Shown: piece by piece, positions 1 through 43,660 of the stretch | Position numbering within the stretch: the first letter of the stretch is position 1 | Layout of the letters: the number at the start of each line of letters is the position of its first letter | NCBI GenBank assembly: GCA_021848095.1 | Contig: JAJZMZ010000024.1 | Coordinates: forward strand, 1-43,660 | DNA: 43,660 nt | Direction: 5' to 3' | From: Microcaldota archaeon | Lineage (GTDB): Archaea; Micrarchaeota; Micrarchaeia; Micrarchaeales; CABMGC01 | Notes under the pieces: model-generated | What the model saw: only the letters and a program-made list of their open reading frames with translations | Databases searched by the model: none | Told to the model about the DNA's origin: nothing | Made by a program: the position numbers and the translations under genes

Positions 1-1396
1 TTTCATATAATGTTATCGGATACAAACCAGGGTTTGCATTTGAGTTAGTACTGACTTGGAAACTTACATTTGCACTTTGACCTGGTGCTAATGAAGCTAT
101 ATAGTAAGAACTTGTTACAGGTATTATCGGATAACTACTTTGTAGAGAGATTTGTATGTTCTTTGCATCTATATTTCCAGTGTTTGTTATAACTAAATTC
201 AAAGGTACCGTTGTTGCTCCCGGAGTTATTGAGTATGTTCCATTAGTTATGTTGAATGTGGATGACGAAGCTACGTTTATTGGAATTGTTTGATTTTTTT
301 CAAATACTGATTTATAATTTGCAGATAAATAACTCAAAGCAGAGTAGAAAGAAGCATTATTTGAGCTATAATTAGAAGCTGAAATTAATAATGACTCTTG
401 CACCGTTTGACCTGGAGCTATACTACCTATAAAGAACTTTGAAACTGAGCTTAAAACATTTATTCCATATCCTGAGTAAAAGTTAGCCGTTACATTTTCT
501 GCTGTTCCAGTACCTATGTTAGATATTCCTAAAACTAAACTTTGGTTATAGCCTTTGTATAGCGTTTGAGGTTGTTCTGATAACACATTAATAACTATAT
601 TTGGATTGTTTATCAATACAGATAAACTTTGATTTTGATTTTGCATGTATGGTTTTCCTGTTTCTGTTTGATATGAAACCTTTATTGGCATTTTATATGT
701 TCCATTAGATATAAACTTACTTGCTTGATATGTAGAGGTTAATTGCACCGATGAACCGTCGCCTAAATATCCAATATTAAATGATTTTGCACCTATTGGG
801 GTAAAACTTGATGTATTTAATAATGAAATTGATATATTTTTAGCTGCGCCATATCCAGAGTTTAAAACATTCAAAGAAACTGAAAAATCTTGTCCAGGTA
901 TTATGCTACTTGGTTCTGCAGTTACTGTTATATTTGGAGCTCCGTTAACATAAAATGTTATTGGTATAGTTGAGGAACCAGTTACCGTTTCAGTTGTTCC
1001 TGAGACTGTTTCGGTTGTTTGGTATGTTGCTAATACATCTAAAGTATATGTACCTGAAGGTGTACTTTTTGGTATATTTATGTTGTAATTAAAGTATGAA
1101 CTTGAACCTCCATAAATTCCTTGTGACATACTACTTATCAAATAAGAGTTAGTTGGTGAGAAGTTCAATATAGGATAAGATCCTTGTAACTGTAAGTTAA
1201 CATTGTTCAATGTTGACGAGTATGAGTCATATATCTGAAAAGATACATGTATCTGAGAACCCGCGGATATTGGATTTGGAGATATCTGTAAGTTAGTCAC
1301 AGATAAAGCATTGTTTATATTTTGTGCGCTTACTAATGCCGGCATAAGTAAGGCAATTACTGCACAAAACATTCCTATTGCAAAATTTTTCTTCAT
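1..1396 (-). CDS. Secreted cell-surface protein with tandem CARDB/COG1361-like beta-sandwich domains (partial, C-terminus beyond left edge)
   Basis: Not in the ORF track because it has no stop inside the window. Reverse-strand translation from 1396 is open to base 1: MKKNFAIGMFCAVIALLMPALVSAQNINNALSVTNLQISPNPISAGSQIHVSFQIYDS... with a Sec-type signal peptide and recurring motifs such as 'SIIPGQDFSVSLNVLNSGYGAAKNISISLLN', 'NIGTGTAENVTANFYSG', 'NTGNIDAKNIQISLQSS'. An in-frame ATG at 1414 preceded by GTGATATT is an alternative start. Confidence 0.85.
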   Translation of the reverse strand, partial: MKKNFAIGMFCAVIALLMPALVSAQNINNALSVTNLQISPNPISAGSQIHVSFQIYDSYSSTLNNVNLQLQGSYPILNFSPTNSYLISSMSQGIYGGSSSYFNYNINIPKSTPSGTYTLDVLATYQTTETVSGTTETVTGSSTIPITFYVNGAPNITVTAEPSSIIPGQDFSVSLNVLNSGYGAAKNISISLLNTSSFTPIGAKSFNIGYLGDGSSVQLTSTYQASKFISNGTYKMPIKVSYQTETGKPYMQNQNQSLSVLINNPNIVINVLSEQPQTLYKGYNQSLVLGISNIGTGTAENVTANFYSGYGINVLSSVSKFFIGSIAPGQTVQESLLISASNYSSNNASFYSALSYLSANYKSVFEKNQTIPINVASSSTFNITNGTYSITPGATTVPLNLVITNTGNIDAKNIQISLQSSYPIIPVTSSYYIASLAPGQSANVSFQVSTNSNANPGLYPITLYE

Positions 1397-1427
1397 TTTA
1401 TCACTTTTTATCATAATATCACTTTGT

Positions 1428-2537
1428 TTAATCAATTGTACTCTTAAATAATCTAAAACTCATTATAACTATTATAAGAGAAAATATAATCATAATACTG
1501 AAATCTGTAACTATATGGCTTAATGGGAAGTATCCAGATAACATAACATCTCTTATTCCGCTAGTCGCATATGTTAAAGGATCTCCTATGCTAAATGGCT
1601 GTATAAAAGCTGGAAAAGATGATGCAGGAAAGAACGCCCCTGAAAGAAACCACGTAGGTAGTGTTATTGCTTGTGCTACAATAGCGTATAACTCAACTGT
1701 TTTTATTCTTGATGCTACTATTAAAGCAATAGCGTTGAATGATAGCGAAACAAAGAATATCAGTGCTATTATCCATAAGAAGCCTATTACTCCCATAGCT
1801 ATTCCAGCTCCAAAAACAAATCCTAAACATAAAGCAAGTATGCCATACAATAATGATTGTACAGTTCCTGCTAGTAGCTTTCCTAATAAAATTGCATCCT
1901 TATTTATCGGAGCAACTAAAAATGACTTTATAGTGCCTAACTGCCTATCTACTATTATTGAAAATCCACTTCCGAAGATTGAACCGAACGCAGTTGCCAT
2001 TATTATTACACTTGCAATTATGAAGTCACGATAATTACTTGAGGCTCCGGTAGTTGGATTAGATGAAACTATTGGTGCCGTCTGTTGTTGTTTTTGTTGT
2101 ATAGCGCTTCCGAAATTAGATGCAGTACCTTCTATGAATGGAAGTATTGCACTTACTGTACTAAATTGACTATTTGAGTAATAAACATAAACTGACGGAT
2201 TCCCATTTTGGTTTTGAGGAAATGTTGGAGCTATAGTTATTATTGCAGTAACTTCTCCATTTTGAAGTAACGAAAGAGCCGTTTCTTGATTGGTAAGTGT
2301 TAGTATATTTATCATATTTTGTCCTTGAAGTGCATTTATAAATTGAGTTGAAATTTGATTATTTGCTAAATTTACTACAGCGACAGGAACATTTGATACA
2401 GATGTACCTAAGTTTCCAAAAAATAATATAATTATAAGTGGGAACATTAGAGAACGTATAATATTAGTTCTAAGATTGCTTTTGAAAACTAACATCTCTC
2501 TTTTTGCAATCGTTATTGAATCGGAAAAAAGTGTCAA
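1428..2537 (-). CDS. ABC-2 type transporter permease
   Basis: 369-aa ORF with an N-terminal TM, large extracytoplasmic segment and about 5 C-terminal TMs (FGSGFSIIVDRQLGTIKSFLVAPINKDAILLGKLLAGT; LPTWFLSGAFFPASSFP), typical of ABC-2 permeases; adjacent to the ATPase gene. Confidence 0.9.
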   Translation of the reverse strand: MTLFSDSITIAKREMLVFKSNLRTNIIRSLMFPLIIILFFGNLGTSVSNVPVAVVNLANNQISTQFINALQGQNMINILTLTNQETALSLLQNGEVTAIITIAPTFPQNQNGNPSVYVYYSNSQFSTVSAILPFIEGTASNFGSAIQQKQQQTAPIVSSNPTTGASSNYRDFIIASVIIMATAFGSIFGSGFSIIVDRQLGTIKSFLVAPINKDAILLGKLLAGTVQSLLYGILALCLGFVFGAGIAMGVIGFLWIIALIFFVSLSFNAIALIVASRIKTVELYAIVAQAITLPTWFLSGAFFPASSFPAFIQPFSIGDPLTYATSGIRDVMLSGYFPLSHIVTDFSIMIIFSLIIVIMSFRLFKSTID

Positions 2538-2542
2538 ATAAA

Positions 2543-3532
2543 TTACCTTCTAAATCTTGCCTGAGAAGCAACATTTTCTGATGATGTACTGTCCCTGAAG
2601 CTAGCTCCTGTTAGTTTTATAAAAACATCATCCATCGTTGGAAGATGAACACTATATGCAAGAACATGAATTTTTTCTTTTTCTAAATACTGTGCTATTT
2701 TAATTGATAATCCCATTGAATCTTTTTGAATGTCTCCTTTAATTATGTCTCCCTCTACAGATAACTTCAACTTGAATTTATTTGATATTATTTTTGTTGC
2801 TTTATCCACATCCTCTGGTTTAAGTGTTATTTCAAGAACATTTCCTTCAGAGACCATTCTTTTTAACTCCGAAGCAGTACCTATTGCTTTTATCTCTCCA
2901 TGATCAATTATAGCTATTCTATCACATAATGCATCTGATTCTTCCAAATACTGTGTAGTTAATATTACAGTTATTCCCTTATCGTTTAATTTTCTAATAC
3001 TATCCCACATGCCCACTCTACTCTGCACATCTAAACCCGTTGTTGGCTCGTCAAGTATTAGTATACTAGGTTCTTGCAACATTGATTTTACAAGATTTAA
3101 TCGTCTTTGCATTCCTCCCGAAAATGTTCCAGCTGCTTTATTCGCAAACTCTTTTAGATTCGCATCTTCTAATGCCTTGTTAACTCTTTTTTCAATTTCA
3201 TTTTCAGGAACGTGATATAACTTTGCAAATATTGTTAAATTATCTCTTGCCGAAAGATATCCATCTACCACTGTTTCCTGTGTCATAAAACCTATTAACT
3301 GCTTAACTTTAAGTGAGTCCTCAACATTGTCATAACCCTCGATTGTTATACTTCCTGAAGTTGGTTTTAACAAACCTAAAATCATATTTAATGTTGTTGT
3401 TTTTCCTGCTCCATTTGGTCCTAAAATACCAAATATTTCTCCTTTTTTGATATTGAAAGAAATACCTTTAACTGCTTGGAATGTACCAAATGTTTTTTTA
3501 ATATTTTTAATATCTACTGCAGAATCATTCAT
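2543..3532 (-). CDS. ABC transporter ATP-binding protein (ABC-2 exporter family)
   Basis: Walker A GPNGAGKTT, signature FSGGMQRRLNL, Walker B ILILDEPTTGLD. Confidence 0.95.
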   Translation of the reverse strand: MNDSAVDIKNIKKTFGTFQAVKGISFNIKKGEIFGILGPNGAGKTTTLNMILGLLKPTSGSITIEGYDNVEDSLKVKQLIGFMTQETVVDGYLSARDNLTIFAKLYHVPENEIEKRVNKALEDANLKEFANKAAGTFSGGMQRRLNLVKSMLQEPSILILDEPTTGLDVQSRVGMWDSIRKLNDKGITVILTTQYLEESDALCDRIAIIDHGEIKAIGTASELKRMVSEGNVLEITLKPEDVDKATKIISNKFKLKLSVEGDIIKGDIQKDSMGLSIKIAQYLEKEKIHVLAYSVHLPTMDDVFIKLTGASFRDSTSSENVASQARFRR

Positions 3533-3890
3533 TCATTTCAACCATTAACTCTTTTAACGAGTTTAAGTAATCCTCAACTATGGATTTAAATTTTTTTGAT
3601 AACCTTCTTCCTTTTGGCGTAAGCTCAAGGACTTTTTGTGTTTTTATTTTTTTGTTAACTGTAGATTTTATCAAACCTAATTTTTCCATTGCTAATATTA
3701 CGTTATAAATATCATTTTTTGTAACGTCTAAAGAAATTTTTTTATTTGATTGTATTTCTTTCATTAAAGCGTATGTATGTATCTTCTTTTTTTCTAATTT
3801 TTTAATTATTAAAATTCTTAATATTCCACTTTTAAAATTTTTATTTACGCAAGTGAAATCCATTTTAATATTATTTTTCATAAGTATCAA
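3525..3890 (-). CDS. PadR-like winged-helix transcriptional regulator
   Basis: 121 aa; LRILIIKKLEKKKIHTYALMKEIQ...IYNVILAMEKLGLIKST...LELTPKGRRL winged-helix pattern; stop overlaps start of ABC ATPase gene. Confidence 0.7.
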   Translation of the reverse strand: MILMKNNIKMDFTCVNKNFKSGILRILIIKKLEKKKIHTYALMKEIQSNKKISLDVTKNDIYNVILAMEKLGLIKSTVNKKIKTQKVLELTPKGRRLSKKFKSIVEDYLNSLKELMVEMNE

Positions 3891-4023
3891 TTAGTTTAAA
3901 TTTAAAATAGTATTATATGGAGTGTAATATTTATATATTGATATGATTTATGAACAGTTATTGAAGTATATCATTAATGGAACTTAAAACAAAAAGAATA
4001 TAAAAAAGCAATATCCATATATA

Positions 4024-6828
4024 ATGGATAAAATGTTAGATATTAATTTTATTGAAGCAAAATGGCAACGTGAATGGGCCAATGCAAAACTTTTTGAGTC
4101 AGAAGTAAATCAAAAAAAACCATTTATGATTACAGCTGCGATACCTTATCCTAACGGTCCTCAACACATAGGACATTTTAGAACATATGGAACGGCAGAT
4201 ACACTTGCTAGATATAAAAGAATGAAAGGTTTCAATGTCCTCTATCCTTTTGGTTTTCATTTGACAGGAATACCGCTTTTAGCACAAGCAAATAAAGTAA
4301 AGGAAAGGGATCAGAACATAATTAATGACTTTAAAAGTTTTGGTATTTCTGATCAAGAAATAGAAAAGATGTCAGATCCTCTTTATATGGGTACTTACTT
4401 TGCAAGTGAAGTAGAAAGTGGCATAAAACTTTCAGGTTTCAGTATAGATTGGAGAAGGAGATTTACAACAATAGACCCAAAATTCAGCAAGTTTATAGAG
4501 TGGCAGTTTGAAATTCTTAAAGAAAAAGGGTGTTTAGTTCAAGGAAGTCATCCGGTGGGGTGGTGTAAAAAAGAAAGTAATGCTGTAGGTATGCACGATA
4601 CAAAAGGAGATGCTGAACCTGAGATAGAACAAGAATCAGGAGTAATATTCGATATAGTAGGAGAAACATATGGATTAATATGCGCAACATATAGACCAGA
4701 AACAATTTATGGTGTTACAAATGTTTTCGTTAAACCTGAAACTACATATTATATATGTAAGGTAAATGATTCACAAAATATTATTGTATCGGATAAAACT
4801 TATGAGAAATTAAGTTTCCAATTAAAATTAGAAAAGATATCTGAAATAAAAGGACAAGAGTTATTAAATAAAAAATGTATAAATCCGTTATCTAAAGTAG
4901 AGATACCAATTTTACCGGGATCATTTGTAAAGGAAGATTTAGGGACAGGAAGTGTAATGAGTGTACCTGCACATGCTCCATTTGATTACGTTGCATTAAA
5001 AAAACTATATAACTCTGGTTACTTAAAAGAAGAGGTTAAACCTGTAGTTGTATTAAAAATAACAGGTGTCGAAGCTGAGATACCCTCAATATATTACCTA
5101 ACAAAGGTATCTGGAGATATTAATTCTTCTGATGAAAAGATAGAAGAAGCGACTAAATTAGAATATAAAGAAGAAGCACATAAAGGAGTAATGACATTTC
5201 CAGGTTATGAAAATGTATCTGAGTTAGAAACAAGAGAAAAGATAAAGAATGCATTATCTGTAGATAAAAAATACTTTCCGATTTATATTTTAGCAAATAA
5301 AACTAAGGTTTTATGTAGATGTGGTACTGAGATAGTTGTTAAAGTAATAGACAATCAATGGTTTATAAACTATGGAGATGAAACTTGGAAAAGTTCAGCA
5401 ATGAAGTTACTATCTGAGATAGATGTAATTCCATTAAAATCAAAAAATGCTCTTTCATCAGCTATAAATTGGATAAATTTAAGAGCGGTTGCAAGAGCAC
5501 AAGGATTAGGAACTAGATTCCCATTAGATAAAAATTACATAATAGAATCACTTTCTGATTCTACAATATACATGGCTTATTATACAATAGATTATATAAT
5601 AAAAAGTGTTGATGATGAAAAACTTACACCTGAATTTTTTGATTTTGTATTTAGAGGGATAGGAAATATAGAAGATATATCGAAAAAAACAGGAATAGAT
5701 TATGAAGTAATTAAAAAATCACGCGAATCATTTACTTATTGGTATACAAATACGTCAAGAGCTTCAGGATTAGATTTAATTTTTAATCATCTTACGATGT
5801 ATATTTTTAACCATGTACTAATTTTTGATAAAGAATACTGGCCTAAACACATTGTTATAAATGGTTTAGTAATGATGAATGGAGAAAAAATGAGTAAAAG
5901 TTTGGGAAATGTACTTTTAGTCAAAGACGCAATTAAAAAGTATGGTTCAGATATTTTAAAGTTAGTTGAGATAGGCAATGCCGATCTTTTTAATGACTCA
6001 GACTTCAATGTAGAAACAGCAAATAGTGTTAGAGATAAATTAGAGTTCTTTTTTGATTGTTGTGTGAAACTTAATGAAATACCTAGCAATAAACTTGAAC
6101 AAATTGATTATTGGTTATACTCTAAATTAAACAATAAAAAAACTATAATAACAAATGCAATGGAGAAATTAGAGTTAAGAGATCTTGTAACAAATATAGT
6201 ATTTAATACCTCAATAGAGTTAAAAAGATACTTTAGCAGAGGAGGGAATAATGCAATTGTATTGAAAGATTATCTTTCAGATGTATCATTGATGTTACAA
6301 CCTATTGCACCACACATATCAGAAGAGTTATGGCACATATTAGGAAATACAACATTTACAACAACTGAGAAGTGGCCTGAAACAGATAAAGAATTAATCG
6401 ATATGAAAATAGAGGAAAAAGAGCAAGAAATAGACTCATTAATAGATGACATAAAACAAGCATATGAGTTAACAAAGAAAAAAATACCCAACATATCTTC
6501 ATGTAATATTATTGTTGCTAGTCAATGGAAACGTGATGCACTGAACTCTTTAATTGAAACCAAAAAAATAGATGCAACAATTACGTCTTTAGGAGATAAA
6601 GTAAACAAAGAACAAGCAGCAAAGTATCTCTCGCAATTATTTAAAAAAGTAAATGAATTAAAAATGTGCAGTATAAGTGAGCAAGATGAGTATGAGTCTT
6701 TAAGTTCTTCAAAAGAATACATCTCAAAAATAATAGGAATTCCAATAGAAATTCAAAGAGAAAATGATTCTATCTCACAGAGAGCGGGTAAGGCTACGCC
6801 GATGAAACCAAGTATAGAAATACTTTAG
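4024..6828 (+). CDS. leuS: Leucyl-tRNA synthetase (archaeal type)
   Basis: 934 aa; PYPNGPQHIGHFRTYGTADTLARYKRMKGFNVLYPFGFHLTGIP (HIGH motif region) and NGEKMSKSLGNV (KMSKS). Confidence 0.97.
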   Translation: MDKMLDINFIEAKWQREWANAKLFESEVNQKKPFMITAAIPYPNGPQHIGHFRTYGTADTLARYKRMKGFNVLYPFGFHLTGIPLLAQANKVKERDQNIINDFKSFGISDQEIEKMSDPLYMGTYFASEVESGIKLSGFSIDWRRRFTTIDPKFSKFIEWQFEILKEKGCLVQGSHPVGWCKKESNAVGMHDTKGDAEPEIEQESGVIFDIVGETYGLICATYRPETIYGVTNVFVKPETTYYICKVNDSQNIIVSDKTYEKLSFQLKLEKISEIKGQELLNKKCINPLSKVEIPILPGSFVKEDLGTGSVMSVPAHAPFDYVALKKLYNSGYLKEEVKPVVVLKITGVEAEIPSIYYLTKVSGDINSSDEKIEEATKLEYKEEAHKGVMTFPGYENVSELETREKIKNALSVDKKYFPIYILANKTKVLCRCGTEIVVKVIDNQWFINYGDETWKSSAMKLLSEIDVIPLKSKNALSSAINWINLRAVARAQGLGTRFPLDKNYIIESLSDSTIYMAYYTIDYIIKSVDDEKLTPEFFDFVFRGIGNIEDISKKTGIDYEVIKKSRESFTYWYTNTSRASGLDLIFNHLTMYIFNHVLIFDKEYWPKHIVINGLVMMNGEKMSKSLGNVLLVKDAIKKYGSDILKLVEIGNADLFNDSDFNVETANSVRDKLEFFFDCCVKLNEIPSNKLEQIDYWLYSKLNNKKTIITNAMEKLELRDLVTNIVFNTSIELKRYFSRGGNNAIVLKDYLSDVSLMLQPIAPHISEELWHILGNTTFTTTEKWPETDKELIDMKIEEKEQEIDSLIDDIKQAYELTKKKIPNISSCNIIVASQWKRDALNSLIETKKIDATITSLGDKVNKEQAAKYLSQLFKKVNELKMCSISEQDEYESLSSSKEYISKIIGIPIEIQRENDSISQRAGKATPMKPSIEIL

Positions 6829-7328
6829 TACCTTTCAGTAAGTACTTTTTCGCAGGCGTTAAAGAATTCTTTTGAAAGATTTACTACCGTTTTATTAAAA
6901 ACACGTAGCCTTACAAAGATTAGATGACTATCGTTTAATTTAGGTATATTTTCTTGAGATTCAGATATTTGTTCAATTATATTATCTCTAAAAACATCAA
7001 TATTTCTACTTAAAAATTTGAGTACAGGTAACCTGTTTGCTAAAGTAGTATCTGCCAAAGAATATGTTGATTTAGAAATAGATTGAATTGAATCAATTGC
7101 AAATTTAGAACAGGATATTATTGTATTTGTTGATCTTTCTAAAAGTGTGTATTTATATGATTGATCTGCATTTGCTCTACTTAAAACTTTTAAATGTTTT
7201 TTGAATGAAAACTCATTAAAATCAGTAAAGTATTTATCTAAATTAGCAATATTTGAAGATACAACTTTGTTTTGCCAATCTCTAATTACAATTTGGTTTT
7301 TTGTTAAGTTTGGTTTCTCTGAAGACAT
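6825..7328 (-). CDS. Hypothetical, predicted mostly alpha-helical protein
   Basis: 167-aa ORF; start preceded by GGTGAAAATTTATG (SD-like); no recognised domain. Confidence 0.65.
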   Translation of the reverse strand: MSSEKPNLTKNQIVIRDWQNKVVSSNIANLDKYFTDFNEFSFKKHLKVLSRANADQSYKYTLLERSTNTIISCSKFAIDSIQSISKSTYSLADTTLANRLPVLKFLSRNIDVFRDNIIEQISESQENIPKLNDSHLIFVRLRVFNKTVVNLSKEFFNACEKVLTERY

Positions 7329-7340
7329 AAATTTTCACCA

Positions 7341-7922
7341 TTATTGATTTTTATAAATAAAATTAATGTAATCATCTAGTGATTTAGATAATTTTTTATT
7401 TTCATAATTAAGTATTTTTAATAAACTAGTTGTTGAACGAATAGGGTCGTTTTCCGTTTGTTTTTCAATGCTAATTAAATGATCTTCATAAAAATTAAAC
7501 GAAACTAAACATAAACTATTCAGGTGGGATATTTTACTGACATTTGCAATTGAATTAGAATTATGAGATAAATCTGAATTTGTAACTTCATATAATATTC
7601 TAAAAAATCTACTAAATACTATATCATCACTTACAAAAATTTCATAACAGTCTCTAACACATTGTTCAAGTAAGTATACATCTCCAAAATTATCTTTTTT
7701 ACTTGAAGTAATTTGTAAACAATCAGTTGTTCTAGAACGTATTAACATTTTAACATTATGTATTGATAATTTTGCCTTTTCTTCTTTTTCAGAATAAGAT
7801 CGGGCTTTTTTAATTACTCCTTCACGAACATAATTTTCAAGTCTGCTATACTTAACTTTTAATTTTTTAAGTGAATCACGAGACCAACTTTCTGAGTCTC
7901 CTAATTGTGTAGTAATGGGCAT
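7341..7922 (-). CDS. Hypothetical, predicted mostly alpha-helical protein
   Basis: 193-aa ORF, 12 nt upstream of the co-oriented 167-aa ORF; no recognised domain. Confidence 0.65.
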   Translation of the reverse strand: MPITTQLGDSESWSRDSLKKLKVKYSRLENYVREGVIKKARSYSEKEEKAKLSIHNVKMLIRSRTTDCLQITSSKKDNFGDVYLLEQCVRDCYEIFVSDDIVFSRFFRILYEVTNSDLSHNSNSIANVSKISHLNSLCLVSFNFYEDHLISIEKQTENDPIRSTTSLLKILNYENKKLSKSLDDYINFIYKNQ

Positions 7923-7968
7923 TGGATCAATAAAAATTATATTTTATTTGATATAAATATCTTTCTTA

Positions 7969-8661
7969 TTAAAAACCACGAAATAGTACTCCCCTGTATA
8001 AGTTAGACATTATAAATGCAATGACTAACAAGAATCCTATGTTATATATCATACCGGTTACTGATAAACCAATAAATGGACTTAAATATAGTAAAAGAAT
8101 AACTGTAGAGATTAATGTAATTACATAAATAGGTTTATTCCAGCTTAAAACCTTACTTCCATCAAGTGGATATATTGGAAGCATATTGAAAAAAGCTAAC
8201 CATAAATTAATGAATGCAGTAAATACTAATGTTGCTTCTATGTATGTATTAAATTGTATTAGAAATGCTAATGCAAACACAATAAAGAACAGTATCAAGT
8301 TTGTTAAAGGACCTACTAGTGAAACTATACCGTTTTCTTTTTTTGTGAAGTTATTCGTGTAGATCATTGTTGCTCCGGGCATTGCCATTAAAAATCCAAT
8401 AAAACTGGTTACAAGGGCAATTATTATACCAAAATCAGATCTTTTGAATGCGGCTACTGCTCCAAAACGCTGTGCTGAAATTTTATGCATGTATTCGTGT
8501 AATATAAATGAAACAGTAACTGCAATTAATGCCATAGGAAAGTAATATATGAAATTTTTAAATCCTAAAATAATAGAAAATGCTATAGATAAAGCTATGT
8601 CTGCTATTATTAAGTCAGTAAGCTCTTCTTTTGTGGGAATATTACTTCTAGCGTTTGCCAT
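7969..8661 (-). CDS. Site-2 protease family (M50) membrane metalloprotease
   Basis: HEYMHKISAQRFGA (HExxH) plus downstream NMLPIYPLDGSKVL (zinc-ligand NxxPxxPLDG) in a multi-TM protein. Confidence 0.9.
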   Translation of the reverse strand: MANARSNIPTKEELTDLIIADIALSIAFSIILGFKNFIYYFPMALIAVTVSFILHEYMHKISAQRFGAVAAFKRSDFGIIIALVTSFIGFLMAMPGATMIYTNNFTKKENGIVSLVGPLTNLILFFIVFALAFLIQFNTYIEATLVFTAFINLWLAFFNMLPIYPLDGSKVLSWNKPIYVITLISTVILLLYLSPFIGLSVTGMIYNIGFLLVIAFIMSNLYRGVLFRGF

Positions 8662-8752
8662 ATATTAACACATTAATTAAACAAATGTTAATATTTAAAC
8701 AATAAAGTTTAATAACTCTCTTTAACAAAATAAATAAAATAACTACAATTAA

Positions 8753-8845
8753 AGCCCCATCGTCTAGTGGTCACCTTTTAATTAGGACATAAAAGGACGG
8801 CAGGCTCTGGACCTGCAAACGCCAGTTCGAATCTGGCTGGGGCTA
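8753..8845 (+). tRNA. tRNA-Gln (anticodon CTG) with a ~21-nt insertion in the D-loop
   Basis: Acceptor AGCCCCA/TGGGGCT, anticodon arm GCAGG-CTCTGGA-CCTGC, T arm GCCAG-TTCGAAT-CTGGC, discriminator A. D stem GTC (8762-8764)/GAC (8796-8798) is separated by an enlarged loop containing CCTTTTAATTAGGACATAAAA. Confidence 0.93.
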
Positions 8846-8877
8846 ATTTAAATATCTGAAAGTTTATAACTTTAGAT

Positions 8878-9510
8878 ATGAACATGTCTTCTTCTGCTTT
8901 TAAAACAAAGCAATTCCCTTTAGAAAAAATAGATTTGTATTCTGTAGAGTTATGTTCGGGTTTAGAAAAAAGAGGATTAAAAAATAATAATGTATTTTTT
9001 AAGTGTATAAGATCAGACATATATCAAGATAATAGATTTCTTTTTGGAAAGGACGTTTTTGATACAGCTAGTTTTAAACATCCATTCAGATCAGAAAGAG
9101 CAGTAGTGGTCAGATACAAAGAGTTAGAGATAACAGGAGAGTTCAATCAACTTGAAAAGATATACAGAGTAATGCCTGAAAGTACAGCTATACCGATATG
9201 TTTAGTCACTTTTAGAAATAATGTAGTAGGTTATCTTGCTGAAAATGTAAGTGGAACACCTTTTCTTTCTTTAAAAAGAGATAAAAGAGTAAAATACCTT
9301 AATGAGTGTGTAATTCCAGTTATCTACAAACTGCATCAAAATAATATCGGACATGGAGATATATTGGTGGGTAACTCAGAAGGAGGAGGAAACATATTCA
9401 TAGTTGAGAATGGCATAAAATTAATAGACCCTCTACCTGGATATAAAGGAATTACAGATAAAGAAAGAATTGAATTTGACATAGAAAATATAAGACGTGT
9501 GTTGAGTTAG
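8878..9510 (+). CDS. Divergent minimal protein-kinase/aminoglycoside-phosphotransferase-fold protein
   Basis: 210 aa; LHQNNIGHGDILVGN resembles a kinase catalytic loop (HxD...N) and GIKLIDPLPG resembles the metal-binding DFG/D-P region. Confidence 0.6.
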   Translation: MNMSSSAFKTKQFPLEKIDLYSVELCSGLEKRGLKNNNVFFKCIRSDIYQDNRFLFGKDVFDTASFKHPFRSERAVVVRYKELEITGEFNQLEKIYRVMPESTAIPICLVTFRNNVVGYLAENVSGTPFLSLKRDKRVKYLNECVIPVIYKLHQNNIGHGDILVGNSEGGGNIFIVENGIKLIDPLPGYKGITDKERIEFDIENIRRVLS

Positions 9511-9603
9511 GAGTAGAAAATAATGTCATAGTTTTTATATTTTTATCTTTAATATTATACTAAGTATTCTTAATAGTACTTAAAATTAATAATTATTGAT
9601 TTC

Positions 9604-10569
9604 ATGGCCGAGATAGATCTTTCATGGACAGAGAAGTATAGACCTTCTAAATTAACAGAAGTAATAGGTCAGGATGCGATAGTTGAAAAATTAAAGGCTT
9701 TTGTTAAAATTAAAAGTTTTCCTAGTATGATCTTTGCAGGACCTGCAGGAGTCGGAAAAACTACATCTGCAATAGCAATGGCAAAGGAGTTATATGGGAC
9801 ATCAATAAACGAAGCGTTTCTTGAGCTAAACGCAAGCGACTCGAGAGGTATTGAGGTAGTAAGAGGAAAGGTAAAAGAGTTTGCAAGAACAATTCCTTTA
9901 TCGAGTGGTTTAGTTAAGATAGTATTTCTTGATGAAGCCGATGCTCTCACGCCAGAAGCACAACATGCACTTAGGAGAACTATGGAAAAGTACTCAGCTA
10001 CAACTAGATTTATATTAGGAGCTAACTACTCAAGTAAAATAATAGACCCTATACAAAGTAGGTGTGTTGTTCTTAGATTTAAGCCATTGAAAGAAGAAGA
10101 GATGAAAGCTTATATAAAAAGAGTTGCAGCTTCAGAATCGTTGGATATTGATGAAAAAGCAGTTGAAGCATTACTTTATGTATGTGAAGGAGATTTAAGA
10201 AGATTAACCAATATACTTCAAAGTGCAGCAGTAACTGAAAAAAAGATAACAGAAGCTTCTATTTATGAAATTGCAGCTAGAGCTCGTCCGAAAGAAGTAA
10301 TTGCAATGCTTAGATGTGCAATTTCAGGAGATTTTGAAAAGGCAAGAACAGAGTTAAATACATTAACATTAGTACATGGTATGAGTGGTGAAGATGTACT
10401 AGTACAATGCTATAGAGAAGCTGTTTCTATGGATTTAGATGATAAAAAGAAGCTTCGTTTAATCTCACAGATAGGAGATTGCAATTACAGAATAGTAGAA
10501 GGTGCAAATGATAGAATACAGCTAGAAGCTATGCTAGCAAAGCTTGCTTTATTAGGAGAAAAAGCTTAA
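9604..10569 (+). CDS. rfcS: Replication factor C small subunit (clamp loader)
   Basis: WTEKYRPSKLTEVIGQD; FAGPAGVGKTTSAIAMAKEL; VFLDEADALTPEAQHALRRTMEKYS. Confidence 0.97.
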   Translation: MAEIDLSWTEKYRPSKLTEVIGQDAIVEKLKAFVKIKSFPSMIFAGPAGVGKTTSAIAMAKELYGTSINEAFLELNASDSRGIEVVRGKVKEFARTIPLSSGLVKIVFLDEADALTPEAQHALRRTMEKYSATTRFILGANYSSKIIDPIQSRCVVLRFKPLKEEEMKAYIKRVAASESLDIDEKAVEALLYVCEGDLRRLTNILQSAAVTEKKITEASIYEIAARARPKEVIAMLRCAISGDFEKARTELNTLTLVHGMSGEDVLVQCYREAVSMDLDDKKKLRLISQIGDCNYRIVEGANDRIQLEAMLAKLALLGEKA

Positions 10570-10589
10570 TAAAAAATTAAATTAAGTAA

Positions 10590-10778
10590 TTATAATTCTA
10601 ATATACTACTTCCGTTAATGTAGTTACGTTTTCCTTCTCTTAGAATTGGTTTTGTTTTTGAAGGTGTTCTGTCTCTAAGACTGTTTATTAAATCTGAAAA
10701 GTTGCTTGGATCTACGTTTATTCCAATATGCTTTTGAGAGTCTGTTACTGATTTTTTTCCTTGTATTACATTGTTCAT
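10590..10778 (-). CDS. Small hypothetical protein
   Basis: 62-aa ORF in an otherwise unassigned interval between rfcS and the PDH operon; no recognised domain. Confidence 0.35.
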   Translation of the reverse strand: MNNVIQGKKSVTDSQKHIGINVDPSNFSDLINSLRDRTPSKTKPILREGKRNYINGSSILEL

Positions 10779-10863
10779 ATAATCGTAAAATGTTCTGTTT
10801 ATCCTGATTTATATACTCAAGTTTGCTATTCGTCTTTAAACGATGTAATAAAACATTATTTAA

Positions 10864-10910
10864 AAAACTACCGATAGAAAACTACCTTAATCATTTAGAA
10901 GTATTTAAAT
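10864..10910 (+). promoter_or_regulatory. Candidate promoter region of the 2-oxoacid dehydrogenase operon: direct repeat AAAACTACC (10864-10872, 10878-10886) and TATA-like TATTTAAAT (10902-10910)
   Basis: Read directly from sequence; TATA-like box lies about 34 nt before the predicted TTG start, with GGTG at 10935-10938. Confidence 0.4.
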
Positions 10911-10943
10911 AGTATTATTGTTTTTATATAAATCGGTGTTTTT

Positions 10944-12011
10944 TTGATAAGTGAAGCGTTTAATGGCTCAGTTAAATATCTTCAAATAATGAATGAAGAG
11001 GGAGAAATAGATCAGACAGTTATGCCACAGGACATAAGTGATTCTCAGATTTTAGAGATGTATAAAGGAATGATGCTTGCAAGAGCTGTCGATGCTAAAG
11101 TCCTTAGTCTTCAAAGACAAGGACGTGCAGTAACATATGCACCTTTACTAGGTGAGGAAGCGACACAGATAGGAACAGCAATGGCTATGAGAAAACAAGA
11201 TATCTTTGTTCCAGCTTTTAGACAACATGGAGTATTTATAGAAAGAGGAGTTCCAATGGACTCATTATTCTTATACTGGAGAGGTTTTGAGGAAGGAAAT
11301 GTTTTTCCAAAAGAGCTCAATGCATTTCCAATAATAGTTCCCGTTGCAACGCAGATGCCACATGCTACAGGAATTGCTTTTGCACAACGATATCTTAAAA
11401 AAGACTCGGCCGTTTTAGTTTATGTCGGAGATGGAGGAACTTCAGAAGGAGATTTTTATGAAGCAATTAACTTCGCAGGCGTTTGGAAAGTACCACTAAT
11501 AACAATAATAGAGAATAATCAATGGGCAATTTCACTACCTAGAAATGAACAAACAATGGCAAAAACATTAGCTCAAAAAGCTATAGCAGTAGGTATCGAT
11601 TCTATTCAAGTAGATGGAAATGATGTTTTAGCTGTTTATAAAGCAACTAAAGATGCAATAACAAACTCAAGTAAAGGCCCAATGATAATAGAGTGTGTAA
11701 CATACAGAATGGGTTTACACACTACATCTGATGACCCTACAAAGTACAGAACAGATATTGAGGTAGAAACATGGAAAAAGAAAGATCCTATTGAACGTGT
11801 TAAAAAGTATTTAGTTAAAAAAGGATTATGGAATGATGCAAGAGAACAACAAGAAACTGAAGCAATTTCTAAATTAGTTGATGAATCTGTAGAAAAAGCT
11901 GAAAGATTTAAACCAGATCCTAGAAGTATGTTTAGTACAGTTTACAGCTTTATGCCACAAACACTTCGTGAAGAGTTTGATGAAGCTGAGGCGAATAACT
12001 TTTGGCAGTAG
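10944..12011 (+). CDS. pdhA: 2-oxoacid (pyruvate) dehydrogenase E1 component alpha subunit
   Basis: 355 aa; GDGGTSEGDFYEAINFAGVWKVPLITIIENNQWAIS (thiamine-diphosphate motif), YRMGLHTTSDDPTKYR; TTG start supported by GGTG 5 nt upstream. Confidence 0.95.
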   Translation: MISEAFNGSVKYLQIMNEEGEIDQTVMPQDISDSQILEMYKGMMLARAVDAKVLSLQRQGRAVTYAPLLGEEATQIGTAMAMRKQDIFVPAFRQHGVFIERGVPMDSLFLYWRGFEEGNVFPKELNAFPIIVPVATQMPHATGIAFAQRYLKKDSAVLVYVGDGGTSEGDFYEAINFAGVWKVPLITIIENNQWAISLPRNEQTMAKTLAQKAIAVGIDSIQVDGNDVLAVYKATKDAITNSSKGPMIIECVTYRMGLHTTSDDPTKYRTDIEVETWKKKDPIERVKKYLVKKGLWNDAREQQETEAISKLVDESVEKAERFKPDPRSMFSTVYSFMPQTLREEFDEAEANNFWQ

Positions 12012-12019
12012 GTGTTTTT

Positions 12020-12985
12020 ATGCAAATGAATATGGTTTCTGCACTTAACAATGCATTAGATATAATATTGAAAGAAAATGACAAAGCGTTAATTTTAGGA
12101 GAAGACGTAGGAAAAGACGGTGGTGTTTTCAGAGTTACTGAAGGTTTATTAGAAAAGTATGGTGAAAATAGAGTAGTTGATACACCATTAGCTGAATCAG
12201 GAATTATTGGAACATCTATAGGGATGGCACTTTCAGGTTTACACCCTATATCAGAGATTCAGTTCGCAGGTTTTATGTTCTTAGGTTTTTCACAATTAAT
12301 AAATCACGCTTCTAGATATAGAACTAGAACACGATCTAATATGAGTTTACCAATGGTTGTAAGAACACCTGTAAGTGGAGGTGTCAGAACACTAGAACAT
12401 CACTCAGATAGTCCAGAAACGTACTACTCGCACATTGGTGGTTTAATAGTTGTGGAACCATCTACACCTTATGATGCAAAAGGTTTGCTTATAAAAGCGT
12501 CTAGAATGAATGATCCAGTTGTATTTTTAGAGCCAACAAAACTTTACCGTTTATTTAGAGAAGAAGTTCCTGAAGAACCATATGAAGTTACAATAGGAAA
12601 AGCAAAGGTAGTGAGAGAGGGCAGTAAATTAAGTATAGTTACATATGGAACTATGGTTCCGGTAGTTAAAAGTGTTGTTGAAAAGAAAAAGCTAGATGCT
12701 GAGATAATTGATTTGAGAACTATAAATCCAATAGATGAAAAAACTATTTTAGAAAGTGTTAGTAAAACAGGAAGAGTTGCCATTGTTCACGAAGCATCAT
12801 TAAGTTTTGGCGTAGGAGCGGAGATAGCAGCAAGAATTTCTGAAAAAGCGCTTTATAAATTAAATGCGCCTATTGTAAGAGTAGGTGGAAATAGTTTCCC
12901 ATATCCATATCCAGGATATGAAAACTTCTATGTTCCAAATGAAAAGAAGATATCTTATGCATTGGATAAACTGTTAAAGGGTTGA
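12020..12985 (+). CDS. pdhB: 2-oxoacid (pyruvate) dehydrogenase E1 component beta subunit
   Basis: ALNNALDIILKENDKALILGEDVGKDGGVFRVTEGL; ORF track begins at TTG 12002, but ATG at 12020 preceded by GGTGTTTTT is the more likely start. Confidence 0.95.
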   Translation: MQMNMVSALNNALDIILKENDKALILGEDVGKDGGVFRVTEGLLEKYGENRVVDTPLAESGIIGTSIGMALSGLHPISEIQFAGFMFLGFSQLINHASRYRTRTRSNMSLPMVVRTPVSGGVRTLEHHSDSPETYYSHIGGLIVVEPSTPYDAKGLLIKASRMNDPVVFLEPTKLYRLFREEVPEEPYEVTIGKAKVVREGSKLSIVTYGTMVPVVKSVVEKKKLDAEIIDLRTINPIDEKTILESVSKTGRVAIVHEASLSFGVGAEIAARISEKALYKLNAPIVRVGGNSFPYPYPGYENFYVPNEKKISYALDKLLKG

Positions 12986-12988
12986 GTT

Positions 12989-14353
12989 ATGAAAGAGTTA
13001 AAATTTGTTGATGTTGGAGAAGGAATAACAGAGGGAAATATTAAAAAATGGTTGTTCAAAGACGGAGATTCGGTAAAAGAAGATACAACTATAGTACAGA
13101 TAGAAACTGACAAAGCAGTAGTAAATATACCTGCACCAGTATCTGGTAAGTTAAAGATAGTTGCAAAAGAAAATACAACACTTAAGACAGGAGATACAAT
13201 AGCATTTGTAGGAGATGATGTTTCTACAACAACACCTCAACAAACAACACAAGGACCATCAAGTAGTGTTATCAGTAAGGCAATACACGAACAAGAAAGT
13301 ATCAAGGAGTTTGGTTTTGCGCCGGATTCTGATGCTGCAATTAATGCTCCTTCAACTAGCACAGCACAGCCACAAAAAACTACGACACAACCGCAAACAA
13401 ACATAAATCAACAACAAACAAATACAATTCAACCACAAATGAATACAACAAAGCAACAACAAAAAACAGAGGTCATTGCAACACCAGGCGTAAGAAAACT
13501 TGCAAGAGACTTGAATATTGATATAAATACAGTAAAAGGAACAGGTCCTAATGGAAAGATACTTGAAAATGATGTTAGATCCGCTTCAATAAGTACAAAT
13601 AAGAAAACATCAATCCCTAAGTTTTCAGAAACATTAGAAAAGTCACACACAGAAGATATTGAAAGAGTTCCATTAACACAAACAAGAAAAGCAATAGCAA
13701 AGAATATGGAGTTATCATGGTCAATACCAAGAGCAGTGCATATGGATCACATAGATGTAACAAATCTTTACGATTTAGTAAAAAGGGAAAAGGAGAACAT
13801 GGCTAAAAGAAATGTAAAGCTTACTTTCTTACCATTTATAATTAAGGCAACAATAGAAGCAATTAAAGAGAATCCACGATTTAACTCTAGTTATGATCAT
13901 GAAAAACTTGAGATAATATTAAAAAAATATTACAATATAGGATTAGCAGCACAAGGTCCTGATGGATTAAAGGTTGTAGTTATAAAAAATTCTGAGAAGA
14001 AGAATATTTCAGATATTGCAAAAGAGATACAAATGTTGTCAGAGAAAGTTAAAAAAGCAGAGGTTTCATTAGAGGATATGTCAGACTCAACATTTACTAT
14101 AACCAATATAGGAAGTTTAGGAGGAGGAGATTTTTCAGTCCCAATGATAAATTATCCTGAAGTTGCAATATTAGGAATACATCTAATAAGAGATACACCT
14201 GTAGTCAAAGATGGTGAGATTCAAATAAGAAAAATACTTCCATTTTCACTTACATTTGATCACAGAGTAGTTGATGGAGCTGATGCAGTAGCTTTTGGTA
14301 ATGCACTGAAAAGATATCTAGAGGATCCTGATTTTCTAGAGTTAATTGCTTAG
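12989..14353 (+). CDS. pdhC: 2-oxoacid dehydrogenase E2 (dihydrolipoyl acyltransferase)
   Basis: One lipoyl domain (IVQIETDKAVVNIPAPVSGKL), peripheral subunit-binding domain (ATPGVRKLARDLNIDINTVKGTGPNGKILENDV), catalytic DHRVVDGADAVAF. Confidence 0.97.
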   Translation: MKELKFVDVGEGITEGNIKKWLFKDGDSVKEDTTIVQIETDKAVVNIPAPVSGKLKIVAKENTTLKTGDTIAFVGDDVSTTTPQQTTQGPSSSVISKAIHEQESIKEFGFAPDSDAAINAPSTSTAQPQKTTTQPQTNINQQQTNTIQPQMNTTKQQQKTEVIATPGVRKLARDLNIDINTVKGTGPNGKILENDVRSASISTNKKTSIPKFSETLEKSHTEDIERVPLTQTRKAIAKNMELSWSIPRAVHMDHIDVTNLYDLVKREKENMAKRNVKLTFLPFIIKATIEAIKENPRFNSSYDHEKLEIILKKYYNIGLAAQGPDGLKVVVIKNSEKKNISDIAKEIQMLSEKVKKAEVSLEDMSDSTFTITNIGSLGGGDFSVPMINYPEVAILGIHLIRDTPVVKDGEIQIRKILPFSLTFDHRVVDGADAVAFGNALKRYLEDPDFLELIA

Positions 14354-14361
14354 TTGATTTT

Positions 14362-15741
14362 ATGGTAATGGGCTCTATACCTGAAAAAGTAAATCTTGCA
14401 ATAGTAGGTGGTGGTGTAGGAGGTTATGTCGCGGCTATACGCGCCGCTGAGCTAGGTCTTTCAGTAATTATAATAGAAAAGGACAAGATGGGTGGCCATT
14501 GCTTAAACTATGCGTGTATACCGTCTAAAACACTATTGCACATTGCTGATATATACCACAAAGCAAAGAACTCACAAAACTTCGGAATAGAAGCTGAGCC
14601 AAAAATAAATGCACAAAAAATATTAGAGTGGAGAATGGGCGTTTCTGAAAAGCTAGAAAAAGGTGTAGAATTTTTATGTAACTCTAATGGAATAGAGATA
14701 GTAAAAGGCGGAGCAACATTCATATCCTCTCAAAAGTTACAGATAACTAATGGAACTGAGATTGATTTTGATACCGCAATAATAGCAACCGGTTCTGTCC
14801 CAGTAGAGTTAAAGGGCTTTGAGTTTAATGACTACATACTTGACTATAAAAAAGCATTAATGCTTTCAACAATACCTAAAACATTAACAATAATAGGAGC
14901 AGGATATGTTGCAGTAGAGTTAGCTACACTTTATGCTAAGCTTGGTGTTTCTGTTTCTATACTTGCACGATCAACTATTCTATCACATTTTGATCCTGAA
15001 GCTGTTTCAATAATAGAAAAAAGCCTTGAAAAGTTAAATGTTAAAATTTACAAAAACTCAGTTCCTGAGTCACATACACAAACCTCAATTAAATTGAAGT
15101 CAGGAGAAGAAATACCGCACGAGTTAGTTGTTGTAGCAGTAGGATTAAAACCATACACTGATAATTTAGGTTTAGAAAATACTAAAGTAGTTGTAGATCA
15201 AAAAGGTTTCATAACTGTCGGACAATCGTTAAACACAGCAGATGAAAAGATATTAGCAATTGGAGATGTTATAGGGGAACCGATGCTTGCACATAAATCA
15301 ATGAGACAAGGGGTCATCGCGGCAGAGGTAGCTGCTGGAAAAAATGCCGGTTTCGACAATGTCGTAATACCAGCAGTTGTATTTTCAGACCCAGAAATTG
15401 GAATAGCAGGAGATGTTTCTGAAAAAACAGGAATTTACATTAAAAAGTTCCCATTAACTGCACTTGGAAGAGCAATAGCAATGAACAAAACAGATGGCTT
15501 TGTTAAGATTGCATATGATAAAAATAAAGTAGTGAAAGGTATTGAAATTGTATCGTCTGATGCAAATGCAATGGTTGCTGAAGCTGCGTTAGCCATAGAG
15601 ATGGGTGCAACATTAGAAGACATTGCAGATACAATACATCCTCATCCAACATATACTGAACAAATACAGGAAGTAGCAGAAGCAGGTTTAGGAAGACCAA
15701 TACATTTCTTTTATGGAAAAAATAATGAAAATGGTAAATAA
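14362..15741 (+). CDS. lpdA: Dihydrolipoyl dehydrogenase (E3)
   Basis: GGGVGGYVAAIRAAELG; GGHCLNYACIPSKTLLH redox-active Cys pair; second Rossmann IIGAGYVAVELATLYAKLG; C-terminal HPHPTYTEQIQE. Confidence 0.97.
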   Translation: MVMGSIPEKVNLAIVGGGVGGYVAAIRAAELGLSVIIIEKDKMGGHCLNYACIPSKTLLHIADIYHKAKNSQNFGIEAEPKINAQKILEWRMGVSEKLEKGVEFLCNSNGIEIVKGGATFISSQKLQITNGTEIDFDTAIIATGSVPVELKGFEFNDYILDYKKALMLSTIPKTLTIIGAGYVAVELATLYAKLGVSVSILARSTILSHFDPEAVSIIEKSLEKLNVKIYKNSVPESHTQTSIKLKSGEEIPHELVVVAVGLKPYTDNLGLENTKVVVDQKGFITVGQSLNTADEKILAIGDVIGEPMLAHKSMRQGVIAAEVAAGKNAGFDNVVIPAVVFSDPEIGIAGDVSEKTGIYIKKFPLTALGRAIAMNKTDGFVKIAYDKNKVVKGIEIVSSDANAMVAEAALAIEMGATLEDIADTIHPHPTYTEQIQEVAEAGLGRPIHFFYGKNNENGK

Positions 15742-15743
15742 GT

Positions 15744-16511
15744 ATGAACGTATCTCTTTTCACTAAAAAAAAGTATCCAGAAATAGAAAGAAAGATAAGA
15801 AGTAACTTTGAGGTAGTAAAAAACGGAGAGATTTGCATAGCAATAGGAGGAGATGGTACATTTATTCATGCAGCACAAAAAACTTCCTGTCCCATACTTT
15901 TAATACGGGATAATACTGATGATAGTACAGGCTATTACTCAGATTTAGGAGTAGATAGAATTGATGAAGTAATACATTTATTAAAAAATAAAAATTATCA
16001 TGTTGAATTATTAGGTAAAAAACTTCTCTTAACGTATAAAAATAAAAAATATTATGCAATTAACGAGTGTTACTTATCAAACAGTGTTGGGGAAGTAAGC
16101 TTCAAAGTTTATGAGATCATAAACAACAAGCGTCAACATATATACCCATTTGTTGTAGGAGGAGATGGAGTTATAATAAGTAGTAAAATAGGTTCTACAG
16201 CTTATAATAGAAGTGCAGGAGGGCCTATACTTCTTGAGAATAATCTTTTTTGTATTACATTTATTAATCCCGATGGACCTTATAGAAACGCGCTTGTAGT
16301 AAACTCAAATAAAACAATTGAGATAGAGATTTCAAAGTATGAAGGAGTTCTAAGGTATGATAACTTTACTGTTGGTACTATTAGAAAAGGGGATTCTTTT
16401 AGAGTGAAATCCTCTGAAAAAGAAATTAAAATAATTAAGTTAAATGGAATTTACGAAACGTTCGGGGATAAATTAAAAAGAGTAATAAAAAGCAAGATGC
16501 AAAACGCATAG
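15744..16511 (+). CDS. nadK: NAD kinase
   Basis: IAIGGDGTFIHAAQ (GGDG motif) and KIGSTAYNRSAGGPIL; starts 2 nt after lpdA stop. Confidence 0.9.
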   Translation: MNVSLFTKKKYPEIERKIRSNFEVVKNGEICIAIGGDGTFIHAAQKTSCPILLIRDNTDDSTGYYSDLGVDRIDEVIHLLKNKNYHVELLGKKLLLTYKNKKYYAINECYLSNSVGEVSFKVYEIINNKRQHIYPFVVGGDGVIISSKIGSTAYNRSAGGPILLENNLFCITFINPDGPYRNALVVNSNKTIEIEISKYEGVLRYDNFTVGTIRKGDSFRVKSSEKEIKIIKLNGIYETFGDKLKRVIKSKMQNA

Positions 16512-16549
16512 AATAAAGTAAACTTTTTATTTTTTTATTAAATAAATAT

Positions 16550-17182
16550 TTAAGTTGTTTGAGAACTTATTATATTCACTAGTGCAGGAATTGTGTAATT
16601 TGTAACTGAAGATGCGCTATAATTTCCAGTTGATAAAATAACTGCAAAGTAATTTTTATAATATCCTAAAATAAGAAATGATTTTACATTTCCATTATAA
16701 ATACGATAAAGTTCAGAATAATTTACGCCATTGTATGTTTTATTGTAAATTGGAGAGTATTGATGTGTTATTAACTCGTGATTTAAAGTGCTGTGATAAT
16801 TATTTGAAGCAGATGTATTAAGAATTGATATTAACTCTAATACCGAGTTAGACCCATAATATGCTACCTTCACTCCGCTTGTTATGTTTCTATTTGAGAT
16901 GTTTAAGTTATATAATTGGTTAATAAGTGTAATATTTCTAATTGTACTACTCCTCGTTAAGTTAAAATAATGATATGAACCTGAACCAACAGCAGAGCTA
17001 AGCTTGACATTTATTGGAACATTATTTATACCGTTTGAACTTTGATGTTGTACATTGTAATTAGTGCTAATCACATATGCAATTATTGAAAAAATAACTA
17101 TAACTAAAATTACAGCAATTGCAACATTCTTTTTAGAGTGTTTTGCTTTTGAATCAATATTGTTTATATTTGAGTTATACAT
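16550..17182 (-). CDS. Membrane-anchored extracytoplasmic protein, Asn/Ser-rich
   Basis: N-terminal TM (NVAIAVILVIVIFSIIAYVIS) then an N-x-S/T rich ectodomain. ORF track start 17221 overlaps the upstream gene; ATG at 17182 preceded by GTGATATT fits better. Confidence 0.7.
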   Translation of the reverse strand: MYNSNINNIDSKAKHSKKNVAIAVILVIVIFSIIAYVISTNYNVQHQSSNGINNVPINVKLSSAVGSGSYHYFNLTRSSTIRNITLINQLYNLNISNRNITSGVKVAYYGSNSVLELISILNTSASNNYHSTLNHELITHQYSPIYNKTYNGVNYSELYRIYNGNVKSFLILGYYKNYFAVILSTGNYSASSVTNYTIPALVNIISSQTT

Positions 17183-17186
17183 AATA

Positions 17187-20100
17187 TCACGGTAAAGGTT
17201 GCGCATTTGTAGATATTGCAATTCTTTGATAAGTCATATCGCCTAATCCGTTTGAACCATAGCCAAATTCAGTTCCGATAGGCAATGTGAATGTGCCCGT
17301 ATTAGCAAAGGAAACATTAAACTCGCCACTAGGTCCATTTTCAAATGTAGAGTTATAAGTAATTAGATCATAAATACTGTATACTGAACCTCCATTAGTA
17401 ACACTAGCAATACCAGAATATAAGTACTTACCATCCGGAGATACTATCATTTCTCCAGGTCCGCCAGTAAAACAACCACCACCATTGGCACCTGAATCAT
17501 AGTTTATTTTAACTATTTTTTGAAGTTGTGTATTTATCGTTGCAATTGCGCAATTAGAAAATGGAGTTGAATAACCTACAAAAACAAATGTTCCGTTAGT
17601 TGTAGATGTCATAGCATCTCTTTTGTTGTTGTAAATGGTATCATAGAAATTAAAATGAGGAAGTGATATCGTACTGAAAGCATTTGTATTCTTATTGTAT
17701 ATTGCAACTTCTCCGTTTTCTGGACTTAACATGTAAACATATGGTGTATTATTAACTGGAACTACAGGAGGATTTGTTAAAATTGAGTTAGTTGATTGAG
17801 ATAATAATCCCGAATCAGTTACTGTCCAATAACTATAAGTTATAAACTCATTTGGACTAGGTGGCGAAGAACAACTAAAAGCTCCGGCATCTCCAGTGCC
17901 CGCGGCGGTTTGAGTATCACTATTCCCATTTGCATTGTATGTTGAAGCTATAGTATCATTTAATGGATAATTGAAAACTATTTGAGCTGCCGTTGCGCCC
18001 ATACCTCCAGGAGCAGGACCAGGAGCATCACTATAATCATCTTGAAGTTGAGTTTGATAAGATAATACAGTCATATCGTTATTTTTTTCAAGCATTCCAT
18101 TTATATAAACAGTAGAAGTTGATGCAAAACCATAATTTGCTTCAGCAGCACAAACAGAACCAGAAGATGAGGACATAGATGAAAAAGCATCTATTGTTTG
18201 ATAAGGGGTTAGATATAAGTTTCCTGCAGCGCAAGGACCTCCTGAAGGGCAGTTTGCAGCTTGAGAATTACTAGTTGTTGCAGCCATACCAGATAAAATA
18301 ACATTTGTTGGAAACACTTGGGATAAAGTTTGAGCATAAAACTCGTAATTTACACTTCCTGAAGGGTATATTGAGAAGAAATTTCCATTTGGTTGTGAAA
18401 AATCAGCCACCATTGGTAAATAATACGTACTTGTTTCAGGAGTCATTGGATAACCAGAGTTATAAAAGTATGAAATTTGCGCTTCTGGCGCTACAATATT
18501 TGAGTTAACAATATTTTGTGTAGTATTAGCAGTAGTCAATAACGCTTGTCCATCATTTATAGTATTGCCAGTGTAGTTATAACCTCCAATTCTTAAGTTA
18601 TTTCCATCATAAAGTAATGCAGTAGGAGAAAATGTAGATGGTAATGTAACATTTTCTTTGTTTATTAAGTATGCACTGCTTATAATACTAACCTGTCCAA
18701 AGTTTGTAGAACCTGGATTATAATAATTTCCTGATTTCTGAGCGCCTGTTGTGTATATATTGTAGTTATTTTGTGGTGCGTATACAATGTCTGCATTTCC
18801 ATAAGTTTTAGGAGTATTTAAGTTATTTTCTAGGCCCAGAACACCATCTTGAGAACCTGATTTAAGATTATAAATTTCATAAAAGTTTCCAGAACCTACC
18901 GTTGTGCTTACATATAAATCAGTACTATTTGCACTTGAAACAAAGTTATATTGTGAGCCCGTAGCTAATGGAATAGAATCGGGATAATTAACGTAGGGAT
19001 CAGTGGATCTGAAGTTCTGAACACTCTTTACACTGGAAACGCCACTTCCACTTACTGGAAATGTGTATACGGTTTCGTTTGATAGTACAACATAAAGATC
19101 AGTAAGATTACTACTTAATGTTGCACCAACAGTATAGTTACTTAAAGATAATGCTACGTTTGTGTAGTTTATCTTTAACGATGTTGTGTTAAATGATGCT
19201 ATTGACGAGTTGTATTCAGATGAAGATGTTCCATTGACCATTGCAAAGTACATAAAGTTTCCATCTGTTACCATATTTATTATTCCAGAAGCAGAACCTA
19301 TTGAAGGTCCGAATTTGTTTATTAATATATTTGCTGCCATTGAGTTATTTTTGGTGGTATTTAATACATATAAATTAGTTGAGTTTGAAATAAAAGCATA
19401 ATTACCTAACATTATGAAACTTGTGAAGTAAGGATTATATGCTGCATCTGAAGCCGATGATCCGATAATATTAGTTAAGTTTTTAACTTGTATTTTATTG
19501 TAAGTGTAGAATAAATTAGAGGATGTCATAGCATCTTGCAAATCAGTTTTATTGATTATTACTAAATATGGGCCTTCTGGTGTATTAAAAGCTGATGATG
19601 TCCCTCCTATTAAGATGTAAAGTGAACCTGATGAGTTAAACTGCATTGAATAGCCATCTCCAGAAGCTACTCCTTGAATTATAGTCGTATTTGCAGTTGA
19701 GTTTGCTATTAAAGCTTCCTTAACTACTGATTCAGTAGATGTATTTATTATTACTAGAGCAGCTGTGAAACTGCTATTTCCATCATTATAAAACTTAGAT
19801 AAGTCATAAACATAACCGTCTCTAGAAACTGTAATGTAATTGTGATTAGATTCATAGTATGAGCTACCTATACTGTTCAACACATTGTTGTGGTACATAT
19901 CGCTTACTAGCCCTATCGTTTGTCCACCGTTATTATTGCTGTAGAAATAAGTATCCTTTGATGGATAGGTATAAGCTGGAACTGGATAATAGAAACCTGT
20001 TTGTTTATTGAAGTTTGCCGTTTCCACCGTATTGTCACTCATAGTTAAGGTGTTTGTTGATGCTGTTCCTGCATAACATCCTATACCAGTACAAGTCCAA

Positions 20101-21266
20101 TCATTAAATTCATAACCAGAAGCAGGAGTTTCAGATATTATTACTGTGTTTCCAGCTTGATATGAACCACTTGGTGGAGAGGCAGTTCCCCCATTTGTTG
20201 GATTAACATTAGTTGTTAAGGTGTAAGTTGCAATTGATTGTTGGAAGTTTGCTGTTTCTACAATATCTGAGTTCATTGTTATTGTTGCTGATTTTGTAGT
20301 TCCAGAGTAACAACCCGTTCCTGTACAAGACCAACCCGTAAATATATAACCTGATGCAGGAGTTTCTGAGATTGTAACTTGTGTTCCAGAGTAATAACTT
20401 CCTGAAGCAGGAGTCACCGTTCCTCCATTTGATGGAACTGAGTTTGTTGTTAAAGTATAAGTTGCTAATTGGTTGAAGCTTGCCGTTTCTACTATATTAG
20501 CATCCATAATTATTGTCGGATTAGTAGATGTTCCTGAGTAACAACCCGTTCCAGTACAAGTCCAATCGTTAAATGAATAACCCGTACTTGGAGTTTCTGA
20601 GATTGATACTGATTTCCCACTGTTATAACTTCCTGAAGTTGGAGATGTCGTACCTCCATTTGTTGGAGAAGGATATGTATTTAATGTATAAGTAGGCAAC
20701 GTTGTTGTTGTACTTAATAAAGAATTATATTGATAAATATATGTCAAACCGCTTCCTGAAGTTGTTAATGAAACTTCTTGTTTACTATTACTATTACAAT
20801 TTTGAGAGATACATTCAGAGTATGTTAAGTAAAACTGTGGACTTATCTCAGAACCTATTGGAAGTGTAAGACCAGTTACTGAGATAGTACATGTAATACG
20901 TTCACCTTGAAGAGCTGTAGAAGGTTGACAACTACCTTGATAATACTGTGAGTTAGGAGTAAACTTAATTGAAAATGAAGAAGAGGAAAAATATAAGGGT
21001 TTATTGACATTATTTGAAAACTCAATTAATGCAGATGTTCCAATTGAGTTAGAGTTTATCAAAAGTTGATAACATGGAAACTCTGGAGAGATATAACAGT
21101 ATGACGATGCATATGTTGTTTGATTGCTCGAGTAGTAAAAGTAAATGACGAGTACTGCAATTAATATTATTATTGCCCATGAGTAACTAAGAACATATTC
21201 TATTGCGGATTGCTGTTTTGAAGTTTTTTTTGTAGTGCCGTGTAGTATTTTTTTAGAAGATGCCAT
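17187..21266 (-). CDS. Giant pilin-like surface protein: class III (SAIEY) N-terminus, three Cys-pair repeats, large beta-rich (propeller-like) ectodomain
   Basis: 1359 aa; KKTSKQQSAIEYVLSYSWAIIILIAVLVIYF type IV pilin-like N-terminus; three InlB-B-like repeats with CTGTGCYSGT; MIVSPDGKYLYSGI propeller-like motif near C-terminus. Confidence 0.88.
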   Translation of the reverse strand: MASSKKILHGTTKKTSKQQSAIEYVLSYSWAIIILIAVLVIYFYYSSNQTTYASSYCYISPEFPCYQLLINSNSIGTSALIEFSNNVNKPLYFSSSSFSIKFTPNSQYYQGSCQPSTALQGERITCTISVTGLTLPIGSEISPQFYLTYSECISQNCNSNSKQEVSLTTSGSGLTYIYQYNSLLSTTTTLPTYTLNTYPSPTNGGTTSPTSGSYNSGKSVSISETPSTGYSFNDWTCTGTGCYSGTSTNPTIIMDANIVETASFNQLATYTLTTNSVPSNGGTVTPASGSYYSGTQVTISETPASGYIFTGWSCTGTGCYSGTTKSATITMNSDIVETANFQQSIATYTLTTNVNPTNGGTASPPSGSYQAGNTVIISETPASGYEFNDWTCTGIGCYAGTASTNTLTMSDNTVETANFNKQTGFYYPVPAYTYPSKDTYFYSNNNGGQTIGLVSDMYHNNVLNSIGSSYYESNHNYITVSRDGYVYDLSKFYNDGNSSFTAALVIINTSTESVVKEALIANSTANTTIIQGVASGDGYSMQFNSSGSLYILIGGTSSAFNTPEGPYLVIINKTDLQDAMTSSNLFYTYNKIQVKNLTNIIGSSASDAAYNPYFTSFIMLGNYAFISNSTNLYVLNTTKNNSMAANILINKFGPSIGSASGIINMVTDGNFMYFAMVNGTSSSEYNSSIASFNTTSLKINYTNVALSLSNYTVGATLSSNLTDLYVVLSNETVYTFPVSGSGVSSVKSVQNFRSTDPYVNYPDSIPLATGSQYNFVSSANSTDLYVSTTVGSGNFYEIYNLKSGSQDGVLGLENNLNTPKTYGNADIVYAPQNNYNIYTTGAQKSGNYYNPGSTNFGQVSIISSAYLINKENVTLPSTFSPTALLYDGNNLRIGGYNYTGNTINDGQALLTTANTTQNIVNSNIVAPEAQISYFYNSGYPMTPETSTYYLPMVADFSQPNGNFFSIYPSGSVNYEFYAQTLSQVFPTNVILSGMAATTSNSQAANCPSGGPCAAGNLYLTPYQTIDAFSSMSSSSGSVCAAEANYGFASTSTVYINGMLEKNNDMTVLSYQTQLQDDYSDAPGPAPGGMGATAAQIVFNYPLNDTIASTYNANGNSDTQTAAGTGDAGAFSCSSPPSPNEFITYSYWTVTDSGLLSQSTNSILTNPPVVPVNNTPYVYMLSPENGEVAIYNKNTNAFSTISLPHFNFYDTIYNNKRDAMTSTTNGTFVFVGYSTPFSNCAIATINTQLQKIVKINYDSGANGGGCFTGGPGEMIVSPDGKYLYSGIASVTNGGSVYSIYDLITYNSTFENGPSGEFNVSFANTGTFTLPIGTEFGYGSNGLGDMTYQRIAISTNAQPLP
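20004..20693 (-). repeat. Three tandem ~75-aa protein repeats (divergent InlB B-repeat-like)
   Basis: TYTLNTYPSPTNGGTTSPTSGSYNSGKSVSISETPSTGYSFNDWTCTGTGCYSGT...NIVETASFNQ / TYTLTTNSVPSNGGTVTPASGSYYSGTQVTISETPASGYIFTGWSCTGTGCYSGT...IVETANFQQ / TYTLTTNVNPTNGGTASPPSGSYQAGNTVIISETPASGYEFNDWTCTGIGCYAGT...TVETANFNK. Confidence 0.9.
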
Positions 21267-21328
21267 TTAATTACAACAATACTTAAGTAAAAAACTTTAA
21301 ATACCTTTCTTATTTTGTTCTTTTCACT

Positions 21329-22012
21329 TTAATTGATATTCTTAATTATAGTTTTAAGTATGTTATAACCATCTGCAAATGTTCTTAATTTACCCGTTCC
21401 TGAGTCACGTTTTTTCTCAATACTGGGAATCTCTATAATTGATAAATGTTCTTTTGCTGCTTTTATATTTATTTCAGTTTCTATTGCAAATCTATCTTCT
21501 TTTAAATTTAATTTATTTATAACTGATTTTTTGAAACCCCTGTAACCGTAGCAAAGATCAGTATAATTTGATTTGAAAAAAAGATTTACTAAAAATACAA
21601 AAAATCTATTGCCAAATTTTCTTATGAAGGGCATATCCTCAGTCCCTCCACCTGCCATGAAACGAGAACCCATGCAAATATCATAGCCTATCCTTATACT
21701 ACTTATTATAAGTCGTAATTCTTTTGGGTCATTTGAAAGATCTGCATCCATCGATATTAAAATATCGCCATTTGCTTCTTTGAAACCCTTTCTTAAAGCT
21801 GAACCTTTTCCTTTGTTATCATAAATTACTTTTACATTAAATTTTTTAGCTAACTCCACTGTTTTATCTTTTGAATGACCATCAACAATTATTATTTCAT
21901 GGTTAATACCTTCAAGAATTGAGTTAACCTTTTCAAGAACATTTTCTATGTTGCCTTCTTCATTCAAGGTAGGTATAATTATAGAAACAAGATCTTTTTT
22001 CATAATTACCAT
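21329..22012 (-). CDS. Family 2 glycosyltransferase (dolichyl-phosphate mannose synthase-like)
   Basis: SIIIPTLNEEGNIENVLEKV; GDILISMDADLSNDPKEL; MGSRFMAGG. Confidence 0.92.
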   Translation of the reverse strand: MVIMKKDLVSIIIPTLNEEGNIENVLEKVNSILEGINHEIIIVDGHSKDKTVELAKKFNVKVIYDNKGKGSALRKGFKEANGDILISMDADLSNDPKELRLIISSIRIGYDICMGSRFMAGGGTEDMPFIRKFGNRFFVFLVNLFFKSNYTDLCYGYRGFKKSVINKLNLKEDRFAIETEINIKAAKEHLSIIEIPSIEKKRDSGTGKLRTFADGYNILKTIIKNIN

Positions 22013-22602
22013 TTATATTTTTTAGGTATTTTTTTAATTGCTTCTTCGGTCATGAAGTTCAAACCAAAAAACAAAGGAGTTATATTTCCATCTTCAAAAG
22101 TTACTGCAGTTATACTGGCATAAGTTGGTCTGAAAGAAAAACTAATTAGGTGATCTGCAGTGTAAGCTGACGCAATTACAGAGACTATCGGATCATGGTG
22201 TGTTACTGCCAAAATGCAAGAGTTTTTTTCTTGAGATTTTATAAATGAGTTAACTCTTTTTTTCAAAAGTTCAAAAGGTTCTATTTTATCACCATAAAGC
22301 AACTTCCACCCATTATCAGTTACTTTTGTTCCTCGCATTTTTTTAAATTTTCTTTCAATTAATCTATTGTCAATTGTTTTTGGTTTTTTAATATGCTTAC
22401 AAATTATCTCAGCAGTTTGAATTGTTCTTAGAACAGGACTACAGAATACTTTATCTATTTTAAGTTGTTTAAGATCCGTTCCAGTATTATTTGCTTGCTG
22501 TCTGCCTGTTTTTGTTAAAGGATAAACTCCTAACTCATCAGACAGGATATGTTTTGCATTTGCTAAACTTTCACCGTGGCGTACAAATATTATTAAACTC
22601 AT
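22006..22602 (-). CDS. Histidine phosphatase superfamily (phosphoglycerate mutase-like)
   Basis: FVRHGESLANA (RHG motif); SPVLRTIQTAEII; VTHHDPI. Confidence 0.9.
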   Translation of the reverse strand: MSLIIFVRHGESLANAKHILSDELGVYPLTKTGRQQANNTGTDLKQLKIDKVFCSPVLRTIQTAEIICKHIKKPKTIDNRLIERKFKKMRGTKVTDNGWKLLYGDKIEPFELLKKRVNSFIKSQEKNSCILAVTHHDPIVSVIASAYTADHLISFSFRPTYASITAVTFEDGNITPLFFGLNFMTEEAIKKIPKKYKW

Positions 22603-22622
22603 TAAAATACCTAGATTAAATG

Positions 22623-22680
22623 TGGTAAGTATATTACCAGTAAATAATATAAATCAAATATATTAATAATATATTATTAA
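22623..22680. promoter_or_regulatory. Candidate divergent promoter/operator: inverted repeat TGGTAA-N5-TTACCA and 18-nt palindrome TTAATAATATATTATTAA
   Basis: Read directly at 22623-22639 and 22663-22680, between divergent genes starting at 22602 (-) and 22690 (+). Confidence 0.35.
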
Positions 22681-22689
22681 AGTGTATAA

Positions 22690-23751
22690 ATGAACTCAAT
22701 TAAATTTATAAAATTAGGATTAACTGCGCTTAAAAGTAATTTTTCTAATTTAGCTAAGCCGTACAAATTAACTTTTTCCATATCGTACTGGTGTCAGTCA
22801 CGTTGTTTAACTTGTAATATATGGCAGATTAAACCAGTAAATGAACTTACACTTGAAGAGATTAAAGAAGTTGCAGCTAAAAATAATTACTTAAAATGGA
22901 TAGAGATAACAGGAGGTGAGCCGTTTTTAAGAAAGGATATTGTTGATATTGTAAAGGCTTTCCACGAAAATTGTAAAGACCTTTTTGTACTTACTATGCC
23001 AACAAACTCATTATGTAATCATGATATGGTAGAAAGTAAATTAAAAGAAATTTTATCTTTAGGAATACCTAAAGTTTCCATAACTCTTAGTTTAGATGGG
23101 TATAAAGAACTTCATGATAAGATAAGAGGAATACCTGGGAATTATGATAAAGTAGTAGACATGGCAAAAAGATTAAAAAAATTAAAAGAAGAATACAAAA
23201 ACTTATTTTTTATATTTGGATATACTGTTAGCAAGTTCAATCAAGGTTCACTCGAAAAAACCATAGAAGAAGTAAAAAAAGAGTTGCAATGGGTAACACA
23301 TAACGACTTCCATATAAATGTTGGTCAAATATCAGATAGCTATTACAAAAATGGTGAGTTAGACATTAGAGCTGAAAAAACAGAGGTAGCTAAAGAAATA
23401 GATTTTATAATTAAAAAAAGAAAATTTGAGTTTGGTGCAATACCTATAATAGAAAATGTATTCCTGAAAAAGTTATACAATTACGTTTTAACAGGAAACT
23501 CACCTATGAAAAGTAGAAGTTTGGATGCATCTCTTTTTATGGACAGTTATGGAAATGTATATCCTTCAATAATGTGGGGCAGAATAATAGGAAATATAAG
23601 AAATTATAATTACTCTATAGAAAGTATGTGGCATAATGTCGATGCAGAAGAAGTTAGAAAGATAATAAATGAAGGTAAAGAACCTTCATGTTGGACAGCT
23701 TGTGAAGCATATCAAAGTTTAGTCGGGGATATGAAAAGTTTTATTTTTTAA
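22690..23751 (+). CDS. Radical SAM protein
   Basis: CQSRCLTCNIW (CxxxCxxC), EITGGEPFLRKD, SLDGYKELHDKIRGIPGNYDKV. Confidence 0.93.
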   Translation: MNSIKFIKLGLTALKSNFSNLAKPYKLTFSISYWCQSRCLTCNIWQIKPVNELTLEEIKEVAAKNNYLKWIEITGGEPFLRKDIVDIVKAFHENCKDLFVLTMPTNSLCNHDMVESKLKEILSLGIPKVSITLSLDGYKELHDKIRGIPGNYDKVVDMAKRLKKLKEEYKNLFFIFGYTVSKFNQGSLEKTIEEVKKELQWVTHNDFHINVGQISDSYYKNGELDIRAEKTEVAKEIDFIIKKRKFEFGAIPIIENVFLKKLYNYVLTGNSPMKSRSLDASLFMDSYGNVYPSIMWGRIIGNIRNYNYSIESMWHNVDAEEVRKIINEGKEPSCWTACEAYQSLVGDMKSFIF

Positions 23752-24485
23752 TTACTTGAAAGAAAGTTGTTTACTATATTTGCTGTTTCTTCTGGATTTG
23801 AGTAATGAGAGGTGTGTTTTGAGTTTTTAATAATTGAAACTTCACTATTTTTAATATCTTCATTGAAGATGTATGCAAATTTTTTATCTATTGTAGTGTC
23901 ATTTTCTCCCCATAATATTAATGTTTTTGAAGAGATTTTAGAAAGATCTTCCTTTGTTACTTGAGAAGAGCTAAACTCGTCGTCAATAATACTTTTTAAC
24001 ACATGTTCATTTGCATTAATCATTAATGCTTTAGCAAGTAAATCTTTTTTATATTGTTCTCTTTTATCAGTACCAACTACAACTTCAAAAAAATCTTTCA
24101 GACCACCTGCATCTTCAAGAACAAGTTTTTTTATATTTTGATTATTTATTGCAAGGATAGAAGCTATCCAACCCCCGTAAGAATGGCCCATTACTGAATA
24201 ATTTGTTATGCCTTCTTTTTTAATAATTTCTTCTATTATTTCTTTTTGATAAAGAACGTGATAATCTATATTTGGAGCTTCTGATTCACCATGTCCAAGC
24301 AAATCAGGCAAAATTAAAGTAAGACTTTTAGGAAGATACTCTACAAATTTTATCCAACTTTTAGAACTTGCAGCAAGTCCATGTATTAGTACAAGTACAT
24401 CACTTCCTTTTTTATTTGTTCTATAAAATATTTTACCATATTTAGTTTCTATTGTTTTACTTTCTAACTCTTCAAAAACGCTCAT
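23748..24485 (-). CDS. Alpha/beta hydrolase
   Basis: VLIHGLAASSKSW; VMGHSYGGWIA nucleophile elbow (GxSxG); LILWGENDTTID; SKHTSHY. Confidence 0.92.
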   Translation of the reverse strand: MSVFEELESKTIETKYGKIFYRTNKKGSDVLVLIHGLAASSKSWIKFVEYLPKSLTLILPDLLGHGESEAPNIDYHVLYQKEIIEEIIKKEGITNYSVMGHSYGGWIASILAINNQNIKKLVLEDAGGLKDFFEVVVGTDKREQYKKDLLAKALMINANEHVLKSIIDDEFSSSQVTKEDLSKISSKTLILWGENDTTIDKKFAYIFNEDIKNSEVSIIKNSKHTSHYSNPEETANIVNNFLSSN

Positions 24486-24496
24486 TTAATCAACAA

Positions 24497-25336
24497 CTAA
24501 ATTTTCTGATTTTCTAATAGTGACCTTAAAACTAACTTAAAATTACTTGATTCTTTCAATCTCCTATAAGAATAACTAATCCAATCTTCACCGAACGGAA
24601 GATATAAACTCATGTTATGTTTTTTTGCAATGTTTTTGGCCAGATTATTTCTTATGCCATAAAGCATTGCATACTTTGGTTCCTTATTGTATTTTTTAGA
24701 TAACTCAAACGATGATTTTATTATATTTAAATCGTGTGTTGCTAAAGTAAAGTTATCAGATTTTTCAAATAAATACTCCATTAAATGACTATAATTTTTT
24801 GTCGAGTCTTTCTTATCATAGGAAATTGATTTAGATTCAGTATAAGCACCTTTTACTAAACGTATAACTCCATTGTGTTTGAGTATTTTTATTAAATCAG
24901 AGTTTGTTCTTTTTAAATAAGATTGTAAACATATTCCAGTATTTCCTAATGAGTTGTATTTTAAATAAAGTGAAATGGTATTATTTACATAGATGTACTT
25001 TTCCATGTCTAACCAAACAAAAATATTATTTTTCTTTGCCGCCTTAATTATTTTTAAATAATTTTTATTTATAGTTTCTTTATTTACAAGAAGACCTAAC
25101 TGTGTTGGCTTAATGGCTATCGAAGAGTTAAGATTGTTTTGCTTTAATTTTTTAATTAACTGTAAATAAATATCAACAGATTGATTAGCGTCTTCTTTTT
25201 TGTAAGTATCTTCGCCTAGATAATTTATCATTGAGTTTATTCTTAACTTAGATAAATCAACAGCTGTAATTATAGCTTCATTTACTGTAGTACCTACAAT
25301 CCATCTACCAGCGAGTATCTTCTGTAAAATTGACAT
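24497..25336 (-). CDS. Proline dehydrogenase (PRODH family)
   Basis: IRLVKGAYTE, LATHDLNII, AMLYGIRNNLA, YLPFGEDWISYSYRRLKES are PRODH signatures. Confidence 0.9.
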   Translation of the reverse strand: MSILQKILAGRWIVGTTVNEAIITAVDLSKLRINSMINYLGEDTYKKEDANQSVDIYLQLIKKLKQNNLNSSIAIKPTQLGLLVNKETINKNYLKIIKAAKKNNIFVWLDMEKYIYVNNTISLYLKYNSLGNTGICLQSYLKRTNSDLIKILKHNGVIRLVKGAYTESKSISYDKKDSTKNYSHLMEYLFEKSDNFTLATHDLNIIKSSFELSKKYNKEPKYAMLYGIRNNLAKNIAKKHNMSLYLPFGEDWISYSYRRLKESSNFKLVLRSLLENQKI

Positions 25337-25338
25337 CT

Positions 25339-26646
25339 TTACACTGTATCGTTTATCTCTAACTTTGTAAGTACTCTGTTTGGATTGTCATAATACTCTC
25401 TGCACATTTCATTAATTTGTTTTAATCCTCGTATTCCTCTCTTGTTCATTGCTTCTAATATTATTGCACGTCTTCTTTCTTCTCTTACTATCTCGCTAGG
25501 TGGCAATCCAGATAAGTTAGCCAATGTATCTCTATAAGTAACGCTAGGTAAGATGTCTGAACCTTTTCTTGTTTTGTAGTCGTATTTGTAAAGATCTGAT
25601 AAAAGAACTTGTGTTTCTATTCCAGAGATTTCTGAGATTTGTGTTATCTTTCTTGCAAACTTACCATCTAGATTTATTTGTGAGATTAAGACTAATGCAT
25701 CTATAAGAGGTATTATATCTTTTTCTATGTTCATAGGAGTGTGCTCTAATCTTGTTATTATATCTCTAGCTGTGCTTGCGTGAATAGTACTCATAGTTAT
25801 TTTACCTATATTCATTGCTGTCATCATATCTTTTGCTTCTACTCCACGTACTTCTCCTATTATTATTAAATCGGGCCTCATTCTTAAAGAGTTTTTTACT
25901 AATTCCTCTAAGGACACTTCAGTACTAGTTTCTAATCTTACACAGTTCTCCTGAGTATCTGTATTTAATTCATAAGTATCTTCTATAGTAATAATTCTTT
26001 GTTCTGGTCTGAAAAAACTAAACATTGAGTTAAGAAGAGTTGTTTTGCCAGCTGCAGGCATCCCTCCGATAAGCATATTTGCAGGTCTGATTTTCATTCC
26101 TTCGGAGTATAACCAAAATCTACCAGCCATGTTATAAGTAAGTTCTCCTAGGTTTATCAAATCAAGTATACTTAATGCATTTTCTCTGAAGTTTCTTATA
26201 GTTATATCTGCACCTAAAGGTGATTCTACTATATTAACTCTTGATTTGTTTGGTATGTGTATATCGTATATATTTTTATTTGCAGATACAACAGTTGCAT
26301 ACATTTTGAATTTTTTAACTAAACGTTCAAGAGTTCTTTTATCTGAGATAACTTCTGGTACCTTTATGGCTCCTTTTTCAGAGTCATAGATAAAGATATC
26401 CGTTGTATTGTTTACCATTACATCTTCTATTTTTTGATTGTTTATGTAATTTTGTATAGGATAAAAGTCATTTACATCTTTTATTAATCTTTCTAAATCA
26501 TCGTTAGAAATTTCTGGATCAATTATTTTTGCTGTTTTAGATATTATATTTTTAATATCAAAGTCAGTTTGAAAACCACTCAATTTAGTTGCGAGTGTAT
26601 TCAAAACTTCGTCTTCAAAATTTAGAAACGTTTCTTCGTCCATCAT
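25339..26646 (-). CDS. Type II/IV secretion system / type IV pilus assembly ATPase
   Basis: IGGMPAAGKTTLLNSMFSF (Walker A), IITIEDTYELN (Asp box), LRMRPDLIIIGEVRGVEA (Walker B), STIHASTARD (His box). Confidence 0.93.
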   Translation of the reverse strand: MMDEETFLNFEDEVLNTLATKLSGFQTDFDIKNIISKTAKIIDPEISNDDLERLIKDVNDFYPIQNYINNQKIEDVMVNNTTDIFIYDSEKGAIKVPEVISDKRTLERLVKKFKMYATVVSANKNIYDIHIPNKSRVNIVESPLGADITIRNFRENALSILDLINLGELTYNMAGRFWLYSEGMKIRPANMLIGGMPAAGKTTLLNSMFSFFRPEQRIITIEDTYELNTDTQENCVRLETSTEVSLEELVKNSLRMRPDLIIIGEVRGVEAKDMMTAMNIGKITMSTIHASTARDIITRLEHTPMNIEKDIIPLIDALVLISQINLDGKFARKITQISEISGIETQVLLSDLYKYDYKTRKGSDILPSVTYRDTLANLSGLPPSEIVREERRRAIILEAMNKRGIRGLKQINEMCREYYDNPNRVLTKLEINDTV

Positions 26647-26725
26647 GGTATCAACATTATGTTTATGTATATCAATAATACAGTTATGTTTTTAATATTT
26701 ATTGCTTATTGATAGAATAGATGTA

Positions 26726-28459
26726 ATGCGATTCTTAAAATATGATGTTATAATTTTAGGTAGTGGAATAGGTGGATTTACAACTGCAATACATGCTTCT
26801 AACTTTGATAAAAAAGCAAAGATAGCCGTAATATCTAAATTACATGCGATGAGAAGCCACTCTGTTTCTGCTGAAGGTGGAATATCAGGTGTTTTATATC
26901 CACAAATAAATAAAGATTCTGAGAAGTTACATGCTTACGATACAATAAAAGGCTCTGATTATTTATCAGATCAAGATGCTGTTGAGTTATTAGTTAAAAA
27001 TGCTCCAAAGGAAATTGTATTCTTTGAACACTTAGGAGTACCATGGAATAGAAATGAAAAAGGAATTATACAAGAAAGGCCTTTTGGAGGTATGAGTGTT
27101 CCTAGAACTGCTTTTGCAGCAGATAAGACAGGATTTTTCATGATGCGCTCACTTTATGATCAAGTACAATCACTACCCAATGTAGATATTTTTCATGAGC
27201 ACTTCGCAACTAGAATATTTAGAACTAAAGACGCAGTAGGAGTTTTTACAATAGACTTAGCTACAGGAAAACACAGCGTTGTTTATGGAAGCTCTTTAGT
27301 TATAGGAACAGGAGGTTTTTCTAGAATTTATAAAATAACTACTACAGCACACTCAACAACTGGTGATGGAATAGCCTTAGCATATAATGCTGGCGCATCG
27401 CTTAAAGATGTAGAGTTTGTACAGTTTCACCCTACTGCACTAGTACCTAATGGTATTTTAATAACAGAAGCGGCTAGGGGCGAAGGTGGCTATTTACTAA
27501 ATAAAGATAATGAACGTTTTATGAAGAGATATGCAAGTAGTAAGATGGAGCTAGCTCCTAGGGATATTATCTCACGAGCAATAATAACAGAGATAAATGA
27601 AGGTAGAGGTATGAAGGATAAAGATTCTGGATTAGAGTATGTTTATCTTGACTTGAGACATTTAGGAAAAGAAGTGATAAACAAAAGGCTACCGATGATT
27701 AAAGAAATATGCATTAAAACCATAGGACTAAATCCTGAAGAAGAACCTATACCAGTAAGACCAGCTGCTCACTTCACAATGGGAGGTTTAAATACAGACA
27801 TAAATGGAAGAGTTTTAGATATTGAGCTGAATCACGTAAGTAATTTGTGGGGCGTTGGAGAGTGTGGTTGCGTAAGTGTACATGGAGCAAACAGATTAGG
27901 AAGCAACTCATTAAGCCAATGCTCAGTTTGGGGCAGAATAGTTGGTAAAGAAGTTTCAAACAATACACATGAGATAAAAAATGAGGATGTTAAAGAACTC
28001 GAGGTTTTAGCTGAAGCTGAAGACTCTCGATTGAAAGAGATGTTAAGTAAAAAGGGCATGTACACTGTATATGAACTTCAAGATGAAATGAAGGATGTAA
28101 TGGAAAAGTACTTCTATGTTTACAGAAACGAGAAGGAAATGAAAAAAGGTGTAGCACTTCTTGAAAAAATTCTTAAAAAATCTGCAAACTTAAGAATAGA
28201 AGATAAAACACATATATTCAATACTAACTTAAGAGATACTTTAGAGTTTCTAAATCAAATAGAACTTGCTTACGCAGTAGGAGTTGCTGCATACAATAGA
28301 AAAGAAAGTAGAGGTGCACATAGTAGAACTGATCATCCAAAGCGTGACGATAAAGCTTGGTTAAAACATACAATTTTAGCAAAAGAAGGTAGCGGAATAA
28401 AGATAAGTTATAGCGATGTTAAGATAACAAAGTGGGAACCTGAAGAAAGAAAATATTAG
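26726..28459 (+). CDS. sdhA: Succinate dehydrogenase/fumarate reductase flavoprotein subunit
   Basis: VIILGSGIGGFTTAIHA; AMRSHSVSAEGGI (covalent FAD His); RPAAHFTMGGL; EARGEGGYLLN. ORF track start is TTG 26702; ATG 26726 aligns better with family N-termini. Confidence 0.95.
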   Translation: MRFLKYDVIILGSGIGGFTTAIHASNFDKKAKIAVISKLHAMRSHSVSAEGGISGVLYPQINKDSEKLHAYDTIKGSDYLSDQDAVELLVKNAPKEIVFFEHLGVPWNRNEKGIIQERPFGGMSVPRTAFAADKTGFFMMRSLYDQVQSLPNVDIFHEHFATRIFRTKDAVGVFTIDLATGKHSVVYGSSLVIGTGGFSRIYKITTTAHSTTGDGIALAYNAGASLKDVEFVQFHPTALVPNGILITEAARGEGGYLLNKDNERFMKRYASSKMELAPRDIISRAIITEINEGRGMKDKDSGLEYVYLDLRHLGKEVINKRLPMIKEICIKTIGLNPEEEPIPVRPAAHFTMGGLNTDINGRVLDIELNHVSNLWGVGECGCVSVHGANRLGSNSLSQCSVWGRIVGKEVSNNTHEIKNEDVKELEVLAEAEDSRLKEMLSKKGMYTVYELQDEMKDVMEKYFYVYRNEKEMKKGVALLEKILKKSANLRIEDKTHIFNTNLRDTLEFLNQIELAYAVGVAAYNRKESRGAHSRTDHPKRDDKAWLKHTILAKEGSGIKISYSDVKITKWEPEERKY

Positions 28460-28466
28460 TGTTTTA

Positions 28467-28874
28467 ATGACAGGAGTTGAGTTTAGAGGAAAACAGTCGA
28501 GTATTTTTAGACTTAGATTTTTTGATAAATTTGCATTAATACATATGATATTTTATCGAATAATAGTAGTGCTAGGGATAATTACCGGAGTAAGTATCTT
28601 TGCATATGCACTTTTTGGAGTTAAAGAGTTACTTTTAATTTCAGAGTACTTGATAATGTGTATTTGGATATTATTTACTCCACAGTTATATGAAATTGTA
28701 CAGGTTTTAAATCTTAAGATAACCAATGCACATATTTCAAAGTATATGAATAACTCATTTTTAATTAGCAATAATTTAAAGAAAAAATACCTTTTCTTAA
28801 GAACAATAAATGTCCTTTCAGTAATTATATGGATTATTCTTTTAATAATTTATTTTAAAATGTTGATTTTATGA
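28467..28874 (+). CDS. Putative SdhC/FrdC-like membrane anchor (about 3 TM)
   Basis: 135 aa hydrophobic protein between sdhA and sdhB; three TM segments, one His in TM1 (ALIHMIFYRII); assigned mainly by context. Confidence 0.6.
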   Translation: MTGVEFRGKQSSIFRLRFFDKFALIHMIFYRIIVVLGIITGVSIFAYALFGVKELLLISEYLIMCIWILFTPQLYEIVQVLNLKITNAHISKYMNNSFLISNNLKKKYLFLRTINVLSVIIWIILLIIYFKMLIL

Positions 28875-29824
28875 GAACATCAAAGTACTTTGCATTTTTT
28901 TATCTGTCTATGGGATTTCTTCCTTTGCTTTTTTTCTTACTTTTAGTTTCTACAGTTTACAATTACATATACTACAAAGAGTTACTTGTTTTAACAGGAG
29001 TTGATTTAATTGTATTTTCAGTTTTAGGCCTTTTAGAGATATATAAAAGAACTGAAAAAATAAAAACGAACACATTAGTTAAAAATTATATCAATACTGT
29101 AAAAAGTAATGATTACTCAATAATAGTTGGCGGATTTGACACTAAATCGAAGGAGATAAAGCAAAAACAATACAAAGTAAATGTCAATAAATACACATCT
29201 GTTTTAGATGTCCTCTTGCAAGTTAAGAAAAAACAACAAAACTCCCTCGCTGTAAGATACAGTTGTAGAATGGGAATATGTGGTTCATGTGGAATGGTAA
29301 TAAATGGAAAACCCGCTTTAGCTTGTGAAACTAACTTTATGAAAGTATCGAAAGATAAAGTAGTTACAGCTGAACCAATGCAAGCACACCCAATAGTTAA
29401 AGATTTGGTTACAGAGTTTAAAGATTTCTTTGATAAACACAGTAGTGTTGAACCACATTTAATAAGAGAAAATGTAAAGGAACAGATGACTGGAAAAACA
29501 CCTTATGATCAAAAACCAAGTGAGACAAATAAGTTCCTCCCATATTCATACTGTATAATGTGTGGTTTGTGTAATGATGCATGTCCTGTTGCTAACTCGA
29601 ATCCAGAGTTCTTAGGGCCGCAGGCATTGTCTCAAGCTTACAGATATCAAATGGACTCGAGAGATCAAAGTGAGGGCAGATTAACAGCTATAGATAAATT
29701 AACTGGATTATGGGGCTGTGAGTTTGCAGGCGCATGTTCTAAAGCATGTCCAAAAGGAGTAGATCCTGCATCTGCAATACAGTTGCTAAAGTTATCAACT
29801 GTCGAAGATGATTTGAAAAAATAA
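28871..29824 (+). CDS. sdhB: Succinate dehydrogenase/fumarate reductase iron-sulphur subunit with fused N-terminal two-TM domain
   Basis: N-terminal ~60 aa with two TM helices, then 2Fe-2S motif YSCRMGICGSCGMVINGKPALAC, CIMCGLCNDACP (4Fe-4S), CEFAGACSKACPKGVDP (3Fe-4S-like). Confidence 0.93.
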   Translation: MRTSKYFAFFYLSMGFLPLLFFLLLVSTVYNYIYYKELLVLTGVDLIVFSVLGLLEIYKRTEKIKTNTLVKNYINTVKSNDYSIIVGGFDTKSKEIKQKQYKVNVNKYTSVLDVLLQVKKKQQNSLAVRYSCRMGICGSCGMVINGKPALACETNFMKVSKDKVVTAEPMQAHPIVKDLVTEFKDFFDKHSSVEPHLIRENVKEQMTGKTPYDQKPSETNKFLPYSYCIMCGLCNDACPVANSNPEFLGPQALSQAYRYQMDSRDQSEGRLTAIDKLTGLWGCEFAGACSKACPKGVDPASAIQLLKLSTVEDDLKK

Positions 29825-29841
29825 AAATAATGGTGTAAAAA

Positions 29842-31221
29842 ATGAAGCATAGATTAGAAAAGGATGCGATGGGAAGTATGGAGGTACCGTTTGATGCATA
29901 TTATGGTTCAGAGACATTTAGGACTATACAACACTTTAAAATATCAGGTCAAAAGGTAGATCTTGCATTAGTACACACATATGCAAAAGTTAAAAAAGCA
30001 ACTGCAACGGCAAATATGCGTGCAGGTAAATTAGATAAAGAAAAAGCAAATGCAATAATAAAAGCATGTGATGAAGTAATGTCAGGAAAGTTTGATGACC
30101 AATTTATTTTAGATCCTTTTCAAGCTGGAGCTGGAACAAGTTTAAACATGAATGTCAATGAAGTTGTAGCAAATATAGCAATAGAAAAATTAAATGGTAA
30201 AAGGGGTAATTACAAAATAGTTCATCCTAATGATCACGTAAATATGTCACAATCAACAAATGACACATATCCAACCACAGTAAATATAACATGTTACTCA
30301 CTTTTACATGAGTTATTATTACCAGTTTTGAAAAGTTTAGAAAAATCCTTTGACAAAAAAAGTATTGAGTTTTCAAAAATAATTAAGATTGGAAGAACAC
30401 ATTTACAAGATGCAGTGCCTATGAAGTTAGGAGAGGAGTTTGAAGCTTATTCAGGAGCTATTAAAAAATCAATAGAAAGTATTGAAAAATCTTCTTACTT
30501 TTTATTAGAAGTTCCCATAGGAGGAACAGCTGTTGGAACTGGATTAAATACAGGAAAGGAGTATCAAAAATTTGTTCTTGAAGAACTTAAAAAAGTAACT
30601 GGATTAAAATTAAGAAGAGCTAACTCCGTATTTACAGATATGTCTTTTAGACAAGATCAATTAGAACTTGCCAACTCACTTTTAACAACATCTGTTTTAT
30701 TAACAAAAATAGCCAATGACTTAAGATTACTTAGTTCTGGTCCTAGAACAGGAATTTCAGAGATAATACTACCTTCTGTACTCCCAGGTTCATCTATTAT
30801 GCCAGGAAAGATAAATCCAAGCATAGTTGAGATGTTGAATATGGTATGTTATAGGGTTATGGGTTCTGCAAGTACAGTTGCTGGAGCAGTTTCTGGAGCG
30901 CAGTTGGAGTTAAATGTATTCACTCCTGTAATTTCATATGAGTTAATAAACTCAATAAGAATACTTTCAAATGCAGTAAAGGCTTTTGATGTACAGTGTG
31001 TAAGAGGAATAAAAGCTAATACAAAAAATATTAATAAATATATAGAGATGGATCTTGAGGTAGTAACAGCATTAAATCAATACATAGGATACTCAAAGGC
31101 AGCACAGATAGCAAATATAGCATTAAAGGAAAATAAAAGCATACTACAGGTTTGTATTGAAAGAAAGATATTAGATAAAGAAACCTTAGAAAAAGTACTT
31201 AACCCTAAAAATGAGGTATGA
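29842..31221 (+). CDS. Class II fumarase / aspartate ammonia-lyase family enzyme
   Basis: 459 aa; HPNDHVNMSQSTNDTYPT, IGGTAVGTGLNTGKEY, GSSIMPGKINPSIVEM signature; start preceded by GGTGTAAAAA. Confidence 0.9.
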   Translation: MKHRLEKDAMGSMEVPFDAYYGSETFRTIQHFKISGQKVDLALVHTYAKVKKATATANMRAGKLDKEKANAIIKACDEVMSGKFDDQFILDPFQAGAGTSLNMNVNEVVANIAIEKLNGKRGNYKIVHPNDHVNMSQSTNDTYPTTVNITCYSLLHELLLPVLKSLEKSFDKKSIEFSKIIKIGRTHLQDAVPMKLGEEFEAYSGAIKKSIESIEKSSYFLLEVPIGGTAVGTGLNTGKEYQKFVLEELKKVTGLKLRRANSVFTDMSFRQDQLELANSLLTTSVLLTKIANDLRLLSSGPRTGISEIILPSVLPGSSIMPGKINPSIVEMLNMVCYRVMGSASTVAGAVSGAQLELNVFTPVISYELINSIRILSNAVKAFDVQCVRGIKANTKNINKYIEMDLEVVTALNQYIGYSKAAQIANIALKENKSILQVCIERKILDKETLEKVLNPKNEV

Positions 31222-31223
31222 AT

Positions 31224-31865
31224 TTACAATCTTATCGAGTAAGTATGTCGGTATACTTTTTTACCATGTTTAACTCCATATAGAGTATAAGAGTTTACGG
31301 TTTCTAGATTATGTGAAGATATATATGCAGATGCGAGTTTTTTATTGCTAAGATACACATCATATCCATTGTCAGCTTCCTTTACTTTTGCTATGAATTC
31401 ACCTCTTCTTTCAAAGTATTTATTTACTCGATCTATGAAACGTTCCATTCTTTCTTTGTTTCCGCGAAGTTGCATTACAGCTTCATAGTAAGAACCTGCT
31501 CTTCTACTACAACTCTCACATAACATTTTTTTAAATCTTAACTCTATTTTTTTCTCTACTGGTATTACTTCGCCATTTTTGTCTTTTCCAAATGATACAT
31601 CAGCTGTAGAGTCATCAACATTATAATCAATAAGTATTATTTTATAATTTTTAAATGCTGATTGTATTACTTCTTGCATATTCTGTCCAGTATCCTTTAC
31701 AAACTTTCCTTGAAGACGTATCTTTCCGCAGTTTTTACATAAAATAACTTCAGTAGATTCAGGAAGTGCTTCAGAGATATCTTTTTCTACACAATTTTTA
31801 CAAAACTGACCGTAGAACTGTACAGTATCGCTTGTTTTACCGCATTTTGGACAACGTTTACTCAT
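31224..31865 (-). CDS. NMD3-like protein (ribosome biogenesis)
   Basis: MSKRCPKCGKTSDTVQFYGQFCKNCVEKD...CKNCGKIRLQGKF...CESCSRRAGSYYEAVMQLRG: archaeal NMD3 N-terminal zinc-ribbon pattern. Confidence 0.85.
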   Translation of the reverse strand: MSKRCPKCGKTSDTVQFYGQFCKNCVEKDISEALPESTEVILCKNCGKIRLQGKFVKDTGQNMQEVIQSAFKNYKIILIDYNVDDSTADVSFGKDKNGEVIPVEKKIELRFKKMLCESCSRRAGSYYEAVMQLRGNKERMERFIDRVNKYFERRGEFIAKVKEADNGYDVYLSNKKLASAYISSHNLETVNSYTLYGVKHGKKVYRHTYSIRL

Positions 31866-31941
31866 TTCTAAACCAATTAACTAACATATTCTGTATATTT
31901 AGATATATCTATCTTACTACAAAATTAAAAATAGTAAGAAC

Positions 31942-33579
31942 TTACTCTTTTTTACTGTCTTCTGATTTTGAGTAGTGTCTTGAGATTATTGCGCCATACG
32001 CAGGTCTTGTTACTAATGCACCTAACAAAGCACCTAGTATTGTTGATTCTGCAAAACCTATGACAGTAACTAGTGATGAAGAGAACAACAATGGCATCAT
32101 AGCTATTACAAGAAGTATCGCATCAGCCCAGACAACGTAGAAAGCATGATGTAACTTTGATTTTATGCTTGCACCACTACCGCTTCCAGTTATTGTTTCA
32201 TCAGTTATTATAATCTGTGCGTCTACTCCTGTACCTACTACTGCAATCATACCGGCTACAGCTGATAAATCAATTGTACCAACTAAACCTATTACAGAAG
32301 TAATTATGAATAACTCAGCTACTGTAGTAAATATAATTGGTAGTATAAGAAACATCTTTTTATAACGTATTACAATAGTTATAGTTACTGCTAAAACAGC
32401 TAGAAGAATAGCTATTACGCTTATTATCTCGAACTGCGAACCTAGAGTAGGAGGTGTAGTGAATGGTGTTCCTACAATTACCTTAACTGGAAGTGCACCT
32501 CCAGTAAGTACGCTTGCTATTGTAGTAGACTCATTAACAGCTGTATTGAGTTTGTCTTGAACAGTTGTGCCAGTTGTTACAGCTCCATTAATTTGATATG
32601 CTTCATTTATTTGACCAGATGTAATACCTGGAGAAAGTACAGGAGCTGATAATAAACCTACTGCAGGCCATGTTTGAACAACGAGTGATGAAGTTGTTGA
32701 AGAGTTTGAGGCTTCATTTATAAATTGTGGAAGTAGTTGTTGTTGTGTTTTATAAACAACTGTGTAATTCATATTTGTAAGATTTTGAATTATTGAAGAA
32801 GGAGTGTTGTTAGCTAATATAACTTGATTGAAACGGTTTTTACTTTCATTGAAAAATGGATATAATGTTTTCCAGTTATTTCCATTTGAGCTTAATAACT
32901 GTACTGGAATTGTTTGCGAGCCGTACTGTAATGCAGTATTAATTGCTTTTATCTCTGCGGATTGTGTTGGAGCTAATCCAACTGAAACATTAGATGCAGC
33001 TAAGCTCAATAAAGATGAGTTTAATAATAAAATTGTGTTTGTAGGCCTGTCAAGATACATGTATATTGGTTTGTTTGCTTGGCCAAATGCTACCTTTGAA
33101 AACTTTTCAGCGCCCGTTTGTGTAACATAGAAGTTTACTTGCCAGGTTGCATTATTTCCACTGACACTTTGTGATGGCTGAATTCCTCCAGTACTACCGC
33201 CTAAGATATCAGAACCATTTATTGCGTCTTTGCCATTAACTATTCCTTCAAATATTCCTTGCTTTTGTATTACTGCAATTGTACTGTTTATGTCAGTTTC
33301 AGCAACTGACGGTATTATTATGTAAACCTCTGAGTTCCCTACACCCTCAATAGTAACTTGCTTCAAACCGAAAGTTGAAATTCTTTGTTGTAAGTTACTA
33401 ATTACAGAACTCATTACAGTAGGATTTACTTGTGTTTGAAGTGTTATAGGTATCTCTGTTCCACCAATAAACTCAGTTCCTAAATGTATTCCTGAAAATG
33501 CATCTGCAGTTCCTAAAAGTAATAAAAATATAATTAATGCAATTATTCTTTTGTCTTTTAAATAATTTATAACTGACAT
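31942..33579 (-). CDS. secD: Protein-export membrane protein SecD
   Basis: IHLGTEFIGGTEIPITLQ; C-terminal GTGVDAQIIITDETI...IKSKLHHAFYVVWADAILLVIAMMPL; abuts secF. Confidence 0.93.
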   Translation of the reverse strand: MSVINYLKDKRIIALIIFLLLLGTADAFSGIHLGTEFIGGTEIPITLQTQVNPTVMSSVISNLQQRISTFGLKQVTIEGVGNSEVYIIIPSVAETDINSTIAVIQKQGIFEGIVNGKDAINGSDILGGSTGGIQPSQSVSGNNATWQVNFYVTQTGAEKFSKVAFGQANKPIYMYLDRPTNTILLLNSSLLSLAASNVSVGLAPTQSAEIKAINTALQYGSQTIPVQLLSSNGNNWKTLYPFFNESKNRFNQVILANNTPSSIIQNLTNMNYTVVYKTQQQLLPQFINEASNSSTTSSLVVQTWPAVGLLSAPVLSPGITSGQINEAYQINGAVTTGTTVQDKLNTAVNESTTIASVLTGGALPVKVIVGTPFTTPPTLGSQFEIISVIAILLAVLAVTITIVIRYKKMFLILPIIFTTVAELFIITSVIGLVGTIDLSAVAGMIAVVGTGVDAQIIITDETITGSGSGASIKSKLHHAFYVVWADAILLVIAMMPLLFSSSLVTVIGFAESTILGALLGALVTRPAYGAIISRHYSKSEDSKKE

Positions 33580-34728
33580 TTATCTCTCCTTTCTTTTTTT
33601 GAAGTAAAGTATCATGGCTGCGTTTCCGAACCATGTAGTAAATACGTCTCCGATTAAACCGAATAACACAACTCCTGCTATTTCATAATATGTTGGAACA
33701 TACGCAAATATTGAAACTACAAACAAAACTCCGAACGAAACTATGGCTGTTGTTGTCATAGTTATACCTGTTTTCATTGATGCGTAAGCTCTATCTTCTG
33801 GTGTTCCTTCGTGTCTCTTCATTATTCTTACTGCTGTTAATACATCTGTGTCTATTGAGTAACCTATCAACATAAGAAGTCCACCAATACTTGCTATACC
33901 CAAAGGTATTCCAAATAATGCCATTGCTCCTAATGCAAAGATCATATCATTTGCAGCGCCAAAAATTACTGCGAATGCAGGACCAACTGATCTGAATATA
34001 AAGAAAACTATAATTGAAATAAGTATGAATGCAGTTAGTATTACAAACTCTAACTGTGATAAGAAGTAACTACCCAGTGTAGGCGTTAACTGTTGATAAG
34101 AATAATGATTAAAGTTGACTAATTTATGAAGCTCTGATAAAATACTATTTTTGTAAATTGCACTTGCATTAGAGTAGGAGTTTTGTGCTAATGTATTTAA
34201 GTATCCAGGATCACTCGAGTTGATTTGTTTTTTACCTATGAATGGTTGTAGGTAATTTAACTCAGAAACAACCGTGCTTTTCATACCTACAATTGAAGCA
34301 TTTAAAGCTGATTGATTTTGATACAACAAAGTCTGAAGTGTTTTGTTTGAAGGTTGTTTTTTTAATGACTCAGATAATAAAGTTGCGTTAAGTTCTCTAG
34401 ATGAGTAGTTTTGGTTATAATCATAAAATGCAAGAAGTGAGCTTTCTGCCTTTGAGATGCTTTGGTTAAGTGTTAATGTTATTTGTATGCCTCCAGGGCT
34501 GTTTTGAATCGATGGAGCATGTGTATGAAGTGCTGATGATAACTCTGAAGATAATTGTGAAGGTACTACTGAAGAGTTTGTTTGTAATGTTATACTTATT
34601 CCTCCGCTTAATGTTGAGTCAAAACTCAAGTGAGTAGACATTATTAAACCAAAAATAAGTAGTATTAATGGAAGTACTATCAGGTACTTAGCGTTTTTAT
34701 GCTTGTAAATATTAGGTAAGGTTGCCAT
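33580..34728 (-). CDS. secF: Protein-export membrane protein SecF
   Basis: LSFDSTLSGGISITLQ; LMLIGYSIDTDVLTAVRIMKRHEGTPEDRAYASMKTGITMT. Confidence 0.93.
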   Translation of the reverse strand: MATLPNIYKHKNAKYLIVLPLILLIFGLIMSTHLSFDSTLSGGISITLQTNSSVVPSQLSSELSSALHTHAPSIQNSPGGIQITLTLNQSISKAESSLLAFYDYNQNYSSRELNATLLSESLKKQPSNKTLQTLLYQNQSALNASIVGMKSTVVSELNYLQPFIGKKQINSSDPGYLNTLAQNSYSNASAIYKNSILSELHKLVNFNHYSYQQLTPTLGSYFLSQLEFVILTAFILISIIVFFIFRSVGPAFAVIFGAANDMIFALGAMALFGIPLGIASIGGLLMLIGYSIDTDVLTAVRIMKRHEGTPEDRAYASMKTGITMTTTAIVSFGVLFVVSIFAYVPTYYEIAGVVLFGLIGDVFTTWFGNAAMILYFKKRKER

Positions 34729-34809
34729 TAAATCAAATCATTATGCACATTATTCTAATTAAATATTAATCAATTTTACTTTTTTACTTTTAGATAAAGA
34801 CAGAAGTAT

Positions 34810-35130
34810 TTATCCGTATTTCTTCATAAGCTTTGTGTGTAAAGCTGTTACAAAACCATATATTACAATCATTAATGATAATATAAGTATCGCAAAGCCC
34901 ATCCCAAACTGTAAAGTGTAACCTAAAGTAGGCTGAAGTATTATTATCATACCTAAAACAAAAAGGTATATGCCCCAGTATATTGATTGGAATATGTGCC
35001 AACCTGAATGTCTTTCTCTATAATGAAGTACTCTTTTCATATAAGCTTCAGGGTTCATTGAACTTGAACTTCCTAAATGCGTGTCGTTAGTATGAAGATT
35101 TTCCCTTCTTGCCATCTTTTCACCAAACAT
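34810..35130 (-). CDS. Small two-TM membrane protein of unknown function
   Basis: 106 aa; two hydrophobic helices (IFQSIYWGIYLFVLGMIIIL; FGMGFAILILSLMIVIYGFVTAL), upstream of and co-oriented with secF. Confidence 0.6.
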   Translation of the reverse strand: MFGEKMARRENLHTNDTHLGSSSSMNPEAYMKRVLHYRERHSGWHIFQSIYWGIYLFVLGMIIILQPTLGYTLQFGMGFAILILSLMIVIYGFVTALHTKLMKKYG

Positions 35131-35234
35131 TAAGTATTAAACCTGAAGATATTTAAAAGATATGTATTTTATTAGAGAACATTAACTCAATAAAAAATAA
35201 AATAATTAAATAAAAAACTTAAATAAATTTAAAA

Positions 35235-37652
35235 TCAATCGCACTTCGTGTAACCACAAGCTTTACAGACGTAACAGCCATTTTCATGAACTACTGTTTT
35301 GTCATTACATTTTATACAAAGCTCCATCTCTATTTCATTAGATGTTTTATCTGTTATTGGAAGTTGTTGGCCTGTTTTTATTCCATTAGAAACCGTACCT
35401 TGAGTGCCTAAAGGTTCAGCATATATAGGTCGTGTCATTCCTGACATTATCTCAAGTGCTTTTGCTATTGCATCAGGTATACTATATAATTTTATACCAT
35501 GATCCCATGAAATTGATGAGTTTGCTTTGATTCCTTTCAAACTGGAAACAACTTCTTGAAGATTTCCTCCAACTTGTAGGTATTTACTTATTAGCCTGCC
35601 CATAGCTTCACAGTAACTTTTCTCATCGCTTCCTGTTTTACCTAAGTTTATGAAAACTTCTTTGACCTCTTCATTATCAAAGTTAGCTGTTACATACAAA
35701 GGACCTTGTGGTAATGACATTCTTAATGTGTGTCCAGAAACCATTCTTGGTCTTTCCCAAGGTTCTAATGAGAAGTTACTTTCTACTTCAGGAACTTCTT
35801 TAGCTTTTGTTTCTTTCTTAGCTTCTTTCTTCTCAGCTTCTTCATTTGTTATCAATATACCTTCTCTTGAGCCTTCTCTGTAAACTGTTATGCCTTTGCA
35901 TCCTGCTTTCCACGCTTGCATGTATATCTCTCCTACTTGCTCAGATGTTGTTTCTCTAGGGAGATTTACTGTAGATGAAATTGCACTGTCTATGTGTTTT
36001 TGTATTACTCCTTGCATCTTTACTCTGAACTGAGCTTCTATCTTGTGAGCAGGTATGAAGAAATCCGGAAGATCTTTTTCCTCTGAAATATTGTTTAACT
36101 GCATGTATTTATTTGCTAATGGATGATAAACCTTGAAGAGTCCTTGACTTAATGACTCCGATCTTCTTGTATAACTAAAGGCAAACACAGGTTCTACTCC
36201 GCTTGATGTTCCTGAAAGTACAGAACCGCTTCCTACAGGTGGTACAGTTAAGATAGCTACATTTCTTAAGCCATAGTTTCTTATCTTTTCTTTTGTTTCA
36301 GGAGCTAGTGTTTTTATAAACTCCATAGATAAGTGCTTTTCTTTATCGAATAATGGGAATGAGCCTTTCTCCTTAGCTATCTCTATACTTTCATCGTAAG
36401 CTATTGTTTTTAGTTTATTGAATAAGTCATCAACAAAGGCTAGCGCTCTATCCGAGTCGTACTTTATGCCTAGCTTTATGAGCATGTCCCCTAGTGCCGT
36501 TACTCCTACTCCTATTCTTCTGCTGTTCCTAGCCGCGAGGTTTTGTGCCTCTAGTGGGTGCTTTCCATCGTTGTAATCTAGAACATCATCTAAAAATCTT
36601 ACTGAGTATCTAGTTGCCTTTTCAAATGTTTGCCAGTCAAATGTTGCTTTAGGGGTAAACTCATTAATTACAAATGAAGCTAAATTAAGATTACCTAAGT
36701 CGCAAGCACCATAAGGCTGAAGAGGTTGCTCTGAGCAAGGATTTGTTGTTATTACATTCATGTCATTGTATTCACTAGGTGAGAATCTCTTTACTGTATC
36801 CCAAAAAATTAAACCTGGTTCTGCCCAGTCTCTTGCTGAGATTATTAATTGATTCCATAACTCTCTTGCATTTACACTCTTTTCTATTTTACCCTTTGAA
36901 GCATTTTCATATCTTAACGCAAACATCTTGTTTCCTTCTACAGCACGCATGAACTCATCAGTTATACGTACGCTTATGTTTGCATATCTTACATTTGTCA
37001 AGTCTTTTTTAATATTTATGAAGTTAAGTACATCAGGATGATCAACGCTTATTGTTATCATCAATGCACCTCTTCTTCCGCTTTGTCCTATTGTATGAGT
37101 TGTTTCACTAAAAATATTCATGAATGAAACTGAACCTGTTGAGTATACTGCTGAGTTATTTACTGGGGCACCCTTTGGTCTAAGAATGCTTATGTCAGTA
37201 CCTACTCCACCACCATAACTGTAGGTTCTTGCTGCTTCTTTACACCAATCAAAAATTGACTCTATTGAATCAGATTTGATAGGTATTACATAACAATTTA
37301 GAAGTGTTGCTTTTCTCTTTTGTCCTGCGCCGAACATTATTCTTCCTCCTGGTAAGAATCTGAAATCGCTAAGTAGCCATTTGAACTTCTCGGTCCACTC
37401 TGAGACCTTTTCTGGAGATGTTTCTGCCTTTGCTATCTCACTTGAAACTCTATCCCACATCTCTGGAGGTGTTTTTTCTATAGTTTTACCTGTGAGATCT
37501 TTAAATGCGTACTTTTCATAAAAAACTCTTGAACGTATCTCGTCCCCATTAAAAAAATCTAATGTTTCCTTAGGTAACTCGACAACACCTTTTTGTTCGT
37601 TGAGTTCAATTGTTTTCTCGACCACTTCAATATTTTTTTCGCCTTCCGCCAT
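35235..37652 (-). CDS. nrdJ: Class II (adenosylcobalamin-dependent) ribonucleoside-diphosphate reductase
   Basis: FLPGGRIMFGAGQKRKATLLNCYVIPI; TTNPCSEQPLQPYGACDLGNLNL; C-terminal zinc ribbon CIKCNDKTVVHENGCYVCKACGYTKCD; SD GGTG before ATG. Confidence 0.93.
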   Translation of the reverse strand: MAEGEKNIEVVEKTIELNEQKGVVELPKETLDFFNGDEIRSRVFYEKYAFKDLTGKTIEKTPPEMWDRVSSEIAKAETSPEKVSEWTEKFKWLLSDFRFLPGGRIMFGAGQKRKATLLNCYVIPIKSDSIESIFDWCKEAARTYSYGGGVGTDISILRPKGAPVNNSAVYSTGSVSFMNIFSETTHTIGQSGRRGALMITISVDHPDVLNFINIKKDLTNVRYANISVRITDEFMRAVEGNKMFALRYENASKGKIEKSVNARELWNQLIISARDWAEPGLIFWDTVKRFSPSEYNDMNVITTNPCSEQPLQPYGACDLGNLNLASFVINEFTPKATFDWQTFEKATRYSVRFLDDVLDYNDGKHPLEAQNLAARNSRRIGVGVTALGDMLIKLGIKYDSDRALAFVDDLFNKLKTIAYDESIEIAKEKGSFPLFDKEKHLSMEFIKTLAPETKEKIRNYGLRNVAILTVPPVGSGSVLSGTSSGVEPVFAFSYTRRSESLSQGLFKVYHPLANKYMQLNNISEEKDLPDFFIPAHKIEAQFRVKMQGVIQKHIDSAISSTVNLPRETTSEQVGEIYMQAWKAGCKGITVYREGSREGILITNEEAEKKEAKKETKAKEVPEVESNFSLEPWERPRMVSGHTLRMSLPQGPLYVTANFDNEEVKEVFINLGKTGSDEKSYCEAMGRLISKYLQVGGNLQEVVSSLKGIKANSSISWDHGIKLYSIPDAIAKALEIMSGMTRPIYAEPLGTQGTVSNGIKTGQQLPITDKTSNEIEMELCIKCNDKTVVHENGCYVCKACGYTKCD

Positions 37653-37687
37653 TTAAACACCAATTCCAGTTGTTGTGAATAAATATT

Positions 37688-37771
37688 TTACTTAAGTTTA
37701 AATAACTTACCTAGTTCGATGTTTATGCTAATGCCTTTTTTTTCAAATATTTGGTAAAGTATTTTTAACAT
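37688..37771 (-). CDS. Putative 27-aa small ORF/leader peptide upstream of nrdJ
   Basis: MLKILYQIFEKKGISINIELGKLFKLK*; SD-like AGAGGG upstream of ATG; below the length cut-off of the ORF track. Confidence 0.3.
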   Translation of the reverse strand: MLKILYQIFEKKGISINIELGKLFKLK

Positions 37772-37883
37772 CGACAAACCCTCTAAAATTAGATTAGTGG
37801 AAAAACAACAAAAAAAACGAAAAATATATTAATATATCAAGATTATTTGATACTTTCTTTACTTTAGAAATAATTAAATAGAA

Positions 37884-37954
37884 TGGAGGTACAGGGAATC
37901 GAACCCAGGTCTTCACCGTGTAAAGGTGACGTCCTACCATTAGACTATACCTCC
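37884..37954 (-). tRNA. tRNA-Val (anticodon TAC)
   Basis: Reverse strand GGAGGTA-TA-GTC TAATGGTAG GAC-G-TCACC-TTTACAC-GGTGA-AGAC-CTGGG-TTCGATT-CCCTG-TACCTCC-A; all arms form, with one T-T mismatch in the T stem. Confidence 0.95.
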
Positions 37955-37963
37955 TTTGCTTTT

Positions 37964-39187
37964 TTATTTATTTTTTTTGTGAAAGTTACAAAACTTCTCT
38001 ATGCGTGAAAATGCTTCTTTGATTACATCTTCTTCTGGAAGTGTTACTAAACGTATAAAACCATCCATTCCGAAACCAGAGCCTCTTAATATCTCAAGAT
38101 GTTGTTCTCTTAGAAGCAACTCAGTAAACTCCTTATCAGTATGTATATTTAACTTATTTAGTTTTATACGCGGAAATATATAAAATGCACTGTTTGGTTT
38201 TACAACCTCAAGATACTCGCTTTCTTTTATAAGATCATAAGCTAAATTTGAAGTTTTCTCTATTCTTTTAAGAACCTCTTTTAAAACTTCTGTTCTTTTT
38301 TTAGTATTTGAAATACCTTCAGTGATAGCATACTCTGCAGGAGTGTTTGCAGATAATCTAGAGTTACAAAGCATAGATATTGCATTTTTTAGGGCTAATG
38401 ATTTTTTATCACTTTCCGGGATTATAGAAAAACCTATTCTAAACCCAGTTGCAAAAAGATTTTTTGATGCACCATTTAAGATCATATGAGGAACTCCTTT
38501 TGCTACTTGTGAAACAGATGTAAACTTCGCGTCATTAAATAATAACTCATCATATATTTCGTCAGAGATTAGAAATATGTCATTGTTTTTAGCTATTTCT
38601 ACCACTTCCTTTAATGATTTTTCTGAAGGAACTGTACCGGTAGGATTATTGGGATTTGTAACTAAAATGTACTTTGGTTTATTTTTTCCAGAGTTTTTTA
38701 TTGTTTGAATTAGAGACTCTGTATTTATGTCCCAATTGTTTGAAAACTCATGATTTGCAAAAATAGGGGTTGCTCCCTCCATTATTATATTTGGTAAGTA
38801 TTGTGTGAAGAATGGTGAAATTATAAGTGCTGTATCTCCTTTTGAAAGTAAAGAGGTATTAGTAAATTGAAGTGCTTCGCTTACTCCTTGTGTTATTATG
38901 ACATCTTCTGTATTGTAATTAACTTTATATAAATCATTATATCGTTTTGAAACTGCTTCTTTTAATTTTTTATTTCCTCCCCAACTTTCATAAAATGTTC
39001 TCCCTAACTTTAAAGCTTCTATATATTTTTCAATTATGAAATCTGGTGTTTTTACATAATTTACAGGATCTCCAACACTTAAACTTAGTATTTTATGGCC
39101 ATTTTTTCTTAGTGAGTTTGCTATATCGACTAACTCTGCCAAAGGATTTTCTATTTTAGAGATATGTTCAATTACAAAATCGTTCAT
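37964..39187 (-). CDS. Pyridoxal-phosphate class I/II aminotransferase
   Basis: ITQGVSEALQF; VTNPNNPTGTVPSEKSL; SDEIYDELLF; NGASKNLFATGFRIGF (PLP Lys). Confidence 0.93.
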   Translation of the reverse strand: MNDFVIEHISKIENPLAELVDIANSLRKNGHKILSLSVGDPVNYVKTPDFIIEKYIEALKLGRTFYESWGGNKKLKEAVSKRYNDLYKVNYNTEDVIITQGVSEALQFTNTSLLSKGDTALIISPFFTQYLPNIIMEGATPIFANHEFSNNWDINTESLIQTIKNSGKNKPKYILVTNPNNPTGTVPSEKSLKEVVEIAKNNDIFLISDEIYDELLFNDAKFTSVSQVAKGVPHMILNGASKNLFATGFRIGFSIIPESDKKSLALKNAISMLCNSRLSANTPAEYAITEGISNTKKRTEVLKEVLKRIEKTSNLAYDLIKESEYLEVVKPNSAFYIFPRIKLNKLNIHTDKEFTELLLREQHLEILRGSGFGMDGFIRLVTLPEEDVIKEAFSRIEKFCNFHKKNK

Positions 39188-39208
39188 TTAATATCATTGC
39201 TTCAATAC

Positions 39209-39877
39209 TTACTTGTTTTCTAGAATAGCTTCTTGAATTTCAAATACTCCTCTTTCGCCATTCCATTCTTTCTTTGATTTTAAAATTTTAATACTTTTTT
39301 TAAATAATGGACCATCGAGTACAAAGCTCTCTGCTTCTCCACCTTCAAATACAAGATTTATGCCATTTTTTTTATTTAGTATTTTTAACTCTTCGATTAA
39401 TTTGTTGTCTATTTTTCTTCCTAAATGAGTTTCATTAAGGCCTTCTGCGGCTACAGCAGAAATTATTACATTAAAGTTTTCTGATAACTCAGTTAACTCT
39501 GAAATAGGATCAATATGCCATAGCGGAGCAATGTTTTCTATTTTGTGTTTATCTGTTATTTTCTGTATTCTATCTGCTTGATATCTGCTGTATGTTGCAC
39601 CAGTAACTAAAAGAGTAACATTATTTTCTACTAGTGCTTTTTCTAAATCTTTTAACTCTTCTTCTTTTTTACCCTCTGTTTTGATAAAAATTTGTTTTAT
39701 TCCAAGAGCTTCTGCTTGTAAAGAAGTTTGTTTTGCGTTGGGATAATGGAACATGTAACTGAATTTATTTTCAGATAAAAATGTTATGAGAAGTTCTATT
39801 TTTATTCCTGAATTTACAACTTTATGAAGTGCTAATGTTGAGTCTTTTCCTCCGCTGAATAAACATGCATTTGTCAT
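39209..39877 (-). CDS. Dph6-like ATP-dependent (PP-loop) diphthine--ammonia ligase family
   Basis: ACLFSGGKDSTLALHKV (PP-loop SGGKDS); LLVTGATYSRYQADRI; PLWHIDP; NLVFEGGEAESFVLDGPLF. Confidence 0.88.
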   Translation of the reverse strand: MTNACLFSGGKDSTLALHKVVNSGIKIELLITFLSENKFSYMFHYPNAKQTSLQAEALGIKQIFIKTEGKKEEELKDLEKALVENNVTLLVTGATYSRYQADRIQKITDKHKIENIAPLWHIDPISELTELSENFNVIISAVAAEGLNETHLGRKIDNKLIEELKILNKKNGINLVFEGGEAESFVLDGPLFKKSIKILKSKKEWNGERGVFEIQEAILENK

Positions 39878-40494
39878 TTTTCTACCTTTGATAACTTTTT
39901 CTTTACGTGCTTAAGTGCTGAAAATGTATCTCTATCTAACTCTTCAAGTCTCATAGAAATATACTTTGCTTGTGTTTTCAATCCTGGAATAACTATGTAA
40001 TCAAGTGCATTAACTCTTCTCTTTGTTTTTTCGATTTCTAAAACTAAACGTTTTAATCCTTGTTCTCTTTGTGCTACATCTAATATTGTATTTAAAACTT
40101 CATCAAAAGAAGAACTTACATCTAAAACAGCTGTACTTTCTGATAACACTCTACTAGGAGATCTCTCGATTGTCATTTTAGAGGTTTCTGGAATTTTAAC
40201 CCCCATTATATTTTTAACAGAGATCTTTACAGAACCAGATTCAGGCATTTGCTCTGCGGCAGATTCTAACTCAAAATTACCTGCAAATGCAGAGGATAAT
40301 GCAACTGTTTTGTAAGCGCTTTGCATTATTTCATATAAATGATCTCTATCTTTTCCAGATTCTTTTAAAAGTTTAAGAAACTCTATAACTAAAGCTTCTC
40401 TTTTTCTTTTAAGTATAGAATAACCCTTATTTGCTGTTTTTGTCCTCTGCCTTGTACGTATAAGATTTATTCTTGTTGGATTTATCTTTTCCAT
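39874..40494 (-). CDS. atpD: A-type (V/A) ATP synthase subunit D
   Basis: INPTRINLIRTRQRTKTANKGYSILKRKREALV; KRRVNALDYIVIPGLKTQAKYISMRLEELDRDTFSALKHVKKKL. Confidence 0.95.
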   Translation of the reverse strand: MEKINPTRINLIRTRQRTKTANKGYSILKRKREALVIEFLKLLKESGKDRDHLYEIMQSAYKTVALSSAFAGNFELESAAEQMPESGSVKISVKNIMGVKIPETSKMTIERSPSRVLSESTAVLDVSSSFDEVLNTILDVAQREQGLKRLVLEIEKTKRRVNALDYIVIPGLKTQAKYISMRLEELDRDTFSALKHVKKKLSKVEK

Positions 40495-40497
40495 TTA

Positions 40498-41880
40498 TCA
40501 TTTACCTTTTTTGTAGTATTTCTTTATGTGCTCTTCTTTTATTCTTGATAACTCACTTTCAGGAAGCATTGACAAAAGTTCCCAGCCTATATCAAGCGTT
40601 TGTTCTATTGATCTGTTATCATCAAAACCTTGTTTAATGAACTTATCTTCAAACGCTTCTCCAAAACTTAAGTATAGTTTATCACTATCACTTAATGCTT
40701 CTGCACCAACTATTGCGCTTAAGTCTTTCGCTTCTTGTGCTCTTGCATAAGCACCTAATAACTGATCTGAAACACCTTTATGGTCTTCTCTTGTTTTACC
40801 CTCTCCTATCCCATTTCCCATTAATCTTGATAATGAACCTATAGGATTTATAGGGGGATAGATGCCCTTATTGCTTAACTGTCTGCTCAAAAAGATCTGT
40901 CCTTCTGTAATGTAACCCGTAAGGTCAGGAATCGGATGTGTTAAGTCATCGCTAGGCATTGTTAAGATATCTAACTGTGTTATTGAACCTTTTTTGCCCT
41001 TTATTACTCCGGCTCTTTCATAAAGACTTGCTAAGTCGGTATACATGTATCCAGGATATCCTCTCCTTCCAGGAACTTCTTCTCTTGCGCTTGAAAGTTC
41101 ACGTAAAGCTTCTGCATAATTTGTCATGTCGTGTAGTATTACTAAAACATGCATGCCTTTTTCGTAAGCAAGATACTCTGCTGTTGTAAGTGCTAATCTA
41201 GGCGTTAGTATACGTTCTATGCTAGGATCATCTGCAAGATTTATGAATGCAACTGTTCTTTTTAATGCTCCAGTTCTTCTAAACTCATTTGTAAAGTACT
41301 CAGCATCATCATAAGTGATACCTATTCCTGCAAACACAACCGCAAAACTTTCATTTTTGTTTTTTACCCTAGCTTGTCTTGTTATCTGTGCAGCTAATTG
41401 GTTGTGTGGCAAACCTGAACCTGAAAATATAGGTAATTTTTGTCCTCTTACTAATGTGTTTAAGCCATCGATTGTTGAGATTCCAGTTTCAATAAAGTCA
41501 CTTGGATAAACTCTTGAAACAGGATTAATTGGAAAACCGTTTATATCTCTTTTATCCTTTGATTGTATAGGTGCTCCAGAGTCTCTAGGACGCCCTTGTC
41601 CATCAAAGATTCTTCCTAACATAGAGTCATTTACACCTATTGTAAATGTTTCTCCAAGAAAACTAACAGCTGTTTTGTTAATATTAATTCCACTTGTAGG
41701 GCCGAAAACCTGTACAACTGCTTTGCCATCGCTTGTATCCAATACTTGACCTAATCTATACTCCCCGGTTTGTAACTTTATTTTCACTATTTCGTTGTAA
41801 GATGCATTTTTTACTTGACCAACTACTATAAGAGGTCCTGCAACATTTTCTATTGTTTTATATTCTATATCAAACTTCAT
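40498..41880 (-). CDS. atpB: A-type (V/A) ATP synthase subunit B
   Basis: [75 protein letters not shown]. Confidence 0.97.
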
Positions 41881-41895
41881 AAAATCACTTTTTAT

Positions 41896-43660
41896 TTATT
41901 TTTTTGAAAGTTCCTTTTCAGTTGGCTCTTCTAATGATTTTTCTTCTTTCATTAACATATTAAACTCTGAAGAAATCTTCGACATTATGTTCTTTATTGT
42001 GCTTTCTGCAGAATCTTCTTTTATACCCTTCATTCTTGATATCTCTGCTCTTACAGGTAGTGAAGCTATCTTATCAATGCTTACATTATTTTTTACAGCA
42101 TCTCTTGCTAACTTTGAAAACTGCATCATTGTTTTAAGCATTAGTGCTTGTTTTTTTAATGAGGTAAATGCATCAATATCATCGAATGCGTTTTGTCTTA
42201 AGTAATCTTCACGCAACATTCTTCCTATTAATAAGATTATTCTTTCTGTTTCTGGAAGTGCATCTTCCCCAACTAATTGAACAATATCTTTTAATTCTGA
42301 TTCTCTTTGTAATAATTTAGACATGTCTTTTTTATCGGATACAAACTCTTCTCCTACATTTTTAATGTACCATGGTTCAAGAGGATCTAAATACAATGAA
42401 TAACTGCTTAACCAGTTTATTGATGGGAAGTGTTTTGATCTTGCTAGTGATGCATCTAAAGACCAGAAGGTTTTAACTACTCTCAATGTACCTTGTGATA
42501 CAGGTTCGGAGATATCTCCTCCTGGTGGTGATACAGCACCTATAAGAGTTATTGAGCCTTTTCTTCCGTTTAGTGTTTCTACATTTCCTCCTCTTTCATA
42601 ATACTCAGCTAAACGTTTTGGAAGATACGCTGGATAACCTTCTTCGCCAGGCATCTCCTCTAATCTAGCTGAGATCTCTCGCATAGCTTCGGCCCAACGT
42701 GATGTCGAGTCTGCCATTATAGCTACATTGTAACCCATATCTCTTAAGTACTCGGCTATTGTTATCCCTGTGTAAATACTAGCTTCTCTTGCAGCTACAG
42801 GCATGTTACTTGTATTAGCTATTAGAACTGTTCTTTCCATCAATGGTTTCCCTGTTTTAGGATCTTTTAGATGTGGAAACTCTGATAAGATTTCTGTCAT
42901 CTCGTTTCCTCTTTCTCCACAGCCTATGTAAACGACTATCTCAGCATCGGAGTACTTAGCAAGTGAGTGCTGAATAACTGTTTTACCAGCTCCGAATGGA
43001 CCAGGAACAGCTGCAGTACCTCCCTTAGCTACTGGAAATAATGTATCAATTACACGTTGACCCGTTACTAAAGGCTCCTCTGATTTAAACTTCTTTTTGA
43101 ATGGCGAGGGTTTTCTTACCGATCTACTTTGTGACATAGTTATCGGATATTTTTTACCTCTTAACTCTACCTCAGCTATTTTTTCAAGTATTGTAAAGTT
43201 GCCTGATTTTAATGTAGATAACTTTCCTGAGATACCAGAAGGTACCATTATATAATGTTTAAGTGTTTCGGTTTCTTGTACATGGCCTAAAACCATACCT
43301 TCTTTTACAGGAGTTCCTTTTTTAAGTGATTTATCTGGTATAAAGTGATACTTCTTTTTTGTGTTTAATGGCTCAGCTTCTATTCCTTTTCCTATAAAAC
43401 TTCCGCTTTTCTTTTCTAAGATTTCTAAAGGTCTTTGTATTCCGTCGTAAATCATGCCCAATAAACCCGGTCCTAAAAGTACACTTAATGGAAGAGATGT
43501 TGTTTCAACTACCTCTCCTGGTTTCAAACCTGTCGTATCTTCATAAACCTGAATTACTGCTTTTGCTCCTCTGAGTTGAATTATCTCTCCAATTAACTTT
43601 TGTTTTCCTACCTTTACTACGTCATACATGCTTGCTCCAAGCATTGAATCTGCTATTACA
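41896..43660 (-). CDS. atpA: A-type (V/A) ATP synthase subunit A (partial, N-terminus beyond right edge)
   Basis: [39 protein letters not shown]; frame stays open upstream of the ORF-track Met at 43644 ([18 protein letters not shown]), matching the family N-terminus. Confidence 0.97.

Follow-up and report, generated by a model that had tools for sequence, protein, structure and literature searches.

The tRNA-Gln(CTG) gene

The window analyzed in this study is a 43,660-nucleotide stretch of DNA from a Micrarchaeota archaeon, in which positions 8753 to 8845 are a tRNA-Gln(CTG) gene with an interrupted D-loop. The question raised by this locus is whether the additional nucleotides are an intron removed from the precursor or an extension kept in the mature tRNA. 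The gene is located where an earlier, sequence-only reading placed it; it has the acceptor stem AGCCCCA/TGGGGCT, followed by the discriminator base A8845, the anticodon CTG at positions 8807 to 8809, and the T-loop TTCGAAT, and the arms other than the D-loop are intact. ARAGORN made a single call on the window, tRNA-Val at positions 37884 to 37954, and a search with the Rfam tRNA model at the gathering score likewise found tRNA-Val and missed tRNA-Gln(CTG). In the genome-wide search with the tRNA model, tRNA-Gln(CTG) reaches 27.1 bits, just below the cut-off of 29. As a D-loop intron can hide a tRNA-Gln(CTG) from both tools, the apparent lack of this tRNA in Micrarchaeota genomes may be false. 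Introns of this kind are sought by tRNAscan-SE 2.0, the models of which were trained on Crenarchaeota, Euryarchaeota, and Thaumarchaeota (PMC8450103). The sequence-only reading had raised the possibility of another intact tRNA-Gln(CTG); the assembly of the window genome, which is 91% complete, was checked for it and yielded none. The tRNA-Gln(TTG) gene of this genome (locus L022), which reads GTGGCCAAGGAC, is uninterrupted and intact.

Position and length of the insertion

Orthologues were searched for in 60 genomes of the order, including the window genome. An M50-family protease gene (positions 7969 to 8661; Pfam E = 1.5e-12) adjoins the tRNA in the window, and the same neighbor stands beside interrupted and uninterrupted copies alike in relatives, including an intron-less genome of the same genus (G003, locus L064); therefore, the compared tRNA loci are orthologous. 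Nearly all uninterrupted relatives have GTGGTC|AAGGAY at the junction, with single-base variants in a few, and the interrupted orthologues carry 16 to 49 nt between GTGGTC and AAGGAC. The comparison with relatives, which had been proposed as a check, thus fixes the exact junction. The window insertion is the 20-nt sequence ACCTTTTAATTAGGACATAA at positions 8773 to 8792 (or, slid by one base, the equivalent 8774 to 8793), located between positions 20a and 20b of the D-loop, and its removal yields the sequence of the intron-less relatives at the same spot. Because two A's stand at the junction in the uninterrupted orthologues, the insertion has a length of 20 nt and the mature tRNA a length of 73 nt, which rules out the previously suggested insertion of about 21 nt (8774 to 8794 or 8773 to 8793) that would leave a tRNA of about 71 nt. 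The 5′ exon (8753 to 8772, forward strand) comprises the 5′ strand of the acceptor stem, the D-stem strand GTCT (8762 to 8765), A14, and GTGGTC of the D-loop; the 3′ exon (8793 to 8845, forward strand) starts with AAGGAC, which includes the D-stem strand GGAC (8795 to 8798; alignment A2), and continues with the anticodon arm, the variable loop, the T arm, the 3′ strand of the acceptor stem, and A8845. The insertion is precise, lies in an otherwise normal tRNA gene, and is missing from some orthologues, as is expected of an archaeal intron of the bulge-helix-bulge (BHB) type. Many BLAST matches covered query positions 41 to 93 alone and raised the suspicion of a split tRNA; the 5′ exon is directly upstream in these cases, without the insertion, and a split tRNA was rejected.

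BHB structure of the homologous insertions

The archaeal BHB consists of a 4-bp helix with a 3-nt bulge on either side and is cut after the second base of each bulge. The sequence-only reading could not draw a clean canonical BHB, because a 7-bp inverted repeat (CCTTTTA/TAAAAGG) was taken as the structure and the junction was placed one base off; a near-canonical BHB emerges once the relatives are aligned. A single register fits all 26 distinct homologous insertions, with 3 to 4 of the 4 pairs formed in the central helix and 2 to 9 bp in the intron stem. The shared fold begins with the D-stem GUCU/GGAC and an A14·A mismatch, after which GUGG (positions 15, 16, 18, and 19) pairs with the four intron bases preceding the last two. 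The intron strand of this helix is usually CCAU, with CCAA, CCGU, CUAU, CUAC, CUGC, or ACAU as variants. The 5′ bulge is UC|A, AC|A, UC|U, or AC|U, and the 3′ bulge is AA|A, or AU|A in one case. The intron stem is usually UUGC/GCAA, and UGGC/GCCA, UUUC/GAAA, CUGC/GCAG, CCU/AGG, and others are also found. Two 3-nt bulges, a 4-bp helix, and flanking helices are thus observed for the homologous family, with a relaxed form in the window copy, and the BHB cut rule yields exactly the exon junction of the uninterrupted genes.

The pairing is well preserved. GTGG and intron columns 46 to 49 are paired in 91% of cells among 25 homologues, the intron stem (columns 22 to 25 with 42 to 45) in 99% of cells of alignment A2, and the whole BHB structure in 98.6% of cells of the same alignment. 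The intron stem covaries, with 12 double changes compared with 1.7 in shuffles, and slid controls are paired in 11 to 51%. The position and shape that the insertion has in common with those of the relatives are far beyond chance.

BHB elements of the window copy

In the window, all elements are on the forward strand. The exon strand of the central helix, GTGG, is at positions 8767 to 8770, and is followed by the 5′ bulge UCA (8771 to 8773), in which the register of the 26 insertions and the uninterrupted junction place a predicted cut, UC|A, after 8772. The intron stem consists of CCT (8774 to 8776), which belongs to the covarying columns, a loop TTTAATT (8777 to 8783), and AGG (8784 to 8786), which is supported by both the covariation and the minimum-energy fold of the precursor. 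The intron strand of the central helix, ACAT (8787 to 8790), forms three of the four pairs with GTGG, leaving a G19·A mismatch, and the 3′ bulge AAA (8791 to 8793) has a predicted cut, AA|A, after 8792, as given by the junction of the uninterrupted orthologues. Every element is present, but with three central pairs and a 3-bp stem, the window BHB is weaker than those of its relatives; shuffled inserts match it in 471 of 20,000 trials (2.4%), and the case for it therefore rests on homology. The ACAU variant also occurs beside a 6-bp stem in an otherwise different intron (L066, G027).

Folding of positions 8753 to 8845, another check proposed by the sequence-only reading, gave a lowest-energy full precursor that keeps the D-stem and CCU/AGG and excludes the 7-bp hairpin, and that departs from the BHB solely in the short helix separating these two stems. 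The energy model slightly favors this other pairing in the D-loop region (−34.9 versus −30.6 kcal/mol for the BHB), a gap that is partly due to an additional D-stem pair that either fold could accommodate.

The 7-bp inverted repeat

The 7-bp repeat is present in the window, as reported previously, and as CCUUUUA/UAAAAGG it is the best fold when the D-arm segment is folded alone, which would speak for an insertion that stays in the mature tRNA and extends the D-loop by a stable hairpin. This explanation is very unlikely. Two bases of the D-stem, G22 and G23, are used in the hairpin, which thus competes with this stem, and no conserved structure compatible with a mature D-arm was found. The corresponding columns of 25 homologous insertions are paired in 43.6% of cells, compared with 44.5% when shuffled, whereas the BHB is conserved; furthermore, the insertions vary in length and many orthologues have none. 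A functional role for the repeat was rejected on the same grounds, i.e., it is not conserved and is absent from the best fold of the precursor. A similar hairpin, CUUUUAU/AUAAAAG, is found in G014. The duplication of AGGAC was also noted previously; its first copy is at positions 8784 to 8788 rather than 8783 to 8787, where it overlaps the intron stem and the intron strand of the central helix, and the homologues are generally without it. For these reasons, the duplication was not taken as a mark of insertion or as an alternative D-stem.

A further idea, to which we attach little probability, is that the intron has drifted in the lineage of the window such that the 7-bp hairpin competes with the BHB and makes splicing conditional, for example on temperature. 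Conditional splicing of tRNA-Gln(CTG) would then control translation of the rarer codon CAG.

Splicing endonuclease and RtcB

The window genome encodes a 385-amino-acid protein with two tRNA_int_endo domains (G000:C5, L080), residues 10 to 385 of which match the structure of the epsilon-2 endonuclease of ARMAN-2 (PDB accession number 4fz2) with E = 8e-146. The type of splicing endonuclease, which the sequence-only reading had suggested looking for, is accordingly epsilon-2. In the 4fz2 alignment, Tyr233, His249, and Lys280 of L080 are the counterparts of the catalytic residues Tyr236, His251, and Lys282, and Tyr157 and Lys158 are the counterparts of Tyr160 and Lys161 in the ARMAN-specific loop. 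In ARMAN-2, alanine at Tyr236, His251, or Lys282, or at Tyr160 or Lys161, abolishes detectable cleavage (PMC12397907). By analogy with the ARMAN-2 enzyme, the protein encoded in the window genome is predicted to be able to cut relaxed motifs. An RtcB-family protein (PF01139, E = 7.8e-171) is also encoded.

The insertion is very probably an ordinary non-canonical archaeal tRNA intron, which the splicing endonuclease would excise before RtcB joins the exons; of the two options offered by the sequence-only reading, the conserved BHB supports the intron with a relaxed motif and speaks against the extension retained in the mature tRNA. In the precursor, the D-stem GUCU/GGAC would remain formed, GUGG of the D-loop would pair with the 3′ segment of the intron (ACAU in the window, usually CCAU) as the central helix, and the intron stem (CCU/AGG in the window, usually UUGC/GCAA) would close the far side of the BHB. 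The epsilon-2-type endonuclease would then cleave within each 3-nt bulge, at UC|A and at AA|A, after which RtcB would join the exons into the 73-nt tRNA-Gln(CTG). The sequence itself shows the gene with its junction, a BHB shape that is conserved, and a gene for each of the two enzymes, and expression, cleavage, and ligation are predicted.

The gene could also be a decayed pseudogene, with CAG read through wobble by tRNA-Gln(TTG), the gene of which is intact, and CAG is indeed the minor glutamine codon (75 CAG versus 281 CAA in 30 ORFs of the window). However, apart from the insertion, every stem of tRNA-Gln(CTG) is perfect, the tRNA and its insertion are identical in the sister genome G002, the flanks of which are 96.5 to 98.2% identical, homologous insertions with a covarying structure are widespread, and the 91%-complete assembly yielded no other CTG copy, all of which make decay extremely improbable. 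An assembly or sequencing artefact can practically be dismissed, since, although the window comes from an assembly fragmented into 41 contigs, the identical sequence is found in the separate assembly of G002 (L094) and homologous insertions are found in G042 and L082, two complete chromosomes that each form a single contig. L082 is the homologous intron of Ca. Micrarchaeum A_DKE, a cultured relative.

Comparison with known archaeal introns

The tRNA-Gln(CTG) D-loop intron is a new case of a type of archaeal tRNA intron that is already known (PMC4033280, PMC12397907). Similar to the non-canonical introns of Thermoproteales, Thaumarchaeota, and ARMAN-1/2, it is short and located outside position 37/38, in this case in the D-loop, and as in known BHB introns, two 3-nt bulges flank a central helix and a broad-specificity splicing endonuclease is encoded in the genome. 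On the other hand, the 20a/20b family of tRNA-Gln(CTG) was confined to Micrarchaeota in the searches made, and in the lineage of the window one position of the central helix is a G·A mismatch. ARMAN-2 shares the phylum and the endonuclease type, with the catalytic and ARMAN-specific-loop residues conserved in the window genome. The substrates of the ARMAN-2 enzyme are pre-tRNA-Ile(UAU) of the BHB type and pre-tRNA-Cys(GCA) of the BHL type, whereas both the tRNA and the intron are different here, and cleavage of the window precursor is a prediction. In the open-access papers searched, a set outside which lie the 2011 ARMAN-2 study (Fujishima et al.) and the genome tRNA databases, no description of the 20a/20b family was found.

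Distribution of the insertion

An insertion at exactly the same junction is present in at least 32 of the 164 genomes of the order, and the carriers are all Micrarchaeota; a strict pattern matches 30 of these genomes, and the insertions of L059 (G056) and L066 (G027), which are outside the pattern, were added. A global scan for the tRNA with a 12- to 42-nt insertion in 84,980 named bacterial and archaeal genomes gave 27 matching stretches, all of the Micrarchaeota type. The genomes are named Micrarchaeota, Micrarchaeum, or Mancarchaeum, except for three labelled Marsarchaeota by their submitters, and the introns of these three match copies from the order of the window exactly or very closely (L084 is the same as L056 of G043, L083 resembles L049 of G055, and L090 is one base off L082). 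The insertion is rare in the family of the window (G000, the window genome; G002; G014; and G027) and common in the sister family. On the tree of the M50 protein, the intron label requires approximately seven state changes, only one of which is forced by strongly supported branches. A D-loop intron thus occupies a fixed site in one tRNA of a lineage with an epsilon-2 endonuclease, and because it is present, absent, or variable in length among close relatives, it offers a clean natural series for the gain, loss, and tolerance of tRNA introns.

Other features of the genome and the window

Two copies of tRNA-Thr(GGT) in the window genome (L023, G000:C4:43513-43603; L024, G000:C29:5045-5135) have a 19-nt insertion in the D-loop, ATATAATTATTTACACTAG in L023, in which CACU pairs perfectly, by eye, with the exon segment AGUG; this insertion is a second predicted D-loop BHB intron of the genome. 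ARAGORN called one of the copies tRNA-Val and missed the other. tRNA-Leu(CAA) (L038, G000:C18:24031-24128) has an insertion within the T-loop, and tRNA-Arg(TCT) (L041, G000:C38, around 5941-6040) has a T-loop insertion with a 7-bp stem, AAACTAT/ATAGTTT; both are probably T-loop introns. The insertion of tRNA-Gly(CCC) (L037, G000:C25:20226-20311) is in the anticodon loop and is very short, i.e., 13 nt according to ARAGORN.

In the window, a 210-amino-acid ORF with no Pfam match lies just 3′ of tRNA-Gln(CTG) (positions 8878 to 9510); it is identical in G002 and has 44% identity to an ORF in L179. Four adjacent genes at positions 10944 to 15741 encode, according to Pfam, all components of a 2-oxoacid dehydrogenase complex, namely E1 alpha, E1 beta, an E2 that has both lipoyl and E3-binding domains, and E3, in this archaeal genome of approximately 0.8 Mb. 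On the reverse strand, positions 17187 to 21266 encode a 1359-amino-acid protein that is probably located at the surface and contains three divergent copies of the InlB B-repeat domain (PF18998).
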